Shown: positions 1 through 40,810 of the stretch, piece by piece
Position numbering within the stretch: position 1 is the stretch's first letter
Layout: the number at the start of each line of letters is the position of its first letter
IMG/VR virus record: IMGVR_UViG_3300042303_000471
Location: 1-40,810 of that record
Strand: one strand, 5' to 3'
Source of the DNA: a virus
Length of the DNA stretch: 40,810 nucleotides
Position numbers and translations under genes: made by a program
Notes under the pieces: model-generated
What the model saw: the letters and a program-made list of their open reading frames with translations, nothing else
Told to the model about the DNA's origin: nothing
Database searches by the model: none

Positions 1-206
1 CAGGGCAGGGCAGGGCAGGGCAGGGCAGGGGCAGGCAGGGGCAGGGCAGGGCAGGGCAGGGCAGGGCAGGGCAGGGCAGGGCAGGGCAGGGCAGGGCAGG
101 GCAGGGCAGGGGCAGGCAGGGGCAGGGCAGGGGCAGGCAGGGGCAGGCAGGGGCAGGCAGGGGCAGGCAGGGGCAGGCAGGGGCAGGCAGGGGCAGGGGC
201 AGGGGA
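1..206. repeat. G-rich short tandem repeat array (left end)
   Basis: About 206 bases made almost only of CAGG, CAGGG and CAGGGG units. The first half is mostly the 5-base unit, while the second half alternates 4- and 6-base units into a 10-base period. The same array reappears in the same orientation at the right end, so the two ends probably join. Regular runs of three or four G could form G-quadruplexes on this strand. No gene is visible here. Confidence 0.95.
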
Positions 207-231
207 AAGCCTAGGGAAAGCCTAGGGAAAT
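205..231. repeat. Iteron-like AAGCCTAGGGAAA direct repeats
   Basis: Two adjacent copies of AAGCCTAGGGAAA lie between the G-rich array and promoter P1. The motif recurs inside the replication initiator gene near 9678 and, inverted, upstream of promoter P2 near 39545-39575. This spread suggests binding sites for a phage protein, perhaps the initiator or an early regulator. The sequence match is seen directly; the role is inferred. Confidence 0.6.
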
Positions 232-235
232 GGAC

Positions 236-265
236 TGGACAGGATACGCCCCTAGGGGCGATAAT
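236..265 (+). promoter_or_regulatory. Promoter P1 (TGGACA - 18 nt - GATAAT)
   Basis: A sigma-70 type promoter: -35 TGGACA at 236-241, an 18-nt spacer and -10 GATAAT at 260-265. It would drive the early genes starting at 317. Its spacer is filled by a perfect palindrome, so a regulator bound there would block RNA polymerase. The same design recurs as P2 at the right end. Confidence 0.75.
247..260. promoter_or_regulatory. Palindromic operator inside P1
   Basis: The 14-base perfect palindrome CGCCCCTAGGGGCG sits between the -35 and -10 boxes of P1. P2 has the related 12-base palindrome GCCCCATGGGGC in the same place, with the same GATAC just before it. A dimeric repressor or activator is the natural candidate ligand; none is identified. 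Confidence 0.65.
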
Positions 266-270
266 AGGGG

Positions 271-287
271 TAGGCCACGTTGGCCTA
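271..287 (+). promoter_or_regulatory. Inverted repeat at the P1 transcript start
   Basis: TAGGCCA and TGGCCTA are separated by 3 bases, just downstream of the -10 box. It would form a small stem-loop at the very 5' end of the transcript, or serve as a second operator. P2 has a weaker analogue, GTGGG and CCCAC, at 39618-39636. Confidence 0.45.
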
Positions 288-316
288 GGGACGATTTCCA
301 AGAAAGGAACCGAACG

Positions 317-553
317 ATGTCTCACTCTCTCGCCATGGCCCGCCGCGCAGTTGTCGTTGTCGTTTGCAACGTCAAGCAGAAGCCGAAAGAGCGAACCTTC
401 CAAGACCGGACCAAGGCAGCCGCCTTCGTCGCGAAGCTCAAGGGACCGCTGACCATTCAGGTCTTCGGGTTCCTGTCTGGCAAGCCCCTCTTCCGCACGA
501 AGCTCAGCCGTGGAGCTGCTGCCACAACTCTGGCCCGTCGCCTTGGCTCTTGA
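317..553 (+). CDS. Small early protein, paralogue of the gene at 1095
   Basis: 78 residues, basic, no recognised domain. The start is chosen at 317 because an AAGAAAGGA Shine-Dalgarno lies 9 bases upstream; the longer frame from 230 would begin upstream of the promoter's -10 box. It is the first gene behind P1. Residues about 28-62 resemble the protein encoded at 1095-1328: both have an aromatic-rich stretch, then L-K/E-G-P-x-T-hydrophobic-x-V, then a G..F..L-R/S-x-G segment. The two are probably copies of one small-protein family, perhaps a beta-rich fold. Function is unknown. Confidence 0.7.
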   Translation: MSHSLAMARRAVVVVVCNVKQKPKERTFQDRTKAAAFVAKLKGPLTIQVFGFLSGKPLFRTKLSRGAAATTLARRLGS

Positions 554-616
554 ACCCAGGACCGCTTCCGTTTTTGTTTCCAACACTCATTCACAGTCCA
601 CGAAAGGACCGCAACC

Positions 617-1024
617 ATGAACCAGATCCAAACCGTCCAGCAGATCACTCTCGCCGCCACGACGATCAAGCAAATCTTCGCCGCCGCGTCTGGCAATGAA
701 TCGATGGGCTTCTACTGTCTCGCCCGCCGTCTCGAAAAAGAGTTCGGAACGTCCGCCCATCGACCGATCGTCATGTCTTCCGCGCATTCCGTCACGATCA
801 AGTTCTGGGATCACACGACCGCATGCATCGCCTTCAGCCAGTCATGGGGCTACATCAACACGACAGGAATTGCCGTCGACGTTGTGTTTGAGTCAGCCCC
901 AGGTGCCGATGCCTACTACTGCATCTGCTCGGACGCCTTCAAGACCGTCCCGCAGATCATTCGCTGGATCAACTCCCGCCGCCGCCGCTGCACGACCATG
1001 CAGAAGGCCGTCGCAGCAGAGTGA
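617..1024 (+). CDS. Hypothetical early protein
   Basis: 135 residues. The start ATG at 617 follows a GAAAGGACCG box (602-611). The N-terminal half looks helical and alanine-rich, the middle holds several aromatic residues and the C-terminus is a run of arginines (residues about 122-128), which could contact nucleic acid. I do not recognise the family. It sits alone, with about 60 bases before it and a strong terminator-like hairpin after it, so it may be the last gene of the first early transcript. Confidence 0.65.
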   Translation: MNQIQTVQQITLAATTIKQIFAAASGNESMGFYCLARRLEKEFGTSAHRPIVMSSAHSVTIKFWDHTTACIAFSQSWGYINTTGIAVDVVFESAPGADAYYCICSDAFKTVPQIIRWINSRRRRCTTMQKAVAAE

Positions 1025-1035
1025 CATCGCTTCTC

Positions 1036-1062
1036 GCTCCGGGGCCGCTGTGGCCCCGGAGC
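1036..1062 (+). terminator. Strong hairpin terminator
   Basis: Perfect 11-bp stem (GCTCCGGGGCC pairing with GGCCCCGGAGC) around a 5-base loop, followed by TTTCC. It lies 12 bases after the stop of the gene at 617. The short T tract makes it a partial terminator or attenuator rather than a certain stop. Confidence 0.6.
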
Positions 1063-1094
1063 TTTCCTTCCCAAGTCCACGAAAGGACCGCACG

Positions 1095-1328
1095 ATGCCC
1101 GGATGCAAGCAGACCTGCCGAATCAAAATCGCCATCACCCGCCCAAGGCAGAAGACCGTGAATCGCCGCTTTGACTGGCGAAGTGGTGCCGTGTTCTTCC
1201 TCCGCGATCTCGAAGGGCCATGCACCGTCGAAGTGGCCTACAAGCACTACTCCACCGGGACGTTCAAGTCCACGCTCCGCGCTGGCCAGAATGGCCGGCG
1301 ACTCGCGCTGAAGGTTGAAGGCATCTAG
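1095..1328 (+). CDS. Small early protein, paralogue of the gene at 317
   Basis: 77 residues. The ATG at 1095 follows GAAAGGACCG (1081-1090), which decides the start; a longer in-frame ORF from 696 lacks such a signal and overlaps the gene before. The sequence is basic with two N-terminal cysteines (residues 4 and 8). From about residue 24 it parallels the protein at 317, sharing F-x-x-R, L-x-G-P-x-T-x-x-V and a glycine near the C-terminus. No known domain. Both copies being placed close to P1 suggests an early host-takeover role, but this is inference. Confidence 0.65.
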   Translation: MPGCKQTCRIKIAITRPRQKTVNRRFDWRSGAVFFLRDLEGPCTVEVAYKHYSTGTFKSTLRAGQNGRRLALKVEGI

Positions 1329-1368
1329 TTCTCACCGCTCCAACACGCCTACAGAAAGGGCACCGCAA

Positions 1369-1920
1369 ATGACCGTCTCCCAACTTCTCGCCGTCAACAA
1401 CGTCTATCGCGCCATCGGAAAGGAGTGCTGGCACTCCGGCACCTCGCAATCGAGGGATGGCAAGACGATCACCGTCAAGCCGAGCGTCTACAAGGTCCGC
1501 ATCGAGGGCCGTGCGGACGGTGGCGTGTGGGTCGTGTCGAAGACCGGGAACCGCAAGTTCTCCGCTTCGCCAGAGAACCTTCACGACAGCAGGCCCGCCG
1601 CGCACGCCAAGGCGCTGTCGCTGTGTCAGTCGCTCCACGGTCAGACCGTCATGGGGCAACTGACCTACCACTACGATCCCAAACCGCAGCCTCGCGTTTT
1701 GTGTGAGTACCGGGCCCGGCCGTTCACTGCTCGCTCGTGGAGCATCGAGTACCGCGAGGGCGGCAAGGGGCAGTGGAAGCGCATCGAGGGGCTTTTCAAC
1801 CTTTCGCCGTGGAAGGCTAAAGACGCGATTCGCCGTCTTCGCGCCAACGACGACATTCCGGGTTTCTGGCGAGTGCCGGGGCAAATAGCATTTATCGAGC
1901 TTTGCATCTACATCGACTGA
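1369..1920 (+). CDS. Hypothetical early protein
   Basis: 183 residues. Start at 1369, 9 bases after GAAAGGG. The protein is basic and rich in tryptophan and tyrosine, with beta-like segments in the first half (residues about 35-60) and a W-K-A-K-D-A-I-R-R-L helix near residue 155. It is not a family I recognise. Its place among early genes suggests host takeover or DNA modification, but nothing in the sequence shows this. Confidence 0.6.
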   Translation: MTVSQLLAVNNVYRAIGKECWHSGTSQSRDGKTITVKPSVYKVRIEGRADGGVWVVSKTGNRKFSASPENLHDSRPAAHAKALSLCQSLHGQTVMGQLTYHYDPKPQPRVLCEYRARPFTARSWSIEYREGGKGQWKRIEGLFNLSPWKAKDAIRRLRANDDIPGFWRVPGQIAFIELCIYID

Positions 1921-1978
1921 TCTGACGGTTTGGCTGATTTCACCTGTTTCACCACTTTTCCACGAAAGGCCGATTTCC

Positions 1979-2344
1979 ATGAAAACCAAGTACCTGTCCA
2001 CCAAGTCGCAACGCCGCATCAAGTCGCTGATCTCCCAGCTCGCCGCGTACATGAGCGACGGGCAGACCTCAGGTGATGCCGAGTCGAGGGGCGAGATCAT
2101 TGCTCTTCTCTACACGCAACCGGTGGGTGGCGGATCGAGGCGTCCGTTTGGCCTGGCCGTCGAGCAAGCAATTGCCGATCTGTGTGTTCACGGCTACGTC
2201 GAATCGATCATTTCGTCCGCAGAGGCAATTGCCGATGGCGGATGGGGATCGCCGAACAAGCCGCAAAACATCGCAAACGGTGGGGCCGATCTGGCGGCAG
2301 CTTTGCTCGAGGAGGCCGAGCGCCGGGACCGGGAGACGATTTGA
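1979..2344 (+). CDS. Hypothetical early protein
   Basis: 121 residues; start after GAAAGGCCG at 1964-1972. Predicted mostly helical, with a basic N-terminus and an acidic C-terminal helix. The stop codon overlaps the start of the GIY-YIG gene, so the two are co-translated. No recognised domain. Confidence 0.6.
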   Translation: MKTKYLSTKSQRRIKSLISQLAAYMSDGQTSGDAESRGEIIALLYTQPVGGGSRRPFGLAVEQAIADLCVHGYVESIISSAEAIADGGWGSPNKPQNIANGGADLAAALLEEAERRDRETI

Positions 2345-2715
2345 TGCCAGCCAAGCGGAAACGCCGAAGCGACAGAAATCACGCGATCTACGAAATCCGA
2401 TGCACCGCAACAAAACAGGTCTACATCGGAATAACCGTGATCCGTGGCAGAGCAGTGAAAAAGAGCATTCGGAAGCGGTGGGTCCAACACCTCTACGACG
2501 CGAGGGGCCGCAAGGAAGTGGCCTTCAAACACGCTCTTCATCGTGCCATCGTTCGGCACGGAGAGGAGTCGTTTGTCCATCGGGTTCTGACCGTGGTGCG
2601 AGGCAAGGAGGAAGCGCACCTGATCGAGTTGAAGATGATTCGCCGCCGAAAGCCTGCCCTCAACGTCGAGGGTACGGCATCGAAGCGGAAGGCAACCAAG
2701 AGGGTTTCACGATGA
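2344..2715 (+). CDS. GIY-YIG family endonuclease
   Basis: 123 residues, almost entirely one GIY-YIG nuclease domain. The two signature tyrosines are in A-I-Y (14-16) and V-Y-I-G (27-30); the catalytic arginine is probably Arg45 in K-R-W-V-Q-H and the metal-binding glutamate is Glu90 in G-K-E-E-A-H. The first glycine of the signature is alanine, a variation seen in the family. The start is fixed by the ATGA overlap with the previous stop. It could be a free-standing homing nuclease, a host-DNA degrading enzyme or a DNA-processing nuclease; no intron or intein is visible nearby, so a phage nuclease role is favoured. Confidence 0.8.
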   Translation: MPAKRKRRSDRNHAIYEIRCTATKQVYIGITVIRGRAVKKSIRKRWVQHLYDARGRKEVAFKHALHRAIVRHGEESFVHRVLTVVRGKEEAHLIELKMIRRRKPALNVEGTASKRKATKRVSR

Positions 2716-3206
2716 CAGGTTTGTATGTGTTGACCGTAATCCGATTCAGCCAGTCGGAGGTTCCGACCGTCGAGAGTGTGCGTCTGTTCAAGTCCAGGGC
2801 GGCACTCAACGTCGTCGCTGTTTCGATGAAGAGCCCACCTCTCACGCCCGGCCACAGCTACAGCATCCCGGAGGCCGGGATCAAGGTTTGCTGTGATGGG
2901 CCCATTCCCGCCGAAGACTCGTTCTATGCAGTCAAGTGCACCGTGCGAGGCACCGAGTTCATCCTTCGATCCGACTGGTCCGAGCCGGCCGCAATGATCG
3001 AGGTGTGGGAGTCAAACCAGTGGTTGCTCAACGGTTCCTACGTGGGCGACTTCATGGATGACAGGACTGATCTGGCCGAGAACCAAGCGATCTCCGCCAT
3101 GGCATACCACATCCGCCGCGAGCTCAAGGACTGGACGTCGCAAGACCTGCGGCTCTCGCTGCTTCACCAGATGACTCGCCGCATCCCAAGTGACCGCAAC
3201 AACTGA
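2712..3206 (+). CDS. Hypothetical protein, co-translated with the GIY-YIG nuclease
   Basis: 164 residues, starting in an ATGA overlap with the nuclease stop. The first 90 residues look beta-rich, with a short hydrophobic strand at the N-terminus; the last 40 are helical and charged. No family recognised. The overlap implies balanced expression with the nuclease, possibly as a partner. Confidence 0.6.
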   Translation: MTGLYVLTVIRFSQSEVPTVESVRLFKSRAALNVVAVSMKSPPLTPGHSYSIPEAGIKVCCDGPIPAEDSFYAVKCTVRGTEFILRSDWSEPAAMIEVWESNQWLLNGSYVGDFMDDRTDLAENQAISAMAYHIRRELKDWTSQDLRLSLLHQMTRRIPSDRNN

Positions 3207-3217
3207 AAGGGTGATCC

Positions 3218-3637
3218 TTGAACAACCTCAACACCATCGGCCTGAAAGGCTGGCTCTACATGACAGACAGAGAACGCAACGCTCGCGAGACGGTATCGAG
3301 CGGAAAGATCGAGATTCCTGCGGAGTTTGCGAGCATCGCCGCCAACTGGCACGGAGGCCAGGCGTCCATGCTGTATGCCGTGGCATCGACCGGATCGCTG
3401 TCGAGAGGCAGTATCCGACCGCAAGTCCGCGACTACGACACCGGGGCCGGCAGGCAAGCAGACGACGCTGAGTGGATTCATGGGCTTGCCGAAACCCTGT
3501 CCAGTGAGCTTTCCGACTGTCTCCACATGATCGACATGGGGAACGACATCGACGGTGACCGTGACACCATCGTGAGGTTCAAGAACTACATCGACGAAAT
3601 TGCCGGCGCGATCGAAGACCACATCCTCCCCGTCTGA
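3218..3637 (+). CDS. Hypothetical acidic early protein (TTG start)
   Basis: 139 residues from the TTG at 3218, preceded by GAAAGG 7 bases upstream. An alternative ATG at 3260 has a second GAAAGG upstream, so either start is possible. The C-terminal half is helical and rich in Asp and Glu (residues about 80-135). I do not recognise it. Confidence 0.55.
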   Translation: MNNLNTIGLKGWLYMTDRERNARETVSSGKIEIPAEFASIAANWHGGQASMLYAVASTGSLSRGSIRPQVRDYDTGAGRQADDAEWIHGLAETLSSELSDCLHMIDMGNDIDGDRDTIVRFKNYIDEIAGAIEDHILPV

Positions 3638-3658
3638 ACCAAGAAAGGACCGAATGCC

Positions 3659-4462
3659 ATGAAGGCAAAGAGAGTCAGGGCGCCGCGCAGGCGGCCACGC
3701 GAGTTGATCGGGATCGTTCTGCACCGGGGCATCTCCCCTGGCACAGGGCATCCGTACGCGGTGATTGCGACGCTTGAGAGTCGCAACAGGAAAACGGGCA
3801 ACATGGTGACCGTCTGGATCGTCAGGTCGGACGTCAACCCCATCGAGGACCGGGCCCAGGCGAGGATCGACGGAGTGCATTCGACTTGCTTCCGCTGCCC
3901 GCTGTTTTTTGCCGGATGCTACGTCGAGGTTGAGTACGCACCGCTGAACATCTGGAAGGCTTTTGATGCTGGACGGTACGAAGAGTACGACAGCGAGAAA
4001 CACGACAAGATGCTTCGCTCGCGAACGATGCGGTGGGGCGGATATGGCGATCCGGTGCTAGTGCCGATCGACAAGATGGAGAGGCTTTGCGAGATCGTTG
4101 TTGGGTGGACCGGGTACACGCACCAGTGGGATCAGCCCGAGTACCAGTGCTACCGCTCGCTGCTCATGGCATCCGTTCATTCCATTGCCCAACGCGACCG
4201 TGCGTGGGCTCTGGGCTGGAGAACCTTCAGGGACTACGACTCCCTCAAGGCCGAACCAGCAACGCGAGGTGAGTGTGGCTGCCCCGGCTCTGACGAGCAG
4301 GGCAATCGGTTGCAGTGCATCACGTGCATGATTTGCGACGGGGCCGACCGCCCTGTCGGGCATCGACAGAGGGCGAGCGTCGTGGTCGTGCGACACGCCA
4401 ATGCCGTTGCCACAAAGAAGCTGCGGAAGAACCTCCGCATCGGCAAGGTTTCGTTCGAGTGA
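3659..4462 (+). CDS. DUF7227-like phage protein with cysteine clusters
   Basis: 267 residues; start behind GAAAGGACCG. It matches a family I know from many tailed phages, usually annotated DUF7227 or hypothetical: K-T-G-x-M-V near residue 46, a C-x2-C pair followed by G-C-Y (residues about 77-87), A-P-L-x-I-W-K-A, G-x-x-G-D-P, W-T-G-Y-T-H-Q-W (about 150), G-W-R-T-F and a C-terminal cluster of cysteines (about 207-226). Two Cys clusters in conserved places suggest a metal or Fe-S site. The biochemical role is unknown. The family name is from memory and should be checked. Confidence 0.65.
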   Translation: MKAKRVRAPRRRPRELIGIVLHRGISPGTGHPYAVIATLESRNRKTGNMVTVWIVRSDVNPIEDRAQARIDGVHSTCFRCPLFFAGCYVEVEYAPLNIWKAFDAGRYEEYDSEKHDKMLRSRTMRWGGYGDPVLVPIDKMERLCEIVVGWTGYTHQWDQPEYQCYRSLLMASVHSIAQRDRAWALGWRTFRDYDSLKAEPATRGECGCPGSDEQGNRLQCITCMICDGADRPVGHRQRASVVVVRHANAVATKKLRKNLRIGKVSFE

Positions 4463-4485
4463 CCCTAACCAAGAAAGGCCGAAGA

Positions 4486-4851
4486 ATGGCTGCGAAGAAG
4501 CTGAAGCGTGGCGAGATCATGCCACGGTGGACGATTGTCGAGAAGGCTACGATCCTGAACGTGATCGAGGTTTGCAACGGCGGCAGCCTGCTGTCAGCGC
4601 GAATGCTTCACGACAGGGGCATCCCGATGCGACTGATCGAGCGGCACATTGCCACGTTCAAGGTGGCGATGCGGAATGCAGACGGCAGCGTCGATGACCG
4701 TGTCGAGGGTGTGCATAGCCTCGACTTGCTCCGCGGCATCTGTTCGGACCTTGGGCTTCGACCCAGGGTCACGACCGGGCCAGAGACAGACGCTGTGGCC
4801 TGCAAGGTGGCGATCATTGCCCACTTCGGCCAGATGAAAGCGAGGGTGTGA
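4486..4851 (+). CDS. Hypothetical protein, possibly DNA-binding
   Basis: 121 residues. The start is behind GAAAGGCCG. The N-terminus is lysine-rich, and residues about 20-55 could form a helix-turn-helix-like helical bundle. The stop overlaps the next ATG (TGATG). No family recognised. Confidence 0.55.
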   Translation: MAAKKLKRGEIMPRWTIVEKATILNVIEVCNGGSLLSARMLHDRGIPMRLIERHIATFKVAMRNADGSVDDRVEGVHSLDLLRGICSDLGLRPRVTTGPETDAVACKVAIIAHFGQMKARV

Positions 4852-5003
4852 TGGCAAAGAGGCCTTCGTGGTGGCGACCGGACATGACCGATCTGGAGCG
4901 AGAAGAGTACCGCGAGTACCTGCTCGGCGAAGACGATCGATCCGACGATGACCACCGCGACAACTACGACGATGAGCCAGAGAACGACAAAGAAGCAAAG
5001 TGA
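4851..5003 (+). CDS. Very small acidic protein (50 residues)
   Basis: The ATG overlaps the previous stop (TGATG) and the frame runs 50 codons to a TGA at 5001. The N-terminus is aromatic and basic (W-W-R-P near residue 8) and the remainder is strongly acidic, with many Asp and Glu. This resembles DNA-mimic or adaptor mini-proteins of phages, but no match is recognised. The overlap with its neighbour is the best evidence that it is real. Confidence 0.55.
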   Translation: MAKRPSWWRPDMTDLEREEYREYLLGEDDRSDDDHRDNYDDEPENDKEAK

Positions 5004-5011
5004 CCGCGAGT

Positions 5012-5042
5012 GCCGGCGAGGGGTGTGTTGCCTCTCGCCGGC
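5012..5042 (+). terminator. Hairpin between the 50-residue gene and the ligase
   Basis: GCCGGCGAG (5012-5020) pairs perfectly with CTCGCCGGC (5034-5042) over a 13-base loop. There is no T tract, so this may be an mRNA processing or stabilising stem rather than a full terminator. Confidence 0.4.
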
Positions 5043-5064
5043 AACGCTTTGGAGCAAGAAGGCT

Positions 5065-5895
5065 ATGAGCAAGTACGCAGGCAGAACCCAGGACTACCGC
5101 AACCTCACCAGCATCGACGATGACCTGTCGAGGTGGGACATCGTCCAGCCGAAGCATGACGGCTGGTGGGCGAGGGTTGTGATCGGCAAGGCAAACGACC
5201 GCAGTGCGGAAATCTATTCCCGCCAGGCGCAGCTGAAGGACCGCAAGCCCGTTGGCAAGGGATGCCCAAAGATGACCCTGATCGGGGAGTTCATCCGCGG
5301 CACCTCTCGCGCGACAACTGGCGTCGAGGCCGGGCTGGAGGAGTGCGTTGTCGCGTTCGACATCGTGGAGCTGGACGGTGCTGTTGTCGCTGAGTCGCTC
5401 ACCTACAAGCGTAGGCTCGACCTGATCGAGCGAGTGACCGCTCACGCGGATTGGCTGGTTCCGGTGGTGACGAGGCCGATCTCATTCGCGCCTGCGATGT
5501 GGGAATCGTCCGTGATCAAGGGCGGTGCCGAAGGCCTGGTGTTCCGCAACTCGCGAGACACCTACTCGGACGGCACGATTGGACGCCTCAAGCGCGAGTT
5601 CACGATGGACTACGTCGTGATGCGGCTCGAGGAGGGTAAAGGCAAGCTGGAAGGCATGTGCGGCGTGTTGGTCTGTGGCTTGTACGAGGGCGGAAAGCTG
5701 GTTGAGAAGCTCCGCGTCGGCGGCGGCATGAGCAACATCATGCGGATGGAGTTCTGGAACAGGCCCCGCGAGGTGATCGGGCAGGTGATCGAGGTGAAGG
5801 GCTGGCAGTTGTTTGAGACAGGTGCCATGCGGCACCCGCAATTCGTCAGGTTTCGCAGCGACAAGGTTCCGACCGAGTGCCAGTGGAGTAAGTGA
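5065..5895 (+). CDS. ATP-dependent DNA ligase
   Basis: 276 residues, the size of a minimal phage ligase (nucleotidyltransferase plus OB-fold). Motif I is P-K-H-D-G-W-W with the AMP-accepting lysine at residue 30. Motif III is visible as L-I-G-E-F, IIIa as V-A-F-D-I-V, IV as E-G-L-V-F and V near K-R-E-F-T-M-D. The C-terminal third carries the OB-fold with G-K-L-E-G and the R-H-P-x-F-V-R-F-R end typical of motif VI. It seals nicks during replication and recombination. The start at 5065 removes the overlap with the gene before; an upstream frame from 4948 has no better signal. It opens the DNA-metabolism block. Confidence 0.9.
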   Translation: MSKYAGRTQDYRNLTSIDDDLSRWDIVQPKHDGWWARVVIGKANDRSAEIYSRQAQLKDRKPVGKGCPKMTLIGEFIRGTSRATTGVEAGLEECVVAFDIVELDGAVVAESLTYKRRLDLIERVTAHADWLVPVVTRPISFAPAMWESSVIKGGAEGLVFRNSRDTYSDGTIGRLKREFTMDYVVMRLEEGKGKLEGMCGVLVCGLYEGGKLVEKLRVGGGMSNIMRMEFWNRPREVIGQVIEVKGWQLFETGAMRHPQFVRFRSDKVPTECQWSK

Positions 5896-5954
5896 AAGTT
5901 GGCTCGATGTTCGATGTTCGATTGGTTCGATTTCACCATGAATGGAGAGATGGC

Positions 5955-6941
5955 ATGACCGAGCAGAAGTTCAATGAGTTGCTGGCCGAGTACAAGATGT
6001 CCGTCGTGATCCCTGTGCGGCCCGACGGACAGGGCTGGGGGCAGATCAATATGCCCGACGGCACCGTGAGGGATCGTTGGCGTGGAGGTCAGAAGCTCCG
6101 CGATCAAGCGGACTACCTGATCTTTGAGGCGAAGGCGATCCTTGGCACGGCCGAGGCGAGCCCGAGGAAGGCCTCGGAGAAGCCCAAGGCCGCGCCTGCA
6201 AAGGCCGAGGCATCGAAGCCTGCGAAGGCGACCAAGCCGAAGCTGGGGACGCCGGGCGAGGAGCTGAAGAAAGTGGTCGAGGGAACCTCCAAGAAGGCAG
6301 CCGTCGACGCACCGAAGGCCCCTGCTGCAAAGAAGGCCGATGATGGGCTGTCAGGTCAGTCGCTCAGGGAGAGCGTGAAGAAGGCGCTCGCCCAGGCCGC
6401 AGAGGCATCGTTCAGCGGAGGAGCGATCAAGCCCATCGAGGTGCCGAAGGGAGTGGACTTCTCCAAGCAGCTCAGCGACGAGGCGAAGAAGAAGGCCGCA
6501 GAGCGCGCTCGCGCTGCGGAGAAGAGGGCGATGAAGAAGGCAAACGCTGCCGAGCAGGATGCGGAGCGGTCGCTGGCTTCCTCGCCGGACGACGATGACA
6601 TCATGGATGCGTTCTCGGCTCCAGTCACCAAGCCCAAGGCGAGCCCAGGTAAAGCCTCGGCAAAGCCCAAGGCTCCTGCGGTGGGCAATGGTCCGAAGCC
6701 AGCGGCCAAGAGCATCGAGGATCGGATTCTTGAGGCTCTGGCGGACGGCCCAGCAGGCAAGGCAGAGCTTTGGAAGCGAACGAGCATCAGCGAAGTGACG
6801 CTGGTGCGGAAGCTCGGCGAGCTGGCCCGCGCCGGGCTGGTGCGATGGACTGGAGAGGAGGGCAAGACGGTGTCGGGGACCAGCTATCGCGTCTACGAGC
6901 TGAAGGCTGCGGCCAAGGGCAAGGGTAGGACAAAGCGTTGA
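5955..6941 (+). CDS. K/A/P-rich linker protein with C-terminal winged helix
   Basis: 328 residues from the ATG at 5955, which has GGAGAG 7 bases upstream; a GTG at 5892 overlapping the ligase stop is an alternative. There are three parts. A short N-terminal domain (1-60) is followed by a long low-complexity region rich in Lys, Ala and Pro (about 65-250), like histone H1 tails. The C-terminal winged-helix domain (about 255-320) contains the pattern I-L-E-A-L...A-E-L-W-K-R-T...L-V-R-K-L-G-E-L. It is probably a DNA-binding protein that bridges or regulates. Promoter P(csrA) overlaps its stop codon. Confidence 0.65.
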   Translation: MTEQKFNELLAEYKMSVVIPVRPDGQGWGQINMPDGTVRDRWRGGQKLRDQADYLIFEAKAILGTAEASPRKASEKPKAAPAKAEASKPAKATKPKLGTPGEELKKVVEGTSKKAAVDAPKAPAAKKADDGLSGQSLRESVKKALAQAAEASFSGGAIKPIEVPKGVDFSKQLSDEAKKKAAERARAAEKRAMKKANAAEQDAERSLASSPDDDDIMDAFSAPVTKPKASPGKASAKPKAPAVGNGPKPAAKSIEDRILEALADGPAGKAELWKRTSISEVTLVRKLGELARAGLVRWTGEEGKTVSGTSYRVYELKAAAKGKGRTKR

Positions 6942-6966
6942 CCATAGGACCCCCAAGGGCTAAAAT
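6938..6966 (+). promoter_or_regulatory. Promoter upstream of csrA (TTGACC - 17 nt - TAAAAT)
   Basis: Near-consensus -35 TTGACC (6938-6943), 17-nt spacer and -10 TAAAAT (6961-6966), overlapping the stop of the previous gene. It resembles the promoter at 38261-38289: both start TTGACCAT and have GGGCTA across the -10 border. It gives csrA and the recombination genes their own transcript with a leader of over 100 bases. Confidence 0.75.
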
Positions 6967-7032
6967 GCTTGCAGGATGGGCATCGGCATGGACGGTCGTT
7001 GCACCTCGCCAGCATGGAGGCCGGCATTTACG

Positions 7033-7068
7033 AACGGCGGGCGTTGCACGGATGCAGCGTCCGCCGTT
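7033..7068 (+). promoter_or_regulatory. GGA-loop hairpin in the csrA leader (candidate CsrA site)
   Basis: A 15-bp stem (13 Watson-Crick pairs and two G-U pairs) closes a 6-base loop reading ACGGAT. CsrA proteins prefer a GGA in a hairpin loop within A-N-GGA, which this loop gives exactly. It lies in the leader between the promoter and csrA, so autoregulation or CsrA sequestration is plausible. It could also be an attenuator, but no T run follows. Confidence 0.55.
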
Positions 7069-7267
7069 TGTCTTGCATAGGAGTTTCGTCATGGGCCATG
7101 GGCCTTCTGATCCGAGCATTTGGGACCGACTTGAAGGCATCTCGACCCCGAACGTGATCGTTCGCGGCGAAGCAGTTGACCGAGGAAGGCATCTTGAAAG
7201 AGTTGCCGGAAAACAAGACGGCGTCGTGCAGCGCATGCCCGACGCTCTCAAGAACAGGGAGTTACCG

Positions 7268-7468
7268 ATGTTGGTTGTAACCAGAAAGGAAGGGCAGTCC
7301 ATCACTATCGCGAGCCTGCTGGTCAGGATCACGGTCGTGAGCCTCAGAGGAGGGGCTGTCAGGATTGGTGTCGAGGGTCCCGAGGGACACAGGGTTCTTC
7401 GGTCGGAGCTTCTCGAAATTGATGGAGCCGATGCTTCGCATGACCCCAAGAAGGGAAGGTTGAATTGA
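7268..7468 (+). CDS. csrA: CsrA-family RNA-binding translational regulator
   Basis: 66 residues; a full-length CsrA/RsmA fold. It begins M-L-V-V-T-R-K-E-G-Q-S, has the V-R-I-G-V strand at 31-35 and the R-V-L-R-S-E-L-L end. Arg6 and Arg45 correspond to the RNA-contacting arginines of CsrA. The family binds GGA motifs in mRNA leaders as a dimer. GGGAG lies 5 bases before this ATG. An in-frame ATG at 7091, behind AGGAG, would add 59 unrelated residues; the canonical family begins at 7268. The stop overlaps the TTG start of the exonuclease, tying it to the recombination operon. The extension could be a real longer form. Confidence 0.88.
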   Translation: MLVVTRKEGQSITIASLLVRITVVSLRGGAVRIGVEGPEGHRVLRSELLEIDGADASHDPKKGRLN

Positions 7469-8382
7469 GCGCTTTGAATGGTGAGCTTCTCACGCCGGCA
7501 CAGATGAAGGCGCGAGCGAAGTGGCTTGAGGAGAGGAAGTCTGGCCTCGGCGGCTCGGACGCTGCCGCAGCCATCGGCGTTGATCCGTACCGTGACCCTC
7601 TTGCCCTGTGGGGCGAGAAGGTTGGTCTGATCGAGGCCGATGACCTCTCTGCAAACGAGGTTGTCGAGTCCGGCAACGCGCTGGAGAAGGCAATCGGTGA
7701 GTGGTATGGCAAGAAGTCTGGCCGGAAGGTGAAGGCAGGCAAGCCTTTCACCATCCTTCGCCACGCGGAACTGCCGTGGATGTTCGCAAGCCTCGACGCT
7801 ACCCAGGTCGTGGATGGCGAGCGGTCAGTGGTTCAGATCAAGAACACCTCGTTCGATGCCGACGCATGGGAGGAAGCCCTGCCGGCTCACTACGAGGTTC
7901 AGTTGGCTCACGAAATGATCGTGGCGGGAGTCACGCACGGCTCGCTGGTCGCCCTCCATAGGGGCCAGAGGCTTCGCGTGTACGACCGGAAGCTCGACCC
8001 TGACTTTGCGTCGATGCTGGTCAAGGCCGAGCGTGAGTTTTGGGAGAACGTGACGAGTCAGACTGCCCCGGCACCTGGGCCAAACAGCGCCGAGGCAGTG
8101 AAGTCTCTGTTTCCGAGAGCCGAGATCTCCGACATCATCGCACTGCCACCAGAGGCCGATGACCTCGACGCTGAGTTGCAGTCGCTGAAGGAGCAGATGA
8201 AGGCTCTCGGAGCTAGGGCCGAAGAGATCGAGTCGCAGATCAAGTACTGGATCGGTAGTCGCGAAGGCGGCATGACCCAGCAGGGCATCCGCTTCAATTG
8301 GAAGGGTTCGGTTTCACACTACGAGGCGAAAGAGGCGAGAGACGTCTACGTTCGCCGCTTCACTAGGAGCAAGGGCAAATGA
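7465..8382 (+). CDS. YqaJ/lambda-exonuclease-type recombinase nuclease
   Basis: 305 residues, from a TTG overlapping the csrA stop, with GGGAAGG upstream. The N-terminal signature is G-L-G-G-S-D-A-A-A-A-I-G (27-38), then E-x-G-N-A-L-E (about 68-74), then L-D-A-T (110-113) and V-V-Q-I-K-N (122-127). The metal-site residues would be Asp111, position 124 and Lys126; position 124 is Gln where the family usually has Glu. The C-terminus is a coiled-coil-like helix (about 225-260). It should resect double-stranded ends for the RecT annealase encoded next to it. Confidence 0.85.
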   Translation: MSALNGELLTPAQMKARAKWLEERKSGLGGSDAAAAIGVDPYRDPLALWGEKVGLIEADDLSANEVVESGNALEKAIGEWYGKKSGRKVKAGKPFTILRHAELPWMFASLDATQVVDGERSVVQIKNTSFDADAWEEALPAHYEVQLAHEMIVAGVTHGSLVALHRGQRLRVYDRKLDPDFASMLVKAEREFWENVTSQTAPAPGPNSAEAVKSLFPRAEISDIIALPPEADDLDAELQSLKEQMKALGARAEEIESQIKYWIGSREGGMTQQGIRFNWKGSVSHYEAKEARDVYVRRFTRSKGK

Positions 8383-9278
8383 GTACCGGCAAGACGCTGA
8401 GCGTTCGTGAGAAGGTCATGACCGTCCGCGGCATGATCGAGAAGATGAAGGATCAGATCACGCAGGCTCTGCCTCGGCACATGACTGCCGAGCGGATGAT
8501 CCGCGTGGTCAACACGGCGATCCAGAAGACGCCTTCGCTGCTCGACTGCGAGCCGAGGTCGCTGATGGGTGCGATCGTGCAGGCGAGCCAGCTTGGTCTG
8601 GAGCCTGACGGTGTGCTGGGGCATGCGTACCTGATTCCGTTCAACAACCGGAAGTCGGGGAAGCTGGAGTGCCAGTTCATGCCTGGCTACAAGGGTCTGA
8701 TCGAGTTGGCTCGACGGTCGAGCCAGATCAGCACGATCTACACCCATGTGGTGTACGAGAATGACGAGTGGGATTTCCAGTACGGTCTGGAGCAGAAGCT
8801 TTCCCACAAGCCCACCGATGGTGCACCGGGACTTCCGATTGCTGTCTACGCAGTCGCGAGGCTCCGTGACGGTGGCGTCCAGTTTGAATGGATGTGGAAG
8901 CGAGAGGTGGAGACGATTCGCCAGCAGTCGAAGGCTGGCGGCAGTGGCCCATGGGTCACGCACTGGGACGAGATGGCGAAGAAGACGGCGCTTCGCAGGC
9001 TGTGCAAGCTGCTGCCGACTTCGCCGGAACTGTCTCGGGCTGTGGCTCTGGACGAGCAGGCCGAGTCTTCCGTTCCGCAGGGTCTGTCGTTCCTGGCGTC
9101 GATGCCCGGCAGCCAGGGCAACGATGACGATGTGATCGAGGTGGAAGCGGATGCCGACGATGCTCCGGTTGCCATCGAAGACCAGAGGGGCGATGCCTAC
9201 GAGGCCCCGCCGGCTGGTGTTCAAGAGGCTGTCGCCTCGATGGAGCGTAGGGCTGGTCGCAAGCCGGCAAAGCAGTAA
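8379..9278 (+). CDS. recT: RecT-family single-strand annealing protein
   Basis: 299 residues starting in an ATGA overlap with the exonuclease. It shows the RecT core: L-P-R-H-M-T near residue 30, S-L-x-x-A-I-V-Q-A-S-Q-L-G-L-E-P (about 62-77), the Q-F-M-P-G-Y-K-G segment (about 96-105) and the D-E-M-A-K-K-T-A-L-R-R motif (about 195-207). The C-terminal 70 residues are acidic and low-complexity, as in many annealases that bind SSB or partners. With the preceding nuclease it forms a phage exonuclease-annealase pair. Confidence 0.92.
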   Translation: MSTGKTLSVREKVMTVRGMIEKMKDQITQALPRHMTAERMIRVVNTAIQKTPSLLDCEPRSLMGAIVQASQLGLEPDGVLGHAYLIPFNNRKSGKLECQFMPGYKGLIELARRSSQISTIYTHVVYENDEWDFQYGLEQKLSHKPTDGAPGLPIAVYAVARLRDGGVQFEWMWKREVETIRQQSKAGGSGPWVTHWDEMAKKTALRRLCKLLPTSPELSRAVALDEQAESSVPQGLSFLASMPGSQGNDDDVIEVEADADDAPVAIEDQRGDAYEAPPAGVQEAVASMERRAGRKPAKQ

Positions 9279-9294
9279 CGATTGATGACGGGGG

Positions 9295-9323
9295 CGGGGC
9301 CGGCGTGCGTTGCGCCGGCCCCG
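9295..9323 (+). terminator. Hairpin terminator after recT
   Basis: Perfect 11-bp stem CGGGGCCGGCG / CGCCGGCCCCG with a 7-base loop, followed by TCATGTTTTCC. It lies 16 bases after the recT stop and before the initiator gene, so it separates or attenuates the two transcripts. Confidence 0.65.
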
Positions 9324-9356
9324 TCATGTTTTCCACACCCAAGTAGGGACACGACA

Positions 9357-10307
9357 ATGAGAGCAAGGAATATCAAGCCGGCACTGTTTGCGAACGAGCT
9401 CCTGGCCGAGTGCGCCATCGACACGCGACTGCTGTTCATCGGATTGTGGTGCATCGCGGATCGCGAGGGGCGGCTCGAGGATCGACCAGCCAGGATCAAG
9501 GCACAGCTCTACCCGTACGATCAGGTCAATGTCGATGACGCTCTGGAGCAGTTGGCGGATCGAGGGTTCATCGTGCGGTACGAAGTCGAAGGCCAGAGCC
9601 TGATTCAGGTCGAGGGCTTCGCACGACACCAGAACCCGCACCATCGCGAGGCGGACTCCAAGCTGCCGCCAGCGCCAAGCCTAGGGAAAGGCGAGGCGAA
9701 GCCTAGGGCTGTACCAGGGAAAGCCCAAGGCGCGCCAGGGAAGGTTTCCAAGCCCTCCGCGCATGGGGGGGCGAAGGCAGGAAAGGCCCCGGCACCGACG
9801 TCGAAAGGCAAGGGAGGCGCGAAGGGTCAGAATCGCTCTGTAGCCCCTGAAAAACCCCAAGCCCAGGGCTCGCCTAGGGACCGCCCCAGGAAAGCCCTGC
9901 TGATTCCTGATTCCGGATTCCTGATCCCTGAAGAGAAAGAAGGGAAGGAGGAACAGGGGAAGGCCCCGCAGAAGGCCGCAGGAGCCACGCAGAAGCCCGA
10001 CCAGCCGGGAGAGGCATCGTCAGACCCAATGCCTGCCATCCCCTGCGAGAAAGGCACCTGGGCTCCCACAGCCGAGATGGTGGAGGAGTGGCGGAAGACG
10101 TTCCCTCACCTCGATGTGGTCGCACAGATCCGCATGGCCCGCCAGTGGTGCATCGATAACCCTGCCCGACGCAAGACGCAGAGGGGCTGCCGCAGCTTCA
10201 TCTTCAAGTGGCTCTCCAACAGCGACAAGGCTCCGTCGCCGCAGCAGGCCAAGCAACAAGGAAAGGGGCATAAGCAGGGGCATCACGTTCTGTTGGCCGG
10301 CGAGTGA
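9357..10307 (+). CDS. Phage replication initiator/organiser protein
   Basis: 316 residues. The N-terminal 95 residues match the winged-helix replisome organiser type: R-N-I-K-P at 4-8, L-L-F-I-G-L-W-C-I-A-D-R-E-G-R-L-E-D-R-P, then D-D-A-L-E-Q-L-A-D-R-G-F-I. A long G/K/P-rich linker (about 100-220) follows, then a C-terminal W-x5-P and R-x-F-I-F-K-W-L-S segment (about 225-290) like helicase-loader-binding ends. Start at 9357 with TAGGGA upstream. The linker DNA carries CCTAGGGAAAG motifs also found at the genome ends, so the origin may lie in this gene, as in lambda O. Confidence 0.8.
   Translation: MRARNIKPALFANELLAECAIDTRLLFIGLWCIADREGRLEDRPARIKAQLYPYDQVNVDDALEQLADRGFIVRYEVEGQSLIQVEGFARHQNPHHREADSKLPPAPSLGKGEAKPRAVPGKAQGAPGKVSKPSAHGGAKAGKAPAPTSKGKGGAKGQNRSVAPEKPQAQGSPRDRPRKALLIPDSGFLIPEEKEGKEEQGKAPQKAAGATQKPDQPGEASSDPMPAIPCEKGTWAPTAEMVEEWRKTFPHLDVVAQIRMARQWCIDNPARRKTQRGCRSFIFKWLSNSDKAPSPQQAKQQGKGHKQGHHVLLAGE
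9674..9960. other. Candidate replication origin within the initiator gene
   Basis: Inside the linker region, AAGCCTAGGGAAAG (near 9678) and AAGCCTAGGG (near 9702) are followed by CAGGGAAAG-like copies, GCCTAGGGA near 9884, then the direct repeats GATTCCTGATTCC and GGATTCCTGATCCC (about 9902-9930) and a purine-rich stretch. This arrangement of iterons followed by a possible melting region, inside the initiator gene, is as in lambdoid phages. Repetitive coding of a K/P/G linker could produce part of it by chance. Confidence 0.4.
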
Positions 10308-10341
10308 TTGACAGGATTACACCTCAAGAGGAGTATATGCC

Positions 10342-10959
10342 GTGAACACGAATGAGTTCAATAGGTGGATGAAGAAGCATCAGGACGCCTTCCCGGCGTG
10401 TGCCACGTGGGCATCGAACGCTCCTGCGGCACAGGACACTCTCAAGATATGGAGGGAGGTTCTCGCCAACATCGACGTAGACATGGCCGTCGACGCCACG
10501 ATGCGGATGGTGAAGGGCATCGAGCCACTCGTCCAGTTCTCCAACTGGCACGACACGCCGAGGTTCGTCATCGAACACGTGAAGGCAATCGAGAGGGAGA
10601 CAAAGGCCAAGCGGCCAACCTACATCGAGCCTGTCACGGAGGTATTCCGGTGCAAGGAGTGCCGCGACCTAGGCCTGATCTTCGTCTATCGCAGCGTCGA
10701 TGTGACGGCGATCAGGGGAGGCACGTTCCGTGGCATCAGTGTCGGGAAGGCCGCCACGTGCTGCCTGTGCGATTTTGCCAAGAGGAGGTTCGCGCACATG
10801 ATCGAGAACGGCAGCATCATGCTGTTCAACTCGTTCAACCACGTGAAGCTCCCCCCGTGCGGGAAGTGCTGCACGGTCAAGTGGTTCGTGGATGATGTCG
10901 AGCGAATCAGGTCGGCGAACGTCAACAGCCCAGTGCCGTTGAGCGAATGGACTCCCTGA
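10342..10959 (+). CDS. Possible helicase loader with zinc-finger-like cysteines
   Basis: 205 residues from a GTG behind AAGAGGAG. The N-terminal 90 residues (F-N-R-W-M...W-R-E-V-L-A-N-I-D-V...N-W-H-D-T-P-R-F-V-I-E-H-V-K) recall the small helical domain of phage helicase loaders such as G39P. The second half has cysteine pairs at about 102-105 (C-K-E-C), 136-139 (C-C-L-C) and 173-177 (C-x2-C-C), enough for one or two zinc sites. Its position right after the initiator supports a loader role. The assignment is from context and pattern; no ATPase motif is seen. Confidence 0.5.
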   Translation: MNTNEFNRWMKKHQDAFPACATWASNAPAAQDTLKIWREVLANIDVDMAVDATMRMVKGIEPLVQFSNWHDTPRFVIEHVKAIERETKAKRPTYIEPVTEVFRCKECRDLGLIFVYRSVDVTAIRGGTFRGISVGKAATCCLCDFAKRRFAHMIENGSIMLFNSFNHVKLPPCGKCCTVKWFVDDVERIRSANVNSPVPLSEWTP

Positions 10960-10965
10960 CGATTT

Positions 10966-11043
10966 GGGTGCGGCCCGGAGTGGTGATGCCTGTGTCGCGC
11001 TGACGCATGGGCATCCGCTGAAAGCACTCCGGGCCGCACACCC
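10966..11043 (+). ncRNA. Long nested inverted-repeat element
   Basis: A 14-bp perfect outer stem (TGCGGCCCGGAGTG at 10969-10982 with 11025-11038) encloses an inner stem of GATGCC/GGCATC extended by six more pairs around a 5-base loop. The whole forms a long rod in a gap without a gene. It could be a structured RNA, a strong terminator, or a DNA site for packaging or recombination. The structure is seen in the sequence; the role is not known. Confidence 0.5.
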
Positions 11044-11118
11044 ATCGCAATCCCAAGGATTACTGCAATGGCCGCTACTAGCCCAAGGATCACCGAAGCC
11101 AGCCAGGAGAAACGAATC

Positions 11119-11307
11119 ATGGGGATCGAAAGATACGACCGCATGGAACTCAAGACCTACGACGACCTCGACGCCTACGGTGCCGGATTCAAGGCCGGCA
11201 TGATCTGCACGCTCCTGTTCGTGTTCATCCTGGCTGGTGTTGCGGCCATCGCTCATGAAGTCGGAAGGAATGATCGTGGCCGATCAGAGAAAGCAGAAGC
11301 CGAGTGA
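11119..11307 (+). CDS. Small single-pass membrane protein
   Basis: 62 residues with CAGGAG upstream of the ATG. A charged N-terminus (about 25 residues) precedes one hydrophobic segment, about residues 28-45, and a charged C-terminal tail of about 15 residues. Its place among replication genes rather than lysis genes suggests a membrane tether or a superinfection/host-interaction protein. No family is recognised. Confidence 0.6.
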   Translation: MGIERYDRMELKTYDDLDAYGAGFKAGMICTLLFVFILAGVAAIAHEVGRNDRGRSEKAEAE

Positions 11308-11333
11308 CCAAGCCCTCAACCAAGAAAGAAGCC

Positions 11334-12056
11334 ATGAACACCAAAGAGCAACCCGTGCCGCTCCACAGAGACATTCCGGGGATCGTCCGACGAATGCAGG
11401 ATCGGCTGAACGCATTCGCTGAGTGCCTGCTGGGCCTGAACGGCAGGATGAACGAGATCGAGCAGTCAGTGCCACCTCGAGGCCGCATGATCGGATCGAG
11501 AAGGATCACGCTTGAGATCAGGGGCCTGGCCGGTGAGCCAACAGACGAGCAGTGGAGCCTTGCCATCACGCAGGCGGGGATGATGGACGATAAAGAGCCG
11601 ACGTACGTGAAGGTACTGACCGACACTGCAACACCTCCACTCGATGAACGCGACCTGCGGTACGAGTTCGTTCGCCAGACAGCGATGATGAGCGACCGCA
11701 TCAAGCACTTGGAGTACCAGCTCCAGATTGAGCGAGCAAAGCCGAGCTTTGACTCCTACAAGGCGTGGGCGCTGTCGAGGATCAACGGGCTGGAGGAGTC
11801 ATCGAAGTCTCTCCGCGTTGGACTAGAGCGCATGCGGCGTCGATTTGAGAGGATGCGAGTGAGGGCGATTGGACGCATCCCTGGCTTGTCGGCTGCGGAG
11901 ATGTGCGCTTTGGAGAGAGGCGTGGAAATCTACAGAGAGGCCGCCGAGACGTTCCGCAAGCAGGGCAACAAGCCTGCCGAGGTGCAGATGTATGTGGACC
12001 GGTCAGCGTTTGAGTGCTTGCTTGAGAAGAACAGGAAAGGAGGCATGCGTGAGTGA
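11334..12056 (+). CDS. Hypothetical helical/coiled-coil protein
   Basis: 240 residues from the ATG at 11334, preceded by CCAAGAAAGA. A GTG at 11304 overlapping the previous stop is an alternative. The protein is largely helical, with likely coiled coil around residues 120-180, where many Arg, Glu and Leu alternate. The stop overlaps the next gene's GTG. No domain recognised. Confidence 0.55.
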   Translation: MNTKEQPVPLHRDIPGIVRRMQDRLNAFAECLLGLNGRMNEIEQSVPPRGRMIGSRRITLEIRGLAGEPTDEQWSLAITQAGMMDDKEPTYVKVLTDTATPPLDERDLRYEFVRQTAMMSDRIKHLEYQLQIERAKPSFDSYKAWALSRINGLEESSKSLRVGLERMRRRFERMRVRAIGRIPGLSAAEMCALERGVEIYREAAETFRKQGNKPAEVQMYVDRSAFECLLEKNRKGGMRE

Positions 12057-12417
12057 GCCAATCGACATCGATGATCTCCATCGCGTCGGCGTGAAGGTCC
12101 GCGAGTTGACCGCCGACAACTGGCTGGCTGATATGGTCGAGCTTGCGTGCGCCGAGATCACCCGGCTCCGCGAGCAGGACGAGTGGACTCCAGTGCTTGG
12201 AGGGCATCCACGCAACGGGCAGAACGTGCTGGCCTGCTACGTAGACTCTCTGGGAGACGAAGACGTTGCCGAGCTCGTATTCTTCAGCAGCAACAGCGAT
12301 TGGTTTTTCGTCTGGCCGGACGGACAAGCCCAGCATGGCGTCACGCACTGGAAGGCGATGCCCATCGGCGCGAGAGAGGCACTGAAAAGAAAGGATGCAG
12401 GCGATGCAGTTGCTTGA
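12049..12417 (+). CDS. DUF551-like protein
   Basis: 122 residues from a GTG that sits 5 bases after GGAGG and overlaps the previous gene by 8 bases. The C-terminal half has the outline W-T-P-V-L...G-Q-N-V-L-A-C-Y...V-T-H-W-K-A-M-P, which matches the DUF551 pattern common in phages (a W..P, V-L-V and T-H-W-x-P-L-P). Function of that family is unknown. Confidence 0.6.
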   Translation: MSEPIDIDDLHRVGVKVRELTADNWLADMVELACAEITRLREQDEWTPVLGGHPRNGQNVLACYVDSLGDEDVAELVFFSSNSDWFFVWPDGQAQHGVTHWKAMPIGAREALKRKDAGDAVA

Positions 12418-12640
12418 GATCAAAGGCGGGCCGTTTGACGGAGCGTATGAAGCCTTCCGTGGCTTCCGATGCATGACCGCATTCGTGAAGTCTGGAAAGG
12501 GCAAGGGAAATCGAAAGCTCGTAGCCCACTGCTATGACTTCGTTGGCTCTCTCGAGCCGGACGTCACCCGACAGATCGGAATCAGCGCCACTGGTCACTG
12601 GAAGTACGTAGGTGCCGACATCGTCAAGGAGGTTCGATGA
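12404..12640 (+). CDS. Small hypothetical phage protein
   Basis: 78 residues. The second in-frame ATG (12404) is chosen because GAAAGGA is 8 bases upstream, while the first ATG (12395) is inside that box. It begins with an E-I-K-G-G-P-F-D-G segment, a pattern frequent in short phage proteins of unknown function. Its stop overlaps the RusA start. Confidence 0.55.
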   Translation: MQLLEIKGGPFDGAYEAFRGFRCMTAFVKSGKGKGNRKLVAHCYDFVGSLEPDVTRQIGISATGHWKYVGADIVKEVR

Positions 12641-13179
12641 TCCCTGAAGACATTGAGTTCACGCTGCCATGGATGCCTGTGCCGCAGCCTCGCCCTCGCA
12701 TCTCAAACGCAGGGGGCTTTGCCAGGGGCTACACGCCGGCCAAGCATCCCGTCGTGGCATACAGGAAGGCGCTGATCGCAAAGGCAATCGCCACCGTGCC
12801 TCGCAAGGTATGGAGGGAGCGATTCAACGACAGGAAAATCGTGGTGTGCGTCTGGTGCTGCTTTGCCAGACCAAGCTCTCACTACGGTGCGAAGAAGCGA
12901 TTGAAGGAGAGCGCGCCCATCGTCCCAAGGCCTGACGTAGACAACCTTTTGAAGGCTGTCATGGACGCGCTGATGGGTGCCGCAACAGCGATGAAGCACG
13001 GGAAAGTGGACTCGATTCTCGACGATGACGTCAAGGTTGTGCGAGCCGATCCACGCAAGCGATACGTCTCTGATCGCGTTGGATCGCACGTCTACGTGCG
13101 CGTCTCCGCTTGCAGATCGCCGCGTGTTCGGCGCAGAATGACGACGCCGCTAAATAAGCAATCTAAGAAAAACCGCTGA
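12637..13179 (+). CDS. rusA: RusA-family Holliday junction resolvase
   Basis: 180 residues; ATGA overlap with the gene before. The hallmark P-R-P-D-V-D-N-L-L-K segment places catalytic residues at Asp100, Asp102 and Lys106, matching Asp70, Asp72 and Lys76 of E. coli RusA in spacing. The D-D-D at 129-131 supplies the third acid. RusA dimers cut four-way junctions, here likely to resolve branched replication products before packaging. The basic C-terminal tail (about 155-180) is longer than usual. Confidence 0.9.
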   Translation: MIPEDIEFTLPWMPVPQPRPRISNAGGFARGYTPAKHPVVAYRKALIAKAIATVPRKVWRERFNDRKIVVCVWCCFARPSSHYGAKKRLKESAPIVPRPDVDNLLKAVMDALMGAATAMKHGKVDSILDDDVKVVRADPRKRYVSDRVGSHVYVRVSACRSPRVRRRMTTPLNKQSKKNR

Positions 13180-13291
13180 GAGCACCTCCAGAAAAAGCCG
13201 CGACCAGGGTCCTTCCTGACCTCAAAACTTCCGGTCTCCCCAGCGAGCAACCTCCCCTAGTGACAGACTTTGTTTCCATGCGAGGAATCCG

Positions 13292-14530
13292 ATGAAGGTG
13301 GTCATGAAGCGGGTCGATGAGGTGCTGCCATATGGCAAAAATCCCCGGAGAAACGCGAAGGCCGTCGACGCTGTGGCTGAGTCGATCCGACAGTTTGGCT
13401 GGAGACAGCCGATCGTCGTGGACAAGGAGCTGGTGATCATCGTTGGCCACACTCGGTGGCTGGCGGCGCAGAAGATGGGCATCGAGAAGGTGCCCGTCGT
13501 AGTCGCCACAGACCTCTCTCCCGACAAGGTGAAGGCCTACCGACTCGCAGACAACAAGACCAACGAACTGGCTGAGTGGGACGTCGGCCTTCTCTCCGCA
13601 GAACTGAAGGAGCTGTCCGAGGCCGGGTGGGGCGACTTCTCATCGCTCGCGTTCTCGACCACCGAGGTAGACCAACTCCTCTCTCCGCTGGCAGAGAAAG
13701 TCTTTGAGGCCGCCAGGCCTACGCTCGCGTCTGCTGCCCAGGAGCAAATTGAAGAGCCGGAAGAGCAGGCACCTCCTCGGGACTACATCAACGAGGAGAT
13801 CGAAGACGATGACGAGCCGCACCAAGTAGACGAAACCAAAGACTCGATCACGACCTATCGAGCGGACGCCACGTTTTCAGCAGGGAACTGGCTTGGCTTC
13901 CCCGATGTGCTGCCGGGCATGCTCTGGGATGGCGACATCCGCCGCGTCTACATCAAGGACGCAGACGTCGCCCCGACGCAGTTGATCTCGTGGAGTTCGG
14001 TCGGCGTTGACGATCGCATGCGTGGGCACGTGATCAACTTCTACGCTGACGATCACCGCTTCGAACACGCGATCTGGGACAACGCGATCACGTTCCTCGA
14101 CAAGATGGCGGTGATCCGCCCTGAAGCTCTGGTGATGCCAGACTTCTCGACATGGACCGACGAGCCAACAGCCTTCAACATCTGGAACACGTACCGTGCG
14201 AGGTGGTGTTCGCGATACTGGCAGGAAGCCGGCCACAAGATCATCCCCAACATCAACCTCTGTGACGAAGCCAGTTGGGAGTGGATCTTCCTCGGCTACC
14301 CTCCATCAATCCCGACAGCAATGGTGCAGTGCCGCAACGGATTCGATGACAAGGCCAAGCAAGTTTTCTGCCGAGGCATGCACGAATGGTGCAAGAGGAT
14401 CAAGACCAAGAAGATTTTCGTCTACGGTGGAGAGCATCGCGAGTGGCTTGAGCCAAACCTACCGAAGGGCCCTGAGTACGTCTGGTTCATCAGCTACCAC
14501 AAGGCCAGGAAAGATGCCGGACTGTTCTGA
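13292..14530 (+). CDS. ParB/sulfiredoxin-fold domain fused to DUF4417
   Basis: 412 residues; GAGGA lies 6 bases before the ATG. The N-terminal 110 residues are a ParB-like nuclease domain: N-P-R-R-N near 17-21, I-R-Q-F-G-W-R-Q-P-I at 32-41, the G-H-T-R-W-L-A-A motif at 52-59, and A-D-N-K-T. After an acidic linker (about 145-180) the rest matches DUF4417: F-S-A-G-N-W, W-N-T-Y-R-A-R-W, P-N-I-N-L, F-L-G-Y-P-P. In related phages the ParB domain is often joined to a DNA methylase; here DUF4417 takes that place. The role may be DNA modification or protection before packaging. Confidence 0.7.
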   Translation: MKVVMKRVDEVLPYGKNPRRNAKAVDAVAESIRQFGWRQPIVVDKELVIIVGHTRWLAAQKMGIEKVPVVVATDLSPDKVKAYRLADNKTNELAEWDVGLLSAELKELSEAGWGDFSSLAFSTTEVDQLLSPLAEKVFEAARPTLASAAQEQIEEPEEQAPPRDYINEEIEDDDEPHQVDETKDSITTYRADATFSAGNWLGFPDVLPGMLWDGDIRRVYIKDADVAPTQLISWSSVGVDDRMRGHVINFYADDHRFEHAIWDNAITFLDKMAVIRPEALVMPDFSTWTDEPTAFNIWNTYRARWCSRYWQEAGHKIIPNINLCDEASWEWIFLGYPPSIPTAMVQCRNGFDDKAKQVFCRGMHEWCKRIKTKKIFVYGGEHREWLEPNLPKGPEYVWFISYHKARKDAGLF

Positions 14531-14596
14531 AACACTGGTCCCTGCGTCCGGGCAGCAGGGACCGTGCAACTCACCGTGCCCGACTGGAGCGATGAC

Positions 14597-14842
14597 ATGG
14601 TTCCCGCCGTTGACGATTCGACGCAAGACGTCGGCCTGACTGGTGACGACATGGTCGGCAACAAGCCGAAGGGTGGCGGCAAGGGCCGCAAGGGCAAGGC
14701 AGGCCGCACGGCTGCCAAGGGCAAGGGCCCGAAGGGCGGCAAGGCCAAGCCCAAGGCCAAGGCCAAGGCCAAGGCTGGCAAGCCGACCAAGAAGGTCAGG
14801 AAGAAGACCGCCAAGAAGGTCGCGAAGAAGAAGAAGAAGTAA
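14597..14842 (+). CDS. Histone-H1-like Lys/Ala/Gly-rich basic protein
   Basis: 81 residues. The ATG at 14597 has GGAGC 7 bases upstream; a GTG at 14564 is an alternative. After a short acidic start (residues about 3-18) the rest is nearly all Lys, Ala, Gly and Pro with repeated K-A-K and ends in a lysine run. This is like bacterial histone H1-like proteins and should coat or condense DNA. It lies just before the packaging genes. Confidence 0.65.
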   Translation: MVPAVDDSTQDVGLTGDDMVGNKPKGGGKGRKGKAGRTAAKGKGPKGGKAKPKAKAKAKAGKPTKKVRKKTAKKVAKKKKK

Positions 14843-14857
14843 TCCGCCGCGACAAAA

Positions 14858-14894
14858 CCCCGAGGCCCCGGAAGCACTAGCCGGGGCCTCGGGG
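14858..14894 (-). terminator. Rho-independent terminator of the antisense peptidase gene
   Basis: A 14-bp perfect stem (CCCCGAGGCCCCGG with CCGGGGCCTCGGGG, 9-base loop). On the minus strand it follows the stop codon immediately and is followed by UUUU (bases 14857-14854). On the plus strand it also ends the histone-like gene, though without a T run. Confidence 0.8.
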
Positions 14895-15278
14895 CTATCG
14901 CACCAAGAACCACCTCGCCAGCCCCCACCTTCGCCGCCTGTAGACGCTCCATGGAACCGGAGCCTTGCAGTGAGGGTCGTAGACCTTGCCGTCGCTGAAG
15001 GCAACGTAGTGGCCCTCTTCCTCCCCGGGCCGCAAGACGAGGATCGCCACGCACCTTGGCGACACTTCCACCCCTCTGAGCGAAGGCCGAGGGTCGCAGA
15101 CCATGCTCACGCTCTGCCCAAGCCGCAAGCACAGCAGCATGAATTCTTTGGTCTGAAGCCCCTGCGACTTCTCTGGATCGGGAGTCTGCTTGGCCGCTTC
15201 CCTCCACGTTTTCCCGCAGACCATAGCCGCCGTAGCTATGCCGCAGTCAAAGTCGTTACGCTGCCGAACGAGTCTCAT
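14895..15278 (-). CDS. C39-like cysteine peptidase, the only minus-strand gene
   Basis: 127 residues. The start at 15278 is fixed by GGAGG 5 bases upstream. The N-terminus R-Q-R-N-D-F-D-C-G-I-A-T-A places the nucleophile at Cys12 next to an upstream Gln5; the C-terminal G-H-Y-V-A-F-S-D-G-K-V-Y-D-P gives His90 and Asp101. This is the peptidase C39-like (papain-fold) pattern. There is no signal peptide, so it acts in the cytoplasm. It has its own terminator and faces away from the terminase operon, so it looks like a separately expressed accessory gene, perhaps acting on a host protein. A transglutaminase-type activity cannot be excluded. Confidence 0.8.
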   Translation of the reverse strand: MRLVRQRNDFDCGIATAAMVCGKTWREAAKQTPDPEKSQGLQTKEFMLLCLRLGQSVSMVCDPRPSLRGVEVSPRCVAILVLRPGEEEGHYVAFSDGKVYDPHCKAPVPWSVYRRRRWGLARWFLVR

Positions 15279-15312
15279 GTATCCTCCATGTCCCAGGAGG
15301 GCTATTTTAGCC
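15279..15312. promoter_or_regulatory. 34-base divergent start region with mirrored Shine-Dalgarno sites
   Basis: Between the two divergent starts lie CCTCC (15284-15288 region, the minus-strand SD) and AGGAGG (plus-strand SD), forming an inverted repeat. TATTTT at 15303-15308 could be a -10 box only 4 bases before the plus-strand ATG. The space is too small for two ordinary promoters, so at least one must lie inside the opposite gene. Confidence 0.45.
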
Positions 15313-15537
15313 ATGACAGCCACTGCCGCTCCAGCCCCATCAGGCGATGAAGGGCTCAACTTGTCCGCGCTCACCGTCGAGCAGATGGCAGACATCCTAG
15401 GAAAAGCCAGCGGAACGACGATAGATGCGGCACTGATCCGCGCTGACGTCGAGTCCGGCGCTCCGGCAGACGAGAACGGCAGGATGAACCTCCTGGCCTA
15501 CGCAGCGTGGCTGGCAAAGAACACCGAGGAGGCATAG
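15313..15537 (+). CDS. Small terminase-like or HTH protein
   Basis: 74 residues. AGGAGG is 12 bases upstream of the ATG. Residues about 18-66 (L-S-A-L-T-V-E-Q-M-A-D-I-L-G...M-N-L-L-A-Y-A-A-W-L) parallel the first 57 residues of the terminase encoded next (L-x-V-x-E-V-A-R-V-L...I-V-R-Y-A-A-W-L). Both could be small helix-turn-helix DNA-recognition domains. Its position before TerL fits a small terminase subunit, although 74 residues is short for one. Confidence 0.5.
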   Translation: MTATAAPAPSGDEGLNLSALTVEQMADILGKASGTTIDAALIRADVESGAPADENGRMNLLAYAAWLAKNTEEA

Positions 15538-15538
15538 C

Positions 15539-17806
15539 GTGCGGCTGAATCTTCAGAAGCTTTCGGTGCCAGAGGTGGCTCGCGTCTTGAACAGCACGGC
15601 TGTTGGCGAAGTCACGAATCCGCGCATCGTCTACAGGCACCTCAATCGTGCCGGCCTGAAGATCGGTGATGGTCGATCAATCCACATCGTTCGATATGCC
15701 GCATGGCTCTTCCGTGCGAGGGACTCGTCTCCTGACGCTGAAGAAAGGTCGGCGGCCGACGCCTACAACGCCAAGCGAGAGGCGGCAGCAAGGAGATCGA
15801 GAGAGGAGTCAGAATCCGGCAGAGACATAGCCGGCGGCGAGTGGGTGCGGGAGCCAAAGGATCAGGATCGCAAAGACAAGGCGATGATGAGCTTTCGGTA
15901 CTTCTGCGAGGCGTATTTCCCCGAGACGTTTTCGATGGCGTGGTCGCCGGACCATATCCGCGTGATCGACATGATCGAGAAAGCGGTGCTCGAGCGAGAG
16001 CTGTTTGCCATGGCGATGCCGCGAGGCTCTGGAAAAACGTCGATGTGCGAGATTGCTGCCATCTGGGCTCTGTTGATCGGTGCCCATGAGTTTGTCGTGG
16101 TGGTCGGCGCAGACGAGTCTCACGCAGCCGAGATGCTCGACTCGATCAAGAGCGAGTTGGAGAACAACGACATCCTCGACGAGGATTGGTCCGAGGTGAC
16201 CGGGCCTGTCAGGGCGCTGGAAGGAATCCACCAGCGATCGCGCGGCCAGATGCTCAACGGCGAGCGAACCCACATGAACTGGACGTCGGGCGAGATCATC
16301 CTGCCGACGGTGCCTGGGTCAATGGCATCCGGTGGCGTGATTCGCGTCGGAGGCATCACCGGCCGCATCCGAGGCATGAAGTACAAGAGGCACGACGGTC
16401 GCAGCGTTCGGCCGACCATTGTCCTTGTCGATGATCCGCAGACCGACCAGAGCGCGAAGTCGCCAAGCCAATGCGCGACAAGAGAGGCGATCCTCTCAGG
16501 AGCAATTCTCGGCCTCGCTGGCCCAGGCAAGAAGATCGCCGGCCTGATGACGCTCACCATCGTCGCCCAGGATGACATGGCGCACCGGATGCTCGACCGA
16601 ACCAAGCACCCAAGCTGGCAAGGCGAATGCACGAAGATGATCTATTCGTGGCCGACAAACGTGGAGATGTGGGCGGAATACTTCGACATGCGCCGCCAAG
16701 GGCAGCAGGAAGGAACCGGCACCGGAGCTTCGCACGCCTTCTACGTCGAACACCGCGAGCAGATGGATGCCGGCGCGAAGGTTGCGTGGGAGGCTCGATT
16801 CGACCCAAACGAGATCTCGGCACTCCAGCACGCGATGAACATCAGGTGCGACCGCGGGGATGCTGCCTTCTTCGCGGAGTACCAGAACGATCCGCTGCCA
16901 GACTCCAGCGACCAGATGGTAGTGCTGACTGCCGAGGTGATCCAGAAGAAGGTGAGTGGGTTTGAGCGAAACGTCGTGCCTGACGGCACCACGCACCTCA
17001 CGTGCTTCATCGACGTTCAGCAGACGATCCTGTACTGGATGGTGTGCGGCTGGACGGACGATTTCTCGGGGTCGATCATCAGCTACGGAACCTACCCAGA
17101 CCAAGGCCGCGAATACTTCACGATGCGTGACGCACAGAAGACCATCCAACTCGCGCACAAGGAAACGGCCTTTGAAGCGAATCTCCACGAAGCCTTGAAC
17201 GCATGCCTGACAAAGGTCGGTGGCGTTGAGTACCGGATGGCAAACGGGACCGCCATGCGGATCACCAAAGGCATGGTCGATGCAAACTGGGGCCAATCAA
17301 CCGACATCGTCTATCAGGTGTGCAGAACGCATCCGCTTTCAACGACGTTCATGCCGTCGCACGGAAGGTACGTCGGAGCTTCGTCGCTTCCGTTCTCGGA
17401 GTACGGCAAGAGGCTTGGCGACAGGATCGGAACCAACTGGAGGATTCCGGGCATGGCAGGAAAGAGGGCCGTGCGTCACGTGACGTACGACACCAATTTC
17501 TGGAAGTCGTTCTCGGTAGCAAGACTCCAGACATCGATTGGCGAGCCAGGATGCCTGACGATCCACTCGGGCCGGTCGCTGTCGGTGTCCGGAAACCATG
17601 GGCTGCTCTGCGACCACTTGCTCGCGGAAGCCCCGGTCCGCACGGAGGCGAGGGGCAGGGTTGTGGACGAGTGGAAGACGAAGATCGTCGGCCAGGACAA
17701 TCACTGGTGGGATTGCTTGGTTGGCAACTGCGTGGCCGCATCGATCCTCGGGGTCAGGACGGTTGGCGTCGAAGGCCAGAAAAAGGAGCGGAAGACCTAC
17801 GGCTAG
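15539..17806 (+). CDS. terL: Terminase large subunit
   Basis: 755 residues from a GTG behind GAGGAGG. It carries a Walker A motif P-R-G-S-G-K-T-S (161-168) and Walker B T-I-V-L-V-D-D-P (293-300), then a C-terminal nuclease half with F-I-D-V near 487 and a D-A-N-W-G segment (about 582) like lambda gpA-type terminases, ending with D-N-H-W-W-D-C (about 720). Before the ATPase is an added 110-residue N-terminus with a helix-turn-helix-like region that resembles the preceding small gene. It packages DNA into proheads and cuts it. Confidence 0.9.
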   Translation: MRLNLQKLSVPEVARVLNSTAVGEVTNPRIVYRHLNRAGLKIGDGRSIHIVRYAAWLFRARDSSPDAEERSAADAYNAKREAAARRSREESESGRDIAGGEWVREPKDQDRKDKAMMSFRYFCEAYFPETFSMAWSPDHIRVIDMIEKAVLERELFAMAMPRGSGKTSMCEIAAIWALLIGAHEFVVVVGADESHAAEMLDSIKSELENNDILDEDWSEVTGPVRALEGIHQRSRGQMLNGERTHMNWTSGEIILPTVPGSMASGGVIRVGGITGRIRGMKYKRHDGRSVRPTIVLVDDPQTDQSAKSPSQCATREAILSGAILGLAGPGKKIAGLMTLTIVAQDDMAHRMLDRTKHPSWQGECTKMIYSWPTNVEMWAEYFDMRRQGQQEGTGTGASHAFYVEHREQMDAGAKVAWEARFDPNEISALQHAMNIRCDRGDAAFFAEYQNDPLPDSSDQMVVLTAEVIQKKVSGFERNVVPDGTTHLTCFIDVQQTILYWMVCGWTDDFSGSIISYGTYPDQGREYFTMRDAQKTIQLAHKETAFEANLHEALNACLTKVGGVEYRMANGTAMRITKGMVDANWGQSTDIVYQVCRTHPLSTTFMPSHGRYVGASSLPFSEYGKRLGDRIGTNWRIPGMAGKRAVRHVTYDTNFWKSFSVARLQTSIGEPGCLTIHSGRSLSVSGNHGLLCDHLLAEAPVRTEARGRVVDEWKTKIVGQDNHWWDCLVGNCVAASILGVRTVGVEGQKKERKTYG

Positions 17807-17828
17807 GCTCCCGCAGCGTTCAAACGGT

Positions 17829-17858
17829 TTGCGGGGCCGGGTCGCTGGGTGCTACGGT
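17829..17858 (+). promoter_or_regulatory. Candidate promoter (TTGCGG - 18 nt - TACGGT)
   Basis: -35-like TTGCGG and -10-like TACGGT preceded by TG in the extended position, 17 bases before the next ATG. It is nearly the same as the sequence at 38562-38591. It may boost head gene expression. Confidence 0.4.
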
Positions 17859-17875
17859 GGCTGCGGAGGTGCCGC

Positions 17876-18148
17876 ATGAGCCAGAACCCGACCGATGCCT
17901 TGATCGAAGCGCTGATCCAGCAAGCGGCCTCGCCTCAGTCTGCCAGCAATGACAATGGCAGCATGACGGCCCGGCCTCTGACCGAGATCATCGAGGCGAT
18001 CAAGTTCGTCGCCAACCGCAAGGCGATGTCAAAGCCTGGTTTCGGGGTATCAATCCAGACGGCAAAGCCACCAGGGGCTGTCTTCTCTGCCGACGAACTC
18101 GCCAGCATCGACCCCGCCGAGTGGGCATGGAACAACCGGAGGTTCTGA
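17876..18148 (+). CDS. gpW-position head-joining protein (tentative)
   Basis: 90 residues; GGAGG lies 6 bases before the ATG, and the stop overlaps the portal start. In lambda-type genomes the gene between terminase and portal is gpW, the head completion protein. The helix pattern here (residues 4-18 and 32-50) and small size fit, but I see no firm signature. The C-terminus ends W-A-W-N-N-R-R-F. Confidence 0.45.
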   Translation: MSQNPTDALIEALIQQAASPQSASNDNGSMTARPLTEIIEAIKFVANRKAMSKPGFGVSIQTAKPPGAVFSADELASIDPAEWAWNNRRF

Positions 18149-19713
18149 TGGGTGTCCTGTCACGCATCTTCAGCAGGCCGGCTCCAGCGATCCGCAAGAT
18201 CGTGGAGATGCCTCGGCAGCTTCGCGCGAGGTACGACGCGGCGCAGACAACGTCCGAGAACGCCAATCACTGGGTGATGGCTGACTCGATGACGGCTGAT
18301 GCCGGCCAGCGTCCAGGCATCCGCCGAACGCTTCGGATGCGAGCGCGGTACGAGAGCGCCAACAACTCGTACCTCCGTGGCATCACGCTCACCATCGCAA
18401 ACGACACGGTAGGCACAGGCCCGACGCTCAAGATGAACACCGGCGATGCCGCCTTGGATCGCATCATCGAGGACGAGTACGGGCAGTGGGCGGAAGCCAC
18501 GCGGCAGTCCGAGAAAATGCGGGTCATGGTGCAGTCCACCGTGATCGACGGCGAGGTGTTCGCGCTGCACTTCACGAACCCGCAGCTCGACCGCAACAAG
18601 GTGCAGCTCGACTTCAGGCTGATCGAGGCCGACCAGATCGCATCGCCAACTCCGTGGATGCTTCAGGAGGTGGACGGTATCGAGTTTGACGGTGTCGGCA
18701 ATCCAGCCAGGTATCACCTGCTTCGCCGGCACCCCGGCAGCATGATGAACTTCCAGGCCTTTGAGTACGACCCGATTCCGGCCTCGATGATGCATCACGT
18801 GTTCCGGGCGGACCGTCCGACCCAGAACCGAGGCATCCCCGAGGTCACGCCGGCACTGCCGCTGTTCGCGATGCTCCGCAGGTACACGCTCGCAACGCTG
18901 GGAGCCGCCGAGACTGCCGCCGACTTCGCAGCCATCCTCTACACCACCTCGCCCGCAAACGATCTGCCAGACGTCAAGCCGTTCACGCCGCTCGACATCC
19001 AGCCTCGATCAATGATGGCTGTCCCAGAGGGGTGGCAGATCGGCCAGATGAACGCCGAGCAACCCACGACTACCTATCCTGGGTTCAAGACCGAAATCAT
19101 CAACGAGATCGCTCGATGCTTGAACCTTCCGTTCAACGTCGCGGCCTGCAACAGCTCGTCCTACAACTTCTCGTCTGGCCGGCTTGATCACCTGATCTAC
19201 TACAGGTCAATCGTGATCCGTCGCGAGATGCTTCGCACGCGGCACATGGACCCTGGCGTGAGGGCTTGGGGCGAAGAGGCTGCTCGCGGCACGATGCTGC
19301 CAAAGGCGGCGAGGGACGTAGCCAAGTGGCGCTGGTCTTGGGTGTGGGACGAGAGCGCTCCGGTTGACGAAGTCGCATCCGCTCAGGCTCAGGCGATTCG
19401 GCTGGCCTCGAGGACCACGACGCTGGCGACGGAGTTTGCCGCCGCTGGTCGTGATTGGGTGGAGCAGCTTGAGCAGCAGTCGCGCGAACGCAAGATGTGC
19501 GAGAGCCTCGGCATCCCGTACCCAGGCGATGTCCAGCCCCAGGCCGAGCCCAAGCAGGGCGAGGACAAGCCCAAGGCAAAGGCTTCCGAGGAGCCGGCCA
19601 GAGCATCGAACCAAGGCCCACCAAATGGCGAGAAGGCTTCCAAAAAGCCGCAGCCGAAGCGTACAAAGCCGCGCAATATGGCAGCGCCAGTGCCGGCGCC
19701 CCCGAAGCAGTAG
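18148..19713 (+). CDS. Portal protein, lambda family
   Basis: 521 residues from the ATG with GGAGG 5 bases upstream. It has the lambda-portal outline: R-A-R-Y-E-S-A-N-N-S-Y near residues 64-74, D-T-V-G-T-G-P, D-G-E-V-F, I-E-A-D-Q-I near 166, V-F-R-A-D-R-P-T-Q-N-R-G-I-P (about 218-231) and N-S-S-S-Y-N-F-S-S-G-R (about 335-345). It forms the ring at one head vertex through which DNA enters. The C-terminal 70 residues are a K/P/A-rich tail, longer than usual for the family. Confidence 0.92.
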   Translation: MGVLSRIFSRPAPAIRKIVEMPRQLRARYDAAQTTSENANHWVMADSMTADAGQRPGIRRTLRMRARYESANNSYLRGITLTIANDTVGTGPTLKMNTGDAALDRIIEDEYGQWAEATRQSEKMRVMVQSTVIDGEVFALHFTNPQLDRNKVQLDFRLIEADQIASPTPWMLQEVDGIEFDGVGNPARYHLLRRHPGSMMNFQAFEYDPIPASMMHHVFRADRPTQNRGIPEVTPALPLFAMLRRYTLATLGAAETAADFAAILYTTSPANDLPDVKPFTPLDIQPRSMMAVPEGWQIGQMNAEQPTTTYPGFKTEIINEIARCLNLPFNVAACNSSSYNFSSGRLDHLIYYRSIVIRREMLRTRHMDPGVRAWGEEAARGTMLPKAARDVAKWRWSWVWDESAPVDEVASAQAQAIRLASRTTTLATEFAAAGRDWVEQLEQQSRERKMCESLGIPYPGDVQPQAEPKQGEDKPKAKASEEPARASNQGPPNGEKASKKPQPKRTKPRNMAAPVPAPPKQ

Positions 19714-19750
19714 TGTTGAAAATCCGAACAGGGAGGCGTAAGACAACGGC

Positions 19751-21772
19751 ATGAACGATCTCCTGCTCACCGCACCAGTCGAGTTCCTGGCAACGCCGGT
19801 CGTGGGAATCTCTGCCGGCTCACCCGAGTCCAAGATGGGTGCTGGCGGGGGTAGCGGCGGCAAGGCTTGCCGCATCAACGCATACACTGGCGGCCCTATT
19901 CGACAGCCGTGGTCCGAGGAGGACATCTACGTCGATCTCCAGGGAATCACCTGGACCGACAAGAATCTCCCAATCAACGCTGACCACAACACGGCTCTCT
20001 CCGGCATCCTCGGCAACACGACGAGCGTGGCGGTGGACGCAAAAGAGGGGCTGGTCGTTGCCGCATTCCTGAACGGCATCGAGGATGACTGCAAGAAAGT
20101 CATCGCCCACTCGATCGCCGGCGTTCAGTTCCAAGCCAGCATCGGCGCTGCCGCCCTCACCTCCGAGTACATCCGCGCCGGACAAGTCGGCACCGTGAAT
20201 GGCCGTCAGGTTGAAGGCCCGGCCATGATCGTCCGCAAGACACGCCTTCGCCACATCGCTGTCGTGACCAATGGGGCCGACGACAACACCATGACCAAGA
20301 TCGCAGCCCAAGCGACTCAATCGAAAGGGATGACCATGTCTGCCCCGGCCAACACCGCTGCCACGCCCGAGAACACGCCTGCCGCCCCCGCCGCGCCCCA
20401 GGCGATTGCGGCCGCCGCCGCCACGCCAGCAGCTCCCTCGCCGGCCCCGGCCGCCCCTGCCGCCCAGACGATTGTCGCCCAAGCCGCGCCGCAGACGCCC
20501 GCCCAAGCCCCGGCTCCCGCCCTCCAACTCGACGCCACGCAACTCGACACGATCGCCACCATGGTCGCGTCGAAGATCAGTGCCGCCAGCAGCGTCAACG
20601 ACCTGCGCAACTCTCGCCCCACCCCGCCGAACATCATCGTCTCCGGAGCGCCCAGCGTGAACTCCACCATCATCGAAGCCGCTGCCGCAATCGCCGGCAA
20701 GCTGCCGGGCCTTGAGAAGCACTTCGACGCCAAGACGCTGGAGATGGCCGACAAGCAGTACAAGGGCGGCATCTCGCTCTGCGAGATCATCCACGCCTCG
20801 GCGGTTGCGAACGGCTACCTGGGTCGAAACACCTTCCGTGACTCCGGGGCTGGTCGGGCCATGCTCCAGGCGGCATGGGCCAGTAACGACCTGTCGCAGG
20901 TGCTGTCGGCCACGGTCAACAAGTTCCTGCTCGCCGGGTTCATGGCCGTCGACAACACGTGGCGGACGATCGCCGCCAGCCGCCCGGTCACCGACTTCAA
21001 GAAGGTCACCAGCTACCGACTCACCGGCTCGTTTGAGTTCGAGGAAATGTCTGGCACCAGCGCCTTCGAAAACAAGGCCGCGTCGGACCTGAAGTACGAA
21101 AACTTCGCCCGGACGTACGGCATCGCCACGAACATCTCCCGAGAGCAGCTCATCAACGATGACCTCGGGGCGCTCACCACGATGCCGCAGATGATCGGCC
21201 GAGGCGGCGCTCTCAAGCTGAACCGTGTCTTCTGGAGCCTGTTCACCAACAACTCCAGCATCTTCACCGCCGGCAACAAGAACTTGATCCCGTCCGGGGC
21301 AAGCTCGGCCATGAGCGTCGATGCTCTGTCGCTGATGGAAACGACGTTCCTCGACCAACTCGACTACGACGGCCAGCCGCTGGCCGCCAACGGCGAGATC
21401 CTGCTGATGCCGACCGCTCTCAACACCAAGGGCCGGCAGCTCATGTCGCAGACCGAAATCCGCGACAACACCAGCAACAAGAACTACGCGACCACCAACC
21501 CGCACGCCGGCAAGTACCAGCCGGTCGTCTGCCCGTACCTCAACAACGCGAGCGTGGCAGGCGCAAACGCCAGCGCGACCGCGTTCTACGTTCTGGCAAA
21601 CCCGTCCGATCTCGCCCTCATCGAGGTGTGCTTCCTCGGCGGCGTCGAGCAGCCGACCATCGAGCAGGCCGAGGCCGACTTCAGCGTCCTTGGAATCCGC
21701 CTCCGCGGCTTCTGGGACTTCGGCGTGGCCTTCGTCGAGCCCAAGGCTGCCGTCAAGTCTCCGGGTGCGTGA
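19751..21772 (+). CDS. Prohead protease fused to major capsid protein
   Basis: 673 residues in three parts. Residues 1-195 are a prohead protease domain with D-H-N (His79) and Q-A-S-I-G (Ser130), then R-L-R-H-I-A-V-V-T-N-G-A-D. Residues 196-275 are an Ala/Pro-rich linker. Residues 276-673 are a major capsid protein core. An in-frame ATG at residue 196 (20336) has its own Shine-Dalgarno (GAAAGGG at 20323-20329), so the capsid part could also be made alone from an internal start, as lambda Nu3 is made inside C. AGGGAGG is about 14 bases before the first ATG. Confidence 0.85.
   Translation: MNDLLLTAPVEFLATPVVGISAGSPESKMGAGGGSGGKACRINAYTGGPIRQPWSEEDIYVDLQGITWTDKNLPINADHNTALSGILGNTTSVAVDAKEGLVVAAFLNGIEDDCKKVIAHSIAGVQFQASIGAAALTSEYIRAGQVGTVNGRQVEGPAMIVRKTRLRHIAVVTNGADDNTMTKIAAQATQSKGMTMSAPANTAATPENTPAAPAAPQAIAAAAATPAAPSPAPAAPAAQTIVAQAAPQTPAQAPAPALQLDATQLDTIATMVASKISAASSVNDLRNSRPTPPNIIVSGAPSVNSTIIEAAAAIAGKLPGLEKHFDAKTLEMADKQYKGGISLCEIIHASAVANGYLGRNTFRDSGAGRAMLQAAWASNDLSQVLSATVNKFLLAGFMAVDNTWRTIAASRPVTDFKKVTSYRLTGSFEFEEMSGTSAFENKAASDLKYENFARTYGIATNISREQLINDDLGALTTMPQMIGRGGALKLNRVFWSLFTNNSSIFTAGNKNLIPSGASSAMSVDALSLMETTFLDQLDYDGQPLAANGEILLMPTALNTKGRQLMSQTEIRDNTSNKNYATTNPHAGKYQPVVCPYLNNASVAGANASATAFYVLANPSDLALIEVCFLGGVEQPTIEQAEADFSVLGIRLRGFWDFGVAFVEPKAAVKSPGA
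20323..20338 (+). promoter_or_regulatory. Internal translation start at the protease/capsid junction
   Basis: GAAAGGG at 20323-20329 is followed 6 bases later by ATG 20336, in frame, exactly where the protease domain ends and the Ala/Pro linker begins. Translation here would give a 478-residue scaffold-capsid protein without the protease. Confidence 0.55.
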
Positions 21773-21842
21773 TTCGATCAACCTGACGGTCGCCAACCAC
21801 CACAGAACCAAGCAACCAATCACCTGAGCAAGGAGAACAGCC

Positions 21843-22190
21843 GTGGCTCTCTCGACCAACTTCGTCAACGACGTTTCGCTGGTGAACTACACCAACCCTT
21901 CGTCCACCGACACGATCGCAGCCGGCACCCCGATCCTTCAGGGCAAGCTGTTCGGCATCGCGTCGCAGCCGATCCTTCCGCTTCGCATGGGCGCGCTCGG
22001 CATCCGTGGCGCTTGGGAAGCCCCCAAGTCCACTGCCGCCAGCACCGCAATCGCCATGGGCGCGGATGTCTACTGGGACAACACGGCCAAGCTGGTGACG
22101 GCGACTGTCGGCACGAACACGCTGATCGGCAAGTGCCTCAGGGCGGCCACCGACGCCAACTCCACGGCGCTCGTCTACATCCGTCCGTGA
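21843..22190 (+). CDS. DUF2190 capsid-decoration protein
   Basis: 115 residues from a GTG behind AAGGAG. It fits the DUF2190 family of small phage proteins encoded after the capsid gene: an N-terminal A-G-T-P-I-L-Q-G-K-L-F-G-I segment (27-39), M-G-A-L-G-I-R-G-A-W-E-A-P-K (49-62), G-A-D-V-Y-W-D (73-79) and I-G-K-C-L (95-99). Some members bind the outside of the head and stabilise it. It directly follows the protease-capsid gene. Confidence 0.8.
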   Translation: MALSTNFVNDVSLVNYTNPSSTDTIAAGTPILQGKLFGIASQPILPLRMGALGIRGAWEAPKSTAASTAIAMGADVYWDNTAKLVTATVGTNTLIGKCLRAATDANSTALVYIRP

Positions 22191-22207
22191 CCTGATCGGG
22201 GCCGGCA

Positions 22208-22570
22208 ATGCCAAACGTCATCGAAGATGCGTCGAAATGGCTGACCGGCATGCAGGTGCAGCACACCAGCAATTGGGTGTCGTACCGTCGCGGGTCACTG
22301 ACGCATCCGTGCATCGCGTCGGCAACGAGCTCGACCGTTGATGTCGTGAGCGCGAACGGGATCGTCCAGCGGTGGGAGCTTCGGGACTTCGTGATCTCGC
22401 TCGACCAGATGCCGTTCCCGGAGCCCATGGCCGGGGACGTCATCATCGAGGCCAAGGGCACGGTCGTTCTCTCCTACGAGGTGCTGTCGCCCCCCGGCCT
22501 CGAGGTGTGGAAGTGGGACAACTTCAGGACTGCGTTCAAAATCCACAGCCGGCTGGTGCAGGAGCAATGA
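22208..22570 (+). CDS. Head-tail connector candidate
   Basis: 120 residues. It is beta-rich with G-D-V-I-I-E (78-83), Y-E-V-L-S-P-P-G-L-E-V-W-K-W (90-103) and a C-terminal K-I-H segment. Its position after the capsid genes fits a head completion or stopper protein. No family confirmed. Confidence 0.5.
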   Translation: MPNVIEDASKWLTGMQVQHTSNWVSYRRGSLTHPCIASATSSTVDVVSANGIVQRWELRDFVISLDQMPFPEPMAGDVIIEAKGTVVLSYEVLSPPGLEVWKWDNFRTAFKIHSRLVQEQ

Positions 22571-22571
22571 G

Positions 22572-24422
22572 ATGCCGTGGTACGCAGGGAGTGACACGGC
22601 TGGCGTCCTGACGCTGAACGGCGCTTCCGGGGCCGTCACCCTGGCTGTGGTTGGCGGATCGATTGCTACGGCCGGAAGCACGATCACGATCACGATCACT
22701 CCCGGCGTGACGTCGTGGGCGGACCTGTCAGGCAAGCCATCCACGTTCCCGCCCTCAACGCACGGCCACATTGTTGCCGACGTCACGGGGCTTCAGGCGG
22801 CCCTCGACGGCAAGCAGGCTGCTGGCAGCTACGTCCTCACGGACGACTCGCGGCTGACAGACTCTCGCGAGTGGTCTGCTGCCACGGTCACGCAGGCCCA
22901 GGCCGAAGCTGGGATCGACACCGGACGCCTGGCGTTCACGGTCCAGCGGGTCTGGCAAGCTGTCGCGGCGTGGTGGGCGGCGAGCGCGGCCAAAACGAAA
23001 CTCGACGGTATCGCCACGGGCGCGACGGCAAACTCGTCGGATGCAACCCTGCTCGCCAGGGCGAATCACACCGGGACGCAGGCTGTTGGCACGATCACGG
23101 GCCTCGGGTCGCTGGCAACGCAGTCGGGCACGTTCTCCGGCACCAGCAGCGGCGTCAACACGGGCGACCAGACCATTTCGCTGACGGGCGACGTCACGGG
23201 CAGCGGCACGGGGTCGTTTACCGCCACCCTCGCGGCCAGCGGCGTGACCGCTGGCACCTACACCTCGGTCACAGTGGACGGGAAAGGTCGCGTCACGGCA
23301 GGGAGTAGTCCGGCAGTGGCGTATTCGTCGCTCACCGGCATCCCATCCACCTTCGCGCCGTCTTCGCACACGCACGGCAACATCACGAACGCGGGGGCGA
23401 TTGGCGCGACCAGCGGCCTCCCGGTCATCACGACAACCAGCGGCGTCCTCACCGTAGGAGCCTTCGGGGTGTCAGCCGGGCAGTTCTGCCAAGGAAACGA
23501 CGCTCGTCTCTCTGACGCCAGGACGCCGACTGCTCACACGCACGGCAACATCACCAACGCTGGCGCCATCGGCTCAACGAGCGGCCTGCCTGTCATCACG
23601 ACCACCTCTGGCGTTCTGACAGTGGGGGCGTTCGGCGTTTCCGCCGGGCAGTTCTGCCAAGGAAACGATGCCCGCCTCTCCGACGCGAGAACGCCGACGA
23701 GCCACGTTCACGGGAACATCAGCAACGCGGGAGCCATCGGCGCGACCAGCGGCCTCCCGATCATCACAACAACCAGCGGCGTTCTGACGGTTGGGGCTTT
23801 TGGCACTTCGGCCGGGCAGTTCTGCGTCGGGAACGACGCACGGCTTTCCGATTCCCGCGCGCCATCGGGGGCGGCTGGCGGTTCCCTCGCCGGCACTTAC
23901 CCGTCCCCGACGCTGGCCGCGACGGCCGTCACGGCGGCGAGTTACGGGTCGGCGTCGAGCGTTGCCACGTTCACTGTCGGCGCTGACGGGCGACTGACTG
24001 CGGCGAGTTCCACGGCCATCGCCATTGCGTCCGGGGCCGTCAGCGGCCTCGGGTCGCTCGCAACGCTATCCGCCCTCGGAAACATCACCTCTGCCGGAGC
24101 TATCGGGTCCACGGCCGATCAAGTCGCCGTCACCACAGCAGGCGGCGTTGTAACGACCGCGACGATTGGATCTGGTTTGTCGCTTTCTGGAGGAACGCTG
24201 TCTGCCACCGGAGGCGGCGGCGCTGGCGTGACGGACGGAAACAAGGGAGACATCACCGTCAGCGGGTCCGGCGCCGTCTGGACAATCAACAGTTCCTCGG
24301 TGACGGACGCTGACATCATTGGGATGTCAGCGTCCAAGCTCACCGGAACGATTGATAACGCGAGGCTGTCCGACGAGGTGGCGATGACTACCGACCTGTA
24401 CCTCTGGAGTTCCTTTCGATAA
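22572..24422 (+). CDS. Tail fibre protein with three tandem 56-residue repeats
   Basis: 616 residues, rich in Gly, Ser, Thr and Ala. The start follows AGGAGCAATGAG directly after the previous stop. It contains typical fibre motifs: D-L-x-G-K-P-S-T-F and V-T-G-L-Q-A-A-L-D-G-K near the N-terminus, T-G-D-V-T-G-S-G-T-G-S-F and Y-T-S-V-T-V-D-G-K-G-R-V-T-A-G (about 195-240). Three copies of a 56-residue unit beginning H-T/V-H-G-N-I then follow. These units probably form trimeric beta-rods. It lies between head and tail genes, unlike most siphophage fibres, which lie after the tape measure. Confidence 0.85.
   Translation: MPWYAGSDTAGVLTLNGASGAVTLAVVGGSIATAGSTITITITPGVTSWADLSGKPSTFPPSTHGHIVADVTGLQAALDGKQAAGSYVLTDDSRLTDSREWSAATVTQAQAEAGIDTGRLAFTVQRVWQAVAAWWAASAAKTKLDGIATGATANSSDATLLARANHTGTQAVGTITGLGSLATQSGTFSGTSSGVNTGDQTISLTGDVTGSGTGSFTATLAASGVTAGTYTSVTVDGKGRVTAGSSPAVAYSSLTGIPSTFAPSSHTHGNITNAGAIGATSGLPVITTTSGVLTVGAFGVSAGQFCQGNDARLSDARTPTAHTHGNITNAGAIGSTSGLPVITTTSGVLTVGAFGVSAGQFCQGNDARLSDARTPTSHVHGNISNAGAIGATSGLPIITTTSGVLTVGAFGTSAGQFCVGNDARLSDSRAPSGAAGGSLAGTYPSPTLAATAVTAASYGSASSVATFTVGADGRLTAASSTAIAIASGAVSGLGSLATLSALGNITSAGAIGSTADQVAVTTAGGVVTTATIGSGLSLSGGTLSATGGGGAGVTDGNKGDITVSGSGAVWTINSSSVTDADIIGMSASKLTGTIDNARLSDEVAMTTDLYLWSSFR
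23367..23870 (+). repeat. Three tandem 168-bp repeats in the tail fibre gene
   Basis: Units start at 23367, 23535 and 23703, exactly 168 bp apart. The first two are nearly identical in protein; the third diverges slightly at several places. They keep frame, so copy number can change by recombination without breaking the gene. Confidence 0.9.
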
Positions 24423-24805
24423 TGGCCTTAAAACCTGTTTTCGCAACCACGCCTCGCATCTCGTCTGTGGCAATCTCAACGCTTGAGGCTTCGTTGACGG
24501 CACCAACGAACTTCGGCACGGTCATCGCGGGCGTGGCTGCTGGCACTAGAGTTGCAGAGATCGTCGTCAAGTGTGCGGCAACATCTACCGCAGGACTAGT
24601 GCGGATTTTTCTGCACAACGGCACAAGCTACTACCTGTTTGACGAGATCGTGGTGGCTGCGGCCACGAGTTCGGCGTCCGTGGCGACAACGCGAGTGTCT
24701 ACCTCGTACAACAACCTTGTGCTTCCCGACGCTTCGTGGACCGTGCGGGCCACGACCTCAGTCGCTCAGGCCATCGTAGTCACTGCGTTGGGGGCGGATC
24801 TGTGA
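24422..24805 (+). CDS. Fibre-associated small beta-rich protein
   Basis: 127 residues. It is Ala/Thr/Val-rich with alternating hydrophobics and a T-S-Y-Y-L-F-D-E-I-V-V-A-A segment. It begins at the fibre gene's stop (TAATG). It may be a fibre tip or chaperone; no known signature. Confidence 0.55.
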   Translation: MALKPVFATTPRISSVAISTLEASLTAPTNFGTVIAGVAAGTRVAEIVVKCAATSTAGLVRIFLHNGTSYYLFDEIVVAAATSSASVATTRVSTSYNNLVLPDASWTVRATTSVAQAIVVTALGADL

Positions 24806-25656
24806 ACGGGGGCATCCTTCAATCCGGCCACTCTCCTGTAAGCGTGCCGCGCGGGTTGCTTGGTAGGTCTGTGCCGGTTCCAATGCCCGGCAACCCTCGG
24901 GCCTACGACGCTGACGCGCAAGTCTACATCGCCAACGTCGAGGCTGCTGATGGTAGGCCGCTGGAGCGCGAAGTCTGCGTTGCCATCAATGATTTCGTGG
25001 TGGGGTGCAAGGTTGATGAAAACTGGAGTTCCCTTCGGGCTGCTGTGATCCTTCTTGGGGCAAGATCGCTTCGCGGTGCGCTCGTTCCCCTCGTTGGGCC
25101 ACCGCCCGTCAACTACAGCTTTGTCACCGGAGACTACAACCGAACAACCGGGTTGCTGGGGGGCTTGTCAAAGAGGATAGACACGCGACTGGCTCACCGA
25201 TCTTTGCCTCAGAACAATATGCACTACTCCGTATGGATCCACACACGGAGTCCATCTATCCCAACCGTCTACATGGGCAACGGACTCAGCACCACAGAGA
25301 CTGGAGCAAGCAATTTTGGACAAGAGACATTGACCGCGATGTTCGTCCGCAGCCAAAACGGCACCAACATCACGCAACTCAACACCGGACTCGGCGTAGG
25401 GTTCTTTGGATGCAGTCGGTCGCTGGCGGCAAGCTATCGAGTTCGCGTCAATGGACTGAACCGGGTGAACAATTTAGCGTCGCAAGTCCCCTACAACGAC
25501 AACTTCTACGTCTACGCTTCAAGCGTTGGCGGAAACAATGCGTCAAGTCCGAGGTTGTCGTTTTATAGCGCCGGGCTAGACGTTGATCTTATCAAGCTCG
25601 ACGGCAGGCTGACTCAGATGGTCCGTTCAATCAGTCAATGGGCAGTAGCACGATGA
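24802..25656 (+). CDS. Putative receptor-binding or fibre-tip protein
   Basis: 284 residues from a GTG overlapping the previous stop. Middle part (residues about 105-235) is rich in Asn, Ser, Tyr and Gly, with an L-P-Q-N-N-M-H-Y-S-V-W segment, the flavour of phage adhesin or lectin-like domains. Together with the two genes before it this forms a fibre block. Assignment is from context and composition. Confidence 0.5.
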   Translation: MNGGILQSGHSPVSVPRGLLGRSVPVPMPGNPRAYDADAQVYIANVEAADGRPLEREVCVAINDFVVGCKVDENWSSLRAAVILLGARSLRGALVPLVGPPPVNYSFVTGDYNRTTGLLGGLSKRIDTRLAHRSLPQNNMHYSVWIHTRSPSIPTVYMGNGLSTTETGASNFGQETLTAMFVRSQNGTNITQLNTGLGVGFFGCSRSLAASYRVRVNGLNRVNNLASQVPYNDNFYVYASSVGGNNASSPRLSFYSAGLDVDLIKLDGRLTQMVRSISQWAVAR

Positions 25657-25988
25657 CCATATTCGACCTGCTTCCGCCAACGCCGTATGAGGTCGCGCGC
25701 AATTACGCGATCGTCATGCCGGCGGCTTTGGCCGATCGACTCAAGTCATTCCAGGAGTCCGAGACGTACCGGGGCTGCATCGCTTCGCCAGTCCTGTTGT
25801 CTGACGGGCGGGCGGCGCTGTGCGCCGACATCCTCACGGAGACTGCGCCGGGAGGTCTTCTGAGTGAAGCTTGGAAGAGAATCGAGGCTGGTCGGTTCGC
25901 GAATGAACTGGAGGTCGTGGAGTGGCGTGAGATCGTGCCGTTCTTGGCGCAGCCCGTCCCGACACCTGAGCCGCTGGAGGGCGAATGA
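25653..25988 (+). CDS. Hypothetical protein in the fibre block
   Basis: 111 residues from the ATG that overlaps the previous stop (ATGA); an ATG at 25638 is an alternative. Sequence is mixed, with a proline-rich acidic C-terminus. It could be a fibre assembly chaperone, as these often follow fibre genes, but no pattern proves it. Confidence 0.5.
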   Translation: MTIFDLLPPTPYEVARNYAIVMPAALADRLKSFQESETYRGCIASPVLLSDGRAALCADILTETAPGGLLSEAWKRIEAGRFANELEVVEWREIVPFLAQPVPTPEPLEGE

Positions 25989-26028
25989 AACGCTCGGCAG
26001 CAACTATTGGCAATCTACCGGAGACATC

Positions 26029-26487
26029 GTGAGCAAGCTCATCGATACCGCTAAGGCACTCAAGCTGTACCTTCAGCAGTGTCCAGGAGTTGGGCAGAGC
26101 TTGCTGCTCGCCGGCTTCAACATCGACACGTGCTACGACGAAGATCAGCAAGGCGAGAAGCTGGGATCGTCGGTCATCCTCATTGCTCCGAGGATGATCC
26201 AGCCTTCCGCTCTCTCTCGAGCCGGGCAGACGCGAGACTACACGCTGTCCGTGTTCATCACGATCAAGGTGCCGCCACTCGACCGAACAGCCATCGAAAA
26301 CGCTGTGTCAATCACCGAGAAGATTCTTGACCGCATCGAATCAAAGGAGTGGGTTTCGTTCAGGCCGACCGGCACTGCGTTCATGTCTGCGATAGTCGAG
26401 TTTGGGCTTGACGCGAGCATCAACGAGAAGGGCCGGTACGAAGCAGTCATTCTCCCGACGTACAAGACGGCCATGGGTGGGTACTGA
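26029..26487 (+). CDS. Tail completion/terminator candidate
   Basis: 152 residues from a GTG behind CCGGAGAC. Mixed alpha/beta with V-F-I-T-I-K-V-P-P-L-D near residue 80 and a D-R-I-E-S segment. Genes between head and tail-tube genes of siphophages usually encode tail terminator and completion proteins. Its stop overlaps the next start (TGATG). Confidence 0.5.
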   Translation: MSKLIDTAKALKLYLQQCPGVGQSLLLAGFNIDTCYDEDQQGEKLGSSVILIAPRMIQPSALSRAGQTRDYTLSVFITIKVPPLDRTAIENAVSITEKILDRIESKEWVSFRPTGTAFMSAIVEFGLDASINEKGRYEAVILPTYKTAMGGY

Positions 26488-27131
26488 TGGCGAGAGGCAT
26501 AAAGGTATCGACCGACTTCTTCCTCGACCGTCGCCACATCATCAAGAAGGTTGGCGAGGGACGCGCTAGGGGTCTGCGAAGAGCCGGCGCGATGGTGTAT
26601 CGCAGCTCGCAGAAGCAGTTCCTGACAGGCCGCAAGAAGCGAGCCACGAACGTCGTGATCGGAAGGTTTGACGGCAAGCCTCTTGTCGAGCGCAGGACGA
26701 GATCGCCAAACCCCGAACGCATCACGACTTGGCCGGGCCATCGAAGCCCGAAAGGCTTCCTGAAAACCATGCTTGCCTTTGCGTGGGACGAATCATCGAA
26801 GACAGTTGTTGTCGGCCCTCGCGGATCTCCTTGGCTTGCTCGCCTTCAGGAGAAAGGCGGCATGATCATGCAGAGGCTTTACCTGAGGTACAGGGGCAGA
26901 GCGATTCCGTACCAGAAGGCGCTCGGCATCCCGAACAACCACGGAAGGACGAAGTTTAAGACCGCATTCGTCGGCACCTTTATCTCGCCTATGTCGAGAG
27001 TTTCTTCGTTCGTGGCAACCGCCATGACCAGAGTGGTGAAGGTTCGACCATCAGGCTACATGGAGAAGGGGCTGGACCGGGTCCGCTCCAAGATTCCCGA
27101 GCAACTCCGCGACCAGATTCGCGGGCCGTGA
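26487..27131 (+). CDS. Minor tail / HK97 gp10-like protein candidate
   Basis: 214 residues, strongly basic (many Arg and Lys). It has V-S-T-D-F-F near 7, A-G-A-M-V-Y-R-S-S-Q-K-Q-F-L (33-46) and a P-W-L-A-R-L-Q-E-K-G-G segment (about 114-124), the feel of HK97 gp10-type tail proteins, where a conserved R-L-E-x-G-T occurs. It lies just before the tail-tube genes. Confidence 0.5.
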   Translation: MARGIKVSTDFFLDRRHIIKKVGEGRARGLRRAGAMVYRSSQKQFLTGRKKRATNVVIGRFDGKPLVERRTRSPNPERITTWPGHRSPKGFLKTMLAFAWDESSKTVVVGPRGSPWLARLQEKGGMIMQRLYLRYRGRAIPYQKALGIPNNHGRTKFKTAFVGTFISPMSRVSSFVATAMTRVVKVRPSGYMEKGLDRVRSKIPEQLRDQIRGP

Positions 27132-27157
27132 CTTTTCTCGACCACAACTGATACCCT
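27128..27157 (+). promoter_or_regulatory. Candidate promoter before the tail-tube genes
   Basis: GTGACT, an 18-nt spacer, and TACCCT preceded by TG (extended -10). It ends 28 bases before the first tail-tube-like gene. Extra transcription of an abundant structural gene would make sense, but the boxes are weak. Confidence 0.35.
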
Positions 27158-27185
27158 GAACATCACCTCACCCAAGGAGCCACCC

Positions 27186-27530
27186 ATGGCCGCCCCACAG
27201 TACACGCTCGGAAAAGACGCCACGATCACCGGCCTCACCAACACCAACATCCGCGACGTAAAGGTGTCGGTTGAGGGCAAGAAGATCGACAAGACTGCTC
27301 GCGGCGCAACGTCACGCAAGTCCGTGATCGGCATGAAGGATGTGTCGATCGAGGTGGAGATGGTTGACTCGCCGCCGGTTATCAACACGGTGGTGACGAT
27401 CACTCACGCCAACAGCGGAATGAGCGGCACGTACTGGGTCACCAACGTGCAGCGCAAGGAACCGCTCTCCGACATCGTGTCATTTGCGGTGACGCTGAAG
27501 CGAAAGACGGCTCCTGCAACCGGACCGTGA
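27186..27530 (+). CDS. Tail-tube-like protein, paralogue 1 of 3
   Basis: 114 residues; AAGGAG upstream of the ATG. Beta-rich with L-G-K-D near the N-terminus and a C-terminal W-V-T-N-V-x-x-x-E-P-L segment. The next two genes share these landmarks, so this is a three-copy tandem family. The most likely role is a tail-tube or tail-surface protein, given its position before the tail chaperone. Confidence 0.6.
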   Translation: MAAPQYTLGKDATITGLTNTNIRDVKVSVEGKKIDKTARGATSRKSVIGMKDVSIEVEMVDSPPVINTVVTITHANSGMSGTYWVTNVQRKEPLSDIVSFAVTLKRKTAPATGP

Positions 27531-27576
27531 TCCCGATTAGCAATCACCAAACAACCCGCAACCGAAAGGACGCAAG

Positions 27577-27870
27577 ATGGCAATCGTGCTTGGCAAGGAT
27601 ATGGTCGCCGCCTACACCGGCATCTCCAACGACGACATCATCGAGGTCACCGTCAACGATGAGGCTGAAACGACCGGCGTGTCGGCCAGAGGAAGCGCCG
27701 GATGGGAAATCTACGCGACCACGTTCCTCAACCAGACCGTCGACATTGAGTGCCTGAAGCACACGCTCGCCGTTGGAGACGTAGTCGGCGCTCTGCTGGT
27801 GTCAAACATTGCCGTCAGCGAGCCGCTGGACGGGCCGGTGACGTACACGATCTCGTTAGTCTCTGCCTGA
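27577..27870 (+). CDS. Tail-tube-like protein, paralogue 2 of 3
   Basis: 97 residues, behind a GAAAGGACG box. It shares with its neighbours the L-G-K-D start (residues 5-8) and the C-terminal V-S-N-I-x-x-S-E-P-L-D-G-x-V-T motif. It is the shortest and most compact of the three. Confidence 0.6.
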   Translation: MAIVLGKDMVAAYTGISNDDIIEVTVNDEAETTGVSARGSAGWEIYATTFLNQTVDIECLKHTLAVGDVVGALLVSNIAVSEPLDGPVTYTISLVSA

Positions 27871-27883
27871 TAGCGAGGCTGCC

Positions 27884-28222
27884 GTGATCGAGCTTGGAAA
27901 AGACTGCCTGATCTCCATCGGGGCCTACATCTCCACGGCAACCGTGCGAGATGTGTCGTGGTCGGGAGTCGCAAAGACCGTGCAGTTTCAGCCCTTTGGG
28001 GGTCGCGCCACGTATTCCCACAGCGTCGGGTATGCTCTCTCCGCTGAGGTGACGGTTGTCGAAGACGCAGGAATGCAGACTCCGCTGATGAACGGAGCGA
28101 AGTTGGCGGTCACCTCTGGTTCCGGGTGGTCCGGGACGTTCATCGTTTCAAACGTGACGCGAAGCGAGCCGCTCGATGGGCTTGTGACTGCGTCGTGTTC
28201 CTTGGAGCTTGCGTTGGCATGA
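27884..28222 (+). CDS. Tail-tube-like protein, paralogue 3 of 3
   Basis: 112 residues from a GTG. L-G-K-D (residues 4-7) and V-S-N-V-x-R-S-E-P-L-D-G-x-V-T near the end link it to the two genes before. It alone overlaps the tail chaperone gene (ATGA), so it may be the principal tube protein and the others decorations, or the three may form mixed rings. Confidence 0.6.
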   Translation: MIELGKDCLISIGAYISTATVRDVSWSGVAKTVQFQPFGGRATYSHSVGYALSAEVTVVEDAGMQTPLMNGAKLAVTSGSGWSGTFIVSNVTRSEPLDGLVTASCSLELALA

Positions 28223-28722
28223 GTGCTTTCAAAGACGGTCTGAATCGTGAGTGGGTGATATCGATTACGTGCGGCTCGCTGAAGCGTGTCGTGGAGAGCG
28301 CTGGGTTCGACATCGCTGATTTCAGCAACGGCAAGCTGATGGAGATGGTTGCCGGAAACGTGTCCAACTTGGTTCCGACACTCTGGCCGCTCGTCAAGTC
28401 CCAGGCCGAGCAGAAGTCGATCAACGAAGAGTCGTTTGCTGACGGTCTGTTCGGCGCTGGCATCGACAATGCTGTCGCGGCGATCAAGGAGGCGCTGCTC
28501 GACTTCTACCCTCCGTCGCGCCGTCCCATCCTAAGCGCTCTGCTGAAAAAGGCAGACGAGACGATGGAGGCGGCGTTTCTCAAGGCAGAGGCAAAAATTG
28601 CCGAAGGCCCGCCCGATTCGGAGAGTGGTGGGAGCTTGCCAACGACTGTGCCGGAGTCCTTGGAGTCTCCCCCGACGATTGCACTCTCCGAGAACTCTGC
28701 GCCAGAAGAACCGGCTGGCTAG
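28219..28722 (+). CDS. Tail assembly chaperone (gpG-like)
   Basis: 167 residues. The N-terminal 110 residues match the pattern of siphophage tail chaperones: R-E-W-V-I-S-I-T-C-G-S-L-K-R-V near 10-24, L-W-P-L-V-K-S-Q-A-E-Q-K-S-I, and E-A-L-L-D-F-Y-P-P-S-R-R (about 94-105). The last 45 residues are low-complexity Pro/Ser/Glu, typical of the spot where ribosomes may shift frame. It holds the tape measure protein during tail assembly. Confidence 0.8.
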   Translation: MSAFKDGLNREWVISITCGSLKRVVESAGFDIADFSNGKLMEMVAGNVSNLVPTLWPLVKSQAEQKSINEESFADGLFGAGIDNAVAAIKEALLDFYPPSRRPILSALLKKADETMEAAFLKAEAKIAEGPPDSESGGSLPTTVPESLESPPTIALSENSAPEEPAG

Positions 28723-28925
28723 AAGAGCGGTGGATGCACACCGGCAGCATCCTGGCGATGATGTTCAACAACAACAGGACAAACAGCTCGCCGGCCAAGA
28801 CGGTCTTCGATTACCACCCATACCTCGATCGTCCGAAGAGGGTGCCAACGGCAGAGGAAGTCGAGCGGATCTTTTCCGGAGGTGGTAAATGTCCAGTGCC
28901 GCAATCCGAGCAGGCCAAGCAGTAG
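28596..28925 (+). CDS. T-domain extension of the tail chaperone, reached by -1 frameshift
   Basis: In the -1 frame the sequence stays open from well upstream through 28925. It encodes about 109 residues, with F-G-E-W-W-E-L-A, C-T-L-R-E-L-C, W-L-E-E-R-W-M-H-T-G-S-I-L-A and N-N-N-R, matching T domains of gpGT proteins. A ribosome slipping back on AAA at 28594-28596 (local sequence AAAAATT) would join 126 chaperone residues to this domain, giving about 235. A second candidate slip site is GAAAAAG at 28545-28551. A short stem (CCGAA with TTCGG) follows the first site. Neither is the canonical heptamer. Confidence 0.65.
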   Translation, partial: NCRRPARFGEWWELANDCAGVLGVSPDDCTLRELCARRTGWLEERWMHTGSILAMMFNNNRTNSSPAKTVFDYHPYLDRPKRVPTAEEVERIFSGGGKCPVPQSEQAKQ

Positions 28926-31306
28926 TCGAGATCGGCGCTGATCCTCGGAAGCTGTTCACCGGCCTCGACACGCTCAGGAAGCACATCCGAAACGTCGGGG
29001 TCAGCATCAACAACGCCGGCGTCGGCGTCGTTGGTCTTGGGGTTGCGGCATCGGCACCGTTCGTCGGGGCGCTCGTCAAGTCATCGCAGTTTCAGGACAC
29101 GATGGCATCGGTTGCTGCCGTCACGGACGCTGTCGGCAACGACTTCGCGGCGCTCAAGCAAAAGGCAATGGACCTCGGTGCGACAACGAGCTTTACGGCT
29201 CAAGAAGTCGCAGACGGGATGCAAGCGCTCGGGCAGGGAGGGTTCACCGTCAAGGAGACGTTGACCGGCATCGACGGAACACTGCTCCTGGCCCGGGCCG
29301 GGATGCTCGACCTGGGCGAGGCCACAAGCATCACGGTCGCGGCCTTGCGGTCGTTCAAGATGCCAACGGACCAGGCCGGCAAGGTCGCCGACGTACTGGC
29401 AAAGGGCGCGAATGCGTCCAATGCCTCGGTCCAGGGGCTTGGCGAGGGGCTGTCTATCACCGCCGGCATCGCCCAGGAGACTGGAGTCTCCCTCGAGGAG
29501 CTGACCGCGACGCTTGGCGTTCTGGCTGACCGAGGTGCCGGTGCGTCGGTGGCTGGCACAGCCATGCGACGAGTGATCATGGGCCTGACCGGGGAGCAGA
29601 AGAAGCTCAAGGCTTTGGGTGTTGAGGTCAAAGACCCCAAGACGGGCAAGCTCAAGCCGCTCATCGACATCCTGAAAGACCTGAACGAGAAGACCAAGGA
29701 TCTCGACTCGACCGAGAAGATCGCCAAGCTCGTTGACATCTTCGACACGTTTGGCGGCAACGCCATCGTGTCGCTGATGGGCGCAACGGACTCGCTGGAG
29801 ACGCTGACCGAGTCGCTGGAGAACAGCGAGGGGGCTGCCAAGAAGGCCGCCGACATCATGGAGAACACTCTGGGTGGGTCGTTCCGCATGCTCGACTCTG
29901 CGGTCGAGGCGATCTCTCTTGAGGTTGGCGACGCGCTCACGCCAAGCATCCGCGCGATGATGGACACGATGGCGGCAGCGGCTGGCGGCATCGCGATGTA
30001 TGCCCGCAACAACTCGGAAACCGTGATCCAGTTGGCAAAGATGGCTGCTGGCACTGTTGCTGCCGGCGGGGTGCTGATCGCGGTCGGCAGCACGATTCGG
30101 CTGACAGCGTTTTCGCTGGAGGGGCTTTCCGCGGCAGCGAAGCTGGCGCTCGCTCCGATCGGCCTGCTGGTGTCTTCTGGCAGGATGGTGATTGGGTCGA
30201 TGGTTGCTGTCGCTGCTGGGGTGTGGTCTACGGTCTCCGCAGTCATCGCCTACGGGGCGAACGTGGTAGCCACGGCTACGATGAGCGTGGCGGCTGCTGG
30301 GGGCTCTGCGGCTGCGTGGGCGGCTGCTGCGGCCCCTATCCTTCTGGTGGTTGGTGCGTTGGGGGCTGTGGCTGTCGGCCTGTCCTACGTCGCGAGCCGC
30401 GCCCAGGAGGTTCCGAGGGCTGCGGCTGGCGGAATCGAAAAAATGGGGCAGGGGTTCGACAAGGCTGCGGCTCGGGCCACTGCGGCGTTCACGGACATCC
30501 AGGCCACGGCTGTCACTGCCATGGCGGGCATCAACGACGCGATCGCAGCAGGCGACCTGTCGCTCGCCATGGACATCCTCTGGCAAGGCTTCTCTGCTGC
30601 GTGGCTTCGCGGCACCATCGAGGTGATGGGGTACGTGGACTACTTCACGGAGCGCACGCAGAACGCATTCGGCGATATGTATGCGTCGATGGTCGAGGGG
30701 CTGATGGGCGGCACCAACACGATTGCGAGCCTCTGGCAGAGCTTCACGGGCTCGATCTACGACATCTGGACCGGTGGAGTGGACAAGCTTGTCGAGTACT
30801 GGAACGCGATCACCGCTCCGATCAAGAGGGTTCTCGACACCATCCGCAGCTACTTTGACGGCTCGATGGACTACGAGGCTGTCGCGAAGGCCGCAAAGGC
30901 CGCCAACGACAACGCCAAGAAGGAGCGAGCAAGCCGGACGCAGCAACGAGCTGGCGATCGCCAGAAGCAGGCAGCCGAAGCAGTCGCCGGCCTCTCGGCT
31001 CTGTCGGAAACCGCTCGCCGTCAGCGAGAAGCGAAGGCCGCGCCTGCCATGAGCATCGAGGAGGTTGCCGCCGTCGCTGCCGCCAAGAGGGAAGAGCAGA
31101 AACAGCAGGTCGCCATGGAGCAGATGGACCGGGCAGGCGAAGCGGTCGGCCAGGAGTCTGCAAAGTTCAGCAGCGCTGGCACGTTCGCAGCAGACGCAAT
31201 CAGCGGCATGGGCTATTCGGACACGCTGTCCGACAGGATGGTCAACGCAGCCGAGAGAACCGCCAGAGCCACGGAAAAGATCGCAAACGCGGAGTTTGGA
31301 ACATGA
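28889..31306 (+). CDS. Tail tape measure protein
   Basis: 805 residues. It has the TP901-type tape-measure core: residues about 50-260 with F-Q-D-T-M-A-S-V-A-A-V-T-D, L-K-Q-K-A-M-D-L-G-A-T-T-S-F-T-A-Q-E-V, A-L-G-Q-G-G-F and G-L-G-E-G-L-S-I-T-A. Two or more hydrophobic helices follow (about 385-500), then a charged coiled-coil end. It sets tail length. The start overlaps the T-domain gene by 37 bases. For a tape measure it is short, so the tail should be moderate in length. Confidence 0.92.
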   Translation: MSSAAIRAGQAVVEIGADPRKLFTGLDTLRKHIRNVGVSINNAGVGVVGLGVAASAPFVGALVKSSQFQDTMASVAAVTDAVGNDFAALKQKAMDLGATTSFTAQEVADGMQALGQGGFTVKETLTGIDGTLLLARAGMLDLGEATSITVAALRSFKMPTDQAGKVADVLAKGANASNASVQGLGEGLSITAGIAQETGVSLEELTATLGVLADRGAGASVAGTAMRRVIMGLTGEQKKLKALGVEVKDPKTGKLKPLIDILKDLNEKTKDLDSTEKIAKLVDIFDTFGGNAIVSLMGATDSLETLTESLENSEGAAKKAADIMENTLGGSFRMLDSAVEAISLEVGDALTPSIRAMMDTMAAAAGGIAMYARNNSETVIQLAKMAAGTVAAGGVLIAVGSTIRLTAFSLEGLSAAAKLALAPIGLLVSSGRMVIGSMVAVAAGVWSTVSAVIAYGANVVATATMSVAAAGGSAAAWAAAAAPILLVVGALGAVAVGLSYVASRAQEVPRAAAGGIEKMGQGFDKAAARATAAFTDIQATAVTAMAGINDAIAAGDLSLAMDILWQGFSAAWLRGTIEVMGYVDYFTERTQNAFGDMYASMVEGLMGGTNTIASLWQSFTGSIYDIWTGGVDKLVEYWNAITAPIKRVLDTIRSYFDGSMDYEAVAKAAKAANDNAKKERASRTQQRAGDRQKQAAEAVAGLSALSETARRQREAKAAPAMSIEEVAAVAAAKREEQKQQVAMEQMDRAGEAVGQESAKFSSAGTFAADAISGMGYSDTLSDRMVNAAERTARATEKIANAEFGT

Positions 31307-32154
31307 GCATCGTTTGGACCGAAGAGACGCCAAGTCGAGAAGCGCAGATTTTTCGTCTCGGCAAGCGAGCCAAGTCGAGCATCGAGCGAAACTTCTTCGT
31401 CAGTGGCACGACGTCCGATCTCGCGGTGCACGCCTACGCAAACACGTACCTGACGACAAATCGCCTCTACTCGATCCCGCCGTACGTATTCCTTGTCGAT
31501 CACTATCGACTCGCGCACCTCGGCGCGGATGCGTGGAAGGTCACGGCGGTATTTGAGTCACTAGGGACTGACGCTGAGTCTCAGCCTGTACGGAAACGGC
31601 AGAGAACCTTCGACACGACAGGCGCGACGAAGCACATCACCAATGCGATATCAGAGAATCGATATGCCGCCCCAGGAGAAACAGCGCCCGACATGAAGGG
31701 GGCGATCAACGTGCGCGACGATGACGTTGCCGGCGTTGACGTTCCCGCAAGGCAGCTTTCATGGACTGAGACGTACGACGTGCCGAACTTCACGCTGACA
31801 TGGGACTACGTCAAGCTCCTGCGAACCATGACGGGTAAGGTCAACCTACAGCCCTTCCGCACCTTCGCTGCCGGCGAAGTCATGTTCCTGGGAGCGACAG
31901 GCTCCCACCAGTGGGATGACGAACGCGGCAACAGCCCGATCTCGCTGATGTACAAGTTTCTTGCTGGCGAAAACCTTGTGAGCCAATCGGTCGGTGACGT
32001 TCAGTTCGTGACCAAGGGAGCGCACGACTACTTGTGGATCGTCTACCGCGACGACACCACATCGGACCATCGATTCAAGGTGCCTCTTTACGTATACGTT
32101 GATCGCGTTGCCGAAGACGGCGACTTCTCAACCCTTGGGATCGGAACAACCTAA
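31303..32154 (+). CDS. Distal tail / baseplate-type protein
   Basis: 283 residues. It is beta-rich with G-V-D-V-P-A-R-Q-L-S-W-T-E-T-Y (about 146-160) and G-E-V-M-F-L-G-A-T-G (about 191-200). It follows the tape measure with an ATGA overlap, the place of distal-tail proteins. No named family is certain. Confidence 0.55.
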   Translation: MSIVWTEETPSREAQIFRLGKRAKSSIERNFFVSGTTSDLAVHAYANTYLTTNRLYSIPPYVFLVDHYRLAHLGADAWKVTAVFESLGTDAESQPVRKRQRTFDTTGATKHITNAISENRYAAPGETAPDMKGAINVRDDDVAGVDVPARQLSWTETYDVPNFTLTWDYVKLLRTMTGKVNLQPFRTFAAGEVMFLGATGSHQWDDERGNSPISLMYKFLAGENLVSQSVGDVQFVTKGAHDYLWIVYRDDTTSDHRFKVPLYVYVDRVAEDGDFSTLGIGTT

Positions 32155-33065
32155 TGCCGACACCAGACGGTCGAGTCTCTCCGGGCGACAACGTCTTTAC
32201 TGCGATGTCTGCGAGGCACGTGAACTCAGCGGTTGACGCTCGCGAGGGAGCAGAGGCTCGCGCGACATCCGTGACGGCGGTTTCGTCTCCACAGCCAAAT
32301 GCATCGAACTGTCGGCTCTTGGCAAAGAACAACGGCGCTTCGTTGCTGCCGATGTTCGGGGCCGCAAAGATCACTGGCATCGTCGGTGCGCCTGGCCCGG
32401 CCGCAACCCAGGCCGTCAACTCGCAGTTCAGGAGAAGCCCAACGCTGGCGATCACGACCGCAACTGCGGCATCGCCAACGGACTCTGTGGCGGTCACGCT
32501 TGAGCCGATCAAGCCGGGCCGCGTTGGGTGGGTTGCTGTGGCCGGCATCGTCCAGTGCGTTGCCTCCGTGACAGACGCCGCGCATACGAGGCTCGCGTTG
32601 GCGGCATCCTCGTCTCAGTTTGCGAGCGGTACGTCGGGCCAGCTTGAGCTTCTTTGGAAAGAGGGGGTTGGGTCTGGAAAGCTGGCACTCGCGAGGTTCT
32701 CGGCATCGGCCGCAGGCAGTTCCGTGAAGGTGTCAACGACAACCGCAGACTGGGGCAAGGGCTCGTCGCAGTCGTTCACGTTCTCTGGCGAGACGATCAC
32801 GGCCTACAACTACAGGTCAAAAGTTCTGTCGGGGAAGTGGGTTGCGATAGCCAAGGCAGACGACGGCCTCTACTACCTCATCGACTGCGAAATGGATCAG
32901 CAGTCTGTGGTCTGGGATGCTGCCATCGTCAGCACTACAAGCGGCGGGGTAACGTCGAGCAAGCTCAGGTTTAGCCGCAAGAAGGTCTGGGTTGTTTCCG
33001 TGGAAGAAGACACTCCGATCGACATTGGCTTGGCCGAGTGCGTCCCGACCTATACGGGTGGGTGA
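32154..33065 (+). CDS. Hypothetical tail protein
   Basis: 303 residues, rich in Ala, Ser, Thr and Val, beta-like in the last 200. It begins at the stop of the previous gene (TAATG). Composition and position fit a distal tail or adhesion protein. No recognised signature. Confidence 0.5.
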   Translation: MPTPDGRVSPGDNVFTAMSARHVNSAVDAREGAEARATSVTAVSSPQPNASNCRLLAKNNGASLLPMFGAAKITGIVGAPGPAATQAVNSQFRRSPTLAITTATAASPTDSVAVTLEPIKPGRVGWVAVAGIVQCVASVTDAAHTRLALAASSSQFASGTSGQLELLWKEGVGSGKLALARFSASAAGSSVKVSTTTADWGKGSSQSFTFSGETITAYNYRSKVLSGKWVAIAKADDGLYYLIDCEMDQQSVVWDAAIVSTTSGGVTSSKLRFSRKKVWVVSVEEDTPIDIGLAECVPTYTGG

Positions 33066-33066
33066 A

Positions 33067-33468
33067 ATGGGGCTCATCACTTTCAACGGGCAGCTTCTGG
33101 CGGCAGGCGGCGGGCTTGCAAACACGAAGGACTGCTGTTGCGGCGGACGATCGTGTTACTGCTTCACGCGAAGCGTCAACTACGCGACCGATGCGCGTTG
33201 GAGGAAGTGCTACCGAAACCCATACTTCGCAACCGCGCTAGGGATCTACATCTACCCGGACGGCATGCCCTGCGACGGATCCGAGAACGGAGTGATTTGT
33301 CCTCCAGGGGCTGCCGGGAGATACATTAGCGGCGGAACCTCTGGTCAAGTGGTCTTGAATTGCGGGTGCGGCAGCAGCACGCCGACTACGCAATTGAGCT
33401 TCAGCGCCACTCTAGTTACCAGTTTGTCCCAGTGGAATGCCTGCACCCCCGTGGGGACCCCGCCGTAA
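33067..33468 (+). CDS. Cysteine-rich small tail-region protein
   Basis: 133 residues with eleven cysteines. There is a C-C-C-G-G-R-S-C-Y-C cluster (about 23-32), and further Cys near 48, 68, 77, 98, 100 and 126. The spacing suggests disulphide bonds or metal binding. It lies in the distal tail region and its stop overlaps the next start (TAATG). Confidence 0.55.
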   Translation: MGLITFNGQLLAAGGGLANTKDCCCGGRSCYCFTRSVNYATDARWRKCYRNPYFATALGIYIYPDGMPCDGSENGVICPPGAAGRYISGGTSGQVVLNCGCGSSTPTTQLSFSATLVTSLSQWNACTPVGTPP

Positions 33469-33944
33469 TGCTCGTCCTTCTCGATGCCATCAAAGCCGTC
33501 ACGCACATGCGTCCGGCCGGATACGTCGCCGCCATCATGTACAGCGGCGTCGTTCGCGAGGAGCCTGGCCTCGGCTCCGTGGTTGACATCCCTGACGCTG
33601 CTTATTGGGACCTTGTCCGCAGGTACTCGCCGGCAGAGTTTCACGAGCGAATCGCCATCTACGCTTGCGGCCCGGGATGCCAGCTCAAGAAGTCTTTGGC
33701 GTGGTGGGGAGTGCGCAGCGACGGCTCTTGCGGCTGCGATGAATACGCGGCGCTGATGGATAGCTGGGGCGCTGATGAGTGCTGGCGGCGGCTCGAGGAA
33801 ATTGTTGAGCATCTTCGTTCAGCCGCAGCCAAGAAAGGCCTGCCTTTCATCGCCACAGCCGCCAGAATCCTTGTCAGCCGCGCTATCGAGGCGTCGAGGA
33901 AAGAGGTGGCCGGCATCACGGAAGGGTCGCAGCCCATCGAATAG
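33468..33944 (+). CDS. Tail-region protein with C-G-C-D-E-Y motif
   Basis: 158 residues from the ATG overlapping the previous stop. It has R-S-D-G-S-C-G-C-D-E-Y-A-A-L-M-D-S-W-G (about 84-102), followed by a helical C-terminal half and a G-L-P-F-I-A-T-A-A-R-I-L-V segment. I have an impression of similar proteins in planctomycete prophages, but no function is known. Confidence 0.5.
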   Translation: MLVLLDAIKAVTHMRPAGYVAAIMYSGVVREEPGLGSVVDIPDAAYWDLVRRYSPAEFHERIAIYACGPGCQLKKSLAWWGVRSDGSCGCDEYAALMDSWGADECWRRLEEIVEHLRSAAAKKGLPFIATAARILVSRAIEASRKEVAGITEGSQPIE

Positions 33945-33954
33945 CTTTGGCCGT

Positions 33955-33963
33955 GCTACACTC
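33955..33963 (+). promoter_or_regulatory. Extended -10 element TGCTACACT
   Basis: TGC then TACACT about 28 bases before the GTG at 33992 and 11 bases after the previous stop. No good -35 is visible, so this would be an extended -10 promoter. Confidence 0.35.
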
Positions 33964-33991
33964 CCGCCAAACCACACTCAAAGGAGCAACC

Positions 33992-34222
33992 GTGAGCATC
34001 GAGCGATCATCCGACTTCATCCTCCAGGCGGAGCAGCAGCTTGCAAAGGCAACCGCCGAAGAACGCCGCGCGAAAGACGAAGAGCTTCTTCGTGAGGCGG
34101 CAGACGCAGTGGCTTCCGTGAACGAGGCTGGCCGCCAGCACGTAACCGTGAGCGATCTTGCCATGCTCAGGCTTGCGGAAGCCCTGAGTCGCATGGCCCG
34201 GCCGCCACGACAAGCACCGTGA
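33992..34222 (+). CDS. Small helical hypothetical protein
   Basis: 76 residues from a GTG directly behind AAAGGAGC. Almost all helix: rich in Glu, Ala, Arg and Leu, with no Cys or Trp. It may form a coiled coil. No recognised family. Confidence 0.55.
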   Translation: MSIERSSDFILQAEQQLAKATAEERRAKDEELLREAADAVASVNEAGRQHVTVSDLAMLRLAEALSRMARPPRQAP

Positions 34223-34229
34223 GGCTTTG

Positions 34230-34457
34230 ATGCAGATCCCCGTTTCGTGCCGGCACAGGAAGACCAAGAACCGCATCGACATCATGGCCCCGCCGGGCAT
34301 GAACTACTCGATCGTGCGGTCACTGCTGCCTGATACGTGGGGCAGGATCACCAGCAACCGCACGCATAGAGTGTCAATGCAGACAATTCGCGAGGCAGCG
34401 GTGTATCATCGGCTCACCGTGTCAGCGATCAGGAAGATGTTGGAGAAGATGCCGTGA
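34230..34457 (+). CDS. Small basic hypothetical protein
   Basis: 75 residues from the ATG behind GAGG. The C-terminal half (T-I-R-E-A-A-V-Y-H-R-L-T-V-S-A-I-R) looks like a helix-turn-helix-like segment. Its stop overlaps the next GTG. Function unknown. Confidence 0.5.
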   Translation: MQIPVSCRHRKTKNRIDIMAPPGMNYSIVRSLLPDTWGRITSNRTHRVSMQTIREAAVYHRLTVSAIRKMLEKMP

Positions 34458-34927
34458 AAGCCAATCTCCAGCTACTCCTGTCAGCCATCAACATCGAGCA
34501 GGCACCGCTCGGGACTCGCCGCGAGTCGGTTTCGCAAATCAGCACAGGCGAGATCGGCGACGCAGACACCGACGCGGCCACTTACCACGCAACGCGCACT
34601 GTTGCCGCTGGAGGATTGGACTCCATCGACCTCAAGGAGACGGCTCGCGACATCCTTGGCGTTTCTGTTGGCGTTGCCTTTTCCGTGATCGAGATGGTTG
34701 CGGTCGAGAACTTGTCTTCTCTGTCCGGGGACATCCTTCACGTAGGCGCAAACCCAACGAACCGATCAGGCACGTACTCGGTGAGGCTCGACCCTGGCGC
34801 TTGGGCCGGCCTTTGCAACGGAGAGCCTGGATGGCCTGTCACTCAGGCCTCGCGGTATCTTCATATCGCGAACATGGGAACGAGAAGCATCAGTTACAGC
34901 ATCGTCATCATTGGCCGAAAGGAATAG
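34454..34927 (+). CDS. Beta-sandwich-like tail protein, paralogue of the next gene
   Basis: 157 residues from a GTG overlapping the previous stop. It contains V-A-A-G-G-L-D-S-I-D-L (about 51-61), then I-E-M-V-A-V-E-N and a glycine-rich D-I-L-H-V-G turn. The following gene has V-A-A-A-G-T-D-T-L-D-L and I-N-S-I-W-I-R-N in the same order, so the two are copies of one domain. Probably a virion surface or tail tip component. Confidence 0.55.
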   Translation: MKANLQLLLSAINIEQAPLGTRRESVSQISTGEIGDADTDAATYHATRTVAAGGLDSIDLKETARDILGVSVGVAFSVIEMVAVENLSSLSGDILHVGANPTNRSGTYSVRLDPGAWAGLCNGEPGWPVTQASRYLHIANMGTRSISYSIVIIGRKE

Positions 34928-34931
34928 AGCA

Positions 34932-35363
34932 ATGACATACCTTTTTCGCGGGTCGGTTTCTGTGAGCTCGATCATCACCGACGGCAGCGCAGTCGAGTCC
35001 GCAAACGTCTCGTATCCGATCGTTGCCGGGGAGTCTAACTTCCACTGGCAGGCGGATCGCGATGTTGCAGCGGCCGGCACCGACACGCTCGATCTGTCGG
35101 CGCTGCCTGTCGTGGTGTTTGGCGAGGACGCGACGGTTGGATTCGTCTCCATCAACTCTATCTGGATTCGCAACACCGGCGAAGGGCCGCTTGAGATGGA
35201 CTACGGGCAGATGGCCGTACTTCTCCCCGTCGGCGCTGTCGCCTTCTACAACCTCCCCTCCACCGGCGTGTCAACCGCTGCATCGGGAAGCTCCCTTGTG
35301 ATCACCGCAACGAACGCATCGTCCAGCTACGAAATCCTCATCGTTGGAGCAAAGGCCCAATGA
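34932..35363 (+). CDS. Beta-sandwich-like tail protein, paralogue of the gene before
   Basis: 143 residues from the ATG; GAAAGGA lies 8 bases upstream. It shares A-A-x-G-x-D-x-x-D-L, a central I-x-x-I/V-x-x-x-N strand and a final V-I-T-A-T-N strand with its neighbour. The stop overlaps the next gene. No named family. Confidence 0.55.
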   Translation: MTYLFRGSVSVSSIITDGSAVESANVSYPIVAGESNFHWQADRDVAAAGTDTLDLSALPVVVFGEDATVGFVSINSIWIRNTGEGPLEMDYGQMAVLLPVGAVAFYNLPSTGVSTAASGSSLVITATNASSSYEILIVGAKAQ

Positions 35364-35743
35364 CCGTCACACCCGACCAGCTCAACGCTCTTGTCTCGGC
35401 ATTCATCGCGAACGCTATCGCTCAGGCCCAAAATGGCATGACGTTCGCGAAGCTCGGGCGGCTCGTCATCGAGCTGCTACAGCTCTCGGTGTCTGGCCTT
35501 GAGTCCATCCCTGCCGACGGCAAGGACAAGAAGAAGTGGGCGCTGTCGCTGGTCGGGACGCTGTTTGACAGCGTGGCCGGCTTTGCTGTCCCGGTGTACC
35601 TCCAGCCATTCTGGTTCGTCGCCAAGCCGGGCGTCCGCATTCTCGTGTTGGCGCTCGCCGACGGTGCGCTTGAGCAAGTCCTGCGCATCGTGAGAACGAC
35701 CATCCCCAACCCAGACATTCCGCAACCGGGAGTGCCAGCATGA
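35360..35743 (+). CDS. Hypothetical protein with hydrophobic segments
   Basis: 127 residues. Residues about 60-110 contain hydrophobic stretches (L-V-G-T-L-F...A-V-P-V-Y-L-Q-P-F-W-F-V, then I-L-V-L-A-L-A) that could be one or two membrane segments. It overlaps both neighbours by ATGA. It may begin the lysis module. Confidence 0.5.
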   Translation: MTVTPDQLNALVSAFIANAIAQAQNGMTFAKLGRLVIELLQLSVSGLESIPADGKDKKKWALSLVGTLFDSVAGFAVPVYLQPFWFVAKPGVRILVLALADGALEQVLRIVRTTIPNPDIPQPGVPA

Positions 35744-36375
35744 ACTCAGGAACCCTGATCGCGATTGCCTCCGCCGTCGCTTGGATGATGTGGACAAACG
35801 CCAAGAGGCCGTCTGGCAGCCCCGTAGGCCTCCCTCCGCTCCCAAGCGACACCTCGGACACCCTGCCGCTTCCGGGGCTTCCTGGGCCTCCTGCGGGCCT
35901 TTCCGGGACACCGTCAGTCCACCCCGCCATGGTTGCCATGATGCTGGTGCCGTGGGGGCTTGTCGCCTGGACACATTTGGTCCGGCCCACCCCTGGACCG
36001 CAACCCACCCCCGACGTCTCCAGAGACATCGACCTCCGCGGCGCGTGGGTCGGCGAGACAGCCGCCGAGGATGCCACCACGACCCAGTGCCTCATGGCCG
36101 ATCTGGCGTGGTTCATCGACGATGACCGCAAGAGCGCCAACCCAAGGCTCGTCACTGGATCCCAGATGGCCGAGCTGAGAGCCAAGGCCAGGCGAGGGTA
36201 CACGCACGGCATCAGCCTTGCGGATCGACAGCCTCGGGCTATCGATCTCATCGCCGCCTACCTCGACAAGGAGATCGGCAGCAAGGGCGGGCCGCTGACG
36301 GCCGAAGAGGTCGAGAAGTGGGTCCGCGCTCTGGACACGGTGTCAAAGGCGGCTGGTGAATCACTCGGGAGGTAA
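35740..36375 (+). CDS. Membrane-anchored proline-rich protein
   Basis: 211 residues. One N-terminal hydrophobic helix (residues about 4-18), then a Pro/Gly/Leu-rich linker with a further hydrophobic piece (about 62-78), then an acidic, helical cytoplasmic or periplasmic domain (about 95-210) ending A-G-E-S-L-G-R. It may be a lysis accessory or membrane adaptor. No family recognised. Confidence 0.5.
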   Translation: MNSGTLIAIASAVAWMMWTNAKRPSGSPVGLPPLPSDTSDTLPLPGLPGPPAGLSGTPSVHPAMVAMMLVPWGLVAWTHLVRPTPGPQPTPDVSRDIDLRGAWVGETAAEDATTTQCLMADLAWFIDDDRKSANPRLVTGSQMAELRAKARRGYTHGISLADRQPRAIDLIAAYLDKEIGSKGGPLTAEEVEKWVRALDTVSKAAGESLGR

Positions 36376-36377
36376 TC

Positions 36378-37529
36378 GTGACCCAACGAGCAAGGACCCT
36401 GACATGGACCGGCGTCGGAGCAGTCGTCCTGCTCGCGATCATCGGGACGCTTGCGGAGCGTGCCGCCAATCGCGCTCTCGACCGGATCGAGGCTCGGTTT
36501 GGATACGAGCCGAACCCAGAGGGAACAAAAGACGTTCTGGCTGAGTTTGGCCCCGAGGGCTTCTTCAAGAACGCCGGCGACGAAGCTATCGCCAAGGCGG
36601 AAGGCAAAGACACCTTCCTGTACCGCAGCGCCTACAAGGCTCACCAAGCGCTCTACGGCAAGCCTTGGGAGGTTGGGCGGCAGGGAATCGGCGACTGCAC
36701 TTCATGGGGATGGGGGCATGCGATCTGGATAGCGATGTGTGTGGATTGGGAGACAGGCCGTCTTGCCAACCCTCCGCCGATGGTCGCCACTGAAAGCGTC
36801 TACGGCGGCTCGAGGGTCGAGGCCAGATCGAAGGACGGCTCCGGGTCTTCTGCTGTTGGTGGCTGGAGCGACGGATCGTACGGAGCGGCGTGCGCGAGGT
36901 TCGTTCGCGATTGGGGTGTGGCGTTCAGGGAAAACGCCGGCGGCCACGACCTAACGACCTACTCGGCCGAGCGAGCGAAGCAGTGGGGAGCTTTTGGGAA
37001 TGGTGGCTCCGGAGACAAGGGCCGCTTCGATGTGTTCGTGAAGGCGCATCCCGCGCAGCACGTTGCAGCGATCAGGAACTTTGACGAGGCCGCTGCGGCC
37101 ATCGAGTCAGGGTTCCCGATTGCCGTCTGCTCCTCACAGGGCTTCTCGTCAAGCCTTTCCCCCGGTGGATACGCGGAGCCTAGCGGCACGTGGAACCACT
37201 GCATGTGCCTGATTTCCGTGAGGTACAAGAAGAACGGCTCGCCGGAAGACGCGCTGCTGTGCCTCAACTCTTGGGGGCCTTCGTGGATCGGATCGCAGGA
37301 GAACCGCTGGCCCGACGATATGCCCCGAGGGTCGTTCTGGATCAGACGGCCTGTCGTGAACCGGATGCTCGGCGGCGAGAGTACCGACTCGTTTGCGGTC
37401 GGGTCTGTCGGGGGCTTCTCCTGGCGGCCGGTCAACCACCGCGATTGGTTCCAGCCCGCACCGATCCTTGAGCCGGCCCGCCTCGGGCTGATGAATCACT
37501 CCAGTGGCACCTACTCACTCTCGCCGTGA
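36378..37529 (+). CDS. Papain-like (C1A) cysteine peptidase with N-terminal membrane anchor
   Basis: 383 residues from a GTG behind GGGAGG. One hydrophobic helix (about 13-25) is followed by a papain-family domain: G-I-G-D-C-T-S-W-G-W with nucleophile Cys107, N-H-C-M-C-L-I-S with His274, and L-C-L-N-S-W-G-P-S with Asn297. The order Cys-His-Asn and the N-S-W-G motif are diagnostic of C1A peptidases. Its position between membrane proteins suggests it is the lytic enzyme. That would be a protease instead of a peptidoglycan hydrolase, which would suit a host with a protein-rich envelope. The lysis role is inference. Confidence 0.85.
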   Translation: MTQRARTLTWTGVGAVVLLAIIGTLAERAANRALDRIEARFGYEPNPEGTKDVLAEFGPEGFFKNAGDEAIAKAEGKDTFLYRSAYKAHQALYGKPWEVGRQGIGDCTSWGWGHAIWIAMCVDWETGRLANPPPMVATESVYGGSRVEARSKDGSGSSAVGGWSDGSYGAACARFVRDWGVAFRENAGGHDLTTYSAERAKQWGAFGNGGSGDKGRFDVFVKAHPAQHVAAIRNFDEAAAAIESGFPIAVCSSQGFSSSLSPGGYAEPSGTWNHCMCLISVRYKKNGSPEDALLCLNSWGPSWIGSQENRWPDDMPRGSFWIRRPVVNRMLGGESTDSFAVGSVGGFSWRPVNHRDWFQPAPILEPARLGLMNHSSGTYSLSP

Positions 37530-37540
37530 AAGGCATCCCG

Positions 37541-37822
37541 ATGAGTCTCCCGAGAAGCACCGTTACCGCAATGGCATGCGCCGTGATTGTTGGGTGGTGG
37601 CTTGGTTCGTCGCCGGCAAGCCCCGTGAACCCCAATCCGCCAAAGCCTGATCGTCCGCTGGTCAGCGCCGTCGCACGGCTGACACGCGTCGTGGCGAGGC
37701 TTGGGCTGTGGGTCGCGATGTCGGCCGAGGCCCCGCCGAAGCAAGACGCCAGCCAGCGGCAGCTCGTTCACGGCGCTGGGCCTGATGGATTCCCTGCGGT
37801 CGATCACTCGGAGGGGTGGTGA
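37541..37822 (+). CDS. Small membrane or secreted protein in the lysis region
   Basis: 93 residues from the ATG behind GAAAGGC; a GTG at 37526 is an alternative. One hydrophobic segment (about residues 8-22) looks like an uncleaved signal or anchor, followed by a Pro-rich stretch and a second partly hydrophobic region (about 50-60). It overlaps the next gene (TGATG). A spanin- or holin-partner role is possible. Confidence 0.5.
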   Translation: MSLPRSTVTAMACAVIVGWWLGSSPASPVNPNPPKPDRPLVSAVARLTRVVARLGLWVAMSAEAPPKQDASQRQLVHGAGPDGFPAVDHSEGW

Positions 37823-37968
37823 TGGACCCAATCCTGTTTGAAATCGTTGCATGGATTGCCGGCCTTGCCGCCATCGGAAGCGCGGTTGGTGTCATCTTGG
37901 TTCTTGCGGCGTGGTGGCTGTTTGTCCGGCTGTCGGCGGCCATCTCGCAGTGGATCGACCACGGTTAA
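37822..37968 (+). CDS. Candidate holin, 48 residues
   Basis: The ATG overlaps the previous stop, and GGAGGGGTGG lies upstream. The 48 residues are mostly hydrophobic (one long or two short helices between about 3 and 40) with only a few charges. Size, hydrophobicity and position beside a lytic-type enzyme suit a small holin or antiholin. There is no sequence signature. Confidence 0.5.
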   Translation: MDPILFEIVAWIAGLAAIGSAVGVILVLAAWWLFVRLSAAISQWIDHG

Positions 37969-37979
37969 GGAGTCTTACG

Positions 37980-38264
37980 TTGACCATCTACCGAACACTG
38001 CTGGCATGGCTTGCCGCAATGTCTGCTGATCCGCACGACATCGATCGCGCAAAGGCAAAGTCTTTCGCTTCGGTGTCTGCGGCCTACGCGACATTCGCTC
38101 CGCTCGATCCGGCCCCGGCCCCGCCTGCGCCCGTGGACGAGTGCGGGTGTGGCGGCACGTGCAAGAATGGCGAGTGGAAGCCTGACCTGAAGATTCCCCA
38201 GAAGTGCAAGCCGGGCTGCAAGAGTTGCCAGAAATCCGCAGGCGTGAAGGCCGGCGGCAATTGA
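37980..38264 (+). CDS. Cys-rich small protein (TTG start)
   Basis: 94 residues from a TTG behind AAGGAG. A hydrophobic N-terminal stretch (about 4-14), Ala/Pro-rich middle and C-terminal cysteines in C-G-C-G-G-T-C and C-K-P-G-C-K-S-C. It could be a secreted metal-binding or disulphide-linked protein. It ends just after the promoter for the next gene begins. Confidence 0.5.
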   Translation: MTIYRTLLAWLAAMSADPHDIDRAKAKSFASVSAAYATFAPLDPAPAPPAPVDECGCGGTCKNGEWKPDLKIPQKCKPGCKSCQKSAGVKAGGN

Positions 38265-38289
38265 CCATTGAACTCCAGCGGGCTATTGT
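38261..38289 (+). promoter_or_regulatory. Promoter for the excisionase-like gene (TTGACC - 17 nt - TATTGT)
   Basis: -35 TTGACC (38261-38266), 17-nt spacer, -10 TATTGT (38284-38289), six bases before the ATG at 38296. The start of transcription would fall at or beside the ATG, so the mRNA is probably leaderless. It closely resembles the csrA promoter at 6938. Confidence 0.7.
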
Positions 38290-38295
38290 TGGGCC

Positions 38296-38559
38296 ATGAA
38301 CACCATCGATCTCGACAACTTCGTTACGACCAAGGCCGCCTCTGAACTCATGGGGGTTCACCAGCGGTACGTCCGGACCCTGGCAGAGAAGGGACGCCTG
38401 CCGTTCGTTCGCTTCGGGTCCGACATCCTGATCGACAAGCGGGCCGCATGCTCGTTCGTCCGCGATCCGCTGGGGCGCGGAAAGCCGGCAAAGAAGGCAA
38501 AGAAGGCAAAGGCAAAGAAGGCCAAATCGAAGCCGGCCAAGCGTAAGGGCTCCAAATAG
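38296..38559 (+). CDS. Excisionase/MerR-type HTH protein with lysine-rich tail
   Basis: 87 residues. Residues 7-55 are a small DNA-binding domain of the excisionase type: T-T-K-A-A-S-E-L-M-G-V-H-Q-R-Y-V-R-T-L-A-E-K-G-R-L-P-F-V-R-F-G. The C-terminal 25 residues are nearly all Lys, Ala and Ser, like histone H1 tails. It has no Shine-Dalgarno and its promoter abuts the ATG, so translation is likely leaderless. No integrase is in the window, so it is more likely a regulator. Confidence 0.75.
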   Translation: MNTIDLDNFVTTKAASELMGVHQRYVRTLAEKGRLPFVRFGSDILIDKRAACSFVRDPLGRGKPAKKAKKAKAKKAKSKPAKRKGSK

Positions 38560-38561
38560 CC

Positions 38562-38591
38562 TTGCAGGGTTATAGGTGAGTCTGGTACGGT
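38562..38591 (+). promoter_or_regulatory. Candidate promoter (TTGCAG - 18 nt - TACGGT)
   Basis: TTGCAG at 38562-38567 and TACGGT at 38586-38591, preceded by TGG. Nearly the same boxes with the same spacing occur at 17829-17858. It would drive the two secreted-protein genes. Confidence 0.45.
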
Positions 38592-38636
38592 CTGGTCTTT
38601 GGTTGATGAACCCTTGACCTACCGGAGTACCACACG

Positions 38637-39014
38637 ATGCTGACCCGCATCCTCTTGCTCGCACTGGCCGCAACGCTCCTCGCATCGACAGCCGAGGCCG
38701 GCCCTCTTCGCCGCAGGTCCCGCAGCAGTGGCAGCGTGGCAACCTGCACCGGGCCGAACTGCGCGGCATCCGGCAACACCTCCTCGGCGCAGGGTGTCGC
38801 CGAGATCATGGCGGCTCGCGGCGGGCTCGGGCACTTTGGCGGCAACGGTGGCCGCGAGGGTGTTGGCGAAGGCTCGACGCGAGAGGCGGCGATCCAGGCC
38901 TGCTGCTTCCATCCTCAGAACGGGCGGCGAGACAGCAAGCTGGATATGAGTCGCGCTGACGTTGGTGCCGCGCAGTCTTCCAGCGGACGGTGGTACGCTT
39001 GCATCCGTGAGTAG
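38637..39014 (+). CDS. Secreted protein with signal peptide, host-like
   Basis: 125 residues. Signal peptide of about 20 residues (L-L-A-L-A-A-T-L-L-A-S-T-A-E-A, cut after A-E-A). The mature part has Q-G-V-A-E-I-M-A-A-R-G, G-H-F-G-G-N-G-G, E-G-V-G, A-C-C-F and G-R-W-Y-A-C, a pattern I associate with secreted planctomycete proteins; this is from memory. CGGAG lies 11 bases upstream. It and the next gene form a small unit with its own promoter and terminator. Confidence 0.6.
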   Translation: MLTRILLLALAATLLASTAEAGPLRRRSRSSGSVATCTGPNCAASGNTSSAQGVAEIMAARGGLGHFGGNGGREGVGEGSTREAAIQACCFHPQNGRRDSKLDMSRADVGAAQSSSGRWYACIRE

Positions 39015-39065
39015 TCTTCCGCGTTGTGCGGTGTTCGGTGTCACGTTCACGAAAGGGTTGATCGC

Positions 39066-39452
39066 ATGATTTCTCGAATGGTGTTTGCCGTGGCCTTCGT
39101 GCTGGCAGTGGCTGGGTCGCTGCTGGCCGGCGCTCCGGCCGATACGTCGGTGTCTGGTTGCCATGGCCGCAAGTCGTGCCACGGCGAGGACCAGGCCCAG
39201 GCCGATGTGCCGTCGTGCCATGGAGCTGCTGTCGCTTCGTGCCACGGCGAAGAGCCCGAGAGCGGATGTCATGGTCGCGCGAGTCGAACGCATCGTCGTG
39301 CGGCCCGGGTCCAGTGCCGCGCGTCTTCTCGGGCCGCTCGAGCGGAGTCCAGGGCGACCAGGGCAGGGCTCAAGGCCAGTGCGGCCAGTTGCCATGGGGA
39401 AGCTGAAGCGGCCAAGGAGTGCGACTGCGGGGACGCCTGCGACTGTCGCTGA
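39066..39452 (+). CDS. Secreted protein with repeated Cys-His-Gly motifs
   Basis: 128 residues. Signal peptide of about 23 residues, then six CHG motifs (S/G-C-H-G), an Arg/Ala-rich central stretch and an end reading C-D-C-G-D-A-C-D-C. Repeated CHG suggests metal binding; similar secreted proteins occur in planctomycetes (my recollection). GAAAGGG lies 9 bases upstream. It may be a host-derived accessory gene. Confidence 0.6.
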   Translation: MISRMVFAVAFVLAVAGSLLAGAPADTSVSGCHGRKSCHGEDQAQADVPSCHGAAVASCHGEEPESGCHGRASRTHRRAARVQCRASSRAARAESRATRAGLKASAASCHGEAEAAKECDCGDACDCR

Positions 39453-39485
39453 TCTTGCGGCCGGCGAGTAAGTAGGAAGGAATCT

Positions 39486-39525
39486 GGGAGGGGGGGCGGC
39501 ACTGCTGCTCCCCCTCCCTTCTTTT
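39486..39525 (+). terminator. Rho-independent terminator after the secreted-protein unit
   Basis: GGGAGGGGG pairs with CCCCCTCCC over a 15-base loop and is followed by TTCTTTT. It closes the secreted-protein unit before the P2 control region. Confidence 0.75.
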
Positions 39526-39539
39526 GCGCAGGGCGGTCT

Positions 39540-39575
39540 TGCCTAGGTCATTCCCTAGGCTTTCCTAGGCTTTTA
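39540..39575. repeat. Inverted copies of the CCTAGG iterons
   Basis: Three CCTAGG sites in about 35 bases. Read on the minus strand they give AAAGCCTAGG-AAAGCCTAGGGAA, almost the same as the repeats at 205-231. The array is therefore inverted relative to the left one and upstream of P2. Confidence 0.6.
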
Positions 39576-39581
39576 CTGGGC

Positions 39582-39610
39582 TTGCCCCGATACGCCCCAT
39601 GGGGCATAAT
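39582..39610 (+). promoter_or_regulatory. Promoter P2 (TTGCCC - 17 nt - CATAAT)
   Basis: TTGCCC (39582-39587), 17-nt spacer, CATAAT (39605-39610). Like P1 it has GATAC followed by a palindrome across the spacer, an ATAAT-type -10 box and a small inverted repeat at the transcript start. It drives the two genes at 39665 and 40082. Confidence 0.65.
39594..39605. promoter_or_regulatory. Palindromic operator inside P2
   Basis: GCCCCATGGGGC, 12 bases, perfect palindrome, placed like the P1 operator. The two differ in the central bases (TA against AT). Confidence 0.6.
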
Positions 39611-39664
39611 AAAGGGAGTGGGCGATTGTGACCCACAAGCCAATCCCAAGAAAGGGACCGAACG

Positions 39665-40009
39665 ATGAAGAACGCACCCCCCGAAACCCTCGCGTCAAAG
39701 TTTACCGCTCGCACGATTTCTGCTGACCTTGCTCGCATCATCGCCGCCAACTTTGACGGGGTGACCGTCACTACGCGAGGACGCGACGAAGTCGAGTGCC
39801 GCTTCAAGGACGGGGTGACCGTCAGTTGCTCTTTGCTACCCCCCTTCGCCCGCGGCGCAGATGATGCCATGGTCATGATCACGCCAAGCGAGCGATGCTC
39901 TGACGAGAAGTGGTTCGCACTCGACACGACCGTCCGCGGCGCGAAAGGCCTCGTATCGTTCATGAAGAGAGGCGTGGCGCGGATTCGCCGCGAAGCCCCA
40001 GCCCGATGA
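39665..40009 (+). CDS. Hypothetical early protein
   Basis: 114 residues from the ATG behind GAAAGGGACCG. Mixed alpha/beta: R-D-E-V-E-C-R-F-K-D-G-V-T-V-S-C near residues 40-55 looks like a beta-hairpin, followed by a helical, basic C-terminus. First gene behind P2. No recognised family. Confidence 0.6.
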   Translation: MKNAPPETLASKFTARTISADLARIIAANFDGVTVTTRGRDEVECRFKDGVTVSCSLLPPFARGADDAMVMITPSERCSDEKWFALDTTVRGAKGLVSFMKRGVARIRREAPAR

Positions 40010-40081
40010 CAGGACCGTTTCTAGGCTGTGTTACCTATCGATTTGCTCGTTGACCGAAACCACTCCAAGAAAGGAATGCAA

Positions 40082-40699
40082 ATGAACGCCGCAATCATCA
40101 AGACCGAGATTCTCAAGGCCCAAGGCCGCTTCCGCCGTAGCGGATTCTCCCGCGTGAACATCGATCCGAAAAACGTCATGCCTTACGGACGCGCCCCGCG
40201 ATCCGCCGCAGAAAGGAGGAAGTTTGGCGAGGAGTTGGCGGCGGGCCTTCGCCTTGACGTCACGATGCTTGGAATCTGGCACCACGAACACTCCGCCGCA
40301 AAGCGAAGCTCTTCCAAGGGCTTCCAGTTGCCGAGCAAGTGGTGGAGGCCCAGCATCGATGGGGTGCTGACCGTGCCTGCCATGCTGGCCTCGCTTCAGT
40401 TCGTGCCGGACATGCGCCGCGCAATGGACTACGAAGGCTTGCCGTACGACGAAGAGGACGGCAACGTCGGCGTGAGGTGGGCCGTGATGCGGGCTGGCGG
40501 ATCGGGAGCAGAGCTAGTTCGCCGCAGGATGTTCTTCCATGACTACGCATGGCGGAACAGATCGTCCGGCCACTGGGAATCACACTGCTTCGCGTTCCTC
40601 TCCGCACCGTCGCTTCGCGATCTTGTCGTGATGTGCGCCGCGAGCGGGCAGGCTGACCGCAGCAGGCAATTTGCCAACTGGACCCCAGAAAGGAAGTAG
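40082..40699 (+). CDS. Hypothetical early protein
   Basis: 205 residues from the ATG preceded by CCAAGAAAGGA. It has a basic N-terminus (residues about 10-45) and an aromatic-rich middle (W-H-H-E-H, K-W-W-R-P, F-F-H-D-Y-A-W-R). I see no known domain. It is the second and last gene of the P2 unit, before a hairpin and the G-rich array. Confidence 0.6.
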   Translation: MNAAIIKTEILKAQGRFRRSGFSRVNIDPKNVMPYGRAPRSAAERRKFGEELAAGLRLDVTMLGIWHHEHSAAKRSSSKGFQLPSKWWRPSIDGVLTVPAMLASLQFVPDMRRAMDYEGLPYDEEDGNVGVRWAVMRAGGSGAELVRRRMFFHDYAWRNRSSGHWESHCFAFLSAPSLRDLVVMCAASGQADRSRQFANWTPERK

Positions 40700-40722
40700 T
40701 GCCGAGAGGAACGCTCGACGCA

Positions 40723-40760
40723 TCGCCCGGCGCGGAGCCATCTGGTTCCCCGCCGGGCGA
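40723..40760 (+). terminator. Hairpin after the last early gene
   Basis: TCGCCCGGCG pairs with CGCCGGGCGA over an 18-base loop, 24 bases after the stop and directly before the G-rich array. Only TTGCATTT follows, so termination may be partial. It would stop P2 transcription from crossing the repeats into P1. Confidence 0.5.
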
Positions 40761-40768
40761 TTGCATTT

Positions 40769-40810
40769 CAGGCAGGGGCAGGGGCAGGGGCAGGGGCAGG
40801 GCAGGGCAGG
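40769..40810. repeat. G-rich short tandem repeat array (right end)
   Basis: About 42 bases of CAGG, CAGGGG and CAGGG units running to the end of the window, in the same orientation as the left array. If the ends join, the array is at least about 248 bases. The real length may be larger because assemblers collapse such repeats. Confidence 0.9.

What the first reader, a model, noticed from the sequence alone, without database searches (positions are those of the whole stretch)
6938..7468. Phage-encoded CsrA with a GGA-loop hairpin in its own leader
csrA has its own near-consensus promoter and a leader of over 100 bases with a 15-bp hairpin whose loop is ACGGAT. This is the ideal presentation of a CsrA site. 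The gene is translationally coupled to an exonuclease-RecT pair, which suggests post-transcriptional control of recombination or reprogramming of host mRNA use.
Basis: partly seen in the sequence, partly recalled or inferred. Interest (0 to 1): 0.75.

Follow-up and report, generated by a model that had tools for sequence, protein, structure and literature searches.

The report
Phage csrA operon with GGA-loop leader
A group of uncultured phages carries its own copy of a bacterial RNA-binding regulator (CsrA) at the head of its DNA-recombination operon, and the RNA in front of the gene carries a cluster of predicted binding sites for that regulator, so the phage probably throttles its own recombination genes at the RNA level.

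Summary
A CsrA-family gene (7268-7468; Pfam E 1.5e-14) precedes, with overlapping ORFs, a lambda-exonuclease/YqaJ nuclease and recT. A 10/12 sigma-70-like promoter and a ~120-nt leader lie upstream. The hairpin is real (7030-7071, 17-19 bp, loop CGGA / ACGGAU) and is the longest uninterrupted hairpin in the record. It is not alone: the leader has five A(N)GGA motifs, three in predicted hairpin loops. By that strict count no other place in this record has three. In three related phages (61% exonuclease, 75% RecT identity) the order csrA-exo-recT with overlapping ORFs is kept. Two of them carry an equally unusual leader (3-4 loop GGAs, different stem sequences), and these three leaders are the only such windows in four genomes on both strands; 0 of 2000 shuffles matched in each case. 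The third relative keeps two of the stems but has lost every loop GGA. Nine other phage csrA genes lack the feature.

Best explanation: negative autoregulation of csrA by CsrA binding its leader, as in E. coli csrA, carried to exo-recT by translational coupling. Binding is inferred, not shown. Phage CsrA and csrA autoregulation are each known; combined in a phage recombination operon they are a new variant.

The parts
6938..6966 (+). sigma-70-like promoter TTGACC-17-TAAAAT; overlaps the stop codon of the upstream ORF 5892-6941
   Evidence: 10 of 12 matches, only one in 3.6 kb, 0.4 expected; consensus match only
6967..7090 (+). csrA-operon leader with five A(N)GGA motifs (GGA at 6974, 6990, 7016, 7050, 7080)
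6984..6998 (+). small hairpin CGGC-AUGGACG-GUCG, GGA (6990-6992) in the loop
   Evidence: MFE fold, unpaired probability 0.99-1.0
7010..7024 (+). third leader site CAUGGAGG, GGA 7016-7018, predicted unpaired (0.85-0.93)
   Evidence: counted as hairpin-loop GGA in the MFE of the leader
7030..7071 (+). the reported hairpin: 19 pairs with loop CGGA (18 with loop ACGGAU), 3 G-U pairs; GGA 7050-7052
   Evidence: longest uninterrupted hairpin of the record; GGA unpaired probability 1.0
7079..7083 (+). Shine-Dalgarno AGGAG (contains a GGA) for the ATG at 7091
   Evidence: sequence
7091..7267 (+). 59-codon ORF in frame with and without a stop before csrA: N-terminal extension of CsrA or upstream cistron; unresolved
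   Evidence: best of six frames by codon usage, score as for csrA; no family; no phage match better than E 0.7
7256..7270 (+). internal RBS and start AGGGAGTTACCG-ATG, resembling the csrA RBS of L007 (AAGGAGTTGCCA-ATG)
   Evidence: sequence comparison
7268..7468 (+). csrA, 66 aa
   Evidence: Pfam PF02599 E 1.5e-14; PHROG CsrA-like; below NCBIfam equivalog cut-off
7465..8382 (+). YqaJ / lambda-exonuclease family nuclease, TTG start overlapping the csrA stop
   Evidence: PF09588 E 8.5e-21; TIGR03033 above cut-off
8379..9278 (+). recT single-strand annealing protein, overlapping the exonuclease stop by 4 nt
   Evidence: PF03837 E 1.9e-52; NF007351 above cut-off

Best explanation
The leader is an RNA operator for CsrA. 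The phage csrA mRNA starts near 6973 (inferred). CsrA dimers bind the GGA loops of the leader (6990, 7016, 7050) and bridge to the GGA of the Shine-Dalgarno sequence at 7080, excluding ribosomes. Translation of the first cistron, and through overlapping start/stop codons that of csrA, exonuclease and recT, is thereby repressed once CsrA has accumulated. This is negative feedback that gives a burst and then a set level of recombination proteins. Shown here: the genes, their overlap and conserved order, and the non-random cluster of loop GGAs in three of four phages. Inferred: RNA binding, repression, coupling strength, and whether phage or host CsrA is the ligand.
For: CsrA family membership, with the Arg equivalent to E. 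coli R44 conserved in all five phage proteins. Purifying selection on csrA among relatives (dN 0.03-0.04, dS 0.8-1.1). Same order csrA-exo-recT with overlapping ORFs in L004, L006 and L007. The csrA leaders of window, L006 and L007 are the only 130-nt windows with 3 or more A(N)GGA in hairpin loops in four phage genomes, both strands (about 14,900 overlapping windows); 0 of 2000 shuffles each. In L006/L007 the loops keep AUGGA/AAGGA while stems change (2 pairs changed on both sides, 3 on one; 94% of cells paired, 33-46% when slid). Loop GGAs lie at similar distances from the start codon in window, counted from ATG 7091 (-102,-76,-42), L006 (-105,-78,-39) and L007 (-106,-79,-41), p about 0.004 for random placement. 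Nine other phage csrA genes have no loop GGA in the 130 nt upstream. E. coli CsrA represses its own translation through four leader sites, one over the SD (PMC7652899).
Against: No binding data. L004 keeps stems 1 and 2 but has no loop GGA, although its CsrA is nearly identical in the RNA-binding region. The window's stems share no recognisable sequence with the relatives: a covariance model of their leaders does not find it. The 17-19 bp stem is far more stable than typical CsrA ligands. Pair-change counts rest on three sequences, and 84 of 500 column shuffles do as well. Loop assignments are single-sequence MFE folds, and the looser ensemble criterion does not single out the window's leader. 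In the window, 59 codons lie between the leader and the csrA RBS.
Confidence: 0.6

Rival explanations
1. The leader is a sponge. The ~100-nt 5' RNA, possibly ended at the 7030-7071 hairpin and its U-rich tail (UUUGUCUUG), acts like CsrB/RsmY and titrates host CsrA, freeing host or phage mRNAs during infection; control of csrA is secondary.
For: Five A(N)GGA in 124 nt is a density reminiscent of Csr/Rsm sponge RNAs; a terminator-like match falls inside the hairpin; L007 has UUUUCU after its second hairpin.
Against: Terminator-like matches in the region are no more frequent than in shuffles (3 found, 2.5 expected). In L006/L007 further GGA sites lie beyond hairpin 2, up to the csrA SD. Sponge RNAs of E. 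coli carry many more sites (CsrB binds ~18 CsrA subunits; PMC7652899). No Rfam match.
Confidence: 0.15
2. The 7030-7071 hairpin is an intrinsic terminator, attenuator or RNase III processing site between the upstream operon and csrA; its loop GGA is incidental.
For: GC-rich stem with a U-rich tail; all genes here lie on the + strand and the upstream ORF ends at 6941; very long stem, atypical for CsrA ligands.
Against: Does not explain the two further loop GGAs nor the equally exceptional GGA-loop leaders in L006/L007, where the upstream genes point away and the hairpins are short.
Confidence: 0.15
3. The leader hairpins bind another factor, or act as a DNA operator or RNA thermometer, and GGA reflects A/G-rich composition around ribosome-binding sites.
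For: L004 keeps stems while its two loops changed in parallel to ACGAAA/UACGAAC with a CCGAAG linker, as if recognised by something other than CsrA.
Against: 0 of 2000 shuffles in three leaders; only csrA leaders stand out under the strict count; the complementary strand of the window hairpin folds poorly.
Confidence: 0.1

Closest known systems
E. [quoted passage not shown] Yakhnin et al. 2011 as reviewed in PMC7652899)
   Same: csrA leader with several GGA sites, at least one in the Shine-Dalgarno sequence, others in hairpin loops; predicted repression of its own translation
   Different: Phage gene; operon continues into exonuclease and recT; the window has one very long stem and 59 extra codons before csrA; binding not shown
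CsrA repression of glgC (hairpin-loop site just upstream of the SD, dimer bridges to the SD; PMC7652899)
   Same: GGA hairpin loop about 30 nt upstream of an SD GGA
   Different: Target here is csrA itself; much longer stem
[quoted passage not shown] 2017, reviewed in PMC7652899)
   Same: CsrA sites in front of a short ORF that precedes the regulated gene
   Different: Here the short ORF is in frame with csrA without a stop
Phage-encoded CsrA/Rsm proteins (30 phages in PMC7366521; Pseudomonas F116/PA8 group; Burkholderia JC1/Lessieviruses, PMC9144972)
   Same: CsrA-family gene on a phage genome; in F116 csrA also lies a few genes before an exonuclease
   Different: 36-38% identity to the Pseudomonas phage proteins; in JC1 csrA sits between virion genes; nine other phage csrA genes lack the GGA-loop leader
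CsrT/CsrA paralogues on Legionella integrative elements (cited in PMC7366521)
   Same: Mobile-element-borne CsrA that may regulate the element's own genes
   Different: Conjugation genes, not a recombination operon

Membership tests
CsrA/RsmA protein family | CsrA domain (PF02599) above the gathering score | tested here: met
   54.1 bits against 27
CsrA/RsmA protein family | csrA equivalog score (TIGR00202) | tested here: not met
   42.9 bits against a cut-off of 70.1: a divergent family member, not an assigned orthologue
CsrA/RsmA protein family | RNA-contact residues: N-terminal strand and the Arg equivalent to E. coli R44 | tested here: met
   MLVxTRKEG and VxRxELL invariant in five phage proteins, aligned with E. 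coli HREEI in 1y00; position 4 is Val in the window and Leu in E. coli
CsrA-autoregulated csrA leader | Several GGA sites in hairpin loops plus one over the SD | tested here: met
   met in window, L006 and L007, not met in L004
CsrA-autoregulated csrA leader | CsrA binds the leader and represses translation | not testable with these tools
   needs gel shift, footprint and reporter
CsrB/RsmY-type sponge RNA | Separate, terminated, non-coding transcript with many GGA loops | tested here: inconclusive
   terminator-like match no better than shuffles; no Rfam match
Phage exonuclease-RecT recombination pair | YqaJ/lambda-exonuclease nuclease next to RecT | tested here: met
   TIGR03033 and NF007351 above cut-offs

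The most novel reading that the evidence does not exclude
These phages use a self-limiting CsrA loop as an RNA-level timer for their recombination genes, and in the L004 lineage the whole set of loop motifs was switched in concert from A(N)GGA to CGAA on unchanged stems. If real, this would be a natural change of recognition motif by a CsrA-controlled RNA or its regulator.
Probability: 0.12. Interest if true: 0.75.

Novelty: new variant of a known kind. Interest (0 to 1): 0.5.

Why it matters
Phage CsrA proteins have been listed since 2020, but what they do for the phage is open (PMC7366521 and PMC9144972 both call for experiments). Here comparative sequence gives a concrete, testable target: the phage's own mRNA, heading its recombination genes. 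It would show post-transcriptional feedback control of a phage recombination operon by a captured bacterial regulator. L004 is a natural loop-mutant control on nearly the same protein.

Tried and rejected
Rfam: no match at gathering threshold in the window, only chance matches at high E. Covariance model of the relatives' leader: finds only its own three members, not the window. AlphaFold of the 125-aa form: mean pLDDT 44.5, uninformative. DNA pattern of hairpin 2 in all viral contigs: besides the known relatives, only places without csrA. Genome contigs with the exonuclease: nothing; with RecT: two RecT loci, neither with a csrA match, so the host stays unknown. Plasmid csrA matches: weak, 41-51%. 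Consensus promoter in front of relatives' csrA: none. Considered and rejected: csrA ORF 6938-7468 as one protein, because translation would have to run through the leader and relatives start at the equivalent of 7268.

Full report
WHAT IS THERE. The window is one linear virus record of 40,810 bases. A CsrA-family gene lies at 7268-7468 (Pfam PF02599, E 1.5e-14). Its stop overlaps the TTG start of a YqaJ/lambda-exonuclease family gene (7465-8382), whose stop overlaps the ATG of recT (8379-9278). Two starts are plausible: ATG 7091 behind AGGAG (7079-7083), giving 125 aa, and ATG 7268 behind AGGGAG, giving the canonical 66 aa. The latter RBS resembles that of the relative L007 (AGGGAGTTACCGATG against AAGGAGTTGCCAATG). 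The intervening 59 codons have the best of the six frames by codon usage, with a score close to that of csrA itself and below most genes of the record; they match no family.

THE HAIRPIN. The stem is longer than reported: 7030-7071, 19 pairs around CGGA (18 around the hexaloop ACGGAU), the longest uninterrupted hairpin on either strand of the record. Three of its pairs are G-U on the + strand, so the complementary strand folds much worse (-20.9 against -31.0 kcal/mol); it behaves as an RNA hairpin rather than a DNA palindrome. The core CANGGANG agrees with the RsmE/CsrA hexaloop, but most SELEX ligands have four or fewer contiguous pairs and very stable structure may be a disadvantage (PMC7652899). 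'Ideal' is therefore too strong.

NOT ONE SITE BUT A CLUSTER. Between the promoter-like site (TTGACC-17-TAAAAT, 6938-6966; only one in 3.6 kb, 0.4 expected) and ATG 7091 there are five A(N)GGA motifs, at 6974, 6990, 7016, 7050 and 7080. Three are in predicted hairpin loops and one is in the Shine-Dalgarno sequence. No dinucleotide shuffle out of 2000 reaches three loop GGAs or five motifs.

RELATIVES. RecT and exonuclease searches brought in three related phages: L004 (identical over the 8.7-kb locus to L005), L006, and L007 (likewise identical to L014). They share terminase (71%), portal, capsid and early genes with the window, and all carry csrA-exo-recT with overlapping ORFs. L006 and L007 have three GGA-loop hairpins each: CCCACUC-GAUGGAUG-GAGUGGG / UCG-AUGGAU-CGA; GCCCGC-GAAGGAU-GUGGGC; AGCGUC-GAUGGACU-GACGCU / GCGGU-GAUGGAAU-GCCGC; plus GGA in the SD. 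Between L006 and L007 the loops keep AUGGA or AAGGA while stem pairs change, two on both sides and three on one. With three sequences this is not statistically strong: 84 of 500 column shuffles do as well, though slid structures fall from 94% to 33-46% paired cells. Loop GGAs lie at similar distances from the start codon in window (from ATG 7091), L006 and L007 (p about 0.004 for random placement), although the window's stems are otherwise unrecognisable to a covariance model.

GENOME-WIDE TEST. In four genomes, both strands (about 14,900 overlapping 130-nt windows), the only windows with three or more A(N)GGA in MFE hairpin loops are the csrA leaders of window, L006 and L007. Under a looser criterion (any GGA, ensemble-unpaired) the relatives' leaders stay at the top for most settings (L007 at both window sizes, though tied with two other places at 130 nt; L006 at 130 nt), but the window's leader is tied with three other places at 100 nt and drops out of the top at 130 nt. 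Nine other phage csrA genes have no loop GGA in the 130 nt upstream.

THE EXCEPTION. L004 keeps stems 1 and 2 almost unchanged but has lost every loop GGA. The two loops and the linker all read CGAA (ACGAAA, CCGAAG, UACGAAC), and the first AAGGAUG became AAUGACG. Its CsrA is nearly identical to those of L006/L007 over 50 residues, and the sequence is seen in two contigs. Either the loop has been lost there, or the recognition motif changed. This is the strongest evidence against a simple story and an excellent natural control.

HOW IT MOST LIKELY WORKS. By analogy with E. coli csrA, whose leader has four CsrA sites including one over the SD, and glgC, where a hairpin site tethers CsrA next to the SD (PMC7652899), the phage CsrA probably represses its own leader and, by translational coupling, exo-recT. 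Binding, repression and coupling strength are inferred. Sponge and terminator readings remain possible. The host is unknown, so effects on host mRNAs cannot be assessed.

NOVELTY. Phage CsrA is known (30 phages in PMC7366521; JC1 in PMC9144972; the F116 group), and csrA autoregulation is known. The combination, a phage csrA heading a coupled exonuclease-recT operon with a comparative signature of autoregulation, was not found in the papers searched. It is rated a new variant of a known kind.

Noticed in passing
L004:2816-2899 (record G001, csrA at 11027): Stems of two leader hairpins conserved with L006 while both loops and the linker changed in parallel from GGA to CGAA; same sequence in a second contig (L005).
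   Followed up: partly
window 7091-7267: 59-codon ORF in frame with csrA without a stop; no counterpart in relatives; N-extended CsrA isoform or upstream cistron.
   Followed up: partly
window 39024-39452: 142-aa ORF with many repeats of a C-H-G motif (SCHG/GCHG) near the right end of the record; no Pfam or NCBIfam match.
   Followed up: partly
window 38637-39014: 125-aa ORF with a Gly-rich stretch and paired cysteines; recalled resemblance to small planctomycete proteins is only a lead for the host; no Pfam, NCBIfam or plasmid match.
   Followed up: partly
window 1315-6941 against L004/L006/L007: Early genes upstream of csrA that lie on the + strand in the window lie on the opposite strand in the three relatives: the block is inverted relative to csrA-exo-recT.
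   Followed up: no
window 13292-14530: ParB N-terminal domain fused to DUF4417, 58-75% identical in the three relatives.
   Followed up: no
L140 (Pseudomonas phage F116) 3001-5754: In F116 csrA also lies in the early region five genes before an annotated exonuclease, an independent association of csrA with phage recombination genes.
   Followed up: no
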